Assembly (NCBI RefSeq): GCF_030020805.1
Contig: NZ_CP125098.1
Location: 1,902,001-1,966,000 of the forward strand
Length of the DNA: 64,000 bases
Reading direction: 5' to 3'
Origin: Paenibacillus sp. RC67
Lineage (GTDB): Bacteria > Bacillota > Bacilli > Paenibacillales > NBRC-103111
Shown here piece after piece: positions 1-64,000 of the stretch (position 1 is the stretch's first letter; every line of letters begins with the position of its first letter). The translations under genes were made by a program, and so were the position numbers. The notes beneath the pieces were generated by a model. The model was given only the letters and a program-made list of their open reading frames with translations, had not been told where the DNA came from and made no database searches.

Positions 1-387
1 ACCGACACGTCGGATCTCCACGTTATCCGCATCGGAACGGCCTACGGGTGTATCAGGCGATACGATATTGGGTGCCTGATGCAGCAGCCTCTTACATGCT
101 TGCTCGGCCGCAGCAAGCTTCTTCTCAAGCCCTGCAAGCTCTCCGTTCCATTCCTTGACGGTCTGTTTACCTTGCTCAGCTTCTTCGAGTTTCCCAGTTT
201 GCATGAGAAGATTAATGTCCTGAGACAGCTTATTCCTGGCTTGACGAAGGGGCTCAATCTGCAGCAGCAGAGCTCGTTTGTGCTCATCTTGCTCCAGCAG
301 CTCCTTGATGGATACCTCCATTCCTTTTTGATCGGCTATCGCTTGAAGCCGTTCTCCGTTCTCTCGAATCCATTTGATGTCTAACAT
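1..387 (-). CDS. serS: Seryl-tRNA synthetase, N-terminal part (runs off the window)
   Basis: Charges tRNA-Ser with serine in the cytoplasm. Only the first 129 codons are present. The protein opens MLDIKWIRENGERLQAIADQ, the usual start of bacterial SerRS, and continues into the long antiparallel coiled-coil arm that contacts the tRNA variable arm (Lys/Glu/Gln-rich heptads at about residues 30-100). The class II catalytic core lies outside the window. The ATG at 387 is the only good start and follows directly on a T-box leader on the same strand, so expression is expected to respond to uncharged tRNA-Ser. Identification is firm from the N-terminus plus the leader. Confidence 0.9.
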   Translation of the reverse strand, partial: MLDIKWIRENGERLQAIADQKGMEVSIKELLEQDEHKRALLLQIEPLRQARNKLSQDINLLMQTGKLEEAEQGKQTVKEWNGELAGLEKKLAAAEQACKRLLHQAPNIVSPDTPVGRSDADNVEIRRVG

Positions 388-409
388 GGTACCGCGCTCC
401 TTTTCGTAA

Positions 410-612
410 AAAAATACAAAAAGCGCCCTCATCCGTATGGGACGAGGAGCGCTTAGCTCGCGGTGCCACCCAACTTGACCGAACAAACAAGGTTGTTCGA
501 TCCTCTTTGGTTCCGCGGTAACGGGCGGGTCCGGTTAGCTTAGGGAGCATGAAGCCCCTTGACGAAAACGCCTCCGAGTTGGATTCTCTTCATAGGCATA
601 ATAGACACGATT
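410..612 (-). promoter_or_regulatory. T-box leader of serS
   Basis: Read on the minus strand, the core T-box GGTGGCACCGCG lies at 459-470. It is followed by a GC-rich hairpin (420-455) ending in a run of U, the regulated terminator just before serS. Pairing of the T-box bulge with the CCA end of uncharged tRNA would form the antiterminator. The leader is short (about 150 nt from the probable transcription start to the T-box) and I could not assign a Stem I specifier with confidence. Confidence 0.8.
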
Positions 613-623
613 TAATTTTTCCT

Positions 624-653
624 AGTATAACGTATTCGGCTTTGGTTATGCAA
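624..653 (-). promoter_or_regulatory. Sigma-A-type promoter of serS
   Basis: On the minus strand TTGCAT (648-653) and TATACT (624-629) are separated by 18 nt. This places the transcript start at about 615, immediately before the T-box leader. Confidence 0.55.
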
Positions 654-887
654 GTGCCGGCTTTTAACAGCTGTGTTCTATGGCTGATAAGTTAGCGCCT
701 TCAAATTGCCCTACCTTTGTATGAGCAATTAGGGTCCAAAGTATAAGTTATTCTTGCAAATAGAGAGAAAACGTGAATATTGTCTAAATTCATCTGTGTT
801 TTGTTCATGGTTCGAGACTGTCAGCCCTATTACAATAAGATAAGTCGTGCATGCATGAATACATGAATGATTCGGGAGGGATCCATT
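654..887. other. Intergenic stretch before the GH95 gene
   Basis: Divergent spacer between the serS promoter and the GH95 gene. No convincing gene, operator or hairpin was found beyond the ribosome-binding site at 874-880. Confidence 0.4.
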
Positions 888-3195
888 GTGCAATTCAATG
901 AACAAATACAGGAAACGAAGCTGTGGTATCGTAAGCCGGCCAAAAAGTGGCTGCAGGCGCTCCCTATAGGTAGCGGCCGAATTGGCGCAATGGTACATGG
1001 AGAAATCAACCGTGAAGTGATCCAGCTTAACGAGGATACGGTGTGGACAAGAGGGCCTGTTGATCGTAACAATCCGGACTCGCTGCAAACGATCGATGAA
1101 ATACGCAGGCTGCTTGCTGCAGGCAAGGTGGAAGAGGCTCATGATATTGCCGATATGGGCATGATGGGTGTATCTCGCCGCCAGCCTCCCTACCAGACAT
1201 TAGGTGAGCTTAATTTATTTTTTCCGGGGCATAAGGAAAGCAAAACCGAGGAATACCGCAGAGAGCTTGATTTGGAAACCGGGATGGCTAAGGTGAGCTA
1301 TCGAATGGAGGATACGGTTTATACAAGAGAAATTTTTGCCAGCTCTCCAGACCAGGCATTAATTGTTCGATTGACAGCAGAGGGTCCGAAACGACTTCGC
1401 TTTGGCGCCAATCTGTTCCGCAAGTTTGATGCGATTACGGAAGTGGCAGATGCGGACACGGTCTGTTTGGACGGGCAGTGTGGCGCCTGGGGAACGAAAT
1501 TTCACGTTCGATTGAAAGCTGTATTAGAAGGCGGGAGCAGCCGCATATTAGGCGATCATATTTATGTAGAAGGTGCGGATGCCGTCACATTGGTGCTGAC
1601 CGTGTCTACTGACTTCCGGTATGAGCAGTATCGGGAACGGTGCAAGGAGGAGCTTCAGCATACGGCATCAACTCCCTACGTATTACTGCTTGAGCGGCAC
1701 CTTGCGGAATATCGACCATGGTTCGATCGGATGAAGCTTTCACTTGCTAACGAGGCACGTGAAGAGCTAACCAAGCTTCCAACGGATGAACGGCTAGCTC
1801 GCATGAAAAATGGGGAAGAAGATACAGGACTTTCGGAGCTCTACTTTCATTATGGACGTTACTTATTAATTGCTAGCAGCCGTCCCGGTACGATCCCTGC
1901 TAATTTGCAGGGAATATGGAACGACAGCTACGTTCCCTCCTGGGATTCCAAATATACGATTAACATTAATATTCAGATGAATTATTGGCCAGCAGAAGTA
2001 TGCAACATGGCGGAGCTTCATTTTCCCTTATTTGACCATTTGGATAGAATGCTGCCGAAAGGCCAGGAGACGGCTCGTATTCAGTATGGCGCTCGCGGAT
2101 TTATGTGCCATCACAATACGGATTTGTGGGGGGATACGGCGCCGACCGATTTTGCTCGAGCAGGTTTGTGGCAGATGGGGGCGGCATGGTTATGCTTCCA
2201 CTTGTGGGAGCATTATACGTTCAGCTTGGATAGGTCCTTTTTGGCGGAGAGGGGTTATCCGTTGATGAAAGAAGCCGCCTTGTTCATTCTGGACTTCATC
2301 GTGAAGGATACGGACGGGAAGCTGCATATAGGACCTACTGTATCACCTGAAAATATATTCAGGCTGCCTAACGGCGAGGTAGGAAGAATATGCATGGACC
2401 CGGCTATGGACATTCAGATCGCCAAGGGGTTGTTCGAACGGTGCATTGAAGCAGCCGAGATTCTTCAGGTAGATGAAGAATTGCGACAGGAGTGGAAGGA
2501 ATCGTGCGAGCTGTTACCTGAACCCAAGGTCGGGCGATTCGGGCAGCTGCAGGAGTGGGAAGAGGATTATGAAGAAGTTGATCCTGGGCATCGACATCTT
2601 TCCCATCTATTCGGTATATTCCCGGATCATCAGCTGCTGCGTGACGAACAATGGTCGCAGGCGGCGCGTGTTGCTTTGGAGCGTCGCTTGGAGTATGGCG
2701 GAGGAGGTACGGGCTGGAGCCTTGCATGGATTATTAGCCTATGGGCGCGCTTCTCCGAAGGGAATAAAGCCAATGAGATGATTACCAAGCTTCTCCGTGT
2801 CAGCACGGCAGACAATATGCTCGATTTGCATCCTCCGCTTATTTTCCAGATTGACGGAAACTTGGGAGCTGTAGCAGGTATAGCCGAAATGCTGCTGCAG
2901 TCGCATGAAGGAACCATTCGCTTGCTCCCTTGCACTGCCTGGCGCATGGTCTCAAGGCTCTGTCGGTGGTCTTCGTGCTCGGGGTGGTTTCGAAGTCTCG
3001 ATGGCCTGGAAGCATTCGCTTCTGGAGCAAGCCCAGATCGTATCGCTGAACGGCGGGATATGCAGGATTCAATCCGAGCTGCCCCTTGAAATTGATCATG
3101 GAGGACAGCCGGTAGTCATAACTGCAGGGGGTTACGGACTCATTGAATTCCCGACTCAAGAAGGCGCAGCCTACGATATTCGTGTACTCTCCTAG
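888..3195 (+). pseudogene. GH95 alpha-L-fucosidase/galactosidase-type glycosidase, frameshifted
   Basis: Glycoside hydrolase family 95 removes alpha-L-fucose or alpha-L-galactose from plant or host glycans. The N-terminal domain opens [20 protein letters not shown]. The (alpha/alpha)6 catalytic barrel shows [12 protein letters not shown] near residue 360, HRHLSHLFG near 570 and QIDGNLG near 655, all family hallmarks. GTG at 888 is preferred because GGGAGGG (874-880) lies just upstream; an ATG at 867 precedes that site. One extra T at about 2930/2931 shifts the frame after residue 681. The native C-terminus ([19 protein letters not shown], ending at 3195) continues in the next frame, whereas the unshifted frame stops at 3089 after 53 foreign residues. 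The catalytic motifs precede the break, but the C-terminal beta domain is lost. A real mutation and a sequencing error cannot be told apart here. Confidence 0.88.
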
Positions 3196-3218
3196 CAGGT
3201 GTTAACAAAATAGTTAGA

Positions 3219-3249
3219 CAAAAAGGATGGTATAGTGCCATCCTTTTTT
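3219..3249 (+). terminator. Intrinsic terminator after GH95
   Basis: AAAAAGGATGG and CCATCCTTTTTT form a stem around a short loop, followed by a T-run. Confidence 0.85.
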
Positions 3250-3337
3250 GCGTTCTCTTATCCTTTACAACCATTCTAGTTTCTCAAAATAGTACCTCTT
3301 CTACTCGAGGAGGAGCCTTCTTTACACGACTCTATAA

Positions 3338-3544
3338 GTGCCATTAGAAGACATACATCAACGATTGATAGAAATGGAATTAATAGAAATACAGGCTAGA
3401 GCGCGGTTCAAGTTATTTATAGGAAACGTATTAATACAGTATCAACGGATTATTAAAGCTATTTGGAACGGAGGGATGAATAACTATGAAGACTATTTGT
3501 CTGTATTGCTAGAGTCGACAGTAGAAATCGCGGACCGAGAATAG
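3338..3544 (+). CDS. Small hypothetical protein (68 aa)
   Basis: A GTG-initiated ORF rich in Ile, Glu and Arg, probably alpha-helical. It reads MPLEDIHQRLIEMELIEIQA and then has no recognised motif. A GGAGGAG sequence lies at about 3310-3316, which is too far (over 20 nt) to be an ideal ribosome-binding site. It sits 53 bp before the ArsB-like gene and could be a leader cistron, a decayed regulator or chance. The rest of 3250-3597 shows nothing else I can name. Confidence 0.3.
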   Translation: MPLEDIHQRLIEMELIEIQARARFKLFIGNVLIQYQRIIKAIWNGGMNNYEDYLSVLLESTVEIADRE

Positions 3545-3597
3545 TAGATTTGTTACCGCTGATAGAAGTGGCAACATCATAAAGGAGAGTGAAACGT

Positions 3598-4941
3598 ATG
3601 GTTGAGCTAATGGTCCCGATCACAATTCTTGCCTTTCTCTGCACGGTTATGTTTATATTTTGGAGACCTCAAGTCAATGAAGCGATACCCGCATCCATAG
3701 GAGCCGCTTTGGTCTTATTGAGCGGCAGTGTTACATTAGCCGACTTGGGAAAAATATTTGATACGATAAGTGGAGCGGCAATTACAATTATTGCAACGAT
3801 TGTGATGGCGATTGTTTTGGAAAGCTTCGGTTTCTTTCAATGGGCAGCGGAAAAACTGGTGGACAAGGCTAGGGGCTCGGGTGTGCGCCTATTTTGGTAT
3901 ATTAACCTGCTCTGCTTCCTTATGACTTTATTTGTCAATAATGACGGCAGTATTCTTATTACAACCCCGATCCTACTCCTTCTGCTGCAGCATCTCGGCT
4001 TGAAAAATCATCAAAAAATACCTTATTTATTGTCCGGTGCTTTGGTAGCAACGGCATCAAGCGCTCCTATTGGAGTGAGTAACATTGTCAATTTAATAGC
4101 ATTAAAAATCGTCCATATGGACTTGTATATGCACACAGCCATGATGTTTGTTCCTGCTACTCTGGGTCTTGTTCTTCTCGTTGTCATGCTTTACCTCGAG
4201 TTCCATAAAGTACTGCCACGCACCTTGCCTGGAGGTACACGGAAATTTGCTCTCGCCAAAGGAAGTCATCCACTCCAGGGGGATGAACCATCTATGTCTG
4301 TGGAGAAGCGCAACAAATTTATGAGAAATATTTTAATCTTCGTTTTTTGCGTCAGGGTCAGCCTTTTTGCAGCGTCCTACTTTCATGTTCCCGTTTCGTT
4401 GGCGGCTATTCTTGGTTCCCTGATACTGCTTGGTTGGCGTTGGTATCGACTGAATATTTCGCCTGCCGATATGCTGAAAAAAACGCCTTGGTATATATTC
4501 ATCTTCGCCTTTGGTATGTACGTCATCATTTATGGCTTGAATAACATCGGGTTGACCCAGTGGCTTATTCATTTCCTACAGCCGTTCGTTTCGGGCAGTA
4601 TCCTTCAAGCCAGTATCATGATGGGGGTGTTGGTATCGGTTCTATCCAATCTGTTCAATAATCATCCCGCATTAATGGTTGGAACATTAACGTTGACTAA
4701 CATGGGACTCGATCCTTTAACTTTGAAAATATCTTATTTGGCTAGTGTTATTGGCAGCGATATTGGGTCCTTACTGCTTCCGATCGGAACGCTGGCAACC
4801 TTAATGTGGATGCATATTTTGAAAAAAGGCAAGGTTGTTATCACCTGGGGACAATATTTGAAAGTGACATCTATCGTTATCCCCGTAACAACGATGTTTA
4901 CGCTGATCGTGCTAGCCTATTGGGTCAATTGGATTTTTTAA
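3598..4941 (+). CDS. ArsB/NhaD-superfamily membrane transporter
   Basis: A polytopic inner-membrane protein of about 447 residues with 11-12 hydrophobic segments. It resembles the ArsB arsenite pump and related Na+/H+ or anion antiporters (ion transporter superfamily). Supporting features are the duplicated half-transporter layout, NNDGSILITTPILLLLLQH near residue 116 and a second Asn-rich re-entrant loop (LSNLFNNHPALMVG) near residue 355. ATG 3598 is chosen because AAAGGAGAG lies about 9 nt upstream; a GTG at 3589 is in frame but overlaps that site. No arsR or arsC is nearby, so arsenite as substrate is not supported by context. It appears monocistronic, with its own terminator. Confidence 0.75.
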   Translation: MVELMVPITILAFLCTVMFIFWRPQVNEAIPASIGAALVLLSGSVTLADLGKIFDTISGAAITIIATIVMAIVLESFGFFQWAAEKLVDKARGSGVRLFWYINLLCFLMTLFVNNDGSILITTPILLLLLQHLGLKNHQKIPYLLSGALVATASSAPIGVSNIVNLIALKIVHMDLYMHTAMMFVPATLGLVLLVVMLYLEFHKVLPRTLPGGTRKFALAKGSHPLQGDEPSMSVEKRNKFMRNILIFVFCVRVSLFAASYFHVPVSLAAILGSLILLGWRWYRLNISPADMLKKTPWYIFIFAFGMYVIIYGLNNIGLTQWLIHFLQPFVSGSILQASIMMGVLVSVLSNLFNNHPALMVGTLTLTNMGLDPLTLKISYLASVIGSDIGSLLLPIGTLATLMWMHILKKGKVVITWGQYLKVTSIVIPVTTMFTLIVLAYWVNWIF

Positions 4942-4954
4942 AAGCAATGGTATT

Positions 4955-5003
4955 GTAAAGCCTGGAACATATCCATTTTTGGTATGATTCCGGGCTTTTA
5001 TTT
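4955..5003 (+). terminator. Intrinsic terminator after the ArsB-like gene
   Basis: AAAGCCTGGAA and TTCCGGGCTTT form an imperfect stem followed by TTATTTTG. Confidence 0.65.
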
Positions 5004-5179
5004 TGCTCCATTAGAATCTTTTCCTAGCATATTTTTCCATATTGAGGGTCGAGTTTTATCGGAGTGCTTAAAACTAACGTGAAGGTTCTCATGAATGAAT
5101 CAGAGTAACATCAGTCCTATCTATAGGAATTAAATGGTATATTGGATATATCATTTTTAGGAGTGATGAAATGGAATGA

Positions 5180-5587
5180 GTCTCGTATTTGCTATTTTTT
5201 CGATATTTGCTGTACCCTTTAGCACCTCAAATAGATCGTTTCTATTGTTTTATGGGCATACTGGGATTAAATAGCGTTCAAAACGGTGACGTACTTGCTG
5301 CTTCGGCCAGAGTTCTCTATTAGGTACGGGCAAAAACTTGCATTACGCTACGAATGATATGGGTCAGACGGCAGATGGGATCGTCGGTGGTATTACGAGA
5401 ATGCTTCAACAACTGACGGGATGCCGTGATCCTCATTTGGAGTATCGGTACGATTGGCTAGGTAAGGCTCTTTGCAGTTATTGCGCTTAGTACGGCGTAT
5501 GTTATACTGGGTAAACGATTTGCTGCACAGCGGAAATCTGTGACTGCTGCAGGGACTCAGATCGTTTTTTGTACCGCAAACTCGTAA
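5180..5587 (+). pseudogene. Decayed MFS transporter remnant
   Basis: No intact ORF occurs at 5004-5711. Pieces in different frames read like the C-terminal part of a drug-efflux MFS protein: near 5350-5410 a segment MGQTADGIVGGITRMLQQLT, and near 5480-5587 a hydrophobic end VIALSTAYVILGKRFAAQRK. Frame changes and stops separate them. The match rests on general resemblance to 14-TM MFS proteins, so the family is tentative; the decayed state is clearer. Confidence 0.35.
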
Positions 5588-5711
5588 TGAAGCAAGAAGA
5601 AAAGAAGTGGACGCCTACTGCGTCATAAATAATTATGATCTAGGCGAACGCACAATGAATAATATTACATATACTGTAGGCATGTGACTAAGTTGTTGCG
5701 GAGGGGTAACA

Positions 5712-7019
5712 ATGGCGAACTATCATTTTATCGGAATTAAGGGCAGCGGTATGAGCGCGTTGGCGCAGATGCTGCATGATCTTGGGCACCGTATTCAAGG
5801 CGAAGATATCGAGGAATATATTTTTACACAGGCCGCTTTGGAATCCCGGCGTATTCCGATGTATGCTTTTGGGGCTGCGCCACTGCCGGCTTCAGAGATG
5901 ACCGTAATTGTATCCAATGCATTCCAGGATGATCATCCTGCGGTTGTCCGCTGCAAGCGGGCTGGCTATCCGATTCGTCGGTACCATCATTTTCTTGGAG
6001 AATGGATGAAAAGCTACACGAGTATTGCGATAACCGGCTCACACGGCAAAACAACGACGACTGGAATGATGTCCCATGCACTGGGTGCTGTTCGGCCGAC
6101 GTGCAGCTTAATTGGAGACGGTACAGGCAAAGGAAGCCCGAAAGCCAATCTTTTTGTATTTGAAAGCTGTGAGTATAGAAGGCATTTCCTGGCATATCGG
6201 CCAGAAATCGCTGTAATTACAAATATTGATTTCGACCACCCGGATTATTTTGCCGATATTGATGATGTCAGATCTGCATTTGAAGAAATGGCCTCTTTGG
6301 TAGGCAGCCATCTTGTCGCTTGTGGCGACGATGCTCAGGTTCGTTTGTTGCAAACGGGAAAGAAGACTCTGCTTTATGGCTTAGGTGAGCATAATGAGTT
6401 GAGAGCGTCGGAACTTGCTGTTGAAAACGGAGGGGTCGCTTTTAACGTCCATTGGCGTCATACGCAGCTTGGCCGCTTCTGGATTCCGTCTTTCGGCAAG
6501 CACAATGTTCTTAACGCCCTGGCAGTCATCGGGACGGGAGTGAGCTTAGATCTTGATTTGGAGCAGATCCGTCATCACATGAGAGGCTTTGCCGGAGTGA
6601 AACGACGTTTTACAGAGAAACAATGGAGAGGGAATGTGCTGATAGACGATTATGCGCATCATCCTTCTGAAATTACAGCTACGCTTGAAGCAGTGAGAAG
6701 CAAGTACCCGGAGAAAAAAGTAGTCGGAGTGTTTCAACCGCATACGTTCAGCCGCGTTGAGAAGCTGATGGATGATTTTGCCGTTTCCTTGAGGGGGGCG
6801 GATGACGTATTCTTATGTCCTATCTTCGGTTCGGCAAGAGAAGCGGCTGGCAGCGTATCCATTGAGCAGCTGCGCGAGCAAATTCCTAACGCTCAGCTCA
6901 TATCGGAGCATACGGTAGGTGATTTAACCTCCTATGAAAACAGTGTGCTGGTTTTCATGGGCGCAGGAGATATCCAGAAGTATCAGGTGCTGTTGGAGAA
7001 AATGACAGCCTCGCATTAA
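5712..7019 (+). CDS. murC: UDP-N-acetylmuramate--L-alanine ligase
   Basis: The ATP-dependent Mur ligase that adds L-Ala to UDP-MurNAc, the first peptide step of peptidoglycan precursor synthesis, in the cytoplasm. Of 435 residues, the N-terminal Rossmann domain begins HFIGIKGSGMSALAQML. The P-loop ITGSHGKTTTTGM lies near residue 107, NIDFDHPDYF near 175, and the C-terminal domain carries DDYAHHPSEI near 313. Length and motifs fit MurC (GSGMS) rather than MurD/E/F. ATG 5712 follows GGAGGGG. The gene stands alone between a decayed transporter and a bidirectional terminator, away from any dcw cluster, as is common for murC in Bacillales. Confidence 0.93.
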   Translation: MANYHFIGIKGSGMSALAQMLHDLGHRIQGEDIEEYIFTQAALESRRIPMYAFGAAPLPASEMTVIVSNAFQDDHPAVVRCKRAGYPIRRYHHFLGEWMKSYTSIAITGSHGKTTTTGMMSHALGAVRPTCSLIGDGTGKGSPKANLFVFESCEYRRHFLAYRPEIAVITNIDFDHPDYFADIDDVRSAFEEMASLVGSHLVACGDDAQVRLLQTGKKTLLYGLGEHNELRASELAVENGGVAFNVHWRHTQLGRFWIPSFGKHNVLNALAVIGTGVSLDLDLEQIRHHMRGFAGVKRRFTEKQWRGNVLIDDYAHHPSEITATLEAVRSKYPEKKVVGVFQPHTFSRVEKLMDDFAVSLRGADDVFLCPIFGSAREAAGSVSIEQLREQIPNAQLISEHTVGDLTSYENSVLVFMGAGDIQKYQVLLEKMTASH

Positions 7020-7028
7020 TGGCATCAT

Positions 7029-7073
7029 AAAAAGGGTGTTCCAAGTCATGGTAATGACTGGAGCACCCTTTTG
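7029..7073. terminator. Bidirectional terminator between murC and the convergent reductase gene
   Basis: AAAAGGGTG pairs with CACCCTTTT, with a second inner stem AGTCAT/ATGACT. Runs of A and T on both sides allow use from either strand. Confidence 0.85.
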
Positions 7074-7078
7074 CGTTA

Positions 7079-8020
7079 CTAGGCTTTCAAAATATCTTCG
7101 ATGGCACTCAGCACATCTTGGGATAATGTAATTCCGCTTGCAGCACAGTTCTCAACGACTTGCTCAGGACGACTTGCGCCTACAAGAGCGCTTGCAACGT
7201 TGCTTTGACGAAGAATCCAGGCAATCGCAAGCTGGGAAACCTTGATGCCGAGCTCATCGGCGATTTTGGAAATTTTCTCAACACGAATCAGGTTCGTTTC
7301 GTTCAGCTGCTTTTCTCCCCAGTTTTTGCTGGCAGCGCGGCTGTCTTCAGGTACCGGTTGACCGAGGCGGTATTTGCCTGTCAATAATCCTTGAGCCAGT
7401 GGCGAGAAGACGACTTGACCGTAGCCTTTTTCTTGACCGATAGGAATGATTTCTTTCTCGATGTAGCGGTTGAACATGTTGTAAACCGGTTGGTTCACAA
7501 TGATTTTGTCCAGCAGCAGCTTGTCCGCGATCGCATATGCTTCCACGATTTGAGCCGGAGTCCATTCGCTTACGCCGATGTAGAGAACTTTTCCTTGGGA
7601 AACGAGGTCGTCCAATGCGCGAAGCGTTTCTTCCAGAGGAGCCTCTTTGTCATAACGGTGGCAGTAGTAAATATCGATGTAATCAGCTCCGAGACGCTTC
7701 AAGCTTGCATCGCATTGCTCCATAATATGTTTGCGGGACAGGCCGCGGTCGTTCGGACCTTCACCCATCTTGTTAAATACTTTTGTAGCTAAGACATAGG
7801 ATTCTCTAGGATATTGGGACAACGCTTTGCCCATTACTTTCTCGGCTTCGCCGCGCTCATACATGTTCGCAGTGTCGAAGAAATTGACGCCTAGATCATA
7901 AGCCTGCTCTATGGAACGAACCGCATTATCGTCAGCAACATATCCTCCGTAGGTTAACCAGCTTCCTAAGCTGATTTCGCTGACCTTCAGTCCGCTGTTG
8001 CCTAATCTTCTGTATTGCAT
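7079..8020 (-). CDS. Aldo/keto reductase (YhdN/Kv-beta-like family)
   Basis: NADPH-dependent oxidoreductase of 313 aa. It opens MQYRRLGNSGLKVSEISLGS. The tetrad is visible as Asp and Tyr in DTANMYERGEAE, Lys in LATKVFNKM and His in YYCHRYDKE, with cofactor-binding residues in GASRPEQV near the C-terminus. The sequence is closest in style to voltage-gated potassium channel beta-subunit-like AKRs. ATG 8020 is chosen because GGGAGGCG lies 8 nt upstream; an ATG at 8041 has no such site. Substrate unknown. Confidence 0.88.
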   Translation of the reverse strand: MQYRRLGNSGLKVSEISLGSWLTYGGYVADDNAVRSIEQAYDLGVNFFDTANMYERGEAEKVMGKALSQYPRESYVLATKVFNKMGEGPNDRGLSRKHIMEQCDASLKRLGADYIDIYYCHRYDKEAPLEETLRALDDLVSQGKVLYIGVSEWTPAQIVEAYAIADKLLLDKIIVNQPVYNMFNRYIEKEIIPIGQEKGYGQVVFSPLAQGLLTGKYRLGQPVPEDSRAASKNWGEKQLNETNLIRVEKISKIADELGIKVSQLAIAWILRQSNVASALVGASRPEQVVENCAASGITLSQDVLSAIEDILKA

Positions 8021-8311
8021 TGTAAAAACGCCTCCCAGCATGGTCTTTTTCTTTCCTACCTAAACATTATAAAAACATTCATTGCTTTTGGTAAGAGCTG
8101 AAAAAGAGTTCATTAACTTACCCAAAGGTATGACACTTACGTTATAGTAAGTTGCTATATAAAGAAAAATCAAAGAAATGAAGCATATGGATGAATTTTG
8201 GATAAGAATAACTGAGCTTTCGCTATTGTGTTTCGTAAATCATGATTTAAACCGTCTTCAAATGACTATAAAAGAAATTGTAACAACATATCGAATGAAG
8301 GAGGTGTAACG
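8021..8311. other. Intergenic stretch, promoter region only
   Basis: AT-rich spacer between the divergent reductase gene and the CDGSH remnant. It presumably holds both promoters. No ORF or strong hairpin was recognised. Confidence 0.35.
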
Positions 8312-8365
8312 ATGTCGGAGGTTCAAATAACCGTATCGGATAACGGTCCTTTAATTATATCTTAA
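8312..8365 (+). pseudogene. Truncated start of a CDGSH-type iron-sulfur protein gene
   Basis: A near-perfect ribosome-binding site (AAGGAGGTG) precedes ATG 8312, but the ORF has only 17 codons: MSEVQITVSDNGPLIIS. This resembles the N-terminus of small CDGSH iron-sulfur proteins (V-x-D/K-NGPL-I/V), but the Cys/His cluster region is absent. The stop (8363-8365) overlaps the stop of convergent alkA (8362-8364). This suggests a deletion that removed the rest of the gene and joined its start to the alkA end. Family assignment from 17 residues is weak. Confidence 0.45.
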
Positions 8366-9303
8366 TAGATTGTTCTCCACAGATAAAAGGTCGCATAAGC
8401 TTTCCAATCTCCCCAAGGGGCGGAAAGCTGTTTTAGTTTCTCAAGAGAAGGTTTATTGGGCAGTCCCATTAACTGCTTCACCGCATTATGCAGACCGACG
8501 TCTTCAATTGGAAAGGCGGAAGGTGCTTTTAAACAACGCATTAATACATAATTGGCGGTCCAAGGGCCGATGCCGCGAATTTGCACAAGCTGCTTTTCGA
8601 TAGCTTTCGGATCTTTCAATTGAAGCAGCATTTCTTTGGAGAGCTGCCCCTCCGATATCAGCTTGGCAACCCCTATGAGATATTCGGCTTTTTTGCTTGT
8701 CAGCTGTAGAGGAGTCAAGTCGGCAACTGTTAGCTTGGCTATCGCCTCAGGAGTCGGAAATATCCAGTAAGGCTGTCCATTCCAATTAGCAGATTGACCG
8801 AAAGTCTCAACGACTCTTCTTTTCAACGTATAAGCGAACGCAAGATTAATCTGCTGACCTAGAATTCCCCAGCACAAAGCCTCGAATAAGTCGGGGATTC
8901 CTACGATCCGAAGACCACGAAACTGCTGTACAACACTTCCGAGCAGCGAATCGTGTTCGGCGATTTGATAGAACGGTTCGAGATTCGTACCTAGATCAAA
9001 CCACTCCCACACATAATGGATAGCTGCTGCACGCTCCAATGCCTCTGGAGGAACATCACCCAAGAAGCGAATCTTAAGGAGATTGTCTTCTGCTTTGGTT
9101 ATTTGTACGAGTACTTGAGAGTCTTCGATAGGGATTAGTTTGTAAATCGCCTTATTCTCCACATGAAACATACATTCGTTGGAGGAACGTTCGAGATATC
9201 CCAGAGTATGTTCAAAGCTGAACACGGATGGGGGAGTTAATAGAATGTGGTCCTCATGATCGGTCCAATGTCCGTCGGGAACAAGTATGTGATCGGCTTT
9301 CAT
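8362..9303 (-). CDS. alkA: DNA-3-methyladenine glycosylase II (HhH-GPD)
   Basis: Base-excision repair glycosylase that removes alkylated purines. Of 313 aa, the N-terminal AlkA-N-like beta domain (to about residue 120) is followed by the helical HhH-GPD domain with LCWGILGQQINLAFAYTLKR. The hairpin LVQIRGIGPWTANYVLMR lies near residue 243 and the catalytic Asp in FPIEDVG near 272. AGGAGGGC lies before ATG 9303. It is divergent from adaA with a 143 bp shared spacer, so both are probably controlled by methylated AdaA, as in the Bacillus adaptive response. Confidence 0.9.
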   Translation of the reverse strand: MKADHILVPDGHWTDHEDHILLTPPSVFSFEHTLGYLERSSNECMFHVENKAIYKLIPIEDSQVLVQITKAEDNLLKIRFLGDVPPEALERAAAIHYVWEWFDLGTNLEPFYQIAEHDSLLGSVVQQFRGLRIVGIPDLFEALCWGILGQQINLAFAYTLKRRVVETFGQSANWNGQPYWIFPTPEAIAKLTVADLTPLQLTSKKAEYLIGVAKLISEGQLSKEMLLQLKDPKAIEKQLVQIRGIGPWTANYVLMRCLKAPSAFPIEDVGLHNAVKQLMGLPNKPSLEKLKQLSAPWGDWKAYATFYLWRTIY

Positions 9304-9446
9304 AGCGCCCTCCTTATTTTGAATATGTCGCTACCTTCTTTTTATCATAACAAGCTGCGATTGGCTTTTGAAATCTTGCTTTTCTATTCTGCATCGGTTA
9401 CGTTTTCGTTACAACACGGGTATACTGGGCTTGGAGGTGAGCGTCC

Positions 9447-9995
9447 GTGAACAATGAGCTATGGCAAGCGATCATTAGTAATGATGCTTCTTATGACGGG
9501 AAGTTTTTTTATGGAGTGGCAACGACCGGTATTTTTTGCAGGCCCTCCTGTAAGTCGAGGAATCCTAATAAGGAGCATGTGAAAATATTTCAAAGTGCAG
9601 AGCAGGCCTTGTCGGAGCATTTCCGTCCATGCAAGCGGTGTAAGCCGGATGGGAAGAGACTCCCTGACGAGGAGTGGGTACAGCACATCGTTCAAACGAT
9701 AGAGCAGCATTATGCGGAGCCGCTTTCTCTAGAGCGTTTGGCTGATATGCTTCACGGGAGTCCTTATCATCTGCATCGGACGTTCAAACGAATCCGTGGT
9801 GTGACACCTGCCGAATATATCCAGCAGATGCGGTTGGAAGCTGCAAAAAAGCTGCTGATCGAATCCCGTATCCCTATAACGGAAGTTGGTCTGAAGGCGG
9901 GTTTTTCGAATGCGGCATATTTTGCCACAGTATTTCAGAAAAAGACGGGTCTATCGCCGTCCGATTACCGGCAAACGTATTCCATATCCTCATAA
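9447..9995 (+). CDS. adaA: Methylphosphotriester-DNA methyltransferase/transcription activator AdaA
   Basis: Takes methyl groups from DNA phosphotriesters onto a cysteine and then activates alkylation-repair genes. Of 182 aa, the zinc domain has Cys31, Cys35, Cys62 and Cys65, the same spacing (4-27-3) as Cys38/42/69/72 of E. coli Ada, so Cys31 is the expected methyl acceptor. An AraC-type double HTH follows at residues 80-180 (ERLADMLHGSPYHLHRTFKR and VGLKAGFSNAAYFATVFQKK). GTG 9447 follows GGAGGTGA. The O6-methylguanine transferase domain (AdaB) is absent from this ORF and from the neighbourhood. Confidence 0.92.
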   Translation: MNNELWQAIISNDASYDGKFFYGVATTGIFCRPSCKSRNPNKEHVKIFQSAEQALSEHFRPCKRCKPDGKRLPDEEWVQHIVQTIEQHYAEPLSLERLADMLHGSPYHLHRTFKRIRGVTPAEYIQQMRLEAAKKLLIESRIPITEVGLKAGFSNAAYFATVFQKKTGLSPSDYRQTYSISS

Positions 9996-10019
9996 AGCAT
10001 AAACAGGTATAAGCACATA

Positions 10020-10047
10020 TTGCAATTAACAATAATTAGAGTATAAT
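10020..10047 (+). promoter_or_regulatory. Promoter of argS T-box transcript
   Basis: TTGCAA (10020-10025), 16 nt, TATAAT (10042-10047). It lies just upstream of the leader. Confidence 0.6.
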
Positions 10048-10057
10048 AATAAAAAAT

Positions 10058-10305
10058 TCAAATCCGAATTTCAATGATCGGGACAGTAGTTAATTGATTT
10101 CAGTCGCAGCGAGCCGGGAGGGTGAAAGCCGGTACGAAGTCATTAGTGAAGCGGACCCGCGAGATGGCCTTTTGAACCAAAGTAGGAAGGCCCGGCTGAA
10201 GACCGTTATCTTATAAGGTGGTTAAACCTGTGGTTTAACAACAAGAGTGGTACCGCGAGCACAAAGTCCTCGTCTCTTAACAGAGATGTGGACTTTTTTT
10301 GTTGT
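10058..10305 (+). promoter_or_regulatory. T-box leader of argS, specifier CGG (Arg)
   Basis: T-box core TGGTACCGCG lies at 10248-10257, then a terminator stem (AAAGTCC with GGACTTTTTTT). In Stem I the loop-E strand AGTA is at 10085-10088 and the opposing GAA at 10148-10150. The upper helix TTAAT/ATTAG and the lower GGG/CCC pair enclose a loop whose bases after GAA-G are CGG (10152-10154) followed by A. CGG is an arginine codon and matches the downstream gene. The specifier is my inference from manual folding; the T-box itself is clear. Confidence 0.85.
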
Positions 10306-10350
10306 ATTTCGTTGGAATGCAGGAGCTTATTTTGAGGAGGGATAGCAAGG

Positions 10351-12210
10351 ATGCTAAGTCAATTTATGATAGGTAATCTGGAAAGATCGTTAAAAGGGCT
10401 GTTGGAGGAGCTGGGAGCAGCTTGGAACGAAGGAATTAAAATTACGCTGGAACAGCCTGCCCAATTGGAGCATGGCGATTATTCGACTAACATCGCGATG
10501 CAGCTGGCTAAGGTGCTGCGTAAACCGCCGATGCAAATCGCAGATTTGTTGATCAAGAGGCTGGAGCAGGACGGCTCTATGGAGCGTCTAGTTTATAAAA
10601 TAGAAGCTGCCTCGCCCGGGTTCATCAATCTGTTTTTGGATTGGAAGCAGTGGGCTGTTAAGTCATTTGCAATGCCGGCGTTAAAAGGGGAAAAGGTTGT
10701 TATCGAGCATACCTCGATTAATCCTAACAAATCCGCCCATATCGGGCATTTAAGAAATTCTTGTATCGGCGATGCACTGGTAAAGCTGCTTAGGAGAGTG
10801 GGATATGAGGTAGAGGTTCATAATTATATTGACGATCTCGGCAATCAGTTGGCAGATACCGTCGTCGGACTTCAGCATACGCAGCTGCACAAAAGTCATG
10901 CCCGGTTCGGTGATTTTTGCTGGGATGTTTATTCTCAAATCAATAAGGAATATGCGAAAAATCCTCAACTGCTCGAGCAGCGTACTCATGTGCTGCATGC
11001 TTTGGAGGAAGGGGACTCGAATATTGCCTGGATAGGACTCTTGGTCGCGGAGCGAATAGCACGCGAGCATGTAGAAGAAATGAAACAGTTCGGCATCGAA
11101 TACGACCTGCTCGTTTGGGAAAGCAGTATCGTCAGGGAAGGCTTCTGGGCTTCCGCTTTTGAGCTGTTGAAGCAAACACCGCTTTTCTACAAGGAAACGG
11201 AAGGGAAGCTGGCAGGATGTTGGGTATTGAAACAGCCTATGGGTACAGAGGATCAGGAGTCAGAGCATCAGATCGATAAAGTGTTGGTTCGCTCTAACGG
11301 CATCTTAACTTATACCGCTAAGGATATTGCATATCACCTTTGGAAATTTGGACTGCTCGACAAAAGCTTCCTATACAAGCCGTTCGGAGATAAGTTGTGG
11401 ACGACCCATACTACCGGAAAGGTAGAGCCGTTCGGCCAGGCGGGGATGGTGATCAATGTCATCGACCATAGGCAGCAGTACCCACAAGCGATGGTAAAGC
11501 AGGCGCTGGAGGCCTTGGGATTCAACGAGCAGGCCGATAAGCTGCGGCATGTAAGTTATGGTGTCGTATCGCTTAGTCCGAATGCTGCAGCGGAGCTGCA
11601 AATCGATACATCGGACGGAAAAGCATCTTATGCTATGTCAGGACGTCAGGGCATAGGGATTAAAATAAGCGATCTGCTGAGTCTAATGGAGGAAGTGATC
11701 GATAACAAAAGATCCGATAAAGAGGGGCTGTCCAGTAAAGATATAGCAGCGGCTGCCATCAGGTATTATTTGCTCCGTTTCAACCTTCAGACGGAAGTGG
11801 TGTTCGATTTGCAGCAGGCCACCGAAATATCTGGAAATACGGGTGTGTATTTATTGTATTCCTACGCTCGTGCTGTCCGCGTGTTGGATAAAGCCGTACA
11901 GGAATTGGGTATAGCTCCGACCATACCTGAACAATTTCCTGCTATGGAAAATCAAGAGTACGCTTTGATAAGACATCTGTCGCATTGGGAAGAAACCTTG
12001 TACACGGCAAGCAAAGAGCTGACTCCGAATATCATTTGTAATTATGCGCATGAAATGGCTACGTTGTTCAATCATTTCTATGCGGTGTGCGCCATTCTGA
12101 AGTCGGGAGAGGAGAGTAGACAATTCCGAATTTGGCTTGTATCCCGTTATAAAGAGGTGCTCGGCGATGCGCTGAGGGTGCTGGGATTGCCGACTCCGAG
12201 CCGAATGTAA
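10351..12210 (+). CDS. argS: Arginyl-tRNA synthetase (long, T-box controlled form)
   Basis: Class I synthetase charging tRNA-Arg. At 619 aa it is longer than the usual Bacillus ArgRS of about 556. The N-terminal Add-1-like domain includes LEHGDYSTNIAMQLAK. The HIGH-type motif NPNKSAHIGHLRNSCIGD lies near residue 130. The catalytic core has YTAKDIAYHLWKFG, and MSGRQGIGIK near residue 430 stands at the KMSKS-equivalent site. The C-terminal DALR anticodon domain has VYLLYSYARAVRVLDKA. GGAGGG precedes ATG 10351. Control by a T-box and the divergent length suggest an inducible second copy or an acquired version; whether another argS exists cannot be seen here. It is followed by the 12234-12446 repeat element. 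Confidence 0.92.
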   Translation: MLSQFMIGNLERSLKGLLEELGAAWNEGIKITLEQPAQLEHGDYSTNIAMQLAKVLRKPPMQIADLLIKRLEQDGSMERLVYKIEAASPGFINLFLDWKQWAVKSFAMPALKGEKVVIEHTSINPNKSAHIGHLRNSCIGDALVKLLRRVGYEVEVHNYIDDLGNQLADTVVGLQHTQLHKSHARFGDFCWDVYSQINKEYAKNPQLLEQRTHVLHALEEGDSNIAWIGLLVAERIAREHVEEMKQFGIEYDLLVWESSIVREGFWASAFELLKQTPLFYKETEGKLAGCWVLKQPMGTEDQESEHQIDKVLVRSNGILTYTAKDIAYHLWKFGLLDKSFLYKPFGDKLWTTHTTGKVEPFGQAGMVINVIDHRQQYPQAMVKQALEALGFNEQADKLRHVSYGVVSLSPNAAAELQIDTSDGKASYAMSGRQGIGIKISDLLSLMEEVIDNKRSDKEGLSSKDIAAAAIRYYLLRFNLQTEVVFDLQQATEISGNTGVYLLYSYARAVRVLDKAVQELGIAPTIPEQFPAMENQEYALIRHLSHWEETLYTASKELTPNIICNYAHEMATLFNHFYAVCAILKSGEESRQFRIWLVSRYKEVLGDALRVLGLPTPSRM

Positions 12211-12213
12211 GGA

Positions 12214-12231
12214 GGAGCCCTTGAGGGCTCC
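12214..12231 (+). terminator. Hairpin directly after argS (first copy of a duplicated terminator stem)
   Basis: GGAGCCC-TTGA-GGGCTCC starts 3 nt after the argS stop and lacks a T-run. A near-copy of the hairpin (12451-12468), with a T-rich tail, lies on the other side of the repeat element. Confidence 0.6.
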
Positions 12232-12233
12232 TT

Positions 12234-12446
12234 AGATTGTCGAGAAACCTGTAAAACTTGAAATATTGCTAGTATGCTCCGGTGGGGTATGCCTCTCCGG
12301 CCGCTTGTTGTTCTTGGGAAATTTTCAATTTTATTCGCTTTACAGCGGGGATTTCCCAAGAACAAAGGCGGACGCTTTCGCTCCTCCGAGGCATACCCCA
12401 CCTACCCATATAGCAAATTTCTCGAAGAAACAGGTTTAACGACAGA
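12234..12446. repeat. Structured dispersed repeat, copy 1
   Basis: A 213 bp imperfect inverted repeat after argS. Outer arms pair in order: AACCTG/CAGGTT, TTGAAATATTGCTAG with ATAGCAAATTT, and GTGGGGTATGCCTC/GAGGCATACCCCAC. The inner arm TTGTTCTTGGGAAAT (12308-12322) pairs perfectly with 12351-12365. The outer parts are nearly identical to 50695-50897, while the inner arm and loop are unrelated to that copy. No plausible protein is encoded. It could be a MITE-like mobile element or a structured RNA; no mobilising enzyme is in the window. Confidence 0.8.
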
Positions 12447-12450
12447 CTCA

Positions 12451-12485
12451 GGAGCCCAAGAAGGCTCCCATTACATTTTTTATAT
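12451..12485 (+). terminator. Terminator after repeat copy 1
   Basis: GGAGCC-CAAGAA-GGCTCC (12451-12468) followed by CATTACATTTTTT. It is nearly the same stem as the hairpin at 12214-12231. From here to 12608 I see nothing else. Confidence 0.65.
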
Positions 12486-12610
12486 AGAGGAGGTTTATAA
12501 AAACTGTGTTAAATACACATTAAGATATTGTTTTTTTGTTTTATATGTTTGATTTGCTTTGTTCTATATGATGATTGAATATGGAAGTTTGAATTCACGC
12601 ATAAAATGAA

Positions 12611-12641
12611 AAGAGCCATACTGCTCAGCAGTATGGCTCTT
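12611..12641. terminator. Perfect 15-bp hairpin at the 3' end of the small minus-strand gene
   Basis: AAGAGCCATACTGCT and AGCAGTATGGCTCTT flank a single C. Minus-strand readthrough ends in TTTTCATTTTAT, so it can terminate the gene at 12705-12878. Confidence 0.7.
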
Positions 12642-12704
12642 GAGATGCCAGTTATTCAAATGTTAGCGGACGGTAGCCGTTTGAACAGATTCAAGTGATT
12701 CCGC

Positions 12705-12878
12705 TTATTGAAGACGATAATCGTCAATCTTGCCGCCGTCCTCCCAAATTTCCAGGAACAAAGCGTCACAATCGTCAAAATCAGCAGTCGTCAGAGCTAA
12801 CACTTGCTCTTCCTCCGTACTGACGAAGACGTTATCCATCTGCTCATCGCGCATAGCGATAACTACATATATTTTCAT
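12705..12878 (-). CDS. Small acidic hypothetical protein (57 aa)
   Basis: Opens MKIYVVIAMRDEQMDNVFVS and is rich in Asp and Glu. ATG 12878 is chosen because GGAGGG lies 9 nt upstream; an upstream in-frame start at 12896 precedes that site. The predicted fold is short beta strands plus a helix. No family recognised. The strong ribosome-binding site and terminator argue that it is real. Confidence 0.65.
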   Translation of the reverse strand: MKIYVVIAMRDEQMDNVFVSTEEEQVLALTTADFDDCDALFLEIWEDGGKIDDYRLQ

Positions 12879-12946
12879 CGTGTTCCCTCCAACCATAACG
12901 ATATCAGCGCATTATACCATAATGGGTGGGTGGAAGTGCAAATTTC

Positions 12947-13705
12947 TTAACTATTCGAGCTAGAGATTGCAATCTCAGCAATGCGCTGATTTACATCCCC
13001 TGTATACTGTCCGCCATGATAGCAGATCACGGTTTGAATATCGTATTGATTTAGCTTTTTCAAAGATTGAAGAGCTTGCTCCATATCCAGAGTCTGGTCG
13101 GGCGAAGGTCCCTGTAACTGGCCTTCTTCAACAACCAGTGCGTCACCCGCAATCAAAGTACAGCTTGGCACATGATAAAAGCTGATATGACCCGGTGTGT
13201 GTCCTGGAGTCCCTATGACAATAATTCCTCCGCAGTAGGACAGTTCTTCACCGTCAGTGACGGTACGGTCTACTTGTGCTTTTGGGGGATTTTCCAATAC
13301 GGCCTTCAAGCCTTGACGCCATTCCAAAGGAATCTCCTTTGGTAAGCTATCAATCTGGGCAATGGCTTCAGGAGTAATTTTGATCAACCTACGGTCTCCT
13401 TGAATATAAGGTTTCTCCAGCTCATGCGCCAATACTTGGACAGAGGGAGATGATTCATGAACCAAATCAGGTAAATTGCCGATATGATCCAGGTCTTGGT
13501 GGGTCATTAGGATTGTAGTCAGCTTGTCTGGAGTAACTCCAAAATGGGCCATCGCCTCAAGTAATGCTGCTATTTGCCGAGGGTATCCTGTATCAACCAG
13601 GACGGCGGATTGTCCATCCCACAAGAGAGTAGGGTAAACAGAATCCGTTTTTCCCATAACCTCAGCGGATAATTGCAACATGTGTACCTTATTGACTGCT
13701 TGCAT
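12947..13705 (-). CDS. Metallo-beta-lactamase-fold hydrolase
   Basis: Cytoplasmic MBL-fold enzyme, 252 aa. Metal-binding residues are visible in MTHQDLDHIGNL (a variant of HxHxDH in which Gln replaces the second His position), GTPGHTPGHIS, AGDALV and a C-terminal YHGG. Such proteins hydrolyse thioesters, lactones or similar substrates; the substrate here is not determinable. ATG 13705 follows GGGAGGG; an alternative ATG at 13732 lacks a site. Confidence 0.85.
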   Translation of the reverse strand: MQAVNKVHMLQLSAEVMGKTDSVYPTLLWDGQSAVLVDTGYPRQIAALLEAMAHFGVTPDKLTTILMTHQDLDHIGNLPDLVHESSPSVQVLAHELEKPYIQGDRRLIKITPEAIAQIDSLPKEIPLEWRQGLKAVLENPPKAQVDRTVTDGEELSYCGGIIVIGTPGHTPGHISFYHVPSCTLIAGDALVVEEGQLQGPSPDQTLDMEQALQSLKKLNQYDIQTVICYHGGQYTGDVNQRIAEIAISSSNS

Positions 13706-13887
13706 TTGTATCCCTCCCAGCTCAATGATCAATTAGTATGATAAGAGAAAGTGGGATGTAAGTCAATAAAAAACAATTATTATAACACATTTTTATATAA
13801 AAGTCAATAATAATGTTTTTATCGATTTTCTCCTGCACGATAATTGTTTTTATGGCGATGAATGTACGATGTACTTTAAATAAAATC

Positions 13888-13916
13888 TTGACTCTCTTAT
13901 TGGAGTATGATAATTT
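13888..13916 (+). promoter_or_regulatory. Probable promoter of the gltX T-box transcript
   Basis: TTGACT at 13888-13893 with TAATTT 17 nt downstream. The surrounding 13733-13900 is AT-rich without genes. Confidence 0.4.
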
Positions 13917-13944
13917 GATAATTATTTTCTGAATATTGTAATAA

Positions 13945-14195
13945 CGATGAAGAGGAACAGTAGCTGATAACTTGAATGTCAGAGAGCCCATGACGGTGGA
14001 AATTGGGTATTCGAGCCTAGCGAAAGAAGCCTTGGAGTATCGGACCGAAAAGTAGGAGTAAGTCCGGCGGGTCTTCCCGTTATAGGAGAGGCGCTTAATC
14101 TAAGCGCTGTGAGAGGGTTGCAATCAACCAATGCAGGTGGTACCGCGGAAGCTCTAGCCTTTCGTCCTTAGAGGATGAGGGGCTTTTTGTCATAT
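13945..14195 (+). promoter_or_regulatory. T-box leader of gltX, specifier GAA (Glu)
   Basis: T-box core TGGTACCGCGG lies at 14138-14148, then a hairpin ending GGGGCTTTTTG. In Stem I the loop-E strand AGTA (13959-13962) faces GAA (14022-14024). The helix CTTGAAT/ATTCGAG and the GCT/AGC pairs lie above, AGG/CCT below. The bases after GAA-A are GAA (14026-14028) then G, a glutamate codon that matches the gene. Specifier assigned by manual folding. Confidence 0.85.
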
Positions 14196-14223
14196 CCTAG
14201 TAATCAACGGAAAGGAAGAATGA

Positions 14224-15897
14224 ATGATGAAGAACACGGGGCTTGCTAATCTTTTGTTTCCTGATGTCCATCTTTCCCGTAAAGATATCATCGCCAAGTA
14301 TCCGGCAAGGCAGCTAAACGGAGCGGCCAAGGTGACCCGATTTGCTCCAAGTCCTACCGGCTTTTTGACGATTGGGGGACTGTACGCTACCTTTATTTCC
14401 GAAAGGCTGGCCCATCAGAGCGGCGGCGTCTTTTACCTTCGAATAGAGGATACGGACAAAAAACGAGAAGTTGAAGGAAGCATCGAAGGAATCGTTCAGG
14501 CGCTGGACTATTTCGGAATCCACTACGATGAAGGGGTTACTTCCGCAGGAGAGACGGGGGATTACGGACCCTACAAGCAGAGTGATAGAGCCGAAATCTA
14601 TCGGGTGTTCATAAAACATCTTGTAGAACAGAACCTTGCGTATCCTTGCTTTTGTGACACTGAAACCTTGCAGGACATTAGGAACGCTCAACAGTCCCAT
14701 AATGAAATGACCGGATACTACGGGAAATGGGCGATTCATCGCAGCTTTACACTTGAACAGGTGCAGGAGGAGCTGGCAAAAGGGAAGCCGTTTGTCGTCC
14801 GTTTGAAATCGCCTGATTCCCTCGAGCATAAAATCCGGTATACCGATTTGGTCAAAGGCGACATAGAGCTGCCTGAGAATGATCAGGATATCGTCATTAT
14901 GAAGGCCGATGGCATTCCGACGTATCATTTTGCGCATGCGGTCGATGATTTTCTGATGGGAACTACACACGTGATACGAGGTGATGAGTGGTTATCTTCC
15001 ATACCGATTCATGTGCAGCTGTTCGAAATGCTCGGATTTAAAAGGCCAGAATACGGCCATCTGGCACCTATTATGAAGATGGACGGTCAATCCAAACGTA
15101 AATTCAGCAAGCGCAAAGATCCTGACGCCGCGGTACATTATTATCAACAGGAAGGGTATCCGAGAGAAGCGATAACGGAGTATTTCATGACGCTTGTGAA
15201 CTCCAATTATGAAGAGTGGAGAATGCAGCATCCTACCGAGCCGTTCAGCTCCTTTTCTATCGATACGAGCAAAATGAATGTTAGCGGGCCGCTGTTTGAT
15301 ATGGATAAGCTTCATGACATCAGCAAAAATGTTATTGCCCAGATGAATGAGGCTGAAGTGTTTGAGCAGGTCGCAAAATGGGCTCAAATGTATCATTCGG
15401 AACTGTACCAGCAGATAATCAACCAACGGGAATATACCGTTCGCATATTGGGAATCGGTAAGGATACTGTTAAGCCGAGAAAGGATTTTGCCAAATGGTC
15501 GGATATCCCGGCTGCTATCGCTTATTTCTTTGATGAGGCGTACGAGGCTGATGCCTGTGACGTCTCGGAATCGCTGCCAGCGGCGGCTCCATTGCCCATA
15601 GCCCAGCAAATCGTTCAAGCTTACTTAGAAATCTACAACACTCCGGATGACCGAGAAATCTGGTTCGACAAAATGAAGCAGGTTGCTGACCAATTCGGTT
15701 TTGCCAAGGACACGAAAGCTTACAAGAAGCAGCCGGAGCACTATAAAGGGCATGTGGGTGATGTGGCCATGGTACTGAGGCTTGCCTTATCCAAACGAGC
15801 CCATACTCCCGATTTGTACGATATGATGCAGGTTATGGGTGAAAGCAGGGTCCGCAGCCGGTTGAGCCTTTTTACCCACATGGTTCGGAATGGCTAG
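14224..15897 (+). CDS. gltX: Glutamyl-tRNA synthetase (long form, altered HIGH motif)
   Basis: Class I synthetase, 557 aa, longer than the usual bacterial GluRS of about 485. The catalytic start reads VTRFAPSPTGFLTIGGLYA at residues 38-56. The family normally has HIGG or HVGG here, so the first His of the HIGH motif is Thr49. FYLRIEDTDKKREVEGS follows. The KMSKS equivalent KRKFSKRKDPDAA lies near residue 290, and the C-terminal part is a helical anticodon-binding domain. The length and FSKRKDP resemble the clostridial-type GluRS. It is T-box controlled and overlaps the next gene by 8 bp. Specificity (Glu, or also Gln) is not certain. Confidence 0.88.
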   Translation: MMKNTGLANLLFPDVHLSRKDIIAKYPARQLNGAAKVTRFAPSPTGFLTIGGLYATFISERLAHQSGGVFYLRIEDTDKKREVEGSIEGIVQALDYFGIHYDEGVTSAGETGDYGPYKQSDRAEIYRVFIKHLVEQNLAYPCFCDTETLQDIRNAQQSHNEMTGYYGKWAIHRSFTLEQVQEELAKGKPFVVRLKSPDSLEHKIRYTDLVKGDIELPENDQDIVIMKADGIPTYHFAHAVDDFLMGTTHVIRGDEWLSSIPIHVQLFEMLGFKRPEYGHLAPIMKMDGQSKRKFSKRKDPDAAVHYYQQEGYPREAITEYFMTLVNSNYEEWRMQHPTEPFSSFSIDTSKMNVSGPLFDMDKLHDISKNVIAQMNEAEVFEQVAKWAQMYHSELYQQIINQREYTVRILGIGKDTVKPRKDFAKWSDIPAAIAYFFDEAYEADACDVSESLPAAAPLPIAQQIVQAYLEIYNTPDDREIWFDKMKQVADQFGFAKDTKAYKKQPEHYKGHVGDVAMVLRLALSKRAHTPDLYDMMQVMGESRVRSRLSLFTHMVRNG

Positions 15898-16417
15898 CGG
15901 AGACGTGGCGAAAAAATGGATATGGATAGGAAGCTCTGTCATACTGATCTGTATCGCCCTAATGGTTTATTATGCAATGCTCCCTTCTGTTGTCGAAAGA
16001 GTAAACAGGGAACTCGAGGTGAATGGTTTGAAGCTGCTGATGACCCGAGCAGAGGTGGAGAGCGGAATGACAGGATCTGCTTCTTTTGAGCAAGGCTTTG
16101 GGGGGCACGGTTTGAGATATCCGGAAGAAAATGTGAGGGTTGATTTTCTGGACGGCGGGCGATATAAAGACATGGCTGTATCCATTGAAACGAAAAATAT
16201 AAATCATAGCATTCTTGGGATTCGCGTAGGCGACTCCGCTCAAAATCTGCAGCAGCGGTTAAAGGAGCACTCCTTTAAGAAAAACCATGGTGACACCCAT
16301 CATTTTGTTCATGGAAACGTGTATCTTCAAGTTGATTATGATGAGGACGAGGCGAAGACCATTCGAAGGATTAGAATAGGTCTCGAAGACTCGGATCGGA
16401 AAAGCAAGGTTTATTGA
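15890..16417 (+). CDS. Membrane-anchored hypothetical protein (175 aa)
   Basis: One N-terminal membrane segment (about residues 10-30, KWIWIGSSVILICIALMVYY) followed by a soluble domain that probably faces outside. The domain has two similar stretches around GLKLLMTRAEVESGMTG and ILGIRVGDSAQNLQQRLKEH, suggesting an internal duplication. It overlaps gltX by 8 bp and is probably translationally coupled to it. No family recognised. Confidence 0.65.
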   Translation: MASGDVAKKWIWIGSSVILICIALMVYYAMLPSVVERVNRELEVNGLKLLMTRAEVESGMTGSASFEQGFGGHGLRYPEENVRVDFLDGGRYKDMAVSIETKNINHSILGIRVGDSAQNLQQRLKEHSFKKNHGDTHHFVHGNVYLQVDYDEDEAKTIRRIRIGLEDSDRKSKVY

Positions 16418-16560
16418 CATGCAATGGATTCAGCTATAGGACAGTGCGATTTAACCGTACAAGTATGATAAGATAAGTATCGGCGGAGACCTTTGTACGG
16501 AAGGCATAGCCCCCAGTGGCGTCAATAGATTAATAAGCTACTATCAGAAGGAGAATTGTC

Positions 16561-17064
16561 ATGGGTACTGAAATCGAAAAGAAATATTTATTACCTGCGT
16601 TTCCTGAAGCTTTGTTACAAACTCAAGAGCTTACACTCATCTCAAAGAAACATATTTATCAAACCTACTTGGCTTTTTCTGATAAGGAAGAGATTAGGGT
16701 ACGCCAATTAATCGATTATGAAGGGAATTCGACGTTCACTCATACGTTCAAATCCGGTCATGGGTTGGTTAGGCAGGAGATCGAATATAACATTTCCGAG
16801 GAAGTGTATCGACAGCTTTTAGCCAATACGCAGCTGGTACCTTTGAAGAAAATCCGTACAACCGTAGAACATCAGGGATTTCACTACGAGATTGATGAGT
16901 ACAAACAGATCGATCTGCTGGTTGTTGAGGTAGAATTTACCGATGAAAGCGCCGCTCATTCATTCCAGCCTCCCGCATGGTTTGGAAGAGAACTGGGACA
17001 AGAGGAAGAGTTTCGGAATAAGTCACTATGGATAGGACTACAGACACAAAATGTTCGGGTTTAA
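16561..17064 (+). CDS. CYTH-domain phosphohydrolase
   Basis: Cytoplasmic CYTH (CyaB/thiamine-triphosphatase-like) tunnel-fold protein, 167 aa. The defining ExExK signature is at residues 4-8 (EIEKK). Later strands carry alternating charged residues typical of the tunnel: IRVRQL, THTFKSGHGLVRQEIEY, YEIDEYKQ and LVVEVEF. Likely substrate is a triphosphate (inorganic or nucleotide). AGAAGGAGAA precedes ATG 16561. Confidence 0.85.
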   Translation: MGTEIEKKYLLPAFPEALLQTQELTLISKKHIYQTYLAFSDKEEIRVRQLIDYEGNSTFTHTFKSGHGLVRQEIEYNISEEVYRQLLANTQLVPLKKIRTTVEHQGFHYEIDEYKQIDLLVVEVEFTDESAAHSFQPPAWFGRELGQEEEFRNKSLWIGLQTQNVRV

Positions 17065-17152
17065 ATTTCCCGTATGGGGTTGATAAACTTCTCTTTCTGT
17101 ATAATAATAAATAGGCTATAAATCGATAGATACAGGGAGAAAAGGATTCAAA

Positions 17153-17401
17153 ATGCCAACGACATCATCAACTACAGACGAACAAACTCAAGACACAGAA
17201 CTTCAGCCAGAACTACAGCAAGTAGAAATTTGGAAATGTAAAGAAGCGGCATGTAAAGCGTGGATTCGAAAAGAATTCGTTACAGAAGCGCAGCCATCTT
17301 GTCCATTATGCAAAGGCAGCATGGTCCGCAGCTACAAGCATGTACCGGTAGTGAAGAAGAAAGGCAACAAAAAATTCATCGTTGGTAAACGAAGACTCTA
17401 G
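17153..17401 (+). CDS. YdjO-like cold-inducible small zinc-ribbon protein
   Basis: An 82-aa protein with a Thr/Gln-rich start and a core WKCKEAACKAWIRKEF...PSCPLCKGSM that matches the Bacillus YdjO family (Cys-x4-Cys and Cys-x2-Cys, likely zinc-binding), ending in a Lys-rich tail. GGGAGAAAAGG lies before ATG 17153. The function of the family is unknown; the name comes from cold induction in Bacillus. Confidence 0.8.
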   Translation: MPTTSSTTDEQTQDTELQPELQQVEIWKCKEAACKAWIRKEFVTEAQPSCPLCKGSMVRSYKHVPVVKKKGNKKFIVGKRRL

Positions 17402-17449
17402 AAATAACAAAAAATGCGCTCATACATCAAAAGTATGATTTATGACATA

Positions 17450-17481
17450 GCGGGCTGCTGGGTGATTCCGGCAGCTTTTTT
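17450..17481 (+). terminator. Terminator after the YdjO-like gene
   Basis: GCTGCTGG and CCGGCAGC pair around GTGATT, followed by TTTTTT. It lies before the chosen start of the sensor kinase. Confidence 0.75.
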
Positions 17482-17590
17482 GTTGTTACATGAAGCTTGT
17501 TCCGAGAAAAAAGTTGTTAGCGTATTTCGTCGATTTTTCCAAGTTCGAGAGGAATTTCCACGATGGATGACGAAAGGTGTAAGCATCATT

Positions 17591-19765
17591 ATGGAAGAAA
17601 AGGAATCGGGTGAAATAATACGGATCATGATGGCTGGGAAGCATTCATTGCGTATCTTGTTGTGCTTATGCTGGCTTTTTTTGCTGATGGTAACTCTTAT
17701 GACCGATAAATCGGCTGCTTATGCAGCTGTAGAACAAGCGGGCGTAGAAGCGAAGCAAGGGGTGTTAGATTTATCGGGCTGGGATTCAAGTCAGGGTATG
17801 GTTCATCTAAATGGCGAATGGGAATTTTATTGGAAAAAGTTATTGGAGCCGAATGATTTCAAGGACCGCTTGGAGGGAATGAGAGAGACCGTCTATGCTT
17901 CTGTTCCCAGCACATGGGGACTTTACCGGAATGTTGAGGAGCGGATCTCTAATCAAGGCTACGCTACGTATCGTTTGACTATCATACTTCCAACAGCGGA
18001 GACGTATCCTGTACTTGGCCTCTATATTCCTAATGCAGCCACCGCCTACAAGCTGTGGATCGACGGACAGCCGTATGAAGGCAATGGCGCTGTAGGAGTT
18101 AGCAGAGAACAAATGGTAGCTAAAAATGTATCAAGAACCCACTATTTTCGTCCTGTGGATTCCAAGGTTGAGCTTGTCATCCAAGTGTCAAATTTTGTCC
18201 AGCGAAAGGGAGGCTTGTGGGATGAGCTCAAGCTGGGTACTAAGGAGCAAATCTCCCATAATCGAGATAAAAATATGATGCTCCAGACGCTGCTTGCTGG
18301 AACCTTGCTGATTATGGGACTGTATCATATGGTCTTGTTTGTCCAACGTCGCAAAGATAGATCAACGTTGTATTTCGGCGGGCTGTGCATTGCGATCGGA
18401 ATAAGAACCATGGTCGTAGGAGAGACTTTAGCAGTCAGTCTTTTTCCATGGATTCCTTGGGAATTTGCGGTTAAGCTGGAGTATCTCGGCTTTATTGCAG
18501 CATTGCCTCTGTTACTGGCCTACGCCAGTTCTCAGTATTCAAGGGAAACTAGTACAAGGCTGCTCAAGATCGTCACCTGGATATCTTACATCAATGCGTT
18601 GTTCGTTATCATGACCCCTGCTAGAGTATATACGCTTACGATGCAAGCCAATATAGCCTTTATTGTGGTTGTGTGCGGCTACATCGTTTATGTATACACC
18701 ACGGCGCTCAGGCAAAAAAAGGAGGGTGCTCTGCTCAACCTTTCGGTTTTTATTGTGGGGATTGTGCTAATTCTGAACGATTCGTTGTATTACTCGCAGA
18801 AGATTAACACCGGGGATTTGTTCCCCTTTGGAATGCTCCTTTATTTATTTGTGCAGGCTTATTTGCTTTCAGTGAAGTTCTCCAGGTCTTTTGTGCAGGT
18901 CGAGAGCTTATCGGCCCAATTGACAGCATTCACCGAAATGCAGGAGGATAAAATTCGAGAGCGAACACAGCAGTTGGAACAGTCCAACACCGAACTACAG
19001 ATGGCCTCGGAGGACTTGGTTCGGATGGAGCAGTCACGCCGCAGGCTTTTGTCTGATATATCCCATGAGCTTGGCACACCGTTGACACTAATTCAAGGCT
19101 ATGTCTCCGCAATGATAGATGGGGTTATCGCTCCCGGAGATTCGAAGACTTTAAAGCTGGTTCTCGATAAATCACAATTAATGGGCCGAATCATAGGGGA
19201 TTTGTCCGAGTTGTCGAAGCTCGAGGCAGGGCAAGTGAATTTCAGTTTCATGAAGCTGGATCCAGTTGCATTTCTGTATGACATCTACGACAAGTATGAG
19301 ATGGATATGCGTTCCGGCGGACAGCGATTCGAGGTCGTTGTGGACAAGGAGGGCTTCTCCAACAAGTTAGCGGTTATAAATGCTGATCCCGTTCGGTTGG
19401 AGCAGGTGTTTATGAACTTGTTGTTCAATTCACGCAAACATACGCCGTCCGGAGGAGCCATTCGTCTGGAAATCCATTGCTTGATAGACACGGACAGACC
19501 AGACTCACAGGCAGCAGTGCTATTTCAAGTCAGCGATACAGGCTCAGGAGTTAGACCAGAGGATGTGCCTCATGTGTTCAAGCGGTATTTCCAAGGCGCC
19601 GACAGCGAGCGCAATGAGGGCTTGTCCTCAGTTGGAATGGGTCTAGGGCTAGCTATTTCCAAAGAAATTGTAGCGCATCATCAGGGGAAGATTGGAGTTC
19701 AAAGCGTCCAGGGAATGGGCAGTACCTTTTATTTCACGCTTCCCGTGAAGTTTATCGAGCAATAG
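17591..19765 (+). CDS. Sensor histidine kinase with 7TMR-DISM input module
   Basis: Membrane sensor of about 724 aa. It has an N-terminal signal/anchor (IIRIMMAGKHSLRILLCLCW onward), then an extracellular jelly-roll domain (7TMR-DISMED2-like) containing LNGEWEFYWKKLLEPNDF. Seven membrane spans follow at about residues 230-430, then a coiled coil. The HisKA box is LLSDISHELGTPLTLIQGY and the HATPase has NLLFNSRKHTPSGG and GMGLGLAISKEI. The ORF is open from 17414, but that start lies before the YdjO terminator. ATG 17591, with AAAGGTG 10 nt upstream, is preferred. No response regulator is adjacent, so this is an orphan kinase. Confidence 0.85.
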   Translation: MEEKESGEIIRIMMAGKHSLRILLCLCWLFLLMVTLMTDKSAAYAAVEQAGVEAKQGVLDLSGWDSSQGMVHLNGEWEFYWKKLLEPNDFKDRLEGMRETVYASVPSTWGLYRNVEERISNQGYATYRLTIILPTAETYPVLGLYIPNAATAYKLWIDGQPYEGNGAVGVSREQMVAKNVSRTHYFRPVDSKVELVIQVSNFVQRKGGLWDELKLGTKEQISHNRDKNMMLQTLLAGTLLIMGLYHMVLFVQRRKDRSTLYFGGLCIAIGIRTMVVGETLAVSLFPWIPWEFAVKLEYLGFIAALPLLLAYASSQYSRETSTRLLKIVTWISYINALFVIMTPARVYTLTMQANIAFIVVVCGYIVYVYTTALRQKKEGALLNLSVFIVGIVLILNDSLYYSQKINTGDLFPFGMLLYLFVQAYLLSVKFSRSFVQVESLSAQLTAFTEMQEDKIRERTQQLEQSNTELQMASEDLVRMEQSRRRLLSDISHELGTPLTLIQGYVSAMIDGVIAPGDSKTLKLVLDKSQLMGRIIGDLSELSKLEAGQVNFSFMKLDPVAFLYDIYDKYEMDMRSGGQRFEVVVDKEGFSNKLAVINADPVRLEQVFMNLLFNSRKHTPSGGAIRLEIHCLIDTDRPDSQAAVLFQVSDTGSGVRPEDVPHVFKRYFQGADSERNEGLSSVGMGLGLAISKEIVAHHQGKIGVQSVQGMGSTFYFTLPVKFIEQ

Positions 19766-19774
19766 ATGATGTCG

Positions 19775-19798
19775 GCCTCCTTCGGGAGGCTTTATTTA
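19775..19798 (+). terminator. Terminator after the sensor kinase
   Basis: GCCTCC-TTCG-GGAGGC followed by TTTATTTA. Confidence 0.85.
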
Positions 19799-19924
19799 TA
19801 TTTAACGGTCATTGTTCAATTTTGAAAAAGAAGTGTTCATTCCTCTCATTTTAGGGAATAGCCTGCTCTTTTATACTGAGTAGTAAGGTATTGCTTTATT
19901 CATTTGCATAAAGGGTGGGCTGCT

Positions 19925-20887
19925 ATGAGTACTCAAATGACGACACGTTCTTCCGGGAAGCATATTCCCAGTAAGCGGAAATCCATTTTCCAGCTCAAAG
20001 GCAAATGGGAATCACCGCTGGCAGGATATTTATTCATTTCCCCGTGGCTGCTGGGCTTCCTGCTGCTTACCTTGTGGCCGATGGTTCAATCCGTATACTA
20101 CTCCTTCACCAAATTCACGCTTCTGGATGTTCCGGAATGGGTAGGTGTAAGAAATTATGAGCGCATATTTGCCGATGACGATACGTTCCGTGTATCGCTC
20201 AAGGTGACGCTGATGTTCGTAGTGCTGTCTGTACCTATTAAGCTGTTCACTGCGCTTATGGTAGCTATTCTCCTTAACAAGAAGATCAAAGGAATATCGA
20301 TATACAGAACATTTATTTATTTGCCCTCGCTAATCGGCAGCAGTATTGCTGTAGCCGTCTTATGGAAAAATATTTGGGGCATCGACGGATTTATCAATAA
20401 GCTGTTAAACGTGTTTGGAATAAAAGGAATCAGTTGGATCAGCACTCCGGGTACGGCATTGTGGACATTAATCTTGCTTGTGGTATGGCAGTTCGGTTCC
20501 TCGATGGTTATTTTCCTTGCGGGCTTAAAGCAAGTGCCTGTGGAATTATATGAGGCTTCCTCGGTTGACGGTGCTTCGAAGGTGAGGCAATTTTTCCGGA
20601 TTACGCTGCCCATGCTGTCTCCCGTGCTGCTGTTCAACCTGGTACTGCAGACAATCGGATCGTTTCAGATGTTCACTCAGGCTTTTATCATTACTAAAGG
20701 CGGCCCAGTGAACTCCACATATATGTATGCGCTGTATTTATATGATCGGGCATTTGCGAGATATGATATGGGATATGCTTCTGCGCTGGCGTGGATCTTG
20801 CTAGTCATTATCGCTATTGCTACAGCACTCATCTTTGCTTCATCCAAATACTGGGTATTCTACGAGACGGAAGCGGGGAAAAAATAA
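19925..20887 (+). CDS. Sugar ABC transporter permease, MalF/UgpA type
   Basis: Inner-membrane permease, 320 aa with six membrane spans. SPWLLGFLLLTLWPMVQSVY is typical of the first span, and the ATPase-docking EAA loop ELYEASSVDGASKVRQFFRI lies near residue 210. ATG 19925 is used because GGGTGG lies upstream; translation from TTG 19904 would include that site. The gene overlaps the next permease by 1 bp (TAATG). As in many Paenibacillus CUT1 systems no ATPase is encoded here; a shared MsmX-type ATPase is assumed. Confidence 0.9.
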   Translation: MSTQMTTRSSGKHIPSKRKSIFQLKGKWESPLAGYLFISPWLLGFLLLTLWPMVQSVYYSFTKFTLLDVPEWVGVRNYERIFADDDTFRVSLKVTLMFVVLSVPIKLFTALMVAILLNKKIKGISIYRTFIYLPSLIGSSIAVAVLWKNIWGIDGFINKLLNVFGIKGISWISTPGTALWTLILLVVWQFGSSMVIFLAGLKQVPVELYEASSVDGASKVRQFFRITLPMLSPVLLFNLVLQTIGSFQMFTQAFIITKGGPVNSTYMYALYLYDRAFARYDMGYASALAWILLVIIAIATALIFASSKYWVFYETEAGKK

Positions 20888-21729
20888 TGAACAGCACACG
20901 TCGATCTCTCCAATCCCATATCCTGTTAATTGTGTTCAGTCTGATCATGGTTTATCCCATTCTATGGTGGGTAGGGGCTGCATTCAAATCCAATGCGGAA
21001 ATGAGCTCGCCTTCCTTATTTCCAAAGGAATGGTTATGGAGCAACTTTACAGAAGGCTGGACGGCGATACCTAAATTCACCTTCACACAGTTTTATGTGA
21101 ATACATTTGAATTAATTATCGGAGTGCTAATTACCTCTGTATTGTCGTGCAGCTTGGTTGCATTCGGCTTTGCACGTCTTGACTTTCCGCTTAAAAACTT
21201 CTGGTTCAGCATCCTTATGGTAACTTTAATGCTCCCTACTCAGGTGACTCTTGTTCCTCAGTACATCATGTTCAATGCGTGGGGTTGGGTAAACTCGTAC
21301 TTGCCGTTCTATGTACCGCACGCTCTAGCGGGAGGTATTGGTGGTCCGTTCTTTATATTCCTGCTCGTCCAGTTCATTCGTGCACTCCCCAAAGATCTTG
21401 ACGAGTCGGCCAAAATGGATGGCTGCAGCTGGTTCGGAATTTATTGGCGCATTATTATGCCGCTCACCAAGCCGGCTCTTGTGACGGTAATGATTTATTG
21501 CTTCCTATGGAATTGGGATGATTTCTTCGGTCATCTGCTCTATATTAATTCGTTGGATAAATATACGGTGGGCCTTGCGCTGAAGTTGTTCGTGGACAGC
21601 CAATCTGCACTGCCTTGGGGGCAACTGCTCGCCATGTCTCTAGTATCTATTATTCCTTCGATTATTCTTTTTTTCCTAGCCCAAAAGCACTTTGTGGAAG
21701 GCATTGCGTCCGGTGCGGTGAAAGGGTAA
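20887..21729 (+). CDS. Sugar ABC transporter permease, MalG/UgpE type
   Basis: Second half of the CUT1 permease pair, 280 aa. It opens MNSTRRSLQSHILLIVFSLI. The EAA loop is LPKDLDESAKMDGCSWFGIY near residue 175. The start ATG overlaps the stop of the previous permease, implying coupling. It ends before a strong terminator at 21759-21788, so the kinase, regulator and binding-protein genes downstream may have separate promoters. Confidence 0.9.
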   Translation: MNSTRRSLQSHILLIVFSLIMVYPILWWVGAAFKSNAEMSSPSLFPKEWLWSNFTEGWTAIPKFTFTQFYVNTFELIIGVLITSVLSCSLVAFGFARLDFPLKNFWFSILMVTLMLPTQVTLVPQYIMFNAWGWVNSYLPFYVPHALAGGIGGPFFIFLLVQFIRALPKDLDESAKMDGCSWFGIYWRIIMPLTKPALVTVMIYCFLWNWDDFFGHLLYINSLDKYTVGLALKLFVDSQSALPWGQLLAMSLVSIIPSIILFFLAQKHFVEGIASGAVKG

Positions 21730-21758
21730 AATAAGTCTACCAAATCATTCATAGGACG

Positions 21759-21788
21759 AAAAAAGCTGCGGTTATCGGCAGCTTTTTT
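21759..21788 (+). terminator. Terminator between permease and sensor kinase genes
   Basis: AAAAAAGCTGC and GCAGCTTTTTT form a stem with a T-run inside the transporter locus. Confidence 0.85.
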
Positions 21789-21796
21789 GCTTACGC

Positions 21797-23596
21797 ATGG
21801 GGATGTTTTATTTCAGCCATGAGGAGAGGAACGCGCTGAAAATATTCAAAAAAGTACGAATAGATCGTTTGTTTTTTAGCAGCTTTGCCGTATTTATTAC
21901 TGCTTTGCTGCTTGTTTTTACTTGGATCAGCTATAGTATCACGTCTCGAGAACTGGCGGATAACACGTCATTCTATCAACAGGATCTGTTGGGAGAGCTG
22001 AACAAGCAGATTGATATTCAACTGAGATCGATTGAGCAAATGTCACTTGCCGCTTCACGTAATATTGATACGATTGGCTTTGATCCTTTGGAGAAGGATT
22101 TATTCGAGAGGCAGAGGCGCAAAAAGGATTTGCTTAATATGCTGGCCAACATCACTTACAGTACGACGATGGTGCAGTCGATTTATTTATATACGGACAC
22201 ACCGGAGCTGACGGATTCTCAAGCCCCTGTCCGGTTTCTCGATATCCGCGAGGTCAAGGACGAGAGCTGGTATCCTGAGATCCAGAATAATGATTTTACG
22301 TGGATTGCCGATCATACGCTGCAGACGAACACAGGACCCCAGCACTTCATCGGTTTTGCACGAAAAGTGTATAACAACTCCGGCAAATATTACGGCTTGC
22401 TTGTCCTTAACGTCAAGTCGTCGGCCATTGAGCAGCTGGTTCGTGGGGAGACGGAAGGTCGTAACAGGATATTGCTTGACGCAGGAGGCAAGACGATCTC
22501 GTCGATCGGCAATCCTGTTCTGAATGAATCGGAGCTGAATAAGATCAGGGCTGAGAACAACAGATCAGGCAGCATGCACCTGCCAGCCTCTGAGGGGAGA
22601 GAGGATGCGCTGCTCGTATGGAACAAAACCCGTTCCGATTGGATGCTTGTTGAAGCAACGCCGTGGAGAAGCATTGTGAACGGAAGTGTCCGGTTGGCTT
22701 TTATCTTAATAACGGTCGGGTTATCGGCTATTTTTATCGCGTCCTTCTTTACTTTATTTTTATCACGCCAGTTCACGAAGCCGATCCGTCTTCTGTTAGG
22801 CATTATGGGAAGAGTTCCTGCAAGCACAGGAATTCCGAATCTTCCTACGGATTATACGAATGAATTCGGGAATTTGTTCAACGGCTACAGGCGGCAGATG
22901 GAACGGATTGAGGAGCTGCTTGAATCATTAAAAGCGCAGCATAAGCGGCAGAGGGAGGCGGAAATTCATGCGCTGCAGGCGATGATTAATCCGCATTTTC
23001 TGTACAATACGCTGGATCAATTGAACTGGCTCGCGATTGAATCCGGACAGGAGAAAATAAGCGAAATATTGTCCCTGATGGGTAAAATGTTCCGTATCGG
23101 CCTGTCCAACGGTGAAACGATGATTCCTGTTGCCGATGAAATCATGCATATTGATTGTTATTTGCAAATCCAGAAAGTTCGATGGGGCGACCGTTTATCC
23201 TATACCATCGAAGTCGACGAGGAGATCAAGTCCTTGCTCATCCCCCGGCTGACATTACAGCCTTTTATAGAAAATGCCATTATTCATGGCTTTCATGGAA
23301 AGCGTTCCGGCCATATTGCCGTTCATGCCGAAATGCGCGAGAAGGAAGTTGAGTTCCGGATAGACGATAATGGAGTGGGCTTGCGGAGCGATTGGAATGC
23401 GCGGAAGAAAAGGAAAACAGGCGGCTATGGGATACGAAACGTGAAGGATCGAATCGATGCTTTTTGGGGAGCGCCTTATGGGGTCGAGCTGCAAAATAGA
23501 GATGGAGAAGGAACAAGGGTAACGATTGTTCTGCCTAAAATGACTAACAATCCGGAAGCGGAGGCGAGACACGATGTGGAGAGTCCTCATTATTGA
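21797..23596 (+). CDS. YesM-type sensor histidine kinase
   Basis: Membrane kinase of the HisKA_7TM/His_kinase (LytS/YesM) family, up to 599 aa. One membrane span near the N-terminus (SSFAVFITALLLVFTWI) is followed by an extracellular Cache-like domain of about 230 residues, a second span near residue 300, HAMP, then the phosphoacceptor box INPHFLYNTLDQLNWLA and a HATPase with FIENAIIHGF and GVGLRSDW. The start is uncertain. ATG 21797 sits in the terminator tail without a ribosome-binding site, whereas GAGGAGAGG (21822-21830) precedes an in-frame CTG at 21836. It overlaps the regulator gene by 23 bp. Confidence 0.87.
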   Translation: MGMFYFSHEERNALKIFKKVRIDRLFFSSFAVFITALLLVFTWISYSITSRELADNTSFYQQDLLGELNKQIDIQLRSIEQMSLAASRNIDTIGFDPLEKDLFERQRRKKDLLNMLANITYSTTMVQSIYLYTDTPELTDSQAPVRFLDIREVKDESWYPEIQNNDFTWIADHTLQTNTGPQHFIGFARKVYNNSGKYYGLLVLNVKSSAIEQLVRGETEGRNRILLDAGGKTISSIGNPVLNESELNKIRAENNRSGSMHLPASEGREDALLVWNKTRSDWMLVEATPWRSIVNGSVRLAFILITVGLSAIFIASFFTLFLSRQFTKPIRLLLGIMGRVPASTGIPNLPTDYTNEFGNLFNGYRRQMERIEELLESLKAQHKRQREAEIHALQAMINPHFLYNTLDQLNWLAIESGQEKISEILSLMGKMFRIGLSNGETMIPVADEIMHIDCYLQIQKVRWGDRLSYTIEVDEEIKSLLIPRLTLQPFIENAIIHGFHGKRSGHIAVHAEMREKEVEFRIDDNGVGLRSDWNARKKRKTGGYGIRNVKDRIDAFWGAPYGVELQNRDGEGTRVTIVLPKMTNNPEAEARHDVESPHY

Positions 23597-25175
23597 TGAT
23601 GATTTTCAAGTGCTGGAAGGGATGCGCAAATCGATTCCGTGGGAAGAGCTGGATGCGGAATGGGTGGGAGAGGCAATGGACGGCGAGGAGGGCTTGTCCA
23701 TTATTAGGGATACTCAGCCCGACATTGTCATTACGGATATTTATATGCCGGTCATGAACGGCTTGGAAATGATTGAGCAGCTGCGAAATGAGCAGTTTCC
23801 CGGGGAAATTCTTATCTTAAGCGGCTATTCCGATTTTCAGTACGCCCGCCAAGCGTTAAGACTGCAGGTTACCGACTATTTATCCAAGCCGATTACCGTC
23901 GCAGAGCTAAGGTCGGTTATGGAGAGAGTTATCAAAGAGCTTGAAGCCAAAGAGTGGAAGAAAATGGAGCAGGAAGAAGTGCGCCGAAGGCTCATGCTCT
24001 ATGAGCCGTTTGTGCAGAAGGAATGGCTCAAATCAGTCGCTACGGGCACTTTCGACCGCAAGATAGCCGACGAAAGCCTGACTCTCTCGGATAAAGCTTA
24101 CTGGGCTCTAAGAAACCATCAGGTCATGGGAATGGAGCTGATGAGTACTCTTCGGCTATCGAATTTATCGCTCACGGACTGGAATTTGTTCCGCTTCGCG
24201 GTGGCGAACATTATTAGAGAGCTGCTCGTTGAGGATTGGCCGGAGGCTGAATATGTCGAGCTCCATAGCCATCATGCCGCCGTCGTGTATCACATCAAGC
24301 CAGAAATGTCCAAGGAAGTAGTGCTTCACAAGCTGCATCTCATTGGTGAACGGATCACGGAATGCGTTCGCGAATATCTCAAGCTGGAAATTCGGATAGG
24401 TTTCGGGACGATGAAAACGAATTGGAAGGAAATATCCAATTCTACCGAGGAAGCCTTCCTGGACCTGCTGCAGCAGTCGATTGCATCAGAGCAGCCTATA
24501 GATGCCGTGTCAAACGGCAAAGAGATCGGGATTCGTCCGGTCAAGTTTTATCAGGAGCTGGCCGAAGCCATCGTATACTCCAAGGAGGAGACGACGGATC
24601 AGATTATTGAAGGCTATGTGCATCAGCTGAAGGAAATGCCGAGCCTGAGCTCCGCCTACGTCCAGTATTTGTGCAAGGAGTTGTGGACGATATTCGCGTA
24701 TTCCTTGTACAATACGGGCATCGTGCTGGATGAATTGTTTCAAGGCAGTCCAGTGACACAAGAAATAGCGAGAATCGGAACGGCTGAAGAGCTGGAGTTG
24801 TGGTTGAAGAGCAAGATCAAAATTATCGTATCCAGCCGCGGTTGGTCGGAAAACTCTCGGCATAAGGATGCCGTCGATTTTATGATCCATTATGCTCACA
24901 TCCACTATGCCGAGGAAATCAATTTGGAGGACTTGTCCAAGCAGCTTTATTTGTCCCGGAACTATTTGAATCAAATATTTAAAAAGGCGACCGGGGAGAC
25001 GTTCACTAACTATTTAATTCGGGTACGGATGGAGAAGGCCAAGGCGCTGCTGATTGAGGGGAAATCGATGATCTATGAGATATCGGAGAAGGTGGGCTAT
25101 AAAAACGTCCCTTATTTCAGCTCGATCTTCAAAAAATATTACGGAATGAGCCCGAGCGAGCTCGGCAAAAAATAG
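23574..25175 (+). CDS. YesN-type response regulator with AraC DNA-binding domain
   Basis: Partner of the preceding kinase, 533 aa. The receiver domain (1-120) carries the acidic triad DDD at residues 8-10, phosphoacceptor Asp55 in PDIVITDIYMP and Lys near 104 (YLSKPI). A linker of about 300 residues follows. The C-terminal AraC HTH pair has LEDLSKQLYLSRNYLNQIFK and ISEKVGYKNVPYFSSIFKKY. It probably activates the flanking permease and binding-protein genes in response to a sugar sensed by the kinase. Confidence 0.9.
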   Translation: MWRVLIIDDDFQVLEGMRKSIPWEELDAEWVGEAMDGEEGLSIIRDTQPDIVITDIYMPVMNGLEMIEQLRNEQFPGEILILSGYSDFQYARQALRLQVTDYLSKPITVAELRSVMERVIKELEAKEWKKMEQEEVRRRLMLYEPFVQKEWLKSVATGTFDRKIADESLTLSDKAYWALRNHQVMGMELMSTLRLSNLSLTDWNLFRFAVANIIRELLVEDWPEAEYVELHSHHAAVVYHIKPEMSKEVVLHKLHLIGERITECVREYLKLEIRIGFGTMKTNWKEISNSTEEAFLDLLQQSIASEQPIDAVSNGKEIGIRPVKFYQELAEAIVYSKEETTDQIIEGYVHQLKEMPSLSSAYVQYLCKELWTIFAYSLYNTGIVLDELFQGSPVTQEIARIGTAEELELWLKSKIKIIVSSRGWSENSRHKDAVDFMIHYAHIHYAEEINLEDLSKQLYLSRNYLNQIFKKATGETFTNYLIRVRMEKAKALLIEGKSMIYEISEKVGYKNVPYFSSIFKKYYGMSPSELGKK

Positions 25176-25290
25176 ATGTGATGAAAAGTGATATAAATGT
25201 GTTCATTACTCTTATTTTTCTAACTTCCTGTCATTTATATAATGATACTTGTGAGAGATAACTGCTTAAGATGGGAAGGGGACATGGTAT

Positions 25291-26598
25291 ATGAAAAAGC
25301 AGATGCAATCTTGGGGTTTATTGTCATTGGCAGCATTGGTTGCGGTGAGTGTCGCGGGCTGTGGAGCGACTACGGACAGCAAACCGAGCGGCGGTACAGG
25401 AGCAGCTCCTGCAAGCACGGATAGCAAGCCGATCAAGCTGCGCATTGTTTGGTGGGGTTCGCAGGCTCGACATGATGCTACGTTAAAAGCGCTGGACGCC
25501 TATACAAAAAAACATCCCAACATCACATTTGAGCCGGAGTTTTCCGGATTTGACGGTTATGCGGATAAATTGGCAACACAGGCTGCTGCCAAGAACGCCC
25601 CTGATATTATTCAAATGGACCCTGCCTGGCTGGCCGAATATGCGGCGAGAAATCAGTTAGCCGATCTTTCCAAAGGAATTGAGACCGGGGATGTCGATAA
25701 ATCATTGGTAGACTCGGGCAAATATAAAGATAAATTGTATGCGGTTCCACTCGGCAACAATGCGACTGGCATGGTATTTAACAAAAATACGGTCGATAAG
25801 CTGGGCATCAAGCCGCCTGCTAACGGCTGGACATGGGATCAATATTTCCAATTCGGCAAGGATGCCAAGGCGAAGCTTGATAAAGATAAATATGTGCTGA
25901 TGGACTACACCTCCGACTACACGATGTATTCGGCTTATCAGATCAGCCAAGGCAAAGGGTATCCGATTACGGTAGACGGGAAATTCAACATTGATAAAGA
26001 AACCTATTTGTCTTACGTCAATAAGTATACGGAGCTGAGAAAAGAAGGAGTAGTACCTCCAGCTGAAATTGCAAGTACGGATAAAGAATCCGATGCGAAG
26101 CTGGACTTGATGAACAATGACACGGTGCTGATGAAGCGCAGCTTTGCTGCCTTATTCCCAGGCTATGACGGTGTGAAGCCGGGTGCTTACACGTTAGTGA
26201 CGCAGCCCAAAGGACCACAGTCCAGCGGTTGGCTGAAGCCTTCGATGTTCTGGTCTATCAGTGCAGATTCCAAAAATGTAGAAGAGTCCAAAAAATTCAT
26301 CGATTGGTTCATCAACGATAAGGAAGCTGCGGATATTCTAACTACGACAAGAGGAGTGCCTGTATCCAAAAAGATTTTGGATTATTTGACTCCCAAATTA
26401 ACCCCTTCAGACAAATTGCAAATCGACCTTATCAAGAGCGTATCGCCTGATGCACAGCCGTTCAATCCAGGTGCTAAAGGTTGGAGCAGCTATACGGCCA
26501 AAGATTTCAAGGATATCGGCGAGAAGATCATGTTCGGCAAGGCAACACCGGAGGCTGCATATGATGAGCTGGTGAAGAAAGCGAAGGATTATCAATAA
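25291..26598 (+). CDS. Sugar ABC transporter substrate-binding lipoprotein
   Basis: Extracellular CUT1 binding protein, 435 aa. The signal peptide ends at lipobox VAGC with Cys24 as the lipidated residue, followed by a Ser/Gly/Pro-rich linker. The family-1 fold is seen in IKLRIVWWGSQARHDATLKA, DIIQMDPAWLAEYAARNQL and a C-terminal WINDKEAADILTT-like segment. ATG 25291 follows GGAAGGGG. It belongs with the two permeases at 19925-21729. The sugar is unknown, since no glycosidase is in the cluster. Confidence 0.9.
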   Translation: MKKQMQSWGLLSLAALVAVSVAGCGATTDSKPSGGTGAAPASTDSKPIKLRIVWWGSQARHDATLKALDAYTKKHPNITFEPEFSGFDGYADKLATQAAAKNAPDIIQMDPAWLAEYAARNQLADLSKGIETGDVDKSLVDSGKYKDKLYAVPLGNNATGMVFNKNTVDKLGIKPPANGWTWDQYFQFGKDAKAKLDKDKYVLMDYTSDYTMYSAYQISQGKGYPITVDGKFNIDKETYLSYVNKYTELRKEGVVPPAEIASTDKESDAKLDLMNNDTVLMKRSFAALFPGYDGVKPGAYTLVTQPKGPQSSGWLKPSMFWSISADSKNVEESKKFIDWFINDKEAADILTTTRGVPVSKKILDYLTPKLTPSDKLQIDLIKSVSPDAQPFNPGAKGWSSYTAKDFKDIGEKIMFGKATPEAAYDELVKKAKDYQ

Positions 26599-26602
26599 CA
26601 TA

Positions 26603-26650
26603 AGCGGAGTCCTGATTGCTGATATTAGCAGAAAGGGCTTCGCTTTTTTG
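26603..26650 (+). terminator. Probable terminator after the binding-protein gene
   Basis: AAGCGGAGTCC pairs imperfectly with GGGCTTCGCTT, with GCTGATATTAGC inside, followed by TTTTTTG. It overlaps the 3' end of the convergent small gene. Confidence 0.55.
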
Positions 26651-26846
26651 CTGTTTGTAATGCTCTACTCCTAATTTTACATAGGAAGGTAAATCCATAA
26701 ACTCTTTGTCCCAAGTGCTGTCTTATTCTAACCAAAAACAAGAAGATAATCATAGATATTATCCAAGATATTGAAATAATTACCATGAGGACAAAAAAAG
26801 CAACTGGTACAGTTACAAAAGGTGGTACATATAAAAAGGGATGCAT
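26625..26846 (-). CDS. Small membrane protein (73 aa)
   Basis: Starts MHPFLYVPPFVTVPVAFFVL and has one long or two short hydrophobic segments up to about residue 42, then a basic tail. ATG 26846 is preceded by AGGAGGTG at ideal spacing. No family recognised. Its 3' end overlaps the terminator of the convergent transporter operon. Confidence 0.6.
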   Translation of the reverse strand: MHPFLYVPPFVTVPVAFFVLMVIISISWIISMIIFLFLVRIRQHLGQRVYGFTFLCKIRSRALQTAKKRSPFC

Positions 26847-27092
26847 CAAAAAACACCTCCTAGTAGTTAAATATACCGTATCTAGGTAATTCAAAATGGT
26901 TATATGAGAAAAATAACTAGTTCAATCTACCCCGACCTCAGCGGACAAGACTAGGGTTGATCGGGAGGAGCGGCATATTGTCTTGTCTTACTCACCGAAT
27001 AGATTAAGAAAAAATCCACAAATAAGCATAATGGGACATTTTTCTTTCATATGCTTTTTTAAGGTATTATCCGTAAGGAGGTCTCCACTCAT

Positions 27093-28679
27093 ATGCCCCC
27101 AAAAGCAAAACTTCAAAAATTCGTCGATAAACTGCCGATTCCCAAAACCATTTCCCCGACCAAGCGAGACAAGAAAGGCTCGTATTATGAAGTGACCATG
27201 AGGGAATTTACCCAAAAGCTACATCGCGATTTAGGGCCTACCCGCTTGTGGGGTTACAACGGATTGTACCCGGGCCCGACTTTTGACGTGATGAAGGATG
27301 AAACGGCATATGTCAAATGGATGAATGATCTGCCCAACAAGCATTTTCTTCCCATTGATACGACCATTCATGGTGCAGAAAAAACATTTCCACAGGTTAG
27401 AACTGTGGTTCATTTACACGGAGGAAAGCAGCTTGACCATAGTGATGGTTACCCTGAAGCTTGGTTTACGAGAAATTTTGAACAAACAGGACCTGCGTTT
27501 AAAAGAAAAGTATCTGAGTACCCAAACCTTGAGGCCACTACGTTATTTTATCATGACCATACAATGGGGATTACGAGATTAAACAATTATGCGGGACTTG
27601 GAGGTTTTTATATTATTCGTGATCGGCATGAACAATCCCTGAACCTACCGACGGGAACATATGAAATCCCTCTTATGATTCAGGATCGTTCATTTAACCC
27701 AGATGGTTCGCTCTTTTACCCCGATACACCGGATAAAAAGAATCCTCGTCTTCCTTATCCCTCGATTGTCACACCTTTTGACGCAGATTATATTTTGGTA
27801 AATGGCAAAGTATCCCCTTATCTCGAAGTAGAACCGAGAAAATACAGATTTCGCATATTAAATTACTGTAATAGTCGAGCAATTACACTCAAACTGGACT
27901 CTGGACAGCCATTTTATCAAATTGGAATCGATCGAGGATTATTAGAGAAACCAGTGAAAATGAAAGAGATCCTCCTTTTAACGACTGAGCGTGCGGATGT
28001 TATCGTCGATTTTTCTCGATCCTATGGTAAGACGATCATTCTTAAAAATGCCTTCAAGGGTGCCTCCCCAGAAACAACTGATGTGATGGAATTTAGAGTA
28101 ACCACTCCGATAAAAGGCAAAGATACCAGTTCCCTACCGGATCAATTAACGAAAATTAATTTTCTTTCTAGAGAGATGGCAATAAGGACAAGAGATCTCA
28201 CACTCGTCAGGGTGGAGGATGAATATGGAAGATCGTTGAATTTACTTGACGGTAAAATGTGGAATGATCGTATATCTGAGAAAATGGACTTAGGAACTGT
28301 TGAAATATGGCGGCTAATCAATCTTTCAGCTGATGACCACCCCATTCATCTACATGTTGTTGACATGCAAATCCTAGAGCGCCAGCCTTTTGACGTTGCT
28401 CATTTCCAAACTACAGGAAAAGTTATATTTACAGGGCCTGCAGCTCCTCCAGAACCTAACGAAAGAGGATTTAAAGATACGATTCGTGCTCCCGCTGGTT
28501 ACGTTACCTCTTTTATCGGTAGTTTCGATCCTTTCACCGGACTTTTTGTATGGCATTGTCACATGCTCGAACATGAAGATTACGAGATGATGCGACCATT
28601 TGAAATTCTGAAGAAAAAAAATAGACTTAAAAATATATTAATGAGAATAATTTACCCTTCTCGGTATACAAAAAATTAA
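27093..28679 (+). CDS. cotA: CotA-like multicopper oxidase (spore-coat laccase)
   Basis: Oxidises phenols and bilirubin-type substrates with reduction of O2; in Bacillus it is an outer spore-coat protein. Of 528 aa and without a signal peptide, it has copper-ligand motifs in order: VHLHGG, TLFYHDHTMG, DHPIHLHVVD and the C-terminal LFVWHCHMLEHED. The opening LQKFVDKLPIPKTISP matches CotA. AAGGAGG lies before ATG 27093. Codon use is somewhat more AT-rich than in neighbours such as the 25291 gene. A recombinase remnant follows directly, so local transfer is possible. Confidence 0.92.
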   Translation: MPPKAKLQKFVDKLPIPKTISPTKRDKKGSYYEVTMREFTQKLHRDLGPTRLWGYNGLYPGPTFDVMKDETAYVKWMNDLPNKHFLPIDTTIHGAEKTFPQVRTVVHLHGGKQLDHSDGYPEAWFTRNFEQTGPAFKRKVSEYPNLEATTLFYHDHTMGITRLNNYAGLGGFYIIRDRHEQSLNLPTGTYEIPLMIQDRSFNPDGSLFYPDTPDKKNPRLPYPSIVTPFDADYILVNGKVSPYLEVEPRKYRFRILNYCNSRAITLKLDSGQPFYQIGIDRGLLEKPVKMKEILLLTTERADVIVDFSRSYGKTIILKNAFKGASPETTDVMEFRVTTPIKGKDTSSLPDQLTKINFLSREMAIRTRDLTLVRVEDEYGRSLNLLDGKMWNDRISEKMDLGTVEIWRLINLSADDHPIHLHVVDMQILERQPFDVAHFQTTGKVIFTGPAAPPEPNERGFKDTIRAPAGYVTSFIGSFDPFTGLFVWHCHMLEHEDYEMMRPFEILKKKNRLKNILMRIIYPSRYTKN

Positions 28680-28701
28680 CTGTTTATTAAGCTAACGAGA
28701 T

Positions 28702-28866
28702 GTACTGGTAATCGAGGGAGATTGCCAGTCCCTGAGGGGAAGGGCTTTTCTAGAGTTTCTCTACCGTACCGGCTGCCGGGTTGGAGAGGCGGAGAAATTA
28801 AACATCGAAGACCTGAACTGGGAGAAGTGTTCCGTAATTGTAAATGGCAAGGGTTCAAAACAGTGA
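28702..28866 (+). pseudogene. Tyrosine recombinase (XerC/D-like integrase) remnant
   Basis: An open stretch without a start, reading SLRGRAFLEFLYRTGCRVGE near 28729-28788 and LNWEKCSVIVNGKGSK up to the TGA at 28864. This is the first catalytic segment of tyrosine recombinases (the Arg of TGxRxxE and the GKGxK turn). The N-terminal domain and the HxxR...Tyr end are missing. From 28867 to 29119 nothing else is recognisable. Confidence 0.7.
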
Positions 28867-29119
28867 GAGGTTGACTTTATACTCATCATTGCTCTTCTTG
28901 GCTTGATGTGAGATTAACGGATTAATGACAATGTTCAGATACTGGTTCAGCAAGGCTCAGAAGATGATGTTAGGAGAACGGAGACGGTGGACAGCGCCTT
29001 GCTCATCGAACGGGGAGGGCTTTTGTTTGGAACTCTATGAATCTCATAAACTACTTGCTAGAAGCAATATCTTCCATTTATAGTAAGAGAGATCATAGAT
29101 GAAAAGGGGGATAACATTG

Positions 29120-30691
29120 ATGTATGGTTGGAACAAGAGGGGAATAGTAGCGTTGTTGATCGCGCTGCTCGTGCTGGCAGGCTGTCAGCCGGTCGACGGA
29201 TTAGACCCGGTGAAGTTGTTTGAGCAGGAAGCGGAGCTTGCTTCTTATGAAGGGTCAACATCGCTGAAGTTTGAATTTGATATCGACTCTGATAAGTTTA
29301 GCACAACGGATGAGCTCGGGATTCGCTATCCGAGGCCCTATTTGGAAGCCTACGAGCTGCTGAACGGTCTGGAGCTTCACATTAACGAGTTTAAGGCTAA
29401 TAAGAAGTCAGGAGTCGTTTCTGGTAAAGGCTTGCTGACCAAGGCAAAGCTTCAAATCCCTTTCGAATATTCGGTGGAAGGGGATAAGGTGGTAGTTCAA
29501 GTGGAGGGTGCCCGACATCCAATTACACTGAAGCTTGGAGCGCTGTCCGATGAGCTGCCCTATCGCTCGAATGAATGGCTGCAACTGGGCAGGGCTTCGA
29601 CGGCGTTGTCCGATGCGGGCAGCGAGCGGGAACGTGATTTGACGAAGAAGGGGCTCCAACTGCTGGTCCGCAACCTGCCGAATACAGATACCTTGTCTAT
29701 ACAGCGCAACCAGGTGGTCGACGTTCATGGCAATCAAGCGACAGGGACAACCTTGGCTTTCAATGTGACGAGTGCTCAGATGCCGGAGCTGCTGAAGAAA
29801 TACTTACGCTCGTTAACATTGGATGACAAAGGGCTGCGGGAGATGGCGGACAGCTTGTTCGAATACCTCAAGAATGAGGAATGGGTCGGGGGCAGGTACC
29901 AGGAATGGTTTACCGATAAAGAAGTGTCAGTCGAAGGCATTTACGGAGTGGAGAAGTTTCTGCTCGCAACGCTGTCTTCTATCGTAACAACAAAGCAGCA
30001 AGAGATTCATTTTTCTCCGAATACGCAAGTTCATTTCGATTTGTTCGTCGACCCGCAGCAATTTGTAAGAAAAACCAGCTTGAACATTCAATTCAAAGAT
30101 GAGATCGGCGGGCTTAAAGGCGGTAAAATGCAGTTCCAGATGGAGCGTTGGAATATGAATGGCTCGGTTCAGCCTGTGCCGCTAGCTTCAAAGGATGCAG
30201 TAGATATTGCGCAGCTCGATACTCCGGAAGCGGTCATGGAGCAGGTGGATGAAAGCTCCGCTTTGTATACGTTTTTGAAGCGTGATTTGAAAGTGACGCG
30301 CAAGCAATTCGACCTGTGGTTGATGACTAAGACCGAGTTCGATGATATGGTAACAGCAATGGAAGATTCCGATTATTTCCCGAGCTACGGCTTTACCTCT
30401 GGCGATGTAACTTATGGACAGGTGCGTGAAATAAGTGAGCAGCTTGGCTATCAATCGGAATGGGACAGCGCGAGCAATAGCGTCGTGGTCAAAACAGGCA
30501 AGAAGGAAATCCGCTTTACGCAGGATAGTTCGACGGCTCTTGTCAACAACCAACAGGTCGAGATGGGGCATGAGGCACAGCTTATCCATGGTGCCTATTT
30601 TGTACCGGTTCGTTTCCTTGTCGAGCAATTGGGTGGAGAAATTCGCTGGAATCCGGATATGCCTTACATGCTGACAGTGATCAAAAATTAA
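29120..30691 (+). CDS. Lipoprotein with C-terminal copper-amine-oxidase-like (PF07833) domain
   Basis: Surface lipoprotein of about 523 aa. The signal peptide ends LLVLAGC, with Cys22 lipidated. A large mixed alpha/beta region of unknown function follows. The C-terminal 100 residues contain a Paenibacillus-type stalk_domain/Cu_amine_oxidN1 repeat (AQLIHGAYFVPVRFLVEQLG), thought to be a wall- or stalk-binding module rather than an enzyme. ATG 29120 is used because AAAAGGGGG lies 9 nt upstream; ATG 29099 has no clear site. Confidence 0.8.
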   Translation: MYGWNKRGIVALLIALLVLAGCQPVDGLDPVKLFEQEAELASYEGSTSLKFEFDIDSDKFSTTDELGIRYPRPYLEAYELLNGLELHINEFKANKKSGVVSGKGLLTKAKLQIPFEYSVEGDKVVVQVEGARHPITLKLGALSDELPYRSNEWLQLGRASTALSDAGSERERDLTKKGLQLLVRNLPNTDTLSIQRNQVVDVHGNQATGTTLAFNVTSAQMPELLKKYLRSLTLDDKGLREMADSLFEYLKNEEWVGGRYQEWFTDKEVSVEGIYGVEKFLLATLSSIVTTKQQEIHFSPNTQVHFDLFVDPQQFVRKTSLNIQFKDEIGGLKGGKMQFQMERWNMNGSVQPVPLASKDAVDIAQLDTPEAVMEQVDESSALYTFLKRDLKVTRKQFDLWLMTKTEFDDMVTAMEDSDYFPSYGFTSGDVTYGQVREISEQLGYQSEWDSASNSVVVKTGKKEIRFTQDSSTALVNNQQVEMGHEAQLIHGAYFVPVRFLVEQLGGEIRWNPDMPYMLTVIKN

Positions 30692-30866
30692 TCGGTTGCC
30701 AAACGGCTTCGAAAAGATAAACAGCGGCTTGAGGAGCGAGAAATGCACTATCTGAGGTATGTAGAATTGGACATTGCTGATACATATCTGAAAATAAGTT
30801 ATTCGAGAGCAAGAATGGACTTCTTCAACTAACGGAAAAAACTACAGGTTAAAGACTTCAATAAAG

Positions 30867-30895
30867 AAAACTCGCCAACATGATGGCGAGTTTTT
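30867..30895. terminator. Terminator between convergent genes
   Basis: AAAACTCGCCA and TGGCGAGTTTTT pair around ACATGA. 30692-30866 contains only an unconvincing 29-codon ORF at 30743. Confidence 0.8.
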
Positions 30896-30928
30896 GCATT
30901 TTTATATGCACCTTTTTCGTAAGGGTAG

Positions 30929-31690
30929 TTATTCAATAGTGTTTTTCGTGGCCTTATACATATTTTCCGCGTATTTGTCGATATCATCTCGTGACATGCG
31001 TAAACGATTCACAGAAGTGCCATATCCAATTTCCTTGTCACCCTCTTCTAATCCTCTGAAAATGCCATCTGCGAAAGCATCTAATGGTTCTCCCTGAATA
31101 TGCAACCCTGCTCCGCCTAAATCCGTATTCACTGCCGGAGGAGCAACTTCAACGACTTCTACAGATGTTTCAGAGAGTTGGTATCTTAGACTCATTGTAA
31201 AGGAATGAAGCGCCGCTTTGGTTGCTGAATAAATCGGAGCAATCGCAAATGGTGTAAAAGCTAACCCCGATGTCACGTTAATGATAGTCGCCTCTTCTTT
31301 TGTCGCAAAAAATGGAGCGAACAGCATAGAGAGATGAAAAGGTGCTTCTATGTTGGTTGTGATTTCTTTATTGAAATAACTCCAATTGTTCTTCGCATCT
31401 GCTTTTAATACATTAAAGCGTTGTTGGATTCCTGCATTATTAACTAACACATTCACATCGGGATAGTTCGCTGTTACCCAATCAAACAATGCTGCGCGCT
31501 CGGATTCAATATCCAAATCACTTACACGAGTAATAAGGCTAGGGAATTTTTCTTTCGCATTTTGAAGTACATTTTCACGTCGTCCAATAATAATGACTTG
31601 ATTCCCAGCTTTGATAAAGCGCTCTGCAAAAGCTAATCCTATTCCAGAACTTCCGCCCGTAATAAGTATTGTATTTCCTGAAAGTTTCAT
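30929..31690 (-). CDS. Short-chain dehydrogenase/reductase (DltE-like)
   Basis: NAD(P)-dependent SDR, 253 aa. Cofactor motif TGGSSGIG is at residues 11-18, NNAG near 87, catalytic Ser in INVTSG near 138 and YSATK near 153. The sequence is close in style to Bacillus DltE-type oxidoreductases. The ATG overlaps the stop of the upstream MerR gene (TAATG), so the two form an operon. Substrate unknown. Confidence 0.88.
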   Translation of the reverse strand: MKLSGNTILITGGSSGIGLAFAERFIKAGNQVIIIGRRENVLQNAKEKFPSLITRVSDLDIESERAALFDWVTANYPDVNVLVNNAGIQQRFNVLKADAKNNWSYFNKEITTNIEAPFHLSMLFAPFFATKEEATIINVTSGLAFTPFAIAPIYSATKAALHSFTMSLRYQLSETSVEVVEVAPPAVNTDLGGAGLHIQGEPLDAFADGIFRGLEEGDKEIGYGTSVNRLRMSRDDIDKYAENMYKATKNTIE

Positions 31691-32102
31691 TATAGTTCCT
31701 CTTCTCCATAATTTTTATTATCTTGTCTTTCCTCTTTTCTTTCCTGAATACGTTTGATATAACGTGTAATTTTTACGTCTATTCCTTTTAAAGCTTCTGT
31801 CATCAACGAAATTTCAGATAGCACAGCCTGCTTGTGATTCTTCATCATTTCAAGTCGGAGTGGGACGGTGCTATCTCCTTCTACTATCCAATCCATATAT
31901 TGCTTGATGCTACTTATTGGCATGTGCGTGTTTTTTAAACAAATAACCGTTTCAAGGAGCGCAATTTGATCTTCTGAAAATAACCGTCTGCCAGCTTCGT
32001 CACGCTCAATTAGTGGTAGTAGTCCTTTTTTTCATAGTAACGTAACGTTGATTCTGGAATATTGAATTTGGCTGAAGCTTCGCTAATTGAACAATACTTC
32101 AT
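31690..32102 (-). pseudogene. MerR-family regulator, frameshifted in an A-tract
   Basis: From ATG 32102 (GGAGGCC upstream) the sequence reads MKYCSISEASAKFNIPESTL then RYYE, the MerR HTH start. At a run of seven A (32028-32034 on the complement) the frame shifts and stops at once. With eight A it would continue KKGLLPLIERDEAGRRLFSE and join the rest of the protein (CLKNTHMPISSIKQYMDW, ending at 31690). The deduced intact protein is about 137 aa and would control its own operon. Homopolymer location makes sequencing error or phase variation possible. Confidence 0.82.
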
Positions 32103-32142
32103 CTGGAGGCCTCCGAATCTCAATTTTCATGTCGACAGGATT

Positions 32143-32173
32143 ATGATACGACTTAAACCATGGTTTAAGTCAA
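32143..32173 (-). promoter_or_regulatory. MerR-type promoter and operator
   Basis: On the minus strand TTGACT and TATCAT are 19 bp apart, the over-long spacer typical of MerR-activated promoters. The spacer is filled by the perfect palindrome ACTTAAACCATGGTTTAAGT (32151-32170, extending one base each side). It lies 41 bp upstream of merR. Confidence 0.8.
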
Positions 32174-32223
32174 TAAAAAATATTTATAGTCTGTCGATGG
32201 AATGAAAAAACTTGAATCCACGA

Positions 32224-33102
32224 TTATGATGAAGCCGCTGGAACTGCAAATCGCCGTGCGATCGCCACACACAGTATGACACCAATATTTACAATAAAGA
32301 TAGGCCAACAAATGGACTCGTGCAGAACAAGAGCTGAAAGTAACAGGCCAAAGAAAGGCTGGAGGAGTTGTAACTGCCCGACCGCTGCTATACCTCCCTG
32401 GGCAAGGCCACGATACCAGAACACAAAGCCGATGAGCATGCTGAACAGGGAGACGTAAGCAAGGCTCAAGAGTGCCGAGCCACTGATACTAGCCCACGAA
32501 ACTGGCATGTAATATAACGAGAGCAGTGACATAACGGGAAGAGACATAACGAGCGCCCAAGAGATTACTTGCCAGCCCCCTAGCCTCCGTGAGAGTCGTG
32601 CCCCTTCTGCATAACCGTAACCGCACACTATAATAGAAGCTAGCATTAACCCTTCACCTATTGGCGAAGATGCAGCCCCTTGTGTTAGGGCGAATCCTGC
32701 TACAAGAGAGCTGCCTAGAGCTGATAAGATCCAAAAGGTTGGCCGCGGGCGTTCACTCCCCCGTAGAACGCCGAAGATCGCAGTAGAAAGCGGCAGAAGC
32801 CCTATGTAGATAATTGCGTGGGCAGATGTGACATACTGAAGCGCCAAGGCTGTCAGCAGCGGGAATCCGACTACCACGCAGAATGCTATTAATAATAGCG
32901 GCACGATGTCGCTCCGGACAGGCCGTTGTTGCTTGAAGATGAGGAGCAGCACTCCTGCTAAAACCCCAGCAATTGCGGCACGGCATACGGTGAGAAACAA
33001 TGGATCCAAATCCATCACAGCCATTCGTGTTGCTGGTAGCGAGCCACTGAAGATGAGCACGCCTAGAAAACCATTGATCCAGCCTCTTGTTGTTGTGTTC
33101 AA
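32224..33102 (-). CDS. EamA/DMT-family permease
   Basis: Ten-span drug/metabolite exporter, 292 aa, with two EamA repeats (about residues 10-135 and 150-285). TTG 33102 is preferred because GAGGTGA lies 5 nt upstream; the frame is open to 33159. It is divergent from a MocR-type regulator gene, a common arrangement in which the regulator controls export of an amine or vitamin-like compound. Substrate unknown. Confidence 0.85.
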   Translation of the reverse strand: MNTTTRGWINGFLGVLIFSGSLPATRMAVMDLDPLFLTVCRAAIAGVLAGVLLLIFKQQRPVRSDIVPLLLIAFCVVVGFPLLTALALQYVTSAHAIIYIGLLPLSTAIFGVLRGSERPRPTFWILSALGSSLVAGFALTQGAASSPIGEGLMLASIIVCGYGYAEGARLSRRLGGWQVISWALVMSLPVMSLLSLYYMPVSWASISGSALLSLAYVSLFSMLIGFVFWYRGLAQGGIAAVGQLQLLQPFFGLLLSALVLHESICWPIFIVNIGVILCVAIARRFAVPAASS

Positions 33103-33298
33103 TACAATCACCTCAAATGTGTCTTTTATACAAAAATGGACGACACATGGAGATAACAAATGTGCGGAGAAATTTATAAATACACTTTTGTATGTTGTGT
33201 TGTATTATAATAGGTACAAAATTTTATGTATATCGACCTTTTCTCTATCTGTAAGGGTACAGAAATAGAAGGCCTACTTCTAGTTGGAGGCGTATTGT

Positions 33299-34672
33299 AT
33301 GACAAATAAAAAGGAATCAATTAAGCAAATCATTCGCTCAGACATAGTCAATGGTCTCATTAAGCCTAGTCAAAAGCTACCTTCCATCCGAAAGCAGAGC
33401 CAAAAATTTAATTGCAGCCTCAACACAATTATTAGTGTTTATCTGGAACTCGAAAATGAATATCTGATTTATTCACGCCCGAAGAGTGGTTATTTTGTCG
33501 TAGCCAAAGAAGCGCTCCATCCCTTGCTGCAAGCAAAACGGATCGATTTTGCATCAGCAGCCCCCGATCCCGCATCCATACCACAAATCGACTTTCGCCA
33601 ATGCTTGAATAAAGCAATGGAATTATTTGAGGCTTCCATTTTCACATATCCCGATCCACAGGGGTTGCTTTCCCTTCGCCAGGAGATCGTGAAGCTTTTT
33701 CATCAGCAACAAGTCTTCGCTTCGGCACAGCAAGTTTTTATATTTTCAGGAGCTCAGCAAGCTCTTCATCTTCTAGCCGGGATGCCTTTTCCAAACGGAA
33801 AAACTAACATTCTGGTCGAGCAACCAACCTATTGGGGAATGCTTGCTGCGCTTAAGACGCAAAAACAAACCGTAATCGGTATCGAAAGAACTCCAAACGG
33901 GATTGACTGGATAGCTTTGGAGCGTCATTTTCAAAGTAATATGATAAAGTTTTTTTATACGATCCCGCGCTTCCATAATCCGCTAGGCACTTCTTACACG
34001 CCGGAAGACAAACAGCGACTAGCAGAACTTGCCAAAGCTTATGACGTTTACATGGTTGAGGATGATTATCTTGCTGATCTGGAAATAAACAGGAAAGCAG
34101 ATCCTATTCGCGCTTATAATGGATCCAGTCATGTCATTTATCTCAGAAGCTTTTCCAAGGTAATGCTTCCCGGATTAAGACTTGCCGCGGCAGCAGTACC
34201 AGATTCATTGATTCCTTTACTCCAATTGCATAAACATACGGCGGATCTTAGCACCTCCGTGCTTTCTCAAGGTGTCCTGGAGATTTATATGAAGTCTGGT
34301 ATGTATGCTCATCATGCGAAGCAAATGAAATCCTTGTACAATCACCGAATGAAACATCTAAGGGAAATTTCACAGCGATTATTGCCCAAAGAATGCCTAT
34401 ATACAATCCAATCTAGCGGTGGGCTCTTCTCTGCAATACGCATTCCGGAATCCCATACCGAAAATTTGGTCAAGCGATTGGAGAATCGTGGAGTTGATGT
34501 ACTGTCAACTGGTCAGCAATTCCTTTCCTCTTTCCCCAAGCTTAACTTGCTGCGTCTTAGCATCATTCGGGCCAATGAGCATGATATTGAAGAGGGTATC
34601 CGCATCGTTGCCGAAGAATTAGAGCGTGTCCAACATACAAGGAGTTCCCCTAAGCCATTCTTTCGATTATGA
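33299..34672 (+). CDS. MocR-type regulator (GntR HTH fused to aminotransferase fold)
   Basis: A 457-aa protein. An N-terminal winged HTH (KQIIRSDIVNGLIKPSQKLP, then IRKQSQKFNCSLNTIISVYL) is fused to a fold-type I aminotransferase domain. The PLP-binding lysine is in YLRSFSKVMLPGLR and the Asp-containing segment is YMVEDDYLADLE. ATG 33299 has GGAGG 8 nt upstream. It probably senses PLP or an amino compound and regulates the divergent EamA gene. Confidence 0.88.
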   Translation: MTNKKESIKQIIRSDIVNGLIKPSQKLPSIRKQSQKFNCSLNTIISVYLELENEYLIYSRPKSGYFVVAKEALHPLLQAKRIDFASAAPDPASIPQIDFRQCLNKAMELFEASIFTYPDPQGLLSLRQEIVKLFHQQQVFASAQQVFIFSGAQQALHLLAGMPFPNGKTNILVEQPTYWGMLAALKTQKQTVIGIERTPNGIDWIALERHFQSNMIKFFYTIPRFHNPLGTSYTPEDKQRLAELAKAYDVYMVEDDYLADLEINRKADPIRAYNGSSHVIYLRSFSKVMLPGLRLAAAAVPDSLIPLLQLHKHTADLSTSVLSQGVLEIYMKSGMYAHHAKQMKSLYNHRMKHLREISQRLLPKECLYTIQSSGGLFSAIRIPESHTENLVKRLENRGVDVLSTGQQFLSSFPKLNLLRLSIIRANEHDIEEGIRIVAEELERVQHTRSSPKPFFRL

Positions 34673-34700
34673 GTAGAAAATACAAATAGAAACCCATTTA

Positions 34701-34729
34701 TTGAAAATTAATACTCAGAATGATATAAT
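34701..34729 (+). promoter_or_regulatory. Promoter of the ABC-F gene
   Basis: TTGAAA (34701-34706), 17 bp, TATAAT (34724-34729), close to consensus. Transcription would start near 34736, giving a 230-nt leader. Confidence 0.8.
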
Positions 34730-34770
34730 TCTCATAAATTAATGACTGGAGTTGAAAGAATAATGTAGTA

Positions 34771-34947
34771 TTTCTTGCTAACGATAAAACAGTAAAGCGA
34801 TATTTTTCGCGTGTTTTATTTTGTATGCAAGAAAGTTACATTATCTTCACTCAAACAATATATCCTTATTTAACTCCATACCGGGGTTGATTAACTGTAT
34901 TTATTTGAGCTACAAGAATGTAACTTTCTTGTAGCTTTTATTTTTTT
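34771..34947 (+). promoter_or_regulatory. Attenuator leader of the ABC-F resistance gene
   Basis: The terminator is AGCTACAAGAA (34908-34918) paired with TTCTTGTAGCT (34926-34936), followed by a T-run. CAAGAAAGTTACATT (34828-34842) is an exact 15-nt complement of AATGTAACTTTCTTG (34917-34931), so that pairing would break the terminator. TTTCTTGC (34771-34778) can in turn pair with GCAAGAAA (34827-34834), masking the antiterminator arm and enclosing a hairpin (TAAAACA/TGTTTTA). The antiterminator arm lies at the start of a leader ORF, which fits control by ribosome stalling on antibiotic. Confidence 0.8.
34825..34890 (+). CDS. Leader peptide of the ABC-F gene (21 aa)
   Basis: ATG 34825 begins MQESYIIFTQTIYPY and ends PYRG before TGA 34888. 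No good ribosome-binding site is visible. The first five codons coincide with the antiterminator arm, so a stalled or initiating ribosome would change leader folding. Existence as a translated peptide is inferred. Confidence 0.5.
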   Translation: MQESYIIFTQTIYPYLTPYRG

Positions 34948-34967
34948 CCATACAGGAGGATCATTTT

Positions 34968-36446
34968 ATGTCATTAATAAATGTTACAAACCTGACGTTT
35001 GCCTATGAAGGAAGTTACGATAACATTTTTGAAAATGTAAATTTCCAAATCGATTCCGATTGGAAATTGGGATTTACAGGAAGGAACGGTAGAGGTAAGA
35101 CAACATTTCTCAATTTGTTGCTTGGTAAATATGAATACAGTGGAAATATTTCTGCCCATGTGGGTTTTGAATATTTCCCTTTCCCTGTAGACAATAAAGA
35201 AAAAAATACGCTTGATGTCATCAACGACATATTTCCAGACTATGTTCACTGGCAATTAGTGCGTGAGCTTTCATTATTAAAGGTTTCTGAGGATGTTTTA
35301 TATCGGCCATTTGATTCATTGTCTAACGGAGAGCAAACGAAAGTTTTACTGGCTACTTTATTTATTAAAGAAAATAGTTTCCTGTTAATTGATGAACCAA
35401 CCAATCATCTTGACATACATGCAAGAAAACTGGTCAGTGATTATCTCAAGTCTAAAAGCGGATTTATATTGGTGTCTCACGACAGATCTTTTCTTGATAA
35501 CTGTGTAGATCACGTACTTTCAATTAATAAGACCAACATCGAAATACAAAAAGGTAATTTTTCAAGTTGGTGGGAAAATAAATTGAGGCAAGATCACTTT
35601 GAGCTTGCAGAGAACGAAAAACTTAGAAAAGACATTAAACGTTTGTCAGATTCCGCTAAAAGGACGGGCAACTGGTCACACGAAGTGGAAAAAACAAAAA
35701 ACGGAACAAGAAATTCCGGTTCTAAGGTAGATAAAGGATATATTGGCCACAAAGCTGCTAAAATGATGAAACGTTCTAAAGCTATTGAACAAAGACAGCA
35801 ATCGGCTATTAATGAAAAGTCTAAACTCCTAAAAAATATCGAAAGCTCAGACAACTTAGAGATTTCACAGCTTGATTTTCATAAAAATCAACTTGCTGAA
35901 CTTGATCAGATTTCCATTTATTACGGTGAGAAAATCATTTGTGAAGATGTAACTTTTACGATAGAGCATGGTGAGCGAATTGCTCTTTCCGGTAAAAACG
36001 GTTCAGGAAAATCAAGTATCATCAAACTGATTTGTGGTGAGGATATTAACTATACAGGTACCTTCGGGAAGGACAGCCAGTTGAAAATATCCTATGTCTC
36101 ACAGGATACATCCCATCTTCAAGGTAATTTATCAGACTATGCTGCAAACAGTGGGTTGGATGAAAGCCTTTTTAAATCGATATTAATAAAACTTGATGTT
36201 TCCAGAAGTCAATTTGAGAAGGATATTTCATCGTTTAGTGCAGGACAAAAGAAAAAGGTATTGATTGCTAAAAGTCTTAGTGAGATTGCTCATTTGCATA
36301 TTTGGGATGAGCCGCTTAATTTTATTGATATTATTTCTCGCATGCAAATTGAAGAGTTGCTGCTAGAATACTCACCAACCATTCTTTTTGTCGAGCATGA
36401 TAGGGAATTCTGTGAACATGTTGCAACAAAGATCATTGAGCTCTGA
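34968..36446 (+). CDS. ABC-F ribosome-protection protein, Lsa/Vga type
   Basis: Soluble twin-ATPase, 492 aa, without membrane spans. It binds the ribosomal E site and displaces antibiotics of the lincosamide, streptogramin A and pleuromutilin group. NBD1 has Walker A GRNGRGKTTFLNLL near 38, signature LSNGEQTKVLLATLF and Walker B FLLIDEPTNHLD. An interdomain linker rich in Lys and Glu follows (about 200-290). NBD2 has GKNGSGKSSIIKLICG, SSFSAGQKKKVLIAKSL and HIWDEPLNFID. Length and motifs match Lsa. AGGAGG precedes ATG 34968. Spectrum is inferred from the family. Confidence 0.88.
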   Translation: MSLINVTNLTFAYEGSYDNIFENVNFQIDSDWKLGFTGRNGRGKTTFLNLLLGKYEYSGNISAHVGFEYFPFPVDNKEKNTLDVINDIFPDYVHWQLVRELSLLKVSEDVLYRPFDSLSNGEQTKVLLATLFIKENSFLLIDEPTNHLDIHARKLVSDYLKSKSGFILVSHDRSFLDNCVDHVLSINKTNIEIQKGNFSSWWENKLRQDHFELAENEKLRKDIKRLSDSAKRTGNWSHEVEKTKNGTRNSGSKVDKGYIGHKAAKMMKRSKAIEQRQQSAINEKSKLLKNIESSDNLEISQLDFHKNQLAELDQISIYYGEKIICEDVTFTIEHGERIALSGKNGSGKSSIIKLICGEDINYTGTFGKDSQLKISYVSQDTSHLQGNLSDYAANSGLDESLFKSILIKLDVSRSQFEKDISSFSAGQKKKVLIAKSLSEIAHLHIWDEPLNFIDIISRMQIEELLLEYSPTILFVEHDREFCEHVATKIIEL

Positions 36447-36461
36447 TGTTGCTTCTAACAT

Positions 36462-36496
36462 GAAAGCTGCCATACATTGGCGGCTTGTCCTTTTTT
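36462..36496 (+). terminator. Terminator after the ABC-F gene
   Basis: AAGCTGCC and GGCGGCTT pair around ATACATT, followed by GTCCTTTTTTG. Confidence 0.7.
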
Positions 36497-36502
36497 GAGC
36501 AT

Positions 36503-36532
36503 TTGACGAATAAATGATTCGTTTGTTACAAT
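36503..36532 (+). promoter_or_regulatory. Promoter of the acetyltransferase gene
   Basis: TTGACG (36503-36508), 18 bp, TACAAT (36527-36532). Confidence 0.65.
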
Positions 36533-36563
36533 GTCCCCATCAAATTGGATAAGGATGAGGGCG

Positions 36564-36617
36564 ATGGTTCGTCGTTTGAAACGGTTTAAGAATGTTGCTA
36601 TTGCATTAAGCTTCTAA
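36564..36617 (+). CDS. Leader peptide of the acetyltransferase gene (17 aa)
   Basis: MVRRLKRFKNVAIALSF, a very basic start with a hydrophobic end. A strong AAGGATGAGGG lies upstream. The stop codon falls inside the 5' arm of the hairpin that precedes the resistance gene, the layout of cat and erm leader peptides. Confidence 0.75.
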   Translation: MVRRLKRFKNVAIALSF

Positions 36618-36646
36618 GTGAAAATTATATTACTTAGAAGCGAGGG
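36610..36646 (+). promoter_or_regulatory. Translational attenuator hairpin
   Basis: GCTTCTAAGT (36610-36619) pairs perfectly with ACTTAGAAGC (36632-36641). The ribosome-binding site GAGGG (36642-36646) directly abuts the stem. A ribosome stalled near the end of the leader peptide would open the stem and free the site. Confidence 0.75.
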
Positions 36647-36652
36647 AAAAGA

Positions 36653-37324
36653 ATGAAACAACATCGGTTTAACCACTGGTCTGAAATTAAGTATCTTAAG
36701 GATATTGTCACCAACCCCATGATTGAGGTAGGGGATTACTCCTACTACTCTGGTTATTACGATAATCATGATTTTGAAGATGGATGCGTTAGATACCTTT
36801 GGGGAGATGAAAAATCAAAAAAGTTATTTGACCCCATCAAAGACTATGGTTGGCATTTAGATAAATTGATTATAGGAAATTACGTATGCATTGCAAGTGG
36901 TGTCATTATATTAATGGGTGGAAACCACAATCATCATCCTGAATGGATTACTGTGTATCCGTTTGTGGAGCAGATTGAAACCTCTTACGAACCAAAAGGG
37001 GATACAATCATCGAAAGTGATGCCTGGATTGGTATGAACGCAATGATTATGCCCGGTGTGAAAATAGGTGAAGGCGCCATTGTTGCGGCAGGATCGGTTG
37101 TTGCAAAAGATGTCCCACCCTATACGATAGTAGGCGGCAATCCTGCTAAAGAGATAAAGAAACGCTTTTCAGACAAAGAAATCGAAATGTTAAAGGAGAT
37201 GCGTTGGTTCGATTGGGAACGTGAGCAAATTGAACGAGCCAGTCACATCTTATCAAGTTCTTCTATTAATCAATTATATGACTTTTATCAGAGGGAAATA
37301 AGACTATTGGATCACCTCATTTAA
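36653..37324 (+). CDS. Type B (xenobiotic) acetyltransferase, CatB/Vat superfamily
   Basis: Left-handed beta-helix (hexapeptide) acetyltransferase, 223 aa, which would inactivate chloramphenicol or streptogramin A using acetyl-CoA. Motifs: IEVGDYSYYSGYYDNHDFED near residue 25, LIIGNYVCIASGVI, GGNHNHHPEW carrying the catalytic-type His, DAWIGMNAMIMPGVKIGEGA and YTIVGGNPAKEIKKRF. The YYSGYY and RYL stretches look more like CatB than Vat. It sits beside an ABC-F gene and has its own drug-type attenuator. Confidence 0.85.
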   Translation: MKQHRFNHWSEIKYLKDIVTNPMIEVGDYSYYSGYYDNHDFEDGCVRYLWGDEKSKKLFDPIKDYGWHLDKLIIGNYVCIASGVIILMGGNHNHHPEWITVYPFVEQIETSYEPKGDTIIESDAWIGMNAMIMPGVKIGEGAIVAAGSVVAKDVPPYTIVGGNPAKEIKKRFSDKEIEMLKEMRWFDWEREQIERASHILSSSSINQLYDFYQREIRLLDHLI

Positions 37325-37342
37325 TAATAACGAGTCGAATGA

Positions 37343-37383
37343 AAGGAGCAGATTGCTTAAGTGCATCTGCTCCTTATTTTTAA
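37343..37383. terminator. Terminator after the acetyltransferase gene
   Basis: GGAGCAGAT and ATCTGCTCC pair around TGCTTAAGTGC, followed by TTATTTTTA. It can also serve the convergent reductase gene. Confidence 0.8.
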
Positions 37384-37407
37384 CATCAAATGGTTAAATA
37401 GCGATTG

Positions 37408-38508
<1,101 letters not shown>

Positions 38509-38631
38509 ATGAACGATAAATTAACCTCGCATCTCGCTGTGGGATTCGACAAAGCCAAAGAAACATATGTGGCATGCTACGAAATTTTGAGGCATCGTGG
38601 GGTCAAAACGGCATCTTTCATTTTCGAATAA
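38509..38631 (+). CDS. Short unrecognised ORF (40 aa)
   Basis: Reads MNDKLTSHLAVGFDKAKETY followed by VACYEILRHRG. It vaguely recalls the start of IS110 transposases (VG-x-D-x-AK) but lacks the rest, and the ribosome-binding site is weak. It may be a remnant or chance. Confidence 0.2.
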   Translation: MNDKLTSHLAVGFDKAKETYVACYEILRHRGVKTASFIFE

Positions 38632-38690
38632 CAATGGACAGGGAGCAGAACAGATGGAAAGCAACCTGGAAAATAAAGGAGGTAGTCATT

Positions 38691-39374
38691 TTGAAATCGC
38701 AAGTAGACGTTGCTGTATTAAATAATATAATTTGGTGTGGAATTGTATGTGATACACACGAAATTGCTCAAACGTCAAAAGGACATGTATGGGGTTTGCT
38801 GTCTAAAGCGCCAATTTTTTACCCCGATATCATTACGTTAAACAGAAATGTCACTATTGAAGATGTAAAGGACTTCATAGGAACCAGAGAAATTACTAGT
38901 ATAAAAGACAGTTACGCAAATCTTGACATGTCATCTTTTGGATTCAAGATACTATTGGAGGCTGAATGGATCTATCATGCGCCTGTTACTGATGTAGAAC
39001 TTATTCATACCTCGTGGCGTGTGATAACAACGGAAAAAGATTTGTTACAATGGACGTTCGCCAATGGCACGGAAAATGTGATTAAATCAAATCTATTACA
39101 ACAAAAAAATGTAAAAATGTTTATACGCGAGCACAATGGTGAAATATCCGGATTTATTGCTAACTTGGGTGCCAACGCAGTCGGAATATCCAATGTCTTT
39201 TCAGCAGATAATGCGATAGAAAGCCTGTGGATAGATATTACAAAAATAGTTTCGACTGAATTTCCTGGGTTACCGATGGTAGGATATGAACAAAGCTATG
39301 ATCTCACAGCAGCCCTCTTATCTGGATGGACATCGGTTGGACCACTCCGTGTATGGATTAAAGAGAAGCATTGA
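38691..39374 (+). CDS. GNAT-like acetyltransferase domain protein (227 aa)
   Basis: TTG 38691 is chosen because AAAGGAGGTAGTC lies directly upstream; the frame is open from 38574. The C-terminal half (MFIREHNGEISGFIANLGAN, then PMVGYEQSYDLTAALLSGWT) resembles GNAT folds, while the N-terminal half is not recognised. Codon use is AT-rich like the neighbouring resistance genes. Substrate unknown. Confidence 0.6.
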   Translation: MKSQVDVAVLNNIIWCGIVCDTHEIAQTSKGHVWGLLSKAPIFYPDIITLNRNVTIEDVKDFIGTREITSIKDSYANLDMSSFGFKILLEAEWIYHAPVTDVELIHTSWRVITTEKDLLQWTFANGTENVIKSNLLQQKNVKMFIREHNGEISGFIANLGANAVGISNVFSADNAIESLWIDITKIVSTEFPGLPMVGYEQSYDLTAALLSGWTSVGPLRVWIKEKH

Positions 39375-39538
39375 TTAGAGCACAGCCGTGCAGATCCTGT
39401 AAAGTCTAAAATCGCTATTAATCAGGTTGCCAAGCTTGTTTAGTCAGCCATTTTTGCTGCATCCCCCAAAATCTGCACGCTTTACCACAGCTTTAAAAAC
39501 TGCGGAACAATGCTTCACATAAGAAACCGAATTTGCTC

Positions 39539-39859
39539 CTAATTGAGAGTTTTCCAATCTCGCCAATCTCTAGGTTCATTCACTTCGTATATATCGTTAC
39601 TTCGGTTTACAAATTTGTGAATAAAAAGTTCCCTACGTATTGTAGCGTAGTCTTCATTCAGTGGCTTAATGAATTCATTTATTTCTTTTTCTGTGTACTT
39701 TTTTTGGGCATCAAGCAGGTTTACAAGATGCTCGAGTACTATTAACCTTTTTTTCAATTGTGACGGAAGATGCTTTATGCTACCTTGCTCGGTGAAAAAA
39801 TTTCGAAGCACAGATTTCCTCAGCTTTTCGTTTTTGGATAGTGTAATTTGTTCCGTCAT
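39539..39859 (-). CDS. DUF2087-domain protein (106 aa)
   Basis: The stretch KHLPSQLKKRLIVLEHLVNL with EKEINEFI and DYATIRRELFIHKFVNRSND is typical of DUF2087, which often occurs fused to ArsR-type HTH regulators. Here only the DUF2087 part is present. AAGGAGGG precedes ATG 39859. A consensus promoter and a 22-bp palindrome lie just upstream, suggesting tight repression, possibly by itself. Confidence 0.78.
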   Translation of the reverse strand: MTEQITLSKNEKLRKSVLRNFFTEQGSIKHLPSQLKKRLIVLEHLVNLLDAQKKYTEKEINEFIKPLNEDYATIRRELFIHKFVNRSNDIYEVNEPRDWRDWKTLN

Positions 39860-39872
39860 AATGCCCTCCTTA

Positions 39873-39924
39873 TAATTAGATTATAATCTAATTAGATAAT
39901 AGTCTAATTATATTTTAGTGTCAA
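39873..39924 (-). promoter_or_regulatory. Promoter with palindromic operator for the DUF2087 gene
   Basis: On the minus strand TTGACA (39919-39924), 17 bp, TATTAT (39896-39901). Just downstream lies a perfect 22-bp palindrome (39873-39894) built from TAATTAGA and TCTAATTA half-sites, with another TAATTAGAC half-site in the spacer. Confidence 0.75.
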
Positions 39925-40076
39925 TAAATCTACCTGTACTGTAGTGAAATGCTTTCAAGAACGTTTTATTACTTACCTCCGGGTTACTAAATGCAGTTAA
40001 CGACACTTATTGTAATTCTACCCAATTATTTAATATGATGTAGGATATATCATTAACATAGGGCGGAGTGATCACT

Positions 40077-41282
40077 TTGGCTAACGATAAGGCAAATTAT
40101 CGAATCCCGCTTTTTTGCGCCGTGACCCTGCTATTCTGGTTTTCCATGTATACGTGCGTTCCGATTTTGGCCTCGTATGTGGAATATCTAGGCGCTTCCC
40201 ACCAAATGGCAGGCTTTATTGTTGGCATGTACGGGCTTAGCCAGATGCTGTTGCGGATTCCCGTAGGTGTGCTTTCCGACCGCTATCACAAGCGCAAATT
40301 GTTTATCGTGTTCGGCCTGCTGTTCTCCGTATTGGCCGGACTAGGCATTTTGATCACGCAGGAGATCACCTGGATTCTGATCCTGAGGGCGCTTGCGGGC
40401 GCGGCGGCAGCCACCTGGGTCGATTTCACTATTTTGTTCGTAAGCTACTACAAGAAAGAAGAAACTACCCAAGCGCTGGGAACACTGTCCTTTTACAATT
40501 CGTTAGGACAGATGCTCGGCATTCTTCTCGGCGGATGGTTCGCGGACCGGTTTGGGTGGGAGTCCTCGTTTCTCATCGGTGCGGCGGTAGGGGCGGTAGG
40601 GCTCATTGGCGCATTGTATCTGGTTGAAAAGGTGGATAAGCACGCACAAAAAATTACGTTCGAGGGTGTTCTAGAGGTTGCAAAGGACCGGACCCTACTT
40701 ACCGTTTCATTCTTATCCATTCTTTTTCAGGTGCTGACCTTCGCCACTGTGTTCGGCTTCACGCCAGTGTTCGCCCAGTCGCTAGGAGCCACTAAGCTGG
40801 ATATGGGGTTGCTGACCTTCTGTTCCACGTTCCCTACCGCGTTAGCCGCCTGGTTCGGGGGAAGGCATCTGGCGCAAAAACTGGGAGAGAGGAACACAAT
40901 CATTGTCGGTTTTATCATCAGCGGGGTTTTTACTGTGGCCATCCCTTTCACTCCGTCGCTCTGGGTGCTTATGCTGACGCAAGCTTTGGCCGGATTCGGA
41001 AGAGGCTTTACTTCTCCTGTGCTGATGTCCTTGAGCATTAAGCATATGGATACCGGAAAACGGGCGACGGCGATGGGCTTCTATCAGGCGATTTACGGCT
41101 TCGGGATGTTCGGAGGCCCCTTATTCATGGGAGTTGCTGGAGATTGGCTATCCTTGGAGGATGGCTTCCTGATGGTCGGCGTTCTCGGCTGCGTCACTTC
41201 CGTACTGGCTTACCTACTGTTGAGCAGGGTGGGGGCCGGAACGTCTGCACCTCACCGCACGCCTGGTACACTGACGAAATGA
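40077..41282 (+). CDS. MFS transporter
   Basis: Twelve-span major-facilitator permease, 401 aa. Motif A is GVLSDRYHKRKLF near residue 65; a second copy (GRHLAQKLGERNT) opens the C-terminal half. The RALAGAAAATWVDFTILFVS region resembles efflux-type MFS. TTG 40077 is preferred with GGAG 8 nt upstream; GTG 40068 is in frame but overlaps the site. Substrate unknown. Confidence 0.88.
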   Translation: MANDKANYRIPLFCAVTLLFWFSMYTCVPILASYVEYLGASHQMAGFIVGMYGLSQMLLRIPVGVLSDRYHKRKLFIVFGLLFSVLAGLGILITQEITWILILRALAGAAAATWVDFTILFVSYYKKEETTQALGTLSFYNSLGQMLGILLGGWFADRFGWESSFLIGAAVGAVGLIGALYLVEKVDKHAQKITFEGVLEVAKDRTLLTVSFLSILFQVLTFATVFGFTPVFAQSLGATKLDMGLLTFCSTFPTALAAWFGGRHLAQKLGERNTIIVGFIISGVFTVAIPFTPSLWVLMLTQALAGFGRGFTSPVLMSLSIKHMDTGKRATAMGFYQAIYGFGMFGGPLFMGVAGDWLSLEDGFLMVGVLGCVTSVLAYLLLSRVGAGTSAPHRTPGTLTK

Positions 41283-41287
41283 TCAAA

Positions 41288-41336
41288 GAGCGTAACTACA
41301 GGAGCAGTCCCGACCTGTAGTTACGCTTTTTTTTAC
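41288..41336 (+). terminator. Strong terminator after the MFS gene
   Basis: AGCGTAACTACAGG and CCTGTAGTTACGCT form a 14-bp perfect stem followed by TTTTTTTT. Confidence 0.93.
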
Positions 41337-41401
41337 CTTGCTTATCGATTGTTTGATAGATGTGGAAATCATTGCCCCATCAGCGAGAGGCTATTTATTA
41401 T

Positions 41402-42367
41402 TCAGGAGGCGCTGTAATTGTTGAAATAGTGCACTCCGTCGTGAGCGGTATCACCCGGTTCTGTTCGTCGATTGGTGTTGAACCAGAGTTTATCCCCGTT
41501 GGCGATTCCAACGCCCTCTATCTCAAAAAGGTCAGGGTATGCAGAGGACGTAATGCGGAATGACAGATTAGCATCTGCATTTATTGTACCCGAGGCAGCA
41601 GATATATTACGATAAACAAGTACAATGCTGATGTTTTTATATGTCAGGGGAACATATAGGGTATCGTTATAATAACCGAAACCTTGGAATGCATAAGAGG
41701 TGATGTTAGGTACGGTACTTCCGTTGACCAGTGCATCTTCAATATTTAGGGAAAATCCATTAGTTACATTAATTGTACCGCTGTTGGCGGCCAACGGCAG
41801 TGAACCCTTGTATAAGGTTCGTCCGGATTTGAAGAGAAAGTATAGGTTGTTAGCGTCTTTGCTTGTAATTTTCACACCCGACATTGACTTGTCTACACCC
41901 TCGTATTTGATTGTATAGCTACCCACTTTGTAATACGTCGTTCCTACATATTTCAGTTTAACGAGACTCATATTGCCGGCGTTCATGGTGACGACGAACA
42001 TATAATAATCTCCGTCGATTGTGCTGAGCACCACATCGTTGGCATGGCCGAGGTAGGTAGCGTAGGTTGTTCCATTATCCCCGTTGGTCATAAGCGTAGT
42101 CGTTCCGTCGCTCATTTTGGTACGGTAAATGACTGCCTTAGTATTGTCACTGTTAATTTTTACAGAGTAGACATAGGTAGATCCCACGGCAAATCCCTGT
42201 GCTGCGTAAGAATCATTTGCATTGTTGAGCGTTGCGACGTCGGAGTAGGTGTTGTAATATGCTGCGCTGGCTGTGAGGGGCATCAACATCGCTATGCAGA
42301 GGAGAAAGACCACAAATAGGGTAAAATGTTTCATCGTTCCCATACCTCTTGTAAACATACTCTTCAT
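41402..42367 (-). CDS. Secreted protein, helveticin J-like
   Basis: A 321-aa exported protein. The signal peptide (MKHFTLFVVFLLCIAMLMPL) ends at TASA, and the mature part is predicted to be mostly beta strands, possibly a beta-propeller. The pattern QGFAVGSTYVYSVKI...TKAVIYRT and the closing DTAHDGVHYF recall helveticin J-family class III bacteriocins. The similarity is by eye only, so activity is unknown. GGAGG lies 8 nt before ATG 42367. It lies upstream of nothing related; a PL7 fragment is 295 bp away on the same strand. Confidence 0.55.
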   Translation of the reverse strand: MKSMFTRGMGTMKHFTLFVVFLLCIAMLMPLTASAAYYNTYSDVATLNNANDSYAAQGFAVGSTYVYSVKINSDNTKAVIYRTKMSDGTTTLMTNGDNGTTYATYLGHANDVVLSTIDGDYYMFVVTMNAGNMSLVKLKYVGTTYYKVGSYTIKYEGVDKSMSGVKITSKDANNLYFLFKSGRTLYKGSLPLAANSGTINVTNGFSLNIEDALVNGSTVPNITSYAFQGFGYYNDTLYVPLTYKNISIVLVYRNISAASGTINADANLSFRITSSAYPDLFEIEGVGIANGDKLWFNTNRRTEPGDTAHDGVHYFNNYSAS

Positions 42368-42601
42368 ACACTATACCTCCATAACATTATTTTGTAACAA
42401 TATATATTAACCTGAATCCGTGATCATTCAATAAATTCAGACCTAAAAGTCATCATAGGGTCTTGTCATTTTGTATAACTTGGATCACTCGGATAACTTC
42501 TCAAGAAAATCACTGTGCGAATTCGGCTTAGAAATACCTGGGTTCTTAAACAAGTTGGAGTAGGATTGCTCCTGCGGCTATTTGAGGTAATCGAGGAGCA
42601 T

Positions 42602-42646
42602 TAACAACCAAAACCCCACGTTTTCACGTGAGGTTTTGGTTGTTAT
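42602..42646. terminator. Long hairpin after the PL7 fragment
   Basis: AACAACCAAAACC and GGTTTTGGTTGTT form a perfect stem, with an inner CACGT/ACGTG helix. The rest of 42368-42662 shows nothing else. Confidence 0.7.
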
Positions 42647-42662
42647 GTGTTCATTATATAGT

Positions 42663-42959
42663 TTACTTGTGTACTACGCTGACGGAATAAAGCTCAACAA
42701 TGGTATAGAGTGTAGTGCTCACTGAACCAGATGTTGCAGTTTGATCGTAATTGCCTGTCTTGAAGTAGAATGTTTTTCCGGAAAAGCTTGGTTGTTTTGA
42801 AAATACCTGCGAGCCATTGATTTTAACGGTCGCTACGCCACCTGAAAGAGACATCTCATAAGTGAATTTTTTACCCAGAGCAGCTTTAGTACTTAAATCT
42901 GTGTAGGTACCGGCTCCTTTTGCTTCTTCATATAATAATACAAAGGGGATTATTCCCAT
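42663..42959 (-). pseudogene. C-terminal fragment of a PL7 alginate lyase-type protein
   Basis: The open stretch contains KKFTYEMSLSGGVATVKING and GKTFYFKTGNYDQTATSG, typical of the last strands of polysaccharide lyase family 7, including the YFKxGxYxQ motif with its catalytic Tyr. The first half of the jelly roll (with the RTELR and QIH motifs) is missing upstream, where sequence gives way at about 42950 to the terminator of the next gene. It is a 5'-deleted remnant. Confidence 0.7.
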
Positions 42960-42994
42960 TACAAATGGCAGTGGATAGAGGAAGAGTTATCGGT

Positions 42995-43040
42995 GAATAA
43001 AACGCGGCAGCTCAGGCTGTTTTTGGCCGAAGGCTGCCGC
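42995..43040 (-). terminator. Terminator after the conserved small protein gene
   Basis: On the minus strand GCGGCAGC and GCTGCCGC pair, followed by GTTTTATT. Confidence 0.7.
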
Positions 43041-43061
43041 TGTAGATTTGAGGATTTGGAC

Positions 43062-43361
43062 TCATATTCCAAAACGGCGGATGTGTTCCCAGAGCTGTTC
43101 TTGAACCAATATGTCCTTTTGCTTGCTCCCAATTAAATCATAGTGGGGATATTCGGCACGATGATGAATATAATCCGGATTGAGCCCGTTCTTTATGCAC
43201 CAATCCCGCAAAAGCGACAAATTAGAGCAGCCAACTTTCGTCACTGTCTTGATTCCGGGGAAGCGGGGCTCGTACCAATAATGGGTTAAAAATGCGATGT
43301 GGCCTTGAGCCACTTGTTTCTTCCATTCGTTTAATTCGTGTCGTGCAATACCAAAAGCCAT
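43062..43361 (-). CDS. Conserved small hypothetical protein (99 aa)
   Basis: Opens MAFGIARHELNEWKKQVAQG, then IAFLTHYWYEPRFPGIKTVT and YPHYDLIGSKQKDILVQEQL. This pattern is familiar from Bacillales proteins of unknown function. It is mostly alpha/beta with several conserved His. GAGGTGG precedes ATG 43361. No function known. Confidence 0.72.
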   Translation of the reverse strand: MAFGIARHELNEWKKQVAQGHIAFLTHYWYEPRFPGIKTVTKVGCSNLSLLRDWCIKNGLNPDYIHHRAEYPHYDLIGSKQKDILVQEQLWEHIRRFGI

Positions 43362-43407
43362 GGCTTATCCACCTCGCTGGCAAGATGTTCATTTGTATGT
43401 TGGGTAT

Positions 43408-44061
43408 CTAACGGGTTCGTTTGCCGGAGCGTTCTTGAATCCGTTGAAACAACCAGATAAAAAGGGTAAGGAGCGATCCGCTAGCCAAATAGCCTCCTAT
43501 AACGTCGCTAGGATAGTGTACGCCCAAATAGATTCGGCTTATCCCTATCATTCCGATCATGACAACGCTGCAGAACAGTAATAGGACCCTCCCCCATCTA
43601 GTAGGAATATGCCGCCAGATGAGAAAGGAGAGCGCGCCGTAGAGAGTGAATGCAGCCATGGAGTGACCGCTCGGAAAGCTGTAACCTGTCGCTTCCGCGA
43701 TACGATGGATCGTAGGGCGTGCTCGATGAAACATCAGCTTCAGTAGTTCGTTTAGCAGCCAGGAGCTTAGCAGGATGCCAAGGAAAAAGAATAATTCTCT
43801 GCGATGTCCCAGCACTTTGTATAAAAAAACAGAGATGACGATGGTTAGAATGGCCGCCGGAGTTCCGGCTCCGATGAAGCTGAACGTTTTCATGATGGAT
43901 GTATGAACCGGTGATTCGAGTCCTTGAATGAACGATATGATGGTTCGGTCAAATGCCGAGATGCTTTGCTCGCTTATGAGCATAGCAACCAAGCCGAACC
44001 CCACAGCGCATAACAGACAGATGAGAAGGGCGCGCGCCAGCAGCCATTGGAGTAGTCTCAA
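43408..44061 (-). CDS. PAP2-family membrane phosphatase
   Basis: Integral membrane phosphatase, 217 aa with about six spans. Likely acts on lipid phosphates such as undecaprenyl pyrophosphate or phosphatidylglycerol phosphate outside the membrane. The three family motifs are present: KLMFHRARP near residue 110, YSFPSGHS near 128 and SRIYLGVHYPSD near 177. TTG 44061 follows AGGAGGC. Confidence 0.9.
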   Translation of the reverse strand: MRLLQWLLARALLICLLCAVGFGLVAMLISEQSISAFDRTIISFIQGLESPVHTSIMKTFSFIGAGTPAAILTIVISVFLYKVLGHRRELFFFLGILLSSWLLNELLKLMFHRARPTIHRIAEATGYSFPSGHSMAAFTLYGALSFLIWRHIPTRWGRVLLLFCSVVMIGMIGISRIYLGVHYPSDVIGGYLASGSLLTLFIWLFQRIQERSGKRTR

Positions 44062-44219
44062 GATTAATGCCTCCTGCTAAGGGTCAATTGTTCTTCTATT
44101 ATGCATGACTAGCAAGTTTTTAGCCAATCTCTGCCTCTTTTTTGTTGTTAGTGTATTCATTTTATGTGAAAATAATTGGTAATCATACATAATCTGGTTA
44201 TTTGAGGGGGTGGCTTCAT

Positions 44220-45098
44220 TTGAGAATTGTTCCGGTTGTGCTTCTTATCGCATCTACATTTTTAATGGGTTCCTCATTTGTCATCGGAAAAATGGGTCTA
44301 ACTTATTTCTCACCTTTGTTTTTAACTTCCATTCGCTTTATGCTGGGTGGCTTCTTATTGTTTCTGCTTGTCATATTAAAGATGAGACAATGGCCTTCTC
44401 GGGAGATGCTATGGAAATCGGTGGTGATTGGAGCATTCCAAACAGCTGGGGTGATGGCGTGCATTTTCATTTCCATGCAGTTTATAAGCGCAGGAGAGAG
44501 CTCGATTCTTACCTTTACGAATCCGCTGTTGGTCCTTATATTTTCCAGCCTCTTGTTAAAGGAACGGTATATGCCTCGGCAGTGGCTTGGCGTATTTATC
44601 GGGCTGATCGGCGTTGTCATAGTGCTAAGTGGAGAGTACCACTATAATGCTGGAACATGGATCGGATTTGGCTCGGCTGTTTTCTGGGCTTGTGCCACTC
44701 TACTTGTAAAGCGATGGGCCGTGGGTCTGAATATGTGGATGCTATCGGCGCTGCAAATGTCATTCGGTGGGCTGATTTTATTGATTCTATCCGTGAGCTT
44801 CGAATCGATAACGGCGGTTTGGAGTTGGGAGAGCTTCGGTATCGTTATATGGCTGGCTATCCCGGGTTCCTTGATTCAATTCAGCCTATGGTATAGTTTG
44901 CTTTCAAAAATGGAGCCATGGAAGGCCTCCTCTTATTTATTTTTGGCGCCAGTTTTTGGTGTTCTTACGGGAGCTCTGTGGTTGCACGAGCCATTGGGGG
45001 GAAACAAGCTCGTAGGAGGTCTTTGTGTGTTTACAGGGATATTTTTGAGCAACTATAAGGATTTTCAAAGCAACAAAGAGATAAACAAAGCCGCTTAA
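44220..45098 (+). CDS. EamA/DMT-family permease
   Basis: Ten-span exporter, 292 aa, with two EamA repeats. GSSFVIGKMGLTYFSPLFLT is near residue 18 and LFLAPVFGVLTGALWLHEPL near 240. TTG 44220 is preferred with GAGGGGGTGG 6-10 nt upstream; a TTG at 44202 precedes that site. Substrate unknown. Confidence 0.87.
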   Translation: MRIVPVVLLIASTFLMGSSFVIGKMGLTYFSPLFLTSIRFMLGGFLLFLLVILKMRQWPSREMLWKSVVIGAFQTAGVMACIFISMQFISAGESSILTFTNPLLVLIFSSLLLKERYMPRQWLGVFIGLIGVVIVLSGEYHYNAGTWIGFGSAVFWACATLLVKRWAVGLNMWMLSALQMSFGGLILLILSVSFESITAVWSWESFGIVIWLAIPGSLIQFSLWYSLLSKMEPWKASSYLFLAPVFGVLTGALWLHEPLGGNKLVGGLCVFTGIFLSNYKDFQSNKEINKAA

Positions 45099-45129
45099 TA
45101 CGATGGCTGCATTCCTTGCAGAGATTGAA

Positions 45130-45160
45130 AGTCACAACGAATAAGGTTGTGATTTTTTTT
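45130..45160 (+). terminator. Terminator after the EamA gene
   Basis: TCACAAC and GTTGTGA pair around GAATAAG, followed by TTTTTTTT. Confidence 0.85.
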
Positions 45161-45189
45161 GCGTTTTAAAAATAAAACAAATAAAATGA

Positions 45190-45218
45190 TTGAAAAAATC
45201 AAAAAAATGATTTAATAT
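45190..45218 (+). promoter_or_regulatory. Promoter of the sugar-phosphate operon
   Basis: TTGAAA (45190-45195), 17 bp, TAATAT (45213-45218). The repeated AAATGATT, at about 45184 and 45205, is a candidate regulator site. Confidence 0.55.
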
Positions 45219-45247
45219 TTCATTATTAAGATGAGAGGGGTAATAAA

Positions 45248-46303
45248 ATGACAACTTTCGGTCAATATACGTATCCGGAAATAGGTGCTCAAGCGGAAGC
45301 ATTGCAAGCAGCGTGGGATCAACTGGGCAAGCAGCAGGACTGGATCGATAAGTATTTGCTTAATCCAAAGTTTGATGAAATCATTTTTATCGGTTCAGGT
45401 TCTTCCTATTATCAAGCTTTATCAATGGCTTCTACCTGCCGTTCTTGGCTTGGCAAAAGCGCGACGGCTTACCCGTCTTCCGAACTGTTCTTATTCCGTG
45501 AACAAACGGCACCGGCACATCGCAATTATTTGGTTATCGGCGTATCCCGCTCAGGGGAATCGACGGAAGTGATTCTTGCTTTGGAGTCGGTCAAAGACCT
45601 TTCATTCATTACGGTAGCGGGGATTACGTGCTACGAGAACAGCAAGATGGCACAAATTGCAGAATGCCTCTTATCTCCTTTGGGGAAAGAAATTAGCACC
45701 GTTATGACGAAATCCTTCATGAGTATGACGTTCATGATGCAAGCGGCTATTGCTAAAGCATCCGGCAAGGAAAATCTGATCCGTGAGATGGAGCAAGTCA
45801 TCGGTCTGGATGCAGCTCTGGTCCAAAAAGCGGATCCATTTGTACAAAAGCTGCTGAATGAGAACTCTTTTGATAAATTTATATATCTTGGCATGGGAAC
45901 CAGCTACGGTATCGCATTGGAAGCTTGCTTGAAGATTAAAGAAATGTCTTATGTGTGGACAGAAGCTTACGGCACGCTGGAATTCCGCCATGGTCCAAAG
46001 TCCGTTGTGGAGCCGGGCACGCTTGTAGTTGTTATGGTCTCAGAGAAAGCCCGTTCTTACGAGCTTAAGGTAGCTGAAGAAATGAAAGCCTACGGCGCAT
46101 TCGTCCTTCTGTTGACTGCTAAGCAGGGTGAGGATACGGCATTTGCGGATGCTGTGGTGGAAATCGGCGGTGAGGCTATCTCCGATGACGCGCGCAGTGT
46201 ACTATACTTGCCAACTCTTCAATATTTGGGCTTCTACACCGCTATGAAACGCAACGTGAATCCAGATGAGCCGCGCAACCTGACGCAGGTCGTTATTATT
46301 TAA
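45248..46303 (+). CDS. SIS-domain sugar-phosphate isomerase/deaminase (AgaS/GlmS-C-like)
   Basis: Cytoplasmic enzyme, 351 aa, with two SIS domains. The first has IFIGSGSSYYQALSMA and GVSRSGESTEVI, the second YLGMGTSYGIALEACLKIKE and FRHGPKSVVEPG, ending PRNLTQVV. This fits isomerase/deaminases such as AgaS or FrlB that convert an amino-sugar or glycated sugar phosphate to a ketose phosphate. The downstream aldolase and PfkB kinase suggest the product is tagatose- or fructose-6-phosphate. GAGGGG lies before ATG 45248. Confidence 0.82.
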   Translation: MTTFGQYTYPEIGAQAEALQAAWDQLGKQQDWIDKYLLNPKFDEIIFIGSGSSYYQALSMASTCRSWLGKSATAYPSSELFLFREQTAPAHRNYLVIGVSRSGESTEVILALESVKDLSFITVAGITCYENSKMAQIAECLLSPLGKEISTVMTKSFMSMTFMMQAAIAKASGKENLIREMEQVIGLDAALVQKADPFVQKLLNENSFDKFIYLGMGTSYGIALEACLKIKEMSYVWTEAYGTLEFRHGPKSVVEPGTLVVVMVSEKARSYELKVAEEMKAYGAFVLLLTAKQGEDTAFADAVVEIGGEAISDDARSVLYLPTLQYLGFYTAMKRNVNPDEPRNLTQVVII

Positions 46304-46318
46304 TAGGAGGGCAATCTT

Positions 46319-47185
46319 ATGCCATTAGTATCGTCTACACCGCTGTTGGAAGCAGCCAGAGCAAACGGTTATGCTGTGGGAGCCTTTAACGTTCATACAT
46401 TGGAAATGCTTCAGGCTGTAGTTGAAGCTGCTGAGGAGACACAGTCTCCATTAATTTTGCAATCGACTGTTGGCACCGTGAAACACTTGGGGGCCGATTA
46501 CATTGCAGCTGCTGCCAAGGCGGCCGCTGACCGATCCAGCGTACCAATCGCGCTGCATTTGGATCACTGCACGGAGTTCGAAGTGCTCGTACAATGTATC
46601 CGCGCGGGTTATACCTCGGTCATGATTGATGCTTCCATGCATCCTTTTGAAGAGAATGTAAGACAAACACTGCGCGTTGTGGAAATCGCCAAAGCGGTTG
46701 GCATTAACGTTGAAGCGGAACTAGGGAAAGTCGGTGGCGTCGAAGACGATATCGTTGTTGCGGAGCATGAGGCTTTGATGGCAGACCCGGATGAGTGCGT
46801 TCGATTCGTTGAGCTGACAGGCGTTCAAACGTTGGCACCAGCGATCGGTACGGCACATGGTATTTACAAAGGGGAGCCGAAGATCGATTTTGACCGCATT
46901 CATCGCATTGCGCAAAAGGTCCCTGTGCCATTGGTTCTTCACGGAGGCTCCGGAATTCCTGAAGAGCAAGTGAAGCGCAGCGTTTCGCTCGGCATGGCCA
47001 AAATGAATATTGCCACAGAGATTCGTATTGTGTTCTCTGATGCGATCAAGAGCGTGTTCGCTCAAAATCCGGACGAAAACGATCCTCGTAAATATATGAT
47101 TCCTGCTAAAAAAGCAGTGAAAGCCGCTGCGATTGAAAAGATGAGAATGGTAGGCTGCATCGGTAAAGCGCAGGATTGGCGTTAA
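46319..47185 (+). CDS. Class II tagatose/fructose-bisphosphate aldolase
   Basis: Zinc-dependent aldolase, 288 aa, that splits ketose-1,6-bisphosphate into DHAP and glyceraldehyde-3-phosphate. Visible: GYAVGAFNVHTLEMLQAVVE at the start, catalytic/zinc HLDHCTEF near residue 81, EAELGKVGG near 132, AIGTAHGIYKGEP and LHGGSGIP. It is close to the GatY/KbaY type. It starts 15 bp after the isomerase gene with GGAGGG upstream. Confidence 0.88.
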   Translation: MPLVSSTPLLEAARANGYAVGAFNVHTLEMLQAVVEAAEETQSPLILQSTVGTVKHLGADYIAAAAKAAADRSSVPIALHLDHCTEFEVLVQCIRAGYTSVMIDASMHPFEENVRQTLRVVEIAKAVGINVEAELGKVGGVEDDIVVAEHEALMADPDECVRFVELTGVQTLAPAIGTAHGIYKGEPKIDFDRIHRIAQKVPVPLVLHGGSGIPEEQVKRSVSLGMAKMNIATEIRIVFSDAIKSVFAQNPDENDPRKYMIPAKKAVKAAAIEKMRMVGCIGKAQDWR

Positions 47186-47218
47186 TCGAAGCCAGCCTGA
47201 TGTGATAACTTTGTAAGT

Positions 47219-47268
47219 GGGGTCCGGAGGGATTTCACCCGCTGAGCGGGCATTCGCCTGTCGGACTT
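47219..47268 (+). other. Folded intercistronic RNA segment
   Basis: Between aldolase and kinase genes, GGTCCG (47221-47226) pairs with CGGAC (47262-47266), enclosing CCCGC-TGA-GCGGG and GAGGG/CACCC-type pairing. It has no T-run, so it is not a terminator. It could be an mRNA-processing or stability element. Confidence 0.4.
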
Positions 47269-47284
47269 CTAGGAGAGGAACATT

Positions 47285-48241
47285 ATGATAACAACGGTCA
47301 CACTGAATGCAGCGATTGACAAAACCTATTATTTGTCTTCATTTCCTTTGGGACGGGTATCCAGAGTACGTCGGATGTTTGCGGAACCGGGTGGCAAAGG
47401 AATCAATGTGGCACGCGTCATTCATCAACTGGGTTATCCTGTGACGGCTACCGGTTTTTTGGGCGGCTACAACGGAGAATGGATTCGCAATGCTTTGGTA
47501 AAGCAGGGCATTTCCAATGATTTTGTGCAGATCGAGGGTGAATCCCGATTATGCCTGAACATGCTTGATGAAGAAACAGGCGTCTCCACAGAAGTGTTGG
47601 AAGGCGGAGCGGAGATCCCCCTAGAGGCTATGGAGCAGCTAGTCGTTACTGTGAAACGGTTGGCTGCGCAATCCAAGATTGTTTGTTTCAGCGGCAGCCT
47701 TCCTGGCGGTGTACCCAATGGCTTTTATGCCGAGTTGATCGCGATTGTCAAGGAAGCCGGTGCATTAGCTTTCCTAGACACAAGCGGCGCATCGCTTCGA
47801 AGCGGTATAGAAGCCATTCCGTATTTCACAAAACCAAATGAAGATGAAATCGTTCAGCTGCTCGGAACGCAAACGGAGCTGGATATGAGCAAAGATATAG
47901 CTGATGTTCAGCAAGCTTTGAAGGAACAGCTAATCTCGCTGAACAACAAAGGGATTCCTACAGTTACCGTATCGCTTGGATCCCAGGGCTCATTGACCTC
48001 CGTTGAGGGTGCTGTGTTTCGGGCCAAAGCCCCACTTATCGAAGTTGTGAACACGGTCGGCTGCGGCGATGCTTATGTTGCAGGGATGGCTATCGCTACG
48101 GCGCGGGAACTGCCCGCTGAGAAGCGGATCGCTTATGCGACTGCCGTTGGTTCGGCCAATGCGCTAACGGAAAAAGCCGGTTATGTGAACAATCCGGATG
48201 TGGAGCGGCTTATTGCCAACGTTGCGGTGGAACGGATTTAA
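47285..48241 (+). CDS. PfkB-family sugar kinase (1-phosphofructokinase/tagatose-6-phosphate kinase type)
   Basis: Phosphorylates a ketohexose phosphate to the bisphosphate used by the aldolase before it. Of 318 aa: ITTVTLNAAIDKTYYLSSFP, the phosphate-binding GGKGINVARVIHQLG near residue 38, FSGSLPGGVP and the catalytic NTVGCGDAYVAG near 255, all as in FruK/LacC. AGGAGAGG precedes ATG 47285. Confidence 0.88.
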   Translation: MITTVTLNAAIDKTYYLSSFPLGRVSRVRRMFAEPGGKGINVARVIHQLGYPVTATGFLGGYNGEWIRNALVKQGISNDFVQIEGESRLCLNMLDEETGVSTEVLEGGAEIPLEAMEQLVVTVKRLAAQSKIVCFSGSLPGGVPNGFYAELIAIVKEAGALAFLDTSGASLRSGIEAIPYFTKPNEDEIVQLLGTQTELDMSKDIADVQQALKEQLISLNNKGIPTVTVSLGSQGSLTSVEGAVFRAKAPLIEVVNTVGCGDAYVAGMAIATARELPAEKRIAYATAVGSANALTEKAGYVNNPDVERLIANVAVERI

Positions 48242-48242
48242 T

Positions 48243-48276
48243 AGAAAAACGGTGCGATCCTTCGCACCGTTTTTTT
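48243..48276. terminator. Bidirectional terminator between kinase and LacI genes
   Basis: AAAAACGGTGCGA and TCGCACCGTTTTTTT pair around a short loop; A- and T-runs on both sides. Confidence 0.9.
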
Positions 48277-48286
48277 GGCATTTCCG

Positions 48287-49297
48287 CTAGCTCCGCATAG
48301 TCGATTTGCGAACAATAAGCTGTGAGGGAAGAACCACCTTGCGGTTCGATGAAGGGGCTGTACCTTCAATCCGTTCAATAAGCATTTGCATACCCATATA
48401 GCCCATGTCATAAGCGGGCTGTGCCGCAACAGTCAAGAAAGGATTATAGTCCGGAATCGGCTCCGGGTCGTCAAAGCAAGCTACGGCGATATCCTCAGGA
48501 ACTCGCAGATTCATTTCCCGCAATGCACGCAGCGTATTGACACCGATGAAATTATTGGCGGCCAGTATAGCGGTGGGACGCCCTGAAGGGGATAGGTTTA
48601 TCAAGGTTCGAACGATATCCGAGAAATTGTCTTGGCGAAAATGAGTTTCAATCAACAGCTCAGGGCTCATCTCTAGTCCGTTCAAGGTGAGCGCATCAGT
48701 AAATGCAAGTCGTCTCTCACGCGCATTGGATACCGTGTCGGGGCCGTTGATAAGCGTAATCCGACGATGCCCCTGCTCCACAAGATGTGCAACGAGCTTA
48801 CGAGTCGTTTCTGCATTATCCCCCATAACGAGGTCGGCTGCTATGCCATCTACATACCTGTCGACGAACACGAATGGAACTCTCCGCTTAGCGAGCTTGC
48901 GAAGATTGGCCAGCGATGGATCGCCAGTCGGAGCGATCAGAACGCCGTCTACTTTGGTCGAGAGCAGCAGATCGATATAACGTGACTCTTTGTCTGTCTG
49001 CTCATCCGTATTACCGAGCAGCAGCTGGTAGCCTGCTTGAAGTGCTTTGTCCTCAGCTCCTCGAGCCAAATTAGTGAAGAATGGGTTGGATATATCTGAA
49101 ATAACAAGGGAGACGAGTTTCGTTTCCTTCGATATTAGGCTCCGTGCCTGCTTATTGGGGATATAGTCCAGCTCTTGAATAATCTCCTCGACTTTTTTGC
49201 GGGTTTTTTCACTGATCGAAGGTGAATTGTTAATAACCCGCGATACGGTCATGGGGGATACGTTTGCTTTTTTTGCAATATCGTAAATGGTTACCAT
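48287..49297 (-). CDS. LacI-family transcriptional regulator
   Basis: DNA-binding repressor, 336 aa. The N-terminal HTH is MVTIYDIAKKANVSPMTVSR and the hinge helix PNKQARSLISK, followed by a periplasmic-binding-like sensor domain (SDISNPFFTNLARG). The C-terminus ends SQLIVRKS. It is convergent with the isomerase/aldolase/kinase operon and divergent from the dehydrogenase gene, whose upstream region carries a LacI-type operator, so it probably controls both itself and that gene. The ribosome-binding site is weak (AAAGGA). Confidence 0.9.
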   Translation of the reverse strand: MVTIYDIAKKANVSPMTVSRVINNSPSISEKTRKKVEEIIQELDYIPNKQARSLISKETKLVSLVISDISNPFFTNLARGAEDKALQAGYQLLLGNTDEQTDKESRYIDLLLSTKVDGVLIAPTGDPSLANLRKLAKRRVPFVFVDRYVDGIAADLVMGDNAETTRKLVAHLVEQGHRRITLINGPDTVSNARERRLAFTDALTLNGLEMSPELLIETHFRQDNFSDIVRTLINLSPSGRPTAILAANNFIGVNTLRALREMNLRVPEDIAVACFDDPEPIPDYNPFLTVAAQPAYDMGYMGMQMLIERIEGTAPSSNRKVVLPSQLIVRKSTMRS

Positions 49298-49358
49298 CAG
49301 GTTTAAATCCTTTCAAAAACAAGTTACATAAAAAGGAGAGACAAGAACGACAAATGGA

Positions 49359-49403
49359 TTGACGAAAGAAAAACAAGCTGTTATTTTATTGTTATCGGTA
49401 ACA
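49359..49403 (+). promoter_or_regulatory. Promoter with LacI-type operator
   Basis: TTGACG at about 49359 with a weak TATTTT 17 bp on. TGTTATCGGTAACA (49390-49403) follows, a near-perfect palindrome with the central CG typical of LacI/GntR-family operators. Confidence 0.65.
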
Positions 49404-49453
49404 TAAAAATATCATATTTATAGATTGCATTCAATAGAGCAGGGAGGAATAGG

Positions 49454-49549
49454 ATGGGTGCATCCTCGCTCGAGAGCGTTTTCAGAGATGTCGATGTGCA
49501 GAAAGGGATTCGAACAGTACATAAAGCCTTGGACAAGGCGTCAACCTGA
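49454..49549 (+). CDS. Short ORF upstream of the dehydrogenase gene (31 aa)
   Basis: ATG 49454 has an excellent AGGGAGGA site and reads MGASSLESVFRDVDVQKGIR then TVHKALDKAST before TGA. It could be a leader peptide or the start of a gene deleted downstream; bases 49550-49640 hold no continuation I can name. Confidence 0.35.
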   Translation: MGASSLESVFRDVDVQKGIRTVHKALDKAST

Positions 49550-49646
49550 TCGGTGAGGCTGCTGAGCGGCAAAGAGCCGATCGATCACGTCTGGCATGTT
49601 TCGCAAGACTTCAAAAAATCATTTAGCGAAAAGAGGCGTATCCCCT

Positions 49647-50660
49647 ATGAAAGCTATTGTTTGCGAAGAACCGAATCGTTTTGAAATGAAGGAGTTCGAT
49701 ATTCCAGCAGCAGGTGAGGGAGAAGCATTGCTTCGTATTCGCCGGGTTGGTATATGCGGAACAGATTTGCACGCGTACAGAGGGAATCAGCCGTATTTCG
49801 TGTACCCTCGTATTCTAGGTCATGAACTGGCAGCAGAAATTATGGATATCGGTGAAAATAGCCAAGGGTTGAAAACAGGAGATCGTGTTACGATCATTCC
49901 TTACATGGAGTGCGGTGCATGTATTGCCTGCCGCAGCGGCAAAACGAACTGCTGTACGAAAATGAGTGTGCTGGGCGTTCATGAGGATGGTGGAATGCGG
50001 GAATATATGACGGTCCCCGTCGATCATTTACTTAACACCGATGGATTGAGCTTCGATCAAACGGCAATCGTGGAATGCTTCAGCATTGGTGCTCATGCCG
50101 TGCGAAGAGCAGCTATTACGCCTGGAGAGTTTGCACTTGTCATCGGAGCGGGCCCGATTGGTCTTGGTGTCATGAAATTTGCCAAGCTGGCGGGGGCTAA
50201 GGTTATCGCTCTGGATATTAACGAGGAGCGCTTAACCTACTGCAAGGAGTGGGCGCCGGCTGATTACATTGTGAACGCTAAGAATGACCCTGTAAAAGAG
50301 ATCGAAGCCATAACCGGAGGCGATTTTCCGACGGTTGTCCTTGATGCAACGGGCAATGCCAAATCGATGGAGGGGGCGCTGCAGTATGTATCTCACGGTG
50401 GCAGGCTGATCTATGTCGGCTTGGTCAAAAGCGATATTGCATTCAGCGATCCTGAGTTTCATAAACGGGAAATGTCCATTATTAGCAGCCGCAATGCCAA
50501 CCGAGTTGATTTCGAGCATGTCATTGAGAGCATTCGCAGCGGTCAGATCGATACGGATTCATTCATTACGCATCGTGCCTCCTTTGATGAGATGATCGGT
50601 GCCTATGAGGCATGGCTGAAGCCTGAGACGGGTGTCATTAAGGCGGTAGTCGAGCTGTAG
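49647..50660 (+). CDS. Zinc-dependent alcohol/polyol dehydrogenase (MDR family)
   Basis: NAD(P)-dependent dehydrogenase, 337 aa. The catalytic zinc site is GICGTDLHAY (Cys near 38) and GHELAAEI (His near 60). The structural zinc site is the cysteine cluster CGACIACRSGKTNCC near 92-106. The Rossmann motif GAGPIGLGVMKFAK lies near 168. It resembles sugar-acid or polyol dehydrogenases (galactitol-1-phosphate or L-gulonate type). ATG 49647 follows GAGGCG; the ORF upstream to 49596 lies before that site. It is followed by repeat copy 2. Confidence 0.87.
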   Translation: MKAIVCEEPNRFEMKEFDIPAAGEGEALLRIRRVGICGTDLHAYRGNQPYFVYPRILGHELAAEIMDIGENSQGLKTGDRVTIIPYMECGACIACRSGKTNCCTKMSVLGVHEDGGMREYMTVPVDHLLNTDGLSFDQTAIVECFSIGAHAVRRAAITPGEFALVIGAGPIGLGVMKFAKLAGAKVIALDINEERLTYCKEWAPADYIVNAKNDPVKEIEAITGGDFPTVVLDATGNAKSMEGALQYVSHGGRLIYVGLVKSDIAFSDPEFHKREMSIISSRNANRVDFEHVIESIRSGQIDTDSFITHRASFDEMIGAYEAWLKPETGVIKAVVEL

Positions 50661-50668
50661 AAGCAAAA

Positions 50669-50692
50669 GGTATCTTCTGTAATAGAGGATGC
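50669..50692 (+). terminator. Hairpin directly after the dehydrogenase gene (first copy of a duplicated terminator stem)
   Basis: GGTATCTTC and GAGGATGC pair around TGTAATA, without a T-run. The sequence is an imperfect copy of the functional terminator at 50900-50930 on the far side of the repeat. Confidence 0.55.
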
Positions 50693-50694
50693 TC

Positions 50695-50897
50695 AGATTG
50701 TGGAGGAACCTGTAAAGCTTGAAATATTGCTAGTATACTCCAGTGGGGTATGCCTCTCCAGCCGCTGTTGAAATCCATGAATCTTATTAGAATTTAGTGG
50801 TATATTCACAGATTTCAAAGGCGGACGTAAACTCCTCCGAAGCATACCCCACCTACCTATATAGCAAATTTCTCGCAAAACCAGGTTTCTCGTCAGA
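50695..50897. repeat. Structured dispersed repeat, copy 2
   Basis: A 203-bp element nearly identical in its outer arms to 12234-12446: AACCTGTAAAGCTTGAAATA, GTGGGGTATGCCTCTCCAGC, then GCATACCCCACCTACC and ATAGCAAATTTCTCG. The inner arm TTGAAATCCATGAAT (50768-50782) pairs with 50804-50818 (13 of 15 pairs) but has no sequence relation to the inner arm of copy 1. Confidence 0.8.
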
Positions 50898-50899
50898 AA

Positions 50900-50930
50900 G
50901 GCATCCTCCGTCTAAAGAGGATGCCTTTTG
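50900..50930 (+). terminator. Terminator after repeat copy 2
   Basis: GGCATCCTC and GAGGATGCC pair perfectly around CGTCTAAA, followed by TTTTG. Confidence 0.8.
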
Positions 50931-50944
50931 CTGTGAGGTGTATG

Positions 50945-52423
50945 TTATTCATTCGTTGGCTGCGAGGTATCCACGCCATAGTGTGGAGTAATCACGAATG
51001 CCTGACAGCGTCGGATTTCATTCGAATCTATAGGTCGTAGGTGCAGCACACCCTCGTGGTCGCGATTTAATGTTAGCGCAAGTCCTGTCGCACGATGCAG
51101 GATATTAAACCATCCTGCATGCTCGTCGTCCTTAACGATGTTCCAATGCTGAGTAGAGTGGTCAGCTGCCTCTTGAAGCTGAACCATAAGGTGCACACTG
51201 GCATCCGAGTCCGAGTCAGCGGTATTTGAAGATTTGGCTTCTAAGCATTTGGCTCCAATTTTATCTCTTATTCGGACATAACCGTCCTCAATTTCCTCAA
51301 TGATCCAATGCTGATCGACCGAGTCATAGGATAGCTTCTGTGCCGTGATGCATGCCGCAGGGGGTTCCTTTTTCGCTGATGCCTTCACATCAGCAGAATC
51401 TTCAGATGCAGAGAAGGCTGATGACGCCAAGTAACGGTACGACCGGTTCATTATGCGCGAGAAGCTGCTGCTTTCCTGACTAGTATGAACCGTACCTTCT
51501 TCAAGAGCAATGCTCACCTTATCGGCCCAGTTGAGCTTCATCGACTTGTCGTGGGGAAACTGGATTGGCAGGATTACATAGGAGGAACGATAGTAATCCG
51601 ATGGGTCCCAACGGTCACCGACGTACATATAGCTGGTCGTCATGCTCCCTGTAATAGGGAGGATATAGGTCGGCTGTGTATCGAACGTGGTCGGTCCGCC
51701 GAAATCGTGAAGCATCGACCAATTCCCTGTCAAGCTATCTGAATAAGCGTATTTTCCTTGATTGGGCTCCCACCCCGTGCAGCCCGAGGTGACCATAAAG
51801 TAAACGCCGTTTCGTTTCATGACCGCCGGGGCCTCACGATACTGTCCAGGCCATAATGTTCTTACATGCTCGTCGATCGACATGTAGTCTTCACTTAAAC
51901 GATAAATGTGCAAGTCCGCATTTTCTCTTGCAGCCGAAATAAAGTAACCGGTGCCGTCATCATCCACGAAGAGTGTGCAGTCCCGAGACATGAACCCTTC
52001 GGGATTGAAGCTGCCGTGATAAGTATAGTTCCCGTCAATTGTATCGCAAGTGGCGACAGCACAGCGGGCTGCTGCGTAATTGGCTCCGTTCTCCCAGTGC
52101 ATCCACATGACATATCGCTTAGTGGGCGCGTGATAGATGACCTTCGGTCTTTCAATATTGGCGCCTCGGTTCGTTTCGGTATCGGTGATAATCTCGGGAT
52201 CCGAGCGAACATCGATCGCACGAAATGGAGAATCGAGTGTCAGCACATCACCCCGAAATTCCCAGTCCATAAGATTAGAAGAGCGATAGCATGAAACGCG
52301 CTTGTGTCCTCGTCTGTTTTCGCCGAACCAATATACGTAATTTCCAGATTGAAGCAATCCGCCTCCATGGGCGTGAATCGGTTGGCCGGATGTGTCCGTC
52401 CATTGCGAGCCGTTAATTAGCAT
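50945..52423 (-). CDS. GH43-family glycosidase with C-terminal ricin-type lectin domain
   Basis: A 492-aa protein without an obvious signal peptide. The five-bladed GH43 propeller (about 1-310) shows HAHGGGLLQSGNYVYWFGEN, NIERPKVIYH, SRDCTLFVDDDGTGYFIS and GQYREAPAVMKRNGVYFMVT, which resembles the exo-beta-1,3-galactanase-like subgroup. The last 130 residues (HWIIEEIEDGYVRIRDKIGA, STQHWNIVKDD) form a beta-trefoil lectin module. GGAGGAAC lies before ATG 52423. It follows a binding-protein gene and faces pectin-degradation genes, suggesting action on arabinogalactan or rhamnogalacturonan side chains. Confidence 0.82.
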   Translation of the reverse strand: MLINGSQWTDTSGQPIHAHGGGLLQSGNYVYWFGENRRGHKRVSCYRSSNLMDWEFRGDVLTLDSPFRAIDVRSDPEIITDTETNRGANIERPKVIYHAPTKRYVMWMHWENGANYAAARCAVATCDTIDGNYTYHGSFNPEGFMSRDCTLFVDDDGTGYFISAARENADLHIYRLSEDYMSIDEHVRTLWPGQYREAPAVMKRNGVYFMVTSGCTGWEPNQGKYAYSDSLTGNWSMLHDFGGPTTFDTQPTYILPITGSMTTSYMYVGDRWDPSDYYRSSYVILPIQFPHDKSMKLNWADKVSIALEEGTVHTSQESSSFSRIMNRSYRYLASSAFSASEDSADVKASAKKEPPAACITAQKLSYDSVDQHWIIEEIEDGYVRIRDKIGAKCLEAKSSNTADSDSDASVHLMVQLQEAADHSTQHWNIVKDDEHAGWFNILHRATGLALTLNRDHEGVLHLRPIDSNEIRRCQAFVITPHYGVDTSQPTNE

Positions 52424-52470
52424 CTGTTGTTCCTCCTGTTTCTTGGTGATAAACCATTGGCCTAGTCTGG

Positions 52471-53790
52471 TTACTGCTTGGCTGAACCTGCATCGACTTG
52501 GCGTATATGGTTCTGAAGCCCTTCATCGGTGGCCCGCAGCGTCGTGTTCACATCTTGCTCGTCATTTAAGTATTTGGTCACCTGCTCGCTAACAATTTTG
52601 CCTGCGTCGGGGTATTTGCTAGTTGCAGTATAGGCTGGGATATAGCTGCCTTTAAATATCGCATCGAGGTGCTTCCCTTGCAGTACAGGCATATCGGCAC
52701 CCAGCTCGCGTCGGATGCTGTTATCCTTCAGCACGGATAATTTGCCAGATGCTCTCGTCAATTTCTTCTGAACAGCATCGGAGGTCAATATCTCGATTAC
52801 CTTGAAAGCTTCGTCCTTATGCTTGCTCGTTTTGGATACGAAGGCTACATGCTCATCCACCATACCGGCCACATTCGGCTTATCTGGATAGCTCGGGTAC
52901 TGAGCAATATCCCAGTTCAAGCCTTTGGCTGCGTCTGATTGAAGCAGGTTGAAATTGTTTCCAGTTGCGAACATGGCCAAGTTGCGGTCTTTCATGAATT
53001 GATTGCGGGGATGTACATTGGGAACCGCTTCGTTTGAAGGGATTGAATTAATCGTCTTGGACAGCTCAAGAATTTGTTTCCATGGTTCATTGTTGAAATT
53101 GGATTTGCCGTCTTTCACCGATGGCAAAGCAATCTGCAGCGCCAGCTTGCCGTAACCTTCTGCCTCCAAACCGCGGTAGCGAACACCCTGCTCCTCACGG
53201 CTCACTTGTTTAGCGAGCTGAATGGTTTCTTCCCAAGTCATACCGTCTTTTGGATAATCGACACCGAATTTATCAAAAATATCTTTATTGTAATAAATGG
53301 CGTTGAAATTCGAGTCATAAGGCAGAGCGACCAATCCGCCTTTATCGTAACCCCGAATCGTATCCAAATAAGTAGCTTCAAAACGGTTCAAATCGAGTTT
53401 GTGCTTTTTGATAAGAGGCGTCATATCTTCTACTAACCCAAGCTCCTGATAGTCTGGAATCAGATTCACCCAGGATGCGACGAGATCAGGCACGGTGCCT
53501 GCAGCGATCATTTCTTTAATGTTTTCGCCTTTGAGCATTTCGATTTCAATATGGGGATATTTTTGCCGGAGGGGCTCGACAATGAGAGACTGGAAGTCGG
53601 CGTCATTAATTTCCGACCATTTTTGTGCCATCAGCAGCTTTACAGGCTCCTCTTGCTTAGCTGGTGCCGGAGAAGCTTGGTTTGGTTCCGTGCTTGTTGC
53701 TGCTTGCTGGGTTCCGCCGTTACTGCAGCCGATTATAGAGCCGAAAGCGATGAAAGCTGCTAACGCAGCCGCATAAGAACGCATTATCAT
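52471..53790 (-). CDS. Sugar ABC transporter substrate-binding lipoprotein
   Basis: Extracellular solute-binding protein, 439 aa. The signal peptide ends IIGC with Cys22, followed by a Gln/Thr/Pro/Ala-rich linker. The fold has LMAQKWSEINDADFQSLIVE, DLVASWVNLIPDYQELGLVE and a C-terminal EAFKVIEILTSDAVQKKLTR. It lies 47 bp upstream of the GH43 gene, so the two probably form an operon. No permease genes are adjacent, which is unusual. Confidence 0.87.
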   Translation of the reverse strand: MIMRSYAAALAAFIAFGSIIGCSNGGTQQAATSTEPNQASPAPAKQEEPVKLLMAQKWSEINDADFQSLIVEPLRQKYPHIEIEMLKGENIKEMIAAGTVPDLVASWVNLIPDYQELGLVEDMTPLIKKHKLDLNRFEATYLDTIRGYDKGGLVALPYDSNFNAIYYNKDIFDKFGVDYPKDGMTWEETIQLAKQVSREEQGVRYRGLEAEGYGKLALQIALPSVKDGKSNFNNEPWKQILELSKTINSIPSNEAVPNVHPRNQFMKDRNLAMFATGNNFNLLQSDAAKGLNWDIAQYPSYPDKPNVAGMVDEHVAFVSKTSKHKDEAFKVIEILTSDAVQKKLTRASGKLSVLKDNSIRRELGADMPVLQGKHLDAIFKGSYIPAYTATSKYPDAGKIVSEQVTKYLNDEQDVNTTLRATDEGLQNHIRQVDAGSAKQ

Positions 53791-53878
53791 TTTGCAATCC
53801 CCCTTGTTATATGAAATGAAAGCGATTTATTGCTATCCTATCACTGTTTTTCGGGGAACAGCAATTCACAAAAGAATG

Positions 53879-54736
53879 CTAAAATAACACTTTTGCACAA
53901 GCGCCTGAGCGATATTGAAAAGGGGTCGTTCCTACTTGGGCCCGAAAAAATTTGCAAAAATAAGCCGCAGACGAAAAAGTCAGCTCCAGAGCGATTTCCT
54001 CCACAGACAAAGTGGTTTCTTGCAGCAGTTTTTTGGCCTTCTCGGTCCTCACCTTATTCAAGTAGTGCTTTGGTGACATGCCGTACACCTGCTTGAAGCA
54101 ATTTGTAACATAATTCCGGTGCACGTGCAGCCGGTTCGATATTTCTGATATTTTCACGCTTTCCGATCCTCCGTACGTTTCCAGCATATATGCGACTTCG
54201 GCAGCAATAGTATGCTTCGATTTGGAGGCCGCCGTATCATCCGGGATATCGGGGATCACTATTTTTTCGATTAAGAAAGCGAGGAACTGCATCATGATCG
54301 ATTGCACCATCATTTTTTGGGTGAATGCCAATTCATCATCCATTTTGAACATTTGGATCAATCGGTTCATGGAGCTTTGAATTTCGCTTTGAATTTCCGG
54401 CGTCTGATGGGTGCTGACAATCGGCTGCCGCATTCTGTGAAATAAAGAGTGCACCTCACGAGGCTCTACATCAAAATGAAAATTAAAAAAACGACTTTCC
54501 TCATGGGCCTGGGGGTAGTGCAGATCTCCGGAATTGACCAGAATAAAATCGCCTGCGCGCAGCTCATACTCCACTCCGTTAATCCATTCGCTCATGAAGC
54601 CGGATTCAATATATAAAATTTCAAACATCGGGTGCTTATGGTTCGGATAGACGGAGCCTTTTTCTGCATTTTTGTATAAAATGCTCCAAACATGAAATGA
54701 AGTGAAAAAACCAGGGGAGTAAAAATGATCCTTCAT
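53879..54736 (-). CDS. AraC-family regulator with cupin sensor domain
   Basis: A 285-aa regulator. The N-terminal cupin-like domain contains HKHPMFEILYIESGFMSEWI and LRAGDFILVNSGDLHYP. The C-terminal double HTH has ISEISNRLHVHRNYVTNCFK and IALELTFSSAAYFCKFFRAQ. ATG 54736 with AAGGAC 10 nt upstream is preferred; a GTG at 54745 is possible. It probably controls the binding-protein/GH43 genes and the divergent PL11 gene. Confidence 0.88.
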   Translation of the reverse strand: MKDHFYSPGFFTSFHVWSILYKNAEKGSVYPNHKHPMFEILYIESGFMSEWINGVEYELRAGDFILVNSGDLHYPQAHEESRFFNFHFDVEPREVHSLFHRMRQPIVSTHQTPEIQSEIQSSMNRLIQMFKMDDELAFTQKMMVQSIMMQFLAFLIEKIVIPDIPDDTAASKSKHTIAAEVAYMLETYGGSESVKISEISNRLHVHRNYVTNCFKQVYGMSPKHYLNKVRTEKAKKLLQETTLSVEEIALELTFSSAAYFCKFFRAQVGTTPFQYRSGACAKVLF

Positions 54737-54887
54737 CTTTTGCACCGTCCTTCTCCAAGAAATGCGTTTAAATTCAGAGTATCACAACGTACCAAATGGG
54801 TAAATGTTCCTTGAATTGCAAAAAAGTACAAAGCGAATGATGGCCTGAATACAAAAAAATACAAGCTCATCAAAAATATACAATTGT

Positions 54888-54938
54888 TGCCTACGGACGG
54901 ATCCCTTATGGTAAGGGGGTACTTACGAGCCGTAGGAA
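54888..54938 (+). other. Two-stem hairpin upstream of the PL11 gene
   Basis: CCTACGG (54890-54896) pairs with CCGTAGG (54930-54936), enclosing CCCTTA-TGG-TAAGGG. It lies in the 337-bp spacer between the divergent araC-type and PL11 genes. It may be a leader structure or binding site. No known riboswitch consensus was recognised. Confidence 0.4.
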
Positions 54939-55073
54939 GGAATGAAATCAAGGATAGGGGGTGAAATGACATTTTGTAACCGTATACAAGTTAACTCGGA
55001 ATCAGCAGCAAGGGAGCGACGGCATGAAGCATAAGGAACAAAATTAAAGCACACAAGGAGGCTGAATAAACAG

Positions 55074-57305
55074 ATGGTTATGCAAAGGAATAAGCGATTC
55101 AAAAAAGCAGGACATGCACTTGTAAGCGCAATATTATTGGGGGCATTAGCTGCACCGCTCCATGCGGGGGCGGCTTCTCCAAGTACGGCAGGTACTTCTT
55201 CTACTCAAAGGCAAATGGAATATTTGGATCGGGGTCTCGTGGCTGTGAAAGTAGATTCCGGTGTATTTGTCAGCTGGCGGCTGCTAGGTAACGAGCCGGA
55301 TAGCATTGCTTTTAATTTATATCGTAATGGGGTTAAGATTAATTCGGCTCCGATTACGAACAGTACGAATTATCAGGATAATTCCGGAACGAAGGATTCC
55401 AAGTATACGGTTAGAGCCATTCTGAACGGCAAAGAACAGCCAGCTTCAGAGAAGGCTAACGTATGGGACACGAACTATCTCTCTGTTCCGCTGCAGAAGC
55501 CTGCCGACGGGACGAATCCAGACGGTTCCACCTTCACATACAGCGCGAATGACGCAAGCGTCGGTGATCTGGACGGGGACGGTCAATACGAAATAATACT
55601 GAAGTGGGACCCCTCTAATTCCAAAGATAATTCGCAGGACGGCGTTACGGGGGAAGTCTTTATCGACGCTTACAAATTAGACGGGACACTATTGTGGCGT
55701 ATTTCACTTGGTAAAAATATTCGGGCGGGCGCACATTACACGCAATTTATGGTGTACGATCTGGACGGGGACGGCAAGGCGGAGGTTGCTTTCAAAACAG
55801 CGGATGGAACGAAGGATGGTACCGGTAAAGTCATTGGTGACGCGAATGCGGACTACCGTGATTTAACAGGAAGTCGTCCCGGACGAGTACTGTCAGGACC
55901 AGAGTATTTGACTATATTTGAAGGTATGACCGGCAAAGAGCTTGTCACTACGCCTTATGATCCGCCGAGAGGCAACGTGACGGATTGGGGAGACAATTAC
56001 GGTAACCGTGTGGACCGTTTCCTAGCATGTATCGCTTATCTGGACGGCAAAAGACCAAGCCTGGTTATGGCGCGCGGATATTATACTAGAACCGTGCTTG
56101 CAGCGTATAACTGGAGAGATGGTCAGCTGACGAAGCTGTGGACCTTTGACAGCAACGATGCAGGCAATGAAACCTATGCAGGGCAAGGAAATCACAATTT
56201 AAGTGTGGCTGATGTAGATGGCGACGGTAAGGACGAAATTATTTATGGCGCCATGACAATAGATGACAATGGCAAAGGCTTGTACAATACTAAACTGGGC
56301 CATGGTGACGCGCTGCATGTCGGTGATCTGGATCCGGATAGACCGGGACTGGAAGTATTCAAAGTAGATGAGGACAAAAACTCTCCATATGGTGCCGCCA
56401 TGTGGGATGCAGCTACAGGGGAAGTGCTGTGGGGCGTGTACACAGGCAAAGACACGGGCCGAGGCATGTCGGCGGATATTGATCCCAATTATAAAGGAGA
56501 AGAGGTATGGGCTTCAACCGGAGTCGGTTTGTATTCCAACAAAGGGGAAAAAATCAGCAGTACAACGCCTTCCATTAATTTTGGCATCTGGTGGGATGGG
56601 GATCTGCTTCGCGAGCTGCTGGACAATAACCACATCGACAAGTGGGATTATACGAATTTTAAAACCATTAATTTGCTGACAGCCTCAGAAGCCGCTTCCA
56701 ACAATGGTACCAAAGCGAATCCTACCTTGCAGGCGGATTTGTTCGGGGACTGGAGGGAAGAGGCAGTATGGAGAACGGAGGATAGTACAGCTCTGCATAT
56801 CTACACAACAACAGCCGTAACGGATCATCGTATCTATACGTTGATGCACGATCCGGTTTATCGCTTAGGCATTGCATGGCAAAATGTTGCTTATAATCAG
56901 CCTCCACATACAGGCTTCTATTTGGGTGAAGGGATGGATGCGCCTCCGACGCCGAACATGTATGTTGTAGTTCCAGCTGAAGTTCAAATACAACCGCAAA
57001 CCTTGAATTTGAAAAGCCATGGCGGGAGCAATTCTGTCACTGTGGATATTGAGCTTCCAGCGGGCTACGATGCTTCCACGATAGATACTTCAACCGTGCA
57101 GATGAGCGTCTACGGAAGCAAGCCAATCCGTGCTCAGGGCTCAAAGGGGCATTCTGGCAATAAAGCAGTTACCGTCAAATTTGACCGGCAGCAGCTGATT
57201 GAAGCTTTGAAAGGGCAAAATGGCAATGTCGAGGTAACCGTAACTGGTACTTTGAGAAATGGAAATACGTTCAGAGGTACTGATACATTGAAGGTCACCC
57301 AATAA
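55074..57305 (+). CDS. Rhamnogalacturonan lyase (PL11, YesW-like), secreted
   Basis: Secreted 743-aa lyase that cleaves the rhamnogalacturonan I backbone by beta-elimination. The signal peptide (HALVSAILLGALAAPLHAGA) ends near residue 34. The eight-bladed propeller contains repeated calcium-binding DLDGDGxxE loops (VGDLDGDGQYEIILK, YDLDGDGKAEVAF, VADVDGDGKDEIIYG) and HYTQFMVYD. GFYLGEGMDAPPTPNM marks the end of the catalytic part near 630. A C-terminal Ig-like domain follows. AAGGAGG lies upstream of ATG 55074. Activator is probably the divergent AraC protein. Confidence 0.92.
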   Translation: MVMQRNKRFKKAGHALVSAILLGALAAPLHAGAASPSTAGTSSTQRQMEYLDRGLVAVKVDSGVFVSWRLLGNEPDSIAFNLYRNGVKINSAPITNSTNYQDNSGTKDSKYTVRAILNGKEQPASEKANVWDTNYLSVPLQKPADGTNPDGSTFTYSANDASVGDLDGDGQYEIILKWDPSNSKDNSQDGVTGEVFIDAYKLDGTLLWRISLGKNIRAGAHYTQFMVYDLDGDGKAEVAFKTADGTKDGTGKVIGDANADYRDLTGSRPGRVLSGPEYLTIFEGMTGKELVTTPYDPPRGNVTDWGDNYGNRVDRFLACIAYLDGKRPSLVMARGYYTRTVLAAYNWRDGQLTKLWTFDSNDAGNETYAGQGNHNLSVADVDGDGKDEIIYGAMTIDDNGKGLYNTKLGHGDALHVGDLDPDRPGLEVFKVDEDKNSPYGAAMWDAATGEVLWGVYTGKDTGRGMSADIDPNYKGEEVWASTGVGLYSNKGEKISSTTPSINFGIWWDGDLLRELLDNNHIDKWDYTNFKTINLLTASEAASNNGTKANPTLQADLFGDWREEAVWRTEDSTALHIYTTTAVTDHRIYTLMHDPVYRLGIAWQNVAYNQPPHTGFYLGEGMDAPPTPNMYVVVPAEVQIQPQTLNLKSHGGSNSVTVDIELPAGYDASTIDTSTVQMSVYGSKPIRAQGSKGHSGNKAVTVKFDRQQLIEALKGQNGNVEVTVTGTLRNGNTFRGTDTLKVTQ

Positions 57306-57317
57306 TATTGCTAGAGT

Positions 57318-57366
57318 AAAGGGAGAACAAGTCTGAGCACAGTACTTGTTCTCTCTTGTTTGTTTA
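57318..57366 (+). terminator. Terminator after the PL11 gene
   Basis: GGGAGAACAAGT and ACTTGTTCTCTC pair around CTGAGCACAGT, followed by TTGTTTGTTT. Confidence 0.85.
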
Positions 57367-57490
57367 TACATTCCCTTTCTTTTGAAAAAAGTGCCTCCTT
57401 CTGCATATGCGCTCAGTCGAAACGGATTGAGTTACATATACTAGAAGACAAGGAGTAAGGTAAGTCGATGGAAGGGAAGGTGGATTTGGG

Positions 57491-57955
57491 ATGATAAAAA
57501 AGCCAAGAATGAAGAACACGGAGAAACGCAGGAAGGACAGGAAGCTTGCTCAGTCGATGGCCGTTCAAATTAAGAATGTCACCAATAAGGTGCCTGTCCT
57601 AATGGTTTTGAAGGACGGCACTTATTATTACGGGATGGTGCGCGGTGTGGAAGACCAAGAATTAATTTTTCAAGGGATAAAAGGGGAGAACGCTCCTTCG
57701 AAGCGTTCTGCCAAAACGAAGGCCGGTATTTCAAGCTTTTCCGGTTTGGGCAGCCTACTGGGCAATTCGGGGCGTTTGGGCGGTCTTTTAGGCGGCGGGC
57801 TCGGATCCTTTGGCGGTTTGGGTGGAAATGGAACGGGTGGTGGTGGATGGGGCTCCCTGGGAGGGGTTATGAGATTCGGTTTCGGCATGATGAAATTCAT
57901 CGTGCCGTTAATGAAAGGCTTTGGAGGCTTAGGTACCTTCTTCGGCAAGCGCTAG
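57491..57955 (+). CDS. Glycine-rich protein with SH3/LSM-like N-terminal segment (154 aa)
   Basis: Very basic start (MIKKPRMKNTEKRRKDRKLA), then a short predicted beta-barrel-like stretch VPVLMVLKDGTYYYGMVRGV and EDQELIFQGIKG that recalls LSM/SH3 folds. Residues 78-125 are almost only Gly, Leu and Ser in GGLGxxGG-type repeats, followed by a hydrophobic end. A GGAAGGTGGATTTGGG sequence lies upstream. Not recognised; may be a surface, coat or RNA-binding protein. Confidence 0.65.
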   Translation: MIKKPRMKNTEKRRKDRKLAQSMAVQIKNVTNKVPVLMVLKDGTYYYGMVRGVEDQELIFQGIKGENAPSKRSAKTKAGISSFSGLGSLLGNSGRLGGLLGGGLGSFGGLGGNGTGGGGWGSLGGVMRFGFGMMKFIVPLMKGFGGLGTFFGKR

Positions 57956-57970
57956 CTGTATAAAGCATAA

Positions 57971-58032
57971 ATGAAAAAAGATTGCTTCCTATAAGGCCCT
58001 CCGGGCTAGGTAGGAGGCAATCTTTTTTATAT
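57971..58032. terminator. Long terminator hairpin
   Basis: AAAAAAGATTGC with TTCCTA pairs with TAGGAGGCAATCTTTTTT. A second inner hairpin (GCCC/GGGC) fills the loop. Confidence 0.88.
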
Positions 58033-58196
58033 TCAGAATAATCGCTGTCATCAGTGCTGAAAAACTAGAGAATTGAAACGTACGGTATCATTTTAATGGC
58101 CTAGGTCAATATGATACAATGAAATCATTCCCATAAATTTACTTGTGATTGGCCGATGCGTTATTATTTTACATACCAAAGAAGGAGTGATCTCGG

Positions 58197-59075
58197 TTGA
58201 ATCAGCCTTTTATTACTTATGAAGCCTTTCATTTGGAAGCAGGGCATTTAGCTTCAGGAGAGCCGCTTCAGATTCGTGGAGACATAAGAGTATTACGGAG
58301 TGAGGGTACGTACGCGAAGGACCGCAAGCCGGTACTTCTGATCAGTCATGGGTTTAAGGGTTTTAAGGATTGGGGGTTTTTCCCTTATATTGCAGCGAGA
58401 TTCGCTGAAGCGGGATATTATGTTGCTACGTATAACTTTTCATGCAACGGGGTCCATGAATCCGACTTCGACGAGCTGGAAAAATTCGGCTTTAATACCA
58501 CTTCGCGAGAGCAGCAGGATTTGGATCTAGTTTTGAAGTCACTACTGGCTCAAAAACTGCCTCTTGCAGAAGAAGCGGACACGGAGCGCATCTATTTGCT
58601 CGGTCACAGCCGGGGAGGCGGTGGCGGAATTATTTTTGCGGCTGAGCACCCAGAGGTTAAAGCTCTTGTAACATGGAACGGCAGCGCCTATGCTGATTTG
58701 TTCGATTCAGCCTTCAAGGCTCAGGTGCTCGAGCATGGAGTCGGTTTTGTGACCAATGCACGCACAAAACAGGAGATGCCGATTCGCGCGGAGTTCTATT
58801 CCGATTTGGAGACTAATGGCAATCGCTTTGATATTGTTCAGCGATTGGCGGAACTGACTATCCCGGTACTCCAGGTGCAGGGCGATCAGGATTCTCCTCG
58901 CCTTCTTGCGGGGTTCGAGGCACTGCGAACAGGAGCGCCCCAGCATAAGCCGGTCATTATAGAAGGCGGTAACCATACGTTCGGTTCCATTCATCCGTAC
59001 CGCTCGACCACACCTCACCTGGAGGAAGCGATCCGAGTAACACAGCAGTTTTTGACTAATGTGAATCATAGGTAA
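58197..59075 (+). CDS. Alpha/beta hydrolase (dienelactone-hydrolase/peptidase-like)
   Basis: Cytoplasmic serine hydrolase, 292 aa. The oxyanion region is ISHGFKGFKDWGFFPYIAAR, the nucleophile Ser in LLGHSRGGGGGI near residue 140, the acid Asp in QVQGDQDSPR near 228 and His in EGGNHTFGSIHP near 260. TTG 58197 follows AAGGAGTGA. Substrate unknown. Confidence 0.88.
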   Translation: MNQPFITYEAFHLEAGHLASGEPLQIRGDIRVLRSEGTYAKDRKPVLLISHGFKGFKDWGFFPYIAARFAEAGYYVATYNFSCNGVHESDFDELEKFGFNTTSREQQDLDLVLKSLLAQKLPLAEEADTERIYLLGHSRGGGGGIIFAAEHPEVKALVTWNGSAYADLFDSAFKAQVLEHGVGFVTNARTKQEMPIRAEFYSDLETNGNRFDIVQRLAELTIPVLQVQGDQDSPRLLAGFEALRTGAPQHKPVIIEGGNHTFGSIHPYRSTTPHLEEAIRVTQQFLTNVNHR

Positions 59076-59099
59076 GCTTATCACATCATACGGAAGCAA

Positions 59100-59155
59100 C
59101 CGAAGGTCTCTTTGACGCTGCGTAATCGATACGTAGTCATGGAGGCCTTTTTGGG
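59100..59155 (+). terminator. Terminator after the hydrolase gene
   Basis: AAGGTCTC and GGAGGCCTT pair with an inner GAC..TGCGTA/TACGTA..GTC helix, followed by TTTTTGGG. Confidence 0.7.
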
Positions 59156-59167
59156 TAAACGGATATA

Positions 59168-59227
59168 TTGAAGTGTGTGGTGGTGTGTGATACAATGCAC
59201 ATATATTGTATGGTGTGTAGCCATACA
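59168..59227 (+). promoter_or_regulatory. Promoter and YtrA-type operator
   Basis: TTGAAG (59168-59173), 17 bp, TACAAT (59191-59196). The palindrome TGTATGG-TGTGTAG-CCATACA (59207-59227) lies directly downstream, where a bound GntR repressor would block transcription. Confidence 0.7.
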
Positions 59228-59251
59228 CTGATAACATCGAGGTGGATCGAA

Positions 59252-59644
59252 TTGGACGATTTTAAATGGAAGCCGGATCAAATGCGCATTGACCCGTCGC
59301 GTCCGCTGTATGAACAGTTTGTTGAGCAGCTGCGTGCCGATATCGCCCGAGGCGTGTTGGCTCCAGGTGCTCGCTTGCCGTCTGTCAGGGAATTAGCCGC
59401 AGCCATTCGGGTCAATCCGACTACTGTGATGAAGACGTATCAGGAATTGGAGCGGAATGAATTGATTGTCACTTACCGCGGCCAAGGTACTTTTGTTACG
59501 AAAGACGAAGCAATCATCCAACAAAGCAAGCATACGCTTGCTGTTCATGCCTTGCAGAAGCTTCGTGAAGTGGCTGAATCGCTCGATATGACGGTGGAGG
59601 AACTGCTGGAATTAGCAGGCTACAAAGGGGGAAAAGGCAAGTGA
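59252..59644 (+). CDS. GntR-family regulator, YtrA subfamily
   Basis: A 130-aa repressor. The winged HTH is PLYEQFVEQLRADIARGVLA then LPSVRELAAAIRVNPTTVMK, followed by the short two-helix YtrA-type dimerisation tail. TTG 59252 follows GAGGTGG; the open frame upstream overlaps the promoter. The stop overlaps the start of the ABC ATPase gene (GTGA), so it is the first gene of an autoregulated ABC operon. Confidence 0.88.
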   Translation: MDDFKWKPDQMRIDPSRPLYEQFVEQLRADIARGVLAPGARLPSVRELAAAIRVNPTTVMKTYQELERNELIVTYRGQGTFVTKDEAIIQQSKHTLAVHALQKLREVAESLDMTVEELLELAGYKGGKGK

Positions 59645-60356
59645 CCAATTCATTTAACGGAGATTTACAGGCCATTGAATGCAAGCAAATGAGTGTAAGC
59701 ATAAGAAAAAGTCCATTTTGCAGGATATTACGTTCACCTTGGGCAAAGGCCGTATTGCAGGTCTGCTTGGACCTAACGGTGCGGGGAAATCCACCTTGTT
59801 GAAGGTTTGCTCAGGATTGTTGGAGCCCTCTAAAGGCACGGTCAAAATATTCGGCGAAGAGGCTGGTGTCGCGACGCTAGGAAAAATGGCTGTACTGCCT
59901 GATCGCGGCAAGCTTCCAGGTTGGCTGACGTCCGGGGAGTGGCTGCATTATGCCGGAGCAATCTATCCGGACTGGGATTCCCTTTACGCCGAGCAGCTTA
60001 CAGAAATGCTTAAGCTGAATCTCGCTTTGCGGATATCTTCCTTGTCGAGAGGAGAGGAAGCAAGGCTGCAGCTGTTAAGCTGTTTGGCCCGCAAGTCTCC
60101 ATTAATTATCCTTGACGAGCCATTTACCGGAGTGGATATGATTTCCCGTGAACAGATCGCTTCTACCGTAGTCGGTGATTTGGCCGACGGAGAACGAACG
60201 TTTCTTATTGCTACGCATGATATTCGTGAGATGGAGCATTTGTTTGATACGCTCATTTTAATCGACAACGGCAAGATCAAGGCAACGGACGATGTTGATA
60301 CTTTGAGAGAGCAAGGGCTGTCAGTCGAATCGCGGTACAGGGATGTGTTTTCATGA
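59641..60356 (+). pseudogene. ABC transporter ATPase, N-terminus frameshifted
   Basis: GTG 59641 overlaps the GntR stop and reads MTNSFNGDLQAIECKQMSVS. The frame then runs wrong, while the ATPase continues one frame away as KKKSILQDITFTLGKGRIAG. Adding one T after 59700 would restore VSYKKKSILQ, the normal first strand. The remaining ATPase is complete: Walker A GPNGAGKSTLL, signature LSRGEEARLQLL, Walker B LIILDEPFTGVD and the switch His in IATHDIREME. An internal ATG at 59679 could rescue a shortened protein, but its ribosome-binding site is poor. Mutation or sequencing error. Confidence 0.8.
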
Positions 60357-61945
60357 GAACTATCGCTTTACTAGCCGATATGGAAACAAGCCGGTACAGC
60401 CCCTTCATGCTTGGAAACCGCAAAAGCAATTATAAATGGATTTGCCTAGGAGTACTTGTACTGCTTGTTGTGAGCATGATTATGATGAGCGGCTTTACGA
60501 CCGCTAACGGCCTGTTAATAACAGGAGTTTTGAATGTATTCACGGCGATGATTCTTTTTGTTATCATGGATGGTATTCAATTATCCACCAAACAGGAGAG
60601 GGAATGGTGGCTGCTGTTCCCCCATCCCCGTCTGTCTCTCGTATTGGGCAGGGCGTTAGGATTGTTGCGAGTTGGCGTTCAGCTGTTTTTGTATTTTGCC
60701 ATCATTCGAATGGTGCAGTACGCTCTATCGGTTGGGGTGCTGCATCAGATGCAAGCTGTTGCGTGGAATGAAGTGTTATATATCCTCGGAGCTGAGGCGC
60801 TCCTCTTGATTGCAGTTCTGCCTGTCATTGTTAGTCTAGGGCTGCTGGTAACGGTATTTCAAGTGTGGTGGGTGCGGAGTCTCATTATTTTGGTGATGAT
60901 GTATTTATTTATGCCTAGTCTTATTTTTACCTTTATGGCTGGGTATACCGATGTCGCTTTAAGTACTCTTACACCGACGGTCGTGTCTGGATTTGCCGTC
61001 AAGCTCTTGTTAATTGGATGGCCGTTTTCCGTATTATGCGTATGGTTTACGGCAGCAGTCGGGATGAGGCAAATGGGGAAAGCAAGCTCTTCTAACAGCA
61101 GCTTTGCGATGCAAGTAATGGATGCTCGACAGTCTCCTCTGTTAGAAAAGAAGGCGGAACAGAGCAGTAGGTGGCGCACTCCTTTTTGGTCACTAGTTGC
61201 CATGGAGAGGCGAAGATACCGCTGGTTCGGGCTGCAAAATAATCGTCTTGGCAGCATCCTTGCTGTTGTATTGATGACGGCTATTGCTGTTATAGCTTAT
61301 CAGAGTGCATCGGAAGTATTTGATCTGGTCTCGTTCTTTTCTATGATTATGATCGGAGCTTATATGGTCTCAGTCATCTATTATTTGAATAGACAAATTG
61401 AATTTATGAAGGGTCCTGCTCCATGGTGGATTATGATGCCGCATTCGCGGCGGTTGCTGCTCGGAAGCCGTGTTGTTGCTTATTTATCCGTTATCCTGCC
61501 TTATTTAGCAAGCCTACTTATATCTGCGGGGATAGGTGCCGCTGTGCGTCAATGGATTGATCCAATGCCAATGGAGGAACTGCGCGTTGCCCTACAGTAC
61601 TTCTCCCACTATGCTCTAGTGTTTATTCCGCTTATCATTTTATATATTATTGCATTGCAAGGGTTACCCGCTTTTCTGAAACGATCTTGGCTGATGATTT
61701 TTGCTGCACCGCTGTATGGCGGGTATGTATTAGGATTTCAGCTGGCAAATGTTATTATTACGCCGCGTCGGCTTGACAGTTTGTCGTTTCGCTCAGGTCC
61801 AGCACCTGATTTCGGATATCATCTATTGTTAATTTATGGTACGGTGATACCTTACGCTCTATTTTGTTTCTGGCTGGGCTGCAAATATATGAACCGTTAC
61901 TCGCTTGCGCGAGATACGATCTTGCTTGGGAAGTTGAATAAATAA
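60353..61945 (+). CDS. ABC transporter membrane protein (530 aa)
   Basis: A polytopic membrane protein with about 12 hydrophobic segments in two halves (about 25-240 and 300-520), joined by a soluble loop containing MRQMGKASSSNSSFAMQVMD. ATG 60353 overlaps the ATPase stop (ATGA). It is the permease partner of the YtrA-type operon, which in Bacillus responds to cell-wall antibiotics. No sequence motif shows the substrate. Confidence 0.82.
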   Translation: MRTIALLADMETSRYSPFMLGNRKSNYKWICLGVLVLLVVSMIMMSGFTTANGLLITGVLNVFTAMILFVIMDGIQLSTKQEREWWLLFPHPRLSLVLGRALGLLRVGVQLFLYFAIIRMVQYALSVGVLHQMQAVAWNEVLYILGAEALLLIAVLPVIVSLGLLVTVFQVWWVRSLIILVMMYLFMPSLIFTFMAGYTDVALSTLTPTVVSGFAVKLLLIGWPFSVLCVWFTAAVGMRQMGKASSSNSSFAMQVMDARQSPLLEKKAEQSSRWRTPFWSLVAMERRRYRWFGLQNNRLGSILAVVLMTAIAVIAYQSASEVFDLVSFFSMIMIGAYMVSVIYYLNRQIEFMKGPAPWWIMMPHSRRLLLGSRVVAYLSVILPYLASLLISAGIGAAVRQWIDPMPMEELRVALQYFSHYALVFIPLIILYIIALQGLPAFLKRSWLMIFAAPLYGGYVLGFQLANVIITPRRLDSLSFRSGPAPDFGYHLLLIYGTVIPYALFCFWLGCKYMNRYSLARDTILLGKLNK

Positions 61946-62009
61946 GTTGAACACCATCCACCAATTGGGTTAAGCCGTCATTAGCATCCAAATGCCTAGA
62001 GAGTTCAAT

Positions 62010-62046
62010 GCTCTGCAGCCTTAAGGCTGTGGAGTATTTTTTTATT
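62010..62046 (+). terminator. Terminator after the ABC operon
   Basis: CTCTGCAGCC-TTAA-GGCTGTGGAG (one mismatch) followed by TATTTTTTTATT. The remaining 62047-62251 shows no gene. Confidence 0.8.
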
Positions 62047-62251
62047 GTTAAATCTTTGAAAGAATAAGTCATCAGAAGAGTATAAACGTGAGATAATCTG
62101 ACAAATACTATAAAGTTACATTAGCTGCCAATAATCTACATGAGATGAAGCGATTGTTGGACATCCTAGTCTTAGGTCCAGTGAATTCCCAGCCTGCGGA
62201 CTATTGAGAAGAAAAACCATTATCTGTAATCTATAGATAATAGGTGACGAG

Positions 62252-62872
62252 ATGAAGACGCAGGGAGATGCTCATGAAATGATAAATATTAGCACATTGG
62301 TGCAGGAGAAATTCCTGTTTCTTAATAAATTTATACAATCCCCTAAGGAAGTCGGCAGTATTACCCCCAGCTCCAAATATTTGGCTAGGGCGATGACGCG
62401 AAGTGTTCCTTGGCATGGAATACAAGCTGCCGCTGAATTGGGAGCGGGTACAGGAGCGATAACCGAATATATTAAGAATGCAGCGGAGGAGCCTACTAGA
62501 ATCCTTCTATTTGAAAAAGATCCGGTATTAAGAAGCCAATTATCGGAGAAATACACCGGAATGGCTTGTTACTCCGACGCTTGCCAAATTCGAAAAGCGA
62601 TGAGCGCGGAAGGAATCGGTCATTTGGACCTTATATTGAGCGGACTTCCTTTCTTTAATTTTCCTCAGCCGATCCGCGATGCTATCATGAATGAAATTTT
62701 ACTATCTTTGAAGCCTGGCGGGTGGTTTGTGGCATTCCAGTATTCCTTGCAAATGAAGCAGCAGCTTAGCCATTATTTCGATATTGAAGCCATTCAATTC
62801 GTCCCCTTTAACCTTCCGCCGGCTTTTGTATATATTTGCCGCAAGAGAGGTGATGGGGAAGATGAGCTATGA
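62252..62872 (+). CDS. Class I SAM methyltransferase, phospholipid N-methyltransferase-like
   Basis: A 206-aa methyltransferase. FIQSPKEVGSITPSSKYLAR is the signature of PmtA/rRNA-dimethylase-like enzymes. The SAM-binding motif AAELGAGTGAITEYI is near residue 60, the acidic residue in LLFEKDP near 90 and LDLILSGLPFFNF near 130. It probably methylates a lipid headgroup. AGGTGACGAG precedes ATG 62252. It overlaps the DedA gene by 11 bp, and the pair fits a membrane-lipid role. Confidence 0.82.
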   Translation: MKTQGDAHEMINISTLVQEKFLFLNKFIQSPKEVGSITPSSKYLARAMTRSVPWHGIQAAAELGAGTGAITEYIKNAAEEPTRILLFEKDPVLRSQLSEKYTGMACYSDACQIRKAMSAEGIGHLDLILSGLPFFNFPQPIRDAIMNEILLSLKPGGWFVAFQYSLQMKQQLSHYFDIEAIQFVPFNLPPAFVYICRKRGDGEDEL

Positions 62873-63476
62873 TACGTTAGTAAGTATGATTGGTGACTAT
62901 GGCTATGCGGCTTTATTTTTTGCCCTGTGGCTTGGGATTGTTGGAATGCCTATTCCTGATGAGGTCATTGTGATGACCGGTGGAGCGGCAACCGCGAACG
63001 GATTGCTGCACGAGATCCCGGCGTTCGCATTGACGTATCTGGGCGTTATTTCTGGATTATCCCTCGGCTATTTCTTGGGCAGATTCATGGGAACGCGAGT
63101 CATAGAGAAATGGAAGCGGAAGAAGAAGATGGAGAAGTACTTGCTGATGTCCGAGAAGCTGGTAGAGAAATACGGTCAATATGCCCTCGTAGTAAGCTAC
63201 TTCTTCCCGGTTGTAAGGCACGTTACGCCATATATTGTTGGTATTAATAAAATGAGCTTTCGTAAGTATGCGCTCCTTTCCTACTCTACAGGCTTTGTGT
63301 GGACGTTGATATTTTTCACGGCAGGTCGTATGACGGGGGATCATGTTGAGCAAGTAGGCTTGTTGATTCATAGCTACGGGCTCAAGCTGTTATGGGTTCC
63401 GTTTGCAGTGGCCGGGATTTGGGTTTTGTATAAAATGGCCCGGGGCAAGCACTCCAATCTGAATTCCGGGAACTAG
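62862..63476 (+). CDS. DedA-family membrane protein
   Basis: Polytopic membrane protein, 204 aa, of the DedA/SNARE-associated family, some members of which flip undecaprenyl phosphate or phosphatidylethanolamine. Visible: ALWLGIVGMPIPDEVIVMTG near residue 20, GYFLGRFMGTRVIEKW and the conserved SYFFPVVRHVTPYIVGINKM near 115. ATG 62862 has GAGAGGTG 9 nt upstream; an earlier ATG at 62853 sits directly on it. Confidence 0.87.
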   Translation: MSYDTLVSMIGDYGYAALFFALWLGIVGMPIPDEVIVMTGGAATANGLLHEIPAFALTYLGVISGLSLGYFLGRFMGTRVIEKWKRKKKMEKYLLMSEKLVEKYGQYALVVSYFFPVVRHVTPYIVGINKMSFRKYALLSYSTGFVWTLIFFTAGRMTGDHVEQVGLLIHSYGLKLLWVPFAVAGIWVLYKMARGKHSNLNSGN

Positions 63477-63513
63477 ATTCAAATGTATGAGGATAGTCCA
63501 ATAGCGTTTGGAC

Positions 63514-63560
63514 AAAGGGAGCGAAGTTGCGGATTTGTCGCAGTAGCTCCCTTTTCTTGT
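63514..63560 (+). terminator. Terminator after the DedA gene
   Basis: AAAGGGAGC and GCTCCCTTT pair with an inner TTGCG/CGCAG helix, followed by TCTTG. Confidence 0.75.
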
Positions 63561-63571
63561 AAAAAAAGGTT

Positions 63572-63718
63572 GACATCCCTGATGTTCGGGTATAGTATAC
63601 AAATAACAATTAATACCAACTAAGTATATAGGAATAATTATTATATCATTCGCCGGTCGGCCGGAGATGAGGTGCTCTTCCAATAATGGGAGGGTCACAG
63701 CATCTCCTTTTTTATTTG
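63572..63718 (+). promoter_or_regulatory. Promoter and terminator-bearing leader of the amidohydrolase gene
   Basis: TTGACA (near 63572) and TAGTAT 17 bp on form a promoter. About 60 nt later GGAGATG (63663-63669) pairs with CATCTCC (63701-63707), enclosing GTG..CTCTTCC/GGGAGG..CAC, followed by TTTTTTATTT just before the ribosome-binding site. A full intrinsic terminator inside a leader implies attenuation. No known riboswitch consensus was recognised. Confidence 0.6.
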
Positions 63719-63736
63719 CGCAAAGGAGGAAGGAGC

Positions 63737-64000
63737 ATGTTCAACAACGGTTTCAAGGTGTTTGACATTCACGCGCATCTGCCTTATCCGCTTCCGTTTC
63801 TTAAGCGAAACGAGTTCATCGATGAGCATAATGCAAAACGGTCTGAGCGGATGCGCCTGGCGTGGGATTTTCCCCGCAAGGATCAGGAGAAGCAGGAGGA
63901 TACTGAAAAGCCAGTGATCGAACGCTGGAAGGATGAGCTGAAGCGGTATGGTATCGGAGGCATCAACTTTTTGACGGCCTGGAACAACGATAATCTAGCG
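63737..64000 (+). CDS. Amidohydrolase-family metal-dependent hydrolase (N-terminal part)
   Basis: An open frame from ATG 63737, with AAGGAGGAAGGAG upstream, to the window end (88 codons). The start MFNNGFKVFDIHAHLPYPLP carries the HxH metal motif of TIM-barrel amidohydrolases (amidohydro_2 type), followed by a charged helix and GIGGINFLTAWNNDNLA. The catalytic remainder lies outside the window. Confidence 0.75.
   Translation, partial: MFNNGFKVFDIHAHLPYPLPFLKRNEFIDEHNAKRSERMRLAWDFPRKDQEKQEDTEKPVIERWKDELKRYGIGGINFLTAWNNDNLA

Follow-up and report, generated by a model that had tools for sequence, protein, structure and literature searches.

The staphylococcal elements IS1272 and TnSha1, of the IS1182 family, take as their target a stem-loop, often a terminator, that has no sequence consensus, and IS1272 deletes or replaces this stem-loop, leaving no target duplication (PMC4923244; PMC5678879). 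A different route, set out as hypothetical pathway b, would begin with attack at the 5′ feet of a cruciform and end with the entire stem-loop duplicated (PMC5678879). MITEs of the IS1182 family have been listed in Methanosarcina acetivorans, where the ISMac2-derived elements measure 160-169 bp, with repeats of 25-26 and 4 or 0 bp (PMC3852290). Among other short bacterial repeats, Correia/NEMIS, ERIC, BOX, RUP and SPRITE elements are described as being transcribed as hairpins, and Correia and ERIC elements as changing mRNA processing or stability (PMC10969869).

Here we describe two elements in a stretch of the genome of Paenibacillus sp. RC67 (the host), 64,000 nucleotides long, which is called the window. 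They resemble IS1272 and TnSha1 in that their likely partner insertion sequences carry a transposase of the IS1182 family and in that the target is a terminator stem-loop. In contrast to those elements, the target stem-loop is duplicated whole and not removed, and stem-loop replacement of the IS1272 type is ruled out by this duplication. They share with the ISMac2 MITEs a small size, multiple copies, lack of autonomy and assignment to IS1182; the account of the latter reports no conserved RNA core, and the repeat lengths listed there imply no hairpin-length target duplication (PMC3852290). The Correia/NEMIS, ERIC, BOX, RUP and SPRITE elements are likewise short bacterial repeats, but they occur in unrelated hosts, and the descriptions given in PMC10969869 include neither duplication of a terminator hairpin nor a covarying core found across an order. 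In our view the family in the window is probably a MITE that relies for its movement on an IS1182-family transposase acting in trans, duplicates the terminator hairpin at its target and carries a conserved RNA core.

Two members of a MITE family

An earlier note, made from the sequence alone, had placed a pair of related segments at 12234-12446 and 50695-50897, which is correct to within a few bases, and the long shared stretches that it quoted are present; overall the two copies are 78% identical (DNA search, E 2.6e-39). It had also taken each segment to fold into one long interrupted hairpin and to be non-coding. Folding is indeed far beyond that of shuffled sequence (z -10.6 for copy 1 and -8.8 for copy 2; 0/200 shuffles equal), and the only frames that overlap the copies are short and unsupported, none of them a convincing ORF. 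Two features went unnoticed: duplicated terminator hairpins bracket both copies, and conservation is found not just in the outer arms but in an inner core of about 107 nt. The parts are as follows.

12213-12231, plus strand: copy 1, left copy of the terminator hairpin, AGGAGCCCTTGAGGGCTCC; one hairpin at the orthologous site of Paenibacillus sp. UNC451MF (G007)
12232-12449, plus strand: copy 1, MITE body; left end about 12234-12249 (AGATTGTCGAGAAACC), right end about 12430-12449
12287-12397, minus strand: copy 1, structured core on the probable RNA strand; covariance model R1, 104 bits, E 5.6e-26
12450-12468, plus strand: copy 1, right copy of the terminator hairpin, AGGAGCCCAAGAAGGCTCC, with a T-rich tail to about 12482; from a terminator scan
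50666-50692, plus strand: copy 2, left copy of the terminator hairpin, AAAGGTATCTTCTGTAATAGAGGATGC; one hairpin at the orthologous site of Paenibacillus sp. 32352 (G011)
50693-50896, plus strand: copy 2, MITE body
50748-50848, minus strand: copy 2, structured core on the probable RNA strand; covariance model R1, 76 bits, E 2.5e-18
50897-50924, plus strand: copy 2, right copy of the terminator hairpin, AAAGGCATCCTCCGTCTAAAGAGGATGC, then CTTTT

Both copies lie between convergent genes; a transcript of the downstream gene, which is on the minus strand, would carry the minus-strand core in its 3′ end. Upstream of copy 1 is a 619-aa ORF (10351-12210) that, judged by eye from its translation, appears to encode arginyl-tRNA synthetase (argS). 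A T-box leader lies just upstream of this ORF (10065-10280, plus strand, 131.5 bits), and a second occurs at 13938-14172 (plus strand, 109.2 bits).

The family body is about 205-218 bp long, with imperfect ends CAGATTGTCGAGAAACC and GGTTTCTCGACAGACTCA in oriented copies. In the host genome (7.96 Mb, one contig) at least 42 distinct places were found on scoring the best 40 of 100 DNA-search candidates, and searches with the end motifs and the covariance model added about 20 more; the resulting figure of about 60 or more, which is a lower bound, agrees with the prediction of many copies made from the first two. Being short, multi-copy and non-coding, with terminal inverted repeats, target-site duplications and empty sites, the family is classified with high confidence as a MITE, a non-autonomous DNA transposon. 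These repeats, duplications and empty sites, together with a link to the IS1182 family, bear out the 'MITE-like mobile element' of the earlier note. Phage and plasmid collections gave no match to the element, and a search of published papers yielded neither a catalogued MITE that matches it nor a paper on such repeats in Paenibacillus. The host belongs to one genus group with G007, G011 and Paenibacillus sp. H1-7 (G008); the genome sets comprised one genome per species. Collapsed derivatives are also present in the host (L066, L067, L068 and L069), of which L066 consists of the two ends alone (27 bp), and others have lost the hairpin and retain about 100 bp.

Whole terminator hairpins are duplicated at the insertion site

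Copies of the MITE sit between two copies of a hairpin that is specific to the locus and matched within it, typically with A's on its left and T's on its right, which identifies it as an intrinsic terminator. In 34 of 49 full-length copies the flanking direct repeat lay above the 99th percentile for mismatched flank pairs, against an expectation of about 0.5 copies; the other 15 have no clear duplication, which may reflect their age. Among the 30 copies with good repeats, the repeat began exactly at the start of the hairpin in 15 and mostly ended within a few bases of the hairpin's end, with lengths of 12-30 bp. Since the edges of the repeat follow those of the hairpin over this range of lengths, it is the whole hairpin that forms the target-site duplication.

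Related genomes supplied the alleles before and after insertion. The site of copy 1, 3′ of argS, has a single hairpin in G007 (GTAAAGGGGAGCCAGCGGGCTCCCCATT); that of copy 2 is empty in G011, with just one hairpin, and occupied by an element in G007. At a third locus (L003) the terminator, AAAAAAGAGTGCTTAGCAGCACTCTTTTTT, is plain in G007 and duplicated around an element in the host. In G011 the same terminator is duplicated around a copy of that genome's own young sub-family, seen at two contig ends (L316, L341), which suggests that the insertions of the host and of G011 into this terminator (L003, L314, L316, L341), being of different sub-families, were independent events. Several loci of G011 carry near-identical copies with clean duplications of hairpins that differ from one another, so the element has been active recently in that genome. 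Past mobility of the MITE and its targeting of terminators are thereby shown.

A likely IS1182-family mobiliser

Matches to the transposase model PF13751 in the genus include copies in G007 that end in CAGATTGTAGAGAAACCCATG and abut terminators; the other end of these insertion sequences, AGGCTGTCGAGAAAG, was found on other contigs, where it abuts a matching hairpin. One complete IS1182-type insertion sequence with such ends was found, in G004 (about 1.55 kb; L123/L141), running from CAGACTGTCGAGAAAG to TTTCTCGACACTCTG and flanked by a perfect 24-bp hairpin duplication. Its transposase frame is broken by a frameshift, and the N-terminal and C-terminal parts match NF033551 (IS1182) at 1.6e-58 and 1.2e-80 respectively. 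The ends of the MITE are closely similar to those of the G004 and G007 insertion sequences, and the target is common to both. In G011 about 75 bp of MITE end, and then a hairpin, come immediately after the remnant of an IS1182 transposase. Searches for an intact IS1182 transposase found nothing but remnants in the host and no intact one in G011, despite the recent activity of the element there, and among the host places listed no pair of ends 1-3 kb apart encloses a transposase. Because neither genome supplied an intact enzyme, we infer the identity of the mobiliser from sequence: it is likely an IS1182-family insertion sequence, which would have moved the MITE in trans.

A further IS1182 group, with ends GAGGCCACTGAAAAAGTCC (L147, L151, L156, L159 and L161 of G005; L150 of G004), seemingly lies inside terminators, after an A-tract and half a hairpin. 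It may represent an IS1272-like mode alongside the hairpin-duplicating mode within one genus.

We propose that an IS1182-family transposase would pick an intrinsic terminator by its hairpin, that the ends of the element would be joined at both feet of the extruded hairpin, and that repair would then copy the entire hairpin to both sides. Joining at the feet of a cruciform is put forward because duplication of the whole hairpin fits the attack at the 5′ feet noted previously (PMC5678879). As the hairpin is duplicated and one copy, the outer one, keeps its T-tract, termination should survive, and one or more neighbouring transcripts would come to include the MITE in their 3′ untranslated region. 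Terminators could in this way serve the MITE as safe landing sites.

The conserved core and its probable strand

Over its roughly 107 nt the core forms a long interrupted helix, with a C-U/C-A internal loop, and a bulged mini-hairpin whose loop is of the C(GNNA)G type. In an alignment of 26 diverse cores 92% of cells are paired and 25 of the 32 pairs show double changes; the covariation score was 0.598, compared with at most 0.205 for slid partners, and was reached by 0/500 shuffles. An anchored count over 199 cores gave 88-98% pairing at stem positions 2-4 and 8-11, against 39-65% with the strands shuffled. The letters of the lower stem, the unpaired letters and the internal loop are near-invariant; so, too, are the outer positions in the loop of the mini-hairpin (on the minus strand GNNA, closed by C-G; 211/213 and 212/213), the two middle bases being free. 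Two candidate features were considered: a pseudoknot of CCGCTG with an apical CAGCGG, which we do not claim, as the case is inconsistent and the apical GCGG is often paired locally, and a GNRA loop on either RNA strand, which is rejected, the third loop base being mostly U on the minus strand. The core resembles, to our knowledge, no self-cleaving ribozyme or riboswitch.

The core is not confined to the host or to this MITE. Its motif CAAAGGCGGWCGCTNNCGCTCCT, allowing at most one mismatch, is present in 27 of the 104 genomes taken from the taxonomic family, with as many as 60 occurrences in a genome (reversed control, 0), and also in numerous named Paenibacillus contigs. Several species have the core inside elements with other arms and ends, such as CTATATAGATTGAACTT...AAGTTCAATCTATATAG (L169, L170, L180, L204, L206 and others); elements of this type have no visible terminator hairpins, and neither a transposase nor a target duplication was found for them. 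The covariance model of the core, for which E-values are rough, matched 301 of 346 Paenibacillales genomes at E <= 1e-4, with at least 11 sites in most of them. Other Bacilli almost lack it: in a sample of 200 genomes of the class 19 matched, 17 of which belong to the Paenibacillales; the only matches outside the order, in G503 and G458, are weak (1.1e-7 in a 400-contig assembly, and 4.1e-5) and could be contamination or a distant relative. The earlier note had allowed for a structured RNA family and had foreseen covarying stems and many copies; a covarying, RNA-like core is repeated across the order, and further copies and covariation are both abundant. A catalogued RNA family, which it had named as counting against a new one, did not emerge. 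A structured, covarying RNA would fit among the Rfam families, but no family in Rfam 15 matched the core at its gathering score, and the best permissive hit was to a microRNA model at 25.7 bits, where the cut-off is 96.

A purely transposon history is the alternative to any function of the core. The family could be an ordinary MITE with a functionless inner hairpin, whose core is conserved only through descent from a few successful ancestors and whose stems are held in register by gene conversion templated on the hairpin. Homogenisation of long inverted repeats needs no selection on an RNA, the element is mobile and multi-copy, and its collapsed derivatives show that the hairpin is remodelled. 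We nevertheless regard this as unlikely, as the core is kept across the order while arms and ends vary, its unpaired letters and internal loop hardly change, and gene conversion predicts neither of two asymmetries between the strands. G-U pairs in the stems number 135 on the window minus strand and 29 on the plus strand, one position contributing half, and at independent sites (tandem gene pairs, with orthologous sites merged) the minus-strand core lies in gene sense in 78 of 100 (p 1.6e-8), gene orientation being judged from simple ORF calls. In the host clade alone the bias is weak (22/32). The minus strand also folds slightly better (142/198). The excess of G-U pairs and the bias towards gene sense point to the window minus strand as the structured strand, probably acting as RNA.

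The main alternative for the core itself is that it works as single-stranded DNA, with a protein of the host or of transposition binding the folded minus strand as DNA is replicated or transferred. A loop of the C(GNNA)G type is also compatible with this, for a GNNA loop closed by C-G, with its outer letters fixed and its middle bases free, belongs to a known class of stable DNA tetraloops and differs from the RNA GNRA class. We consider this role improbable, however, since the orientation of the core follows the genes (78 against 22) and is even with respect to replication (23/42 host places, with the origin assumed near coordinate 0). That the core is a free-standing structured RNA gene or regulatory element, duplicated with terminators and without a transposon, would account for hairpins beside almost every copy but is scarcely credible, being refuted by empty sites with one hairpin each and contradicted by hairpins that vary between loci and match within them, even around the near-identical copies of G011.

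We therefore return to a transposon that carries an RNA core. The core is probably made as RNA together with neighbouring genes, by co-transcription from the minus strand, and we hold with moderate confidence that this RNA has a function. By analogy with Correia and ERIC elements an effect on the stability or processing of mRNA 3′ ends is most likely, and binding of a protein would be another. Whether all of this amounts to an undescribed RNA family, present in about nine-tenths of Paenibacillales genomes in many copies each as the cargo of different miniature transposons, with a carrier in the host clade that spares terminators and so seeds a functional RNA structure into dozens of transcript 3′ ends, is to our minds evenly balanced.

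The family provides many natural cases, including empty and filled alleles, of structure-guided transposition that duplicates a whole stem-loop, which had been set out as a hypothesis (PMC5678879), and it shows how terminators can take up a transposon and remain intact. Should the core prove to be a functional RNA, it would represent a large RNA family, absent from the catalogue, that spread through transposition; what it does to mRNA ends could be assessed directly between orthologous genes with and without the element.

Follow-up and report, generated by a model that had tools for sequence, protein, structure and literature searches.

The two repeats in our window (the whole stretch of Paenibacillus sp. 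RC67 DNA analysed here, 64,000 nucleotides long) each lie between two copies of the terminator stem-loop of the gene upstream, and both are copies of one dispersed inverted-repeat element of about 200 bp, a miniature inverted-repeat transposable element (MITE). We posit that this MITE is moved in trans by a transposase of one IS1182-family clade, that the target stem-loop is recognised by its fold, and that joining at the 5' feet followed by gap repair duplicates the stem-loop; we assign this reading a probability of roughly 0.87. Whole-stem-loop duplication is placed within a known IS family, together with a MITE family that has carried it to tens of terminators of a single genome. The parts of the two sites are as follows.

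10351 to 12210, plus strand: argS (arginine--tRNA ligase), upstream of site 1, with its stop at 12210.
12213 to 12232, plus strand: left copy of the argS terminator stem-loop, AGGAGCCCTTGAGGGCTCCT, that is AGGAGCCC-TTGA-GGGCTCCT, with no T-run after it.
12233 to 12449, plus strand: MITE copy 1, an inverted-repeat element with the inner end TGTCGAGAAACC on the left and its imperfect complement on the right.
12450 to 12469, plus strand: right copy of the argS terminator stem-loop, AGGAGCCCAAGAAGGCTCCC, with a T-run a few bases downstream.
49596 to 50660, plus strand: Zn-binding dehydrogenase (alcohol/sorbitol type), upstream of site 2, with its stop at 50660.
About 50666 to 50693, plus strand: left copy of the dehydrogenase terminator stem-loop, AAAGGTATCTTCTGTAATAGAGGATGC, which is single in the empty ortholog L167.
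50694 to 50896, plus strand: MITE copy 2, of a second subfamily, about 77% identical to copy 1.
About 50897 to 50925, plus strand: right copy of the dehydrogenase terminator stem-loop, AAAGGCATCCTCCGTCTAAAGAGGATGC, followed by TTTT.

The preliminary description of this DNA had reported the hairpin copies at both sites, and the sequence confirmed both the copies and their coordinates. Beyond site 2 lies a convergent gene on the minus strand (window 50945-52423) encoding glycosyl hydrolase family 43 and ricin-type beta-trefoil lectin-like domains; since site 2 is located between convergent genes, a two-way terminator is expected there. The window also contains two T-box leaders, at 10065-10280 (upstream of argS) and at 13938-14172.

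BLAST with either window copy located the element in at least 40 places of the RC67 genome, 40 of the 94-100 initial candidates having been scored. A profile built from 25 MITE copies, with which 64 stretches of this genome and the window were scanned, gave 68 non-overlapping matches, 57 of them near full length. For each copy, the 50 bp to the left were compared by direct match with the 55 bp to the right, and the threshold was set at the 99th percentile of mismatched left/right pairs. This mark was exceeded in 40 of the 57 near-full RC67 copies, in 43 of 61 in an enlarged set, and in 23 of 24 MITE copies of the congeners G004, G010 and G011. The earlier claim that the left and right hairpins match at each locus, though the loci differ from one another, is therefore borne out beyond chance. 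The 18 of 61 RC67 copies below the mark include several with decayed hairpins on both sides and some with none, and at some RC67 loci the hairpins on the two sides of the element differ. In G010, several copies of the element obtain similar scores with the query, and many flank repeats are letter-perfect, as with AGCACCCGCATTCGGGTGCT, which flanks locus L117 on both sides.

The MITE had no match in the plasmid collection searched. Locus L037, where the core motif occurs in opposite orientation 1.7 kb apart, was considered as an autonomous copy and rejected; it holds only partial copies and no evident transposase-like reading frame. Several genomes also contain another dispersed intergenic repeat, CTTGGCTTCGAAGCTGATTCAGGTACTTTGCGGGGAGCCCCG with its complement, which was seen at L011, L014, L031, L121 and L220; its hairpin ACCCCACAAAGTGGGG is the MITE target in L014 and L121. 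Beside the MITE copies at L035, L047, L110 and L127 there is a further group of recurring flank sequences, with motifs like AAAACTTTCTTCGTAAGC and TGCTTACGAAG.

The segment found on both sides is the terminator stem-loop of the host gene, with a stem sequence that varies between loci. In the 58 usable loci it folds at a mean of -9.7 kcal/mol, compared with -2.3 for shuffled sequences. A T-run (at least four T in the next 6 nt) follows the right copy in 36 of 58 loci and the left copy in none, while an A-run (at least four A in the preceding 6 nt) precedes the left copy in 33 of 58 and the right copy in only one. With the A-run kept on the left and the T-run on the right, the pattern is that of one two-way terminator (A-run, stem-loop, T-run) that was opened, its stem-loop being doubled. 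The preliminary description had ascribed a T-run to the right copy only; this holds broadly across loci, except that at argS the T-run of the right copy is not adjacent to the stem (CATTACATTTTTT). In 37 RC67 loci the left hairpin, without a T-run, did not differ in stability from the right one (Wilcoxon p 0.92), and the idea that it decays faster was rejected.

Orthologous sites without the element hold a single hairpin. The empty ortholog of the dehydrogenase locus (L167, G010) has one GGCATCCTCGCAGGAGGATGCC followed by TATTTTTG, without the element, and the sequence beyond resembles that of the window. The G004 ortholog (L166) carries an element of another subfamily, likewise between two hairpins. 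In the empty argS ortholog (L212, G004) a single GGGGAGCCAGCGGGCTCCCC is followed by similar bases, an assignment made by eye that lies below the threshold of the automated test. A query of 12 joined coding pieces led to 34 orthologous gene ends, 26 of them without the element. The homologous hairpin occurred once in seven of these (L216, L226, L227, L228, L234, L235 and L244) and twice in none of the 26; L227 gave an additional match, which falls in coding sequence, a match in L223 is no hairpin, and in the other element-free orthologs the terminator was not recognisable by the hairpin test. The clearest pair is the empty site L216, with AAAAAAGAGTGCTTAGCAGCACTCTTTTTTATGTG, and the filled site L002, where AGAGTGCTTAGCAGCACTCT flanks the element on both sides.

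These empty sites bear directly on the possibility that two tandem or decoy terminators existed beforehand, with the element between them, and that the likeness of the hairpins is ancestral or selected. Tandem terminators do exist in bacteria, and loci with differing hairpins on the two sides, as noted above, would suit such an origin. It is contradicted by the element-free orthologs, none of which holds the hairpin twice, by the A- and T-runs, which are split between the copies and not present at both, and by the letter-perfect repeats around recent IS copies. We regard two pre-existing terminators as ruled out by the single-hairpin empty sites, and grant this origin no more than a very slight residual chance. 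Comparison with empty orthologous sites was the check that had been proposed in advance for the idea that a whole terminator stem is duplicated at the target; it returned single hairpins at both window loci and at further loci, no empty site with two hairpins was seen, and the perfect repeats in recent copies as well as the autonomous IS copies with the same feature (see below) point the same way.

Some orthologous terminators were targeted independently. At one of them the element points one way in G004 (L242) and the other way in G000 (L241), which are different species, and argS of G010 carries a reversed element (L213), so that some terminators look like repeated targets. This supports the proposal, made from the window alone, that the element targets terminators.

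A search with NF033551, the model of an IS1182-family transposase, identified a candidate autonomous partner in congeners. At L159 (G007) an IS of about 1.55 kb, intact or nearly so, has terminal inverted repeats CAGAGTGTCGAGAAAC and CTTTCTCGACAGTCTG around a transposase gene and lies between two perfect copies of ACTTCCCTTATGTCTAAGGGAAGT, with an A-run on the left and a T-run on the right. Two contig ends of G004 (L161 and L138) hold contig-edge halves and have a common 27-bp hairpin across the IS. The halves of the transposase gene match NF033551 in L159 (3e-80 and 2e-58) and in L157 (2e-76 and 3e-62), and also match PF05598 (DUF772) and PF13751 (DDE). Because the gene is split by a frameshift, only the C-terminal half of L159 exceeds the curated cut-off alone. 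In hairpin-duplicating IS of this kind the transposase gene consists of two overlapping frames that meet at a run GGAAAAAAG (A6G; in L157 at about 1500-1525, also L259-L298). The junction looks like a programmed -1 frameshift, with the slippery run nearby in 35 of the 37 loci examined, and a Brevibacillus record has one CDS annotated across it.

The MITE end consensus TGTCGAGAAACC, a pattern matched in 30 of 85 copies on each side, agrees with the IS ends CAGGCTGTCGAGAAAG and CAGATTGTCGAGAAACC. TGTCGAGAAAC is present at both ends of the MITE and of the IS, about 12 inner bp of both ends agree between the two, and the distance from the duplication to TGTCGAG is 5 bp in both. From these matching ends we infer that this IS type mobilises the MITE in trans. 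A different transposase might move it, the likeness to IS1182-type ends being due to chance or common descent. At its right end the MITE does differ in the outermost 5 bp (GAGTC, as against CAGAT and CAGGC in the IS), and no intact IS1182 partner was found in the RC67 genome, which yielded four transposase fragments only and no match to PF05598. Nevertheless, the inner ends agree and stand equally far from the duplication, and MITE and IS have in common the unusual doubling of a whole hairpin, which makes a different transposase improbable in our judgement. With only fragments left in RC67, the IS1182-type family may be at rest in this genome.

The preliminary description had likened the element to group IIC introns, which combine a ribozyme with a retroelement and prefer terminator hairpins. 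As far as target choice goes, the likeness stands. The rest of it does not, since no intron family was detected in the window and the partner encodes an IS1182-family DDE transposase; no relation between such introns and the MITE was found. A group IIC intron or other RNA element was rejected, as no group II intron matched the window at Rfam gathering scores; an element of about 200 bp also leaves no room for a reverse transcriptase. A terminator-targeting element of the group IIC type would account for the terminator preference; given a duplicated target and a DDE-type partner, we consider its likelihood practically nil.

The same duplication was observed around autonomous IS1182-type elements in other genomes. 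G033, from the same family as the host, contains at least 15 copies of such an IS. Both ends could be recognised in 13 of them; these are 1546 bp long, and every one is flanked by a duplicated hairpin. The duplications measure 13, 16, 21, 21, 22, 23, 26, 26, 26, 26, 27, 38 and 45 bp and are perfect in 12 of 13 cases, and in each case almost the entire duplicated sequence folds into a hairpin. Among the best 80 named relatives, 45 have perfect palindromic duplications of 17-35 bp that adjoin inverted ends matching at 13 or more of 16 positions. These span four phyla and include Paenibacillus, Cohnella, Saccharibacillus, Litchfieldella, Alcanivorax, Marinobacter, Burkholderia, a Desulfuromonadales MAG and Lentisphaera. 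When a stricter end motif was required, 34 of the 80 loci showed both ends, and 19 of these have duplications of at least 13 bp, with A at the start in 16 and T at the end in 18; eight of the 15 others lie at contig edges (L272-L275, L327-L330). Eighteen loci without clear duplication were inspected individually. In L311 and L305 the hairpin duplication appears if a nested insertion or a mismatch is allowed. At L277, L283, L286 and L315 the left hairpin differs from the right one, as expected from recombination between copies. L306 is an IS copy without hairpin duplication. The main claim of the preliminary description is correct, and the phenomenon is wider than was supposed there.

Hairpin duplication extends to more distant IS1182 members. 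A closer relative on a Brevibacillus plasmid (L341) has a 17-bp duplication, and relatives of about 40% identity on a Cytobacillus firmus plasmid (L346, 35 bp) and in Streptococcus phage YS387 (L339, 24 bp) also duplicate the hairpin. Members of a second IS1182 clade, with ends GAGGCCACTGAAA and relatives, sit within the apical loops of terminator hairpins, where the loop alone is duplicated (5-10 bp), at 14 distinct sites (L136, L141, L146, L151, L365, L366, L368, L371, L374 and L383-L387; L368 and L382 are one place and were counted once). A first score for the enclosure of the loop by a stem lacked discrimination, with 3 of the 14 above the 95th percentile, probably for the reason that all terminators have A- and T-runs in common. 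In a G-C-weighted score, devised after the result of the first had been seen, stem pairing around the duplicated loop beats mismatched flanks, the total being reached in 0 of 20000 permutations. Taken singly, 9 of 14 sites lie above the 95th percentile, and L141, L374, L385 and L387 are weak. In a third set (ends GAGGGTGTCCCAAA and relatives) no duplication was found in L348-L351 and L355, and other Paenibacillaceae IS1182 clades, including the G092 copies L375-L381, showed no clear target duplication. The clades represented by L348-L351, L355 and the G092 copies may be stem-loop replacers like IS1272.

On a tree of the transposase C-termini the duplication modes cluster, with 6 changes compared with 18.6 in shuffles. 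The deep branches of this tree are long and weak, the sequences were cut at ORF ends, and L384 was left out for want of a reading frame; ISEfa7 was labelled 'other' in the mode count, and one loop-mode row (L366) stands apart. These patterns are difficult to reconcile with a second hairpin that arose only once the element was in place, through gene conversion between palindromes or template switching in the course of repair or replication, and not by the transposase. Palindromes are known to promote template switching, which is what speaks for such an origin. One transposase clade, however, regularly doubles the full stem-loop, another IS1182 clade with the same kind of target doubles the loop only, and the mode follows the transposase tree, so that we hold a post-insertion origin to be very unlikely.

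According to the transposition hypothesis preferred here, a transposase of one IS1182-family clade would move the non-autonomous MITE in trans and would recognise the intrinsic-terminator stem-loop by fold, not by sequence. The target is inferred to be a cruciform or a single-strand hairpin. The DDE transposase would then attach each 3' end of the element to one target strand, at the 5' foot of the stem-loop on that strand; this joining point is likewise inferred, and the stagger would consequently be as long as the stem-loop. Gap repair would leave one full stem-loop on each side, and one two-way terminator would become two one-way terminators, the left copy keeping the A-run and the right copy the T-run. 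The full hairpin copy left on each side suggests that the enzyme reads the folded shape of the DNA and not its letters; there is no evidence that the DNA is folded at the moment of joining.

DDE transposases normally cut their target with a fixed short stagger, and here the length of the duplication is that of whichever hairpin is present. We lean, with some reserve, towards a broader reading in which IS1182 is a structure-reading family and each clade has fixed its own joining point: at the 5' feet (13-45 bp), in the loop (5-10 bp, ends GAGGCCACTGAAA), or with loss of the stem-loop (IS1272). The fold of the DNA, and not a fixed stagger, would then set the duplication length, and through MITEs this would have reached tens of terminators of a single genome, turning two-way into one-way terminators. 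DNA folded in living cells would thereby become visible as a genome scar. The results also show a mobile element that settles harmlessly at gene ends, where a hairpin remains on either side. Which feature of the transposase selects foot, loop or replacement becomes a question that can be put to the test. Annotation based on counts of tandem terminators or of long direct repeats is affected as well.

Our literature search met no report of whole-stem-loop duplication as observed here; ISfinder and the Siguier reviews lay outside this search, and absence from print is not proven. In the accessible part of Wan 2017 (PMC5678879), attack of the 3' ends on a cruciform is described with three outcomes, in which the stem-loop is lost (3' feet), duplicated whole (5' feet) or duplicated in its loop only (loop). 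As far as that text extends, stem-loop loss was demonstrated for IS1272, the other two outcomes were drawn as possibilities, and Siguier et al. are cited for palindromic targets of some IS1182 members. Our data provide natural cases for these merely drawn pathways. On the sequence evidence available, the MITE and its IS fit the 5'-foot outcome and the sister clade fits the loop outcome; whether the target is encountered as a cruciform, a single-strand hairpin or a linear palindrome is undecided by these data.

With bacterial MITEs, as covered in the available portion of a review (PMC10969869), the element has in common that it is short, has inverted repeats and no transposase gene, and occurs in many intergenic copies; that portion names no MITE with a terminator-length, structure-defined target duplication. 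The REP-inserting IS (such as ISPsy8, ISPpu9, ISPpu10 and ISRm22; PMC1525189, partial text) resemble it in their palindromic intergenic targets. They differ in using one fixed REP sequence with a fixed cut point and 2-6-bp or no direct repeats, and not entire stem-loops of free sequence. ISEfa7 (L342, named after its plasmid record) has, in the one copy seen, a 23-bp palindromic duplication GGATTGAACATTATGTTCAATCC with an A-run on the left and a T-run on the right, and its transposase is about 40% identical to that of G033; unlike the MITE, it is an autonomous element, and it belongs to another subclade. IS1272 and TnSha1, to judge from the parts of the two papers at hand (PMC4923244, PMC5678879), likewise have an IS1182-family transposase and target hairpins, often terminators, without sequence preference, and Furi 2016 (PMC4923244) describes these insertions as accompanied by deletion and free of duplication. 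Such replacement was not met at our loci, where the stem-loop is present twice in filled sites and once in empty ones. IS1272, according to the same partial sources, removes the stem-loop and makes no target duplication, whereas here the whole stem-loop is duplicated.

What the first reader, a model, noticed from the sequence alone, without database searches (positions are those of the whole stretch)
50768..50818. Variable inner hairpin inside a conserved frame
In both repeats the outer arms are conserved, but between CCGC and AAAGGCGGACG the inner arm is unrelated in sequence (TTGTTCTTGGGAAAT versus TTGAAATCCATGAAT). Each inner arm is self-complementary over 15 nt (15/15 and 13/15 pairs). Conserved structure with exchanged sequence suggests selection for a cargo hairpin, reminiscent of retron msd regions, but no reverse transcriptase is nearby.
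Basis: partly seen in the sequence, partly recalled or inferred. Interest (0 to 1): 0.72.

Follow-up and report, generated by a model that had tools for sequence, protein, structure and literature searches.

The report
Terminator-doubling mobile hairpin with swapped core
The two hairpins are copies of a small mobile DNA element, present in at least 70 copies in this Paenibacillus-like genome, that inserts into the stop signals of genes and duplicates the whole stop-signal hairpin, so the signal survives on both sides; its inner stem exists in a few old, exchangeable versions that stay self-complementary.

Summary
The inner arms at 50768-50818 and 12308-12365 pair 13/15 and 15/15 inside a shared frame. 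They belong to a repeat family of about 210 bp, with at least 70 places in this 7.96 Mb genome. Almost all copies there carry one of two inner-arm types. Several copies carry one type's inner arm in the other type's frame, and one is a left/right chimera, so exchange looks like recombination. It is not a retron.

The element has terminal inverted repeats (TCAGAnTGTCGAGAAACC). It sits between two copies of one locus-specific terminator hairpin, that is, a target-site duplication equal to the whole stem-loop. A relative lacking the insertion after argS has a single hairpin. IS1182-family insertion sequences in related genomes share these termini. In one genome all 13 measured copies are flanked by perfect repeats of 13-45 bp, each a hairpin from foot to foot. 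Best reading: a MITE moved by an IS1182-type transposase that recognises hairpin structure and duplicates it. The related IS1272 is described as replacing the hairpin; duplication was only proposed as a model (Wan 2017).

Unexplained: the structured core recurs across the order Paenibacillales. In another family it keeps its joining sequences but has different stems and termini, hinting at a function of its own.

The parts
50669..50692 (+). left copy of the duplicated terminator hairpin (GGTATCTTCTGTAATAGAGGATGC), copy B
   Evidence: fold -9.3 kcal/mol, z -5.0; direct-repeat match to right copy
50693..50899 (+). MITE copy B (type II inner hairpin in type II frame)
   Evidence: alignment of 56 genome copies, sequence
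50693..50712 (+). left terminal inverted repeat TCAGATTGTGGAGGAACCTG
   Evidence: matches MITE and IS1182 termini
50743..50753 (+). outer stem, left arm GTGGGGTATGC
50768..50782 (+). inner arm, left TTGAAATCCATGAAT
50804..50818 (+). inner arm, right ATTCACAGATTTCAA (13 of 15 pairs)
50817..50827 (+). conserved joining motif AAAGGCGGACG
50842..50852 (+). outer stem, right arm GCATACCCCAC
50880..50899 (+). right terminal inverted repeat ACCAGGTTTCTCGTCAGAAA
50900..50925 (+). right copy of the terminator hairpin (GGCATCCTCCGTCTAAAGAGGATGCC) followed by TTTT, copy B
   Evidence: fold -15.6 kcal/mol, z -6.3
12214..12231 (+). left copy of argS terminator hairpin (GGAGCCCTTGAGGGCTCC), copy A
12232..12450 (+). 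MITE copy A (type I inner hairpin in type II frame)
12308..12322 (+). inner arm, left TTGTTCTTGGGAAAT, copy A
12351..12365 (+). inner arm, right ATTTCCCAAGAACAA (15 of 15 pairs), copy A
12451..12468 (+). right copy of argS terminator hairpin (GGAGCCCAAGAAGGCTCC), copy A; empty ortholog in G007 has one hairpin

Best explanation
The feature is the core of a non-autonomous transposon (MITE) of about 207-219 bp that is, or was, moved in trans by an IS1182-family transposase. The transposase recognises intrinsic-terminator hairpins by structure and joins the element at the two feet of the stem-loop, so repair duplicates the complete hairpin on both sides. The A-tract stays on the left and the U-tract on the right, so each direction keeps a whole terminator and the insertion is nearly harmless. 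The inner hairpin exists as a few old subfamilies whose arms changed in compensated steps; recombination between copies at the conserved joining sequences swaps inner arms between frames. SHOWN by sequence: copy number, termini, duplicated hairpins, an IS with the same termini and the same duplications, one empty site, covariation, hybrid copies. INFERRED: that this transposase moved these copies, cruciform recognition and cutting at the 5' feet, harmlessness, and selection rather than arm-to-arm copying as the cause of retained pairing.
For: At least 70 places in the genome. Own left/right flank similarity averages 25.3 against 12.1 +/- 0.46 for permuted partners; 41 of 56 reach the 99th percentile of mismatched flanks. 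Among those 41, 23 have an A-rich tract before the left hairpin versus 0 before the right, and 33 a T-rich tract after the right hairpin versus 8 after the left. Perfect duplicated hairpins in relatives: L113 GCACCCGAATGCGGGTGC, L100, L099, and near-perfect ones in another genus (L241-L244). Empty site: after argS, G007 has one hairpin where this genome has hairpin-MITE-hairpin. Autonomous relative: L188, a 1557-bp IS with IS1182-type ORFs (E 3e-80 and 2e-58), termini CAGAGTGTCGAGAAACCC/CAGACTGTCGAGAAA and a perfect 24-bp hairpin duplication. G007 contig ends show the same kind of IS termini beside a 27-nt hairpin present at both ends. G027: 13 of 13 measured IS copies have perfect duplications of 13-45 bp, each folding foot to foot. 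Inner arms: covariation score 0.317 versus 0.116 shuffled and at most 0.080 slid; own partner beats within-type shuffled partners, 0/5000 in types I and II; hybrids L001-L005, L007, L008 and chimera L029.
Against: No intact IS1182 transposase was found in this genome (and the G000 rows), so mobilisation here is inferred. The MITE and the IS share only about 18-20 terminal bases; the core is not derived from the IS. About a quarter of the copies (15 of 56) lack a clear duplication, presumably decayed. Distant core carriers in another family (L343, L339) have different termini and no visible hairpin duplication, so the core is not tied to this transposase.
Confidence: 0.88

Rival explanations
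1. Retron-like or other reverse-transcribed element in which the inner hairpin is an msd-type cargo.
For: Hairpin with variable inner part in a conserved frame.
Against: No reverse transcriptase among neighbouring genes; high copy number, terminal inverted repeats, duplicated target hairpins, IS with the same termini; no Rfam family at gathering scores.
Confidence: 0.01
2. The core is a functional structured RNA or single-stranded DNA motif kept by selection and carried by several unrelated MITEs across Paenibacillales; the IS1182 relation is only the vehicle in this lineage. (Compatible with the best explanation; it concerns why the core is conserved.)
For: Core found in 131 of 198 genomes of the order and 25 of 43 genera. 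In family f10 the joining sequences CCGCTG-TTGT and ACAAAGGCGG.CGCTA.CGCTCCT.CAG are kept while outer and inner stems differ and still pair. Termini differ (L343 TATATAGATTGAACTT, 16/16 inverted repeat). Compensated changes within single types.
Against: No known RNA family even at relaxed threshold, no expression data; compensated changes can also come from copying one arm of a palindrome from the other; vertical or horizontal descent could explain the conserved joining sequence.
Confidence: 0.3
3. The repeats are REP/BIME-type palindromes moved by a RAYT (Y1) transposase.
For: High-copy intergenic palindromes with mosaic structure.
Against: Target duplications of 13-45 bp at the matching IS and duplicated hairpins at the MITE; about 210-bp units with terminal inverted repeats; matching DDE-family IS. 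A RAYT gene was not searched for.
Confidence: 0.03
4. The double hairpins are not a transposition product but part of the element or a convergent arrangement of two terminators.
For: Both hairpins fold well on their own.
Against: Hairpin sequence is unique to each locus yet alike on both sides, the empty argS ortholog has one, and the IS shows perfect duplications of varying length.
Confidence: 0.02

Closest known systems
IS1272 / TnSha1 (IS1182 family) of staphylococci
   Same: IS1182-family transposase, targets terminator-like hairpins without sequence consensus, insertion at the hairpin foot (PMC4923244, PMC5678879).
   Different: IS1272 is reported to delete or replace the target hairpin and to give no target duplication; here the whole hairpin is duplicated. 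Wan 2017 drew this outcome only as hypothetical pathway b.
IS1182-family members reported to target palindromes
   Same: Family assignment by NF033551 and palindromic targets; both papers above cite Siguier 2015 for this.
   Different: The review itself and ISfinder could not be read here, so whether whole-hairpin duplications are already tabulated is unknown.
Structured bacterial MITEs such as BOX, SPRITE, RUP (S. pneumoniae) and bcr1 (B. cereus)
   Same: High-copy, non-coding, strongly folded mobile repeats between genes (PMC10969869; bcr1 from memory).
   Different: Other sequence and termini; terminator-hairpin duplication and a covarying core shared across an order are not described for them in what I read.
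Group IIC introns
   Same: Insert at terminator hairpins (from memory).
   Different: Retroelements with an intron-encoded protein; no terminal inverted repeats, no target duplication.

Membership tests
MITE (miniature inverted-repeat transposable element) | short, non-coding, multi-copy | tested here: met
   about 207-219 bp, at least 70 places
MITE (miniature inverted-repeat transposable element) | terminal inverted repeats | tested here: met
   TCAGAnTGTCGAGAAACC / GGTTTCTCGACAGACTCA
MITE (miniature inverted-repeat transposable element) | target-site duplication and empty site | tested here: met
   duplicated hairpins, empty argS site in G007
MITE (miniature inverted-repeat transposable element) | mobilised in trans by an autonomous element | not testable with these tools
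   matching IS found in relatives (L188, G007, G027) but no intact copy in this genome
Non-autonomous partner of IS1182 family | shared termini with an IS1182-type IS | tested here: met
   L188 CAGAGTGTCGAGAAACCC, G007 TCAGATTGTAGAGAAACCCATG; NF033551 E 3e-80
Non-autonomous partner of IS1182 family | same target type and duplication | tested here: met
   hairpins duplicated by both MITE and IS
IS1272-type stem-loop replacement | target hairpin removed, no duplication | tested here: not met
   hairpin duplicated in 13 of 13 G027 IS copies and in most MITE copies
Retron | reverse transcriptase gene beside msr-msd | tested here: not met
   flanking genes are a Zn-dependent dehydrogenase and GH43 (copy B), arginyl-tRNA synthetase and a metallo-beta-lactamase fold protein (copy A)
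REP/BIME with RAYT | REP-type unit and Y1 transposase | not tested
   RAYT gene not searched; terminal repeats and duplications argue against
Known RNA family (Rfam 15) | match at gathering score | tested here: not met
   none for the element in the window; relaxed search gave only chance-level hits

The most novel reading that the evidence does not exclude
A previously undescribed structured nucleic-acid module, with fixed joining sequences and freely exchanged but always paired stems, is kept by selection across the order Paenibacillales and carried by MITEs with unrelated termini; in this lineage it rides a transposon that duplicates whole terminators and so places the module in 3' untranslated regions without breaking termination.
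Probability: 0.3. Interest if true: 0.78.

Novelty: new variant of a known kind. Interest (0 to 1): 0.6.

Why it matters
Transposases usually give target duplications of fixed length. Here the duplication runs from 13 to 45 bp and equals the target stem-loop, which is natural evidence for target choice by DNA structure. It is the outcome that the IS1272 authors drew only as a possible pathway. It also gives a simple reason why such elements can reach high copy number: the insertion copies the terminator it hits. The order-wide core with covarying stems makes a hidden, testable RNA or DNA motif plausible.

Tried and rejected
Rfam scans at gathering and at relaxed threshold gave nothing for the element. 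PF13751 and NF033551 in the own genome gave only weak fragments. A scan of the species genomes for the exact terminus found no autonomous IS; the IS was found through its transposase instead. The first arm-pairing script was off by one base and is superseded. The first flank comparison cut the left hairpin short and is superseded. Alignment A2 mixes strands and was not used for counts. The labels of L024 and L007 as mixed inner types are artefacts of the text pattern; both are type I by sequence. L159 (G011), an IS1182 3' fragment fused to a MITE left arm, was first taken as the autonomous element but is a truncated chimera. The Siguier reviews are not held in the paper library and ISfinder is not available here.

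Full report
OBSERVATION. Copy B: arms 50768-50782 and 50804-50818, 13 of 15 pairs. Copy A: arms 12308-12322 and 12351-12365, 15 of 15 pairs. Random 15-mers from the window average 5.8 pairs and reach 13 in 0.02% of draws. AAAGGCGGACG occurs exactly twice in 64 kb with none expected. Folding of the copy B region is far better than shuffles (z -6.05 as RNA; z -7.4 for the whole element as DNA).

GENOME-WIDE COPIES. The window lies in a single 7.96 Mb contig (G000). Searches with both copies and with fragments give 71 merged places (merged); several are partial, and the tools score at most 32-40 candidates per search, so this is a lower bound. Two inner-arm types account for nearly all of them: type I GTTGTTMTYGGGAAAT and type II GTTGAAAYCCRTGAAT. 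The outer frame also has two versions (GTATCCCC/GGGGATAC and GTATGCCC/GGCATAC). Most copies combine I with I or II with II, but seven (L001-L005, L007, L008) carry a type I inner hairpin in a type II frame, L006 and L009 are mixed, L029 has a type I left arm and a type II right arm, and L065 has a type II hairpin with a type I right-hand linker. Copy A of the window is one of the hybrids, which is why its frame matches copy B while the inner arm does not. Recombination at the shared joining sequences is the simplest account.

PAIRING IS RETAINED. On 48 copies, 19 of 29 pairs show changes on both sides with pairing kept. Paired cells are 96.5% versus 84.3% in shuffles and at most 54% when partners are slid; the covariation score is 0.317 versus 0.116 shuffled and at most 0.080 slid. 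Part of this reflects the two-type split, so I tested within types: own partners pair better than shuffled partners of the same type (type I 14.57 versus 13.61 of 15; type II 13.67 versus 13.08; 0 of 5000 shuffles in either), while type I left arms with type II right arms give 8.76. Single copies show their own compensated steps, for example L048, L064, L250, L252. This is expected under selection for pairing, but copying one arm of a palindrome from the other during repair would give the same pattern; I cannot separate the two.

THE ELEMENT. Alignment of 56 copies with flanks extends the conserved part to terminal inverted repeats TCAGAnTGTCGAGAAACC (left) and GGTTTCTCGACAGACTCA (right). Immediately outside, each copy has a terminator-like hairpin on both sides; its sequence differs between loci but is alike left and right. 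The mean direct similarity of own flanks is 25.3 against 12.1 +/- 0.46 for permuted partners (maximum of 10,000 permutations 14.6); 41 of 56 copies reach the 99th percentile of mismatched pairs. In those 41, an A-rich tract precedes the left hairpin in 23 and the right one in none, and a T-rich tract follows the right hairpin in 33 and the left one in 8. The element therefore sits as A-tract, hairpin, MITE, hairpin, T-tract. In another genus of the family similar termini (GAGCTTGTTGAGAAACCC) and duplicated hairpins occur (L241-L244).

EMPTY SITE. Downstream of argS, window copy A reads hairpin GGAGCCCTTGAGGGCTCC, MITE, hairpin GGAGCCCAAGAAGGCTCC. G011 has an independent insertion between copies of a different hairpin further downstream. 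The empty site for copy B was not sought.

THE TRANSPOSASE. The own genome has only weak IS1182-type fragments. Related genomes hold the likely autonomous relatives. L188 (G004) is a 1557-bp IS with two ORFs matching the IS1182 transposase model (E 3.3e-80 and 1.6e-58; split near the middle, by decay or a frameshift), termini CAGAGTGTCGAGAAACCC and CAGACTGTCGAGAAA, and a perfect 24-bp duplication ACTTCCCTTATGTCTAAGGGAAGT lying between an A-run and a T-run. Contig ends in G007 show IS termini TCAGATTGTAGAGAAACCCATG and TCAGGCTGTCGAGAAA beside hairpins; one 27-nt hairpin appears at both ends of what should be one insertion. G027 has 15 IS copies about 62% identical in protein to L188. In the 13 that could be measured, a perfect direct repeat of 13 to 45 bp flanks the IS and folds as one stem-loop, foot to foot, in every case. 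Duplication length follows hairpin length, which points to recognition of structure.

COMPARISON WITH THE LITERATURE. IS1272, an IS1182-family element of staphylococci, targets terminator hairpins but is reported to delete or replace them without duplication (PMC4923244; PMC5678879). Wan et al. 2017 drew a hypothetical 'pathway b' in which joining at the 5' feet of the stem-loop would duplicate the whole stem-loop. The present elements behave as pathway b predicts. Both papers cite Siguier 2015 for IS1182 members that target palindromes; I could not read that review or ISfinder. From memory, ISfinder lists long, variable duplications for the family, so the duplication itself may be partly tabulated already. 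I found no description of this MITE in the papers searched.

WHY IT IS HARMLESS (inference). Because the junctions fall at the feet of the hairpin, the A-tract side and the T-tract side each keep a complete hairpin, so termination should survive in both directions, and the MITE should be transcribed as part of the 3' untranslated region. This was not tested.

THE CORE BEYOND THIS LINEAGE. A covariance model of the core finds it in 72 of 104 genomes of the family and 131 of 198 sampled genomes of the order, 25 of 43 genera. In family f10 (G139, G198), 800 kb of sampled sequence (a little of it from G165) gave ten matches. There the joining sequences CCGCTG-TTGT and ACAAAGGCGG.CGCTA.CGCTCCT.CAG are kept almost letter for letter, but outer and inner stems have other sequences and still pair (13-14 of 15 in the inner arm). 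Where checked the termini differ: L343 has a perfect 16-bp inverted repeat TATATAGATTGAACTT and L339 a weaker TATATAAGACGCATTTAA, and no hairpin duplication is visible. So the same structured core is carried by elements with at least two kinds of termini. This is the part I cannot explain; a function of the core as RNA or single-stranded DNA is possible (I give it about 0.3).

VERDICT. The conserved frame with exchanged, self-complementary inner arms is real. It is the core of a mobile repeat, not a retron. The mobile element is a new variant of a known kind, notable for doubling the terminator it hits; the order-wide covarying core is the open question.

Noticed in passing
window 10065-10280 and 13938-14172: Two T-box leaders lie upstream of an argS gene (10351-12210) and a glutamyl/glutaminyl-tRNA synthetase-like gene (14224-15897).
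   Followed up: no
L194, L197, L200, L202, L205, L208, L211 (G011): A MITE subfamily carries a second small palindrome (AGGCTTCCGAAGC..GGCTTTGC..GCAAAGCCC) nested beside the inner stem.
   Followed up: partly
L159 / L187 (G011:C30 158809-159600): The 3' part of an IS1182 transposase gene is fused to a MITE left arm plus the nested palindrome; a truncated chimera.
   Followed up: partly
L226 (G011, downstream of argS): An independent MITE insertion flanked by copies of a different hairpin (GAGCCCAGCAGGGCTC / GAGCCCAACAGGGCTC) near the same gene end where this genome carries copy A.
   Followed up: partly
L343 12984-13198, L339 1423-1637: Core relatives in another family sit in elements with other terminal inverted repeats (TATATAGATTGAACTT and similar), suggesting other transposases.
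   Followed up: partly
L188 1479-2839: The IS1182 transposase of G004 is split into 190-aa and 257-aa ORFs near the middle; decay or a programmed frameshift.
   Followed up: no
window 50945-52423: GH43 family protein with a C-terminal ricin-B-like lectin domain, in a carbohydrate-utilisation neighbourhood with an RGL11 rhamnogalacturonan lyase at 55074-57305.
   Followed up: no
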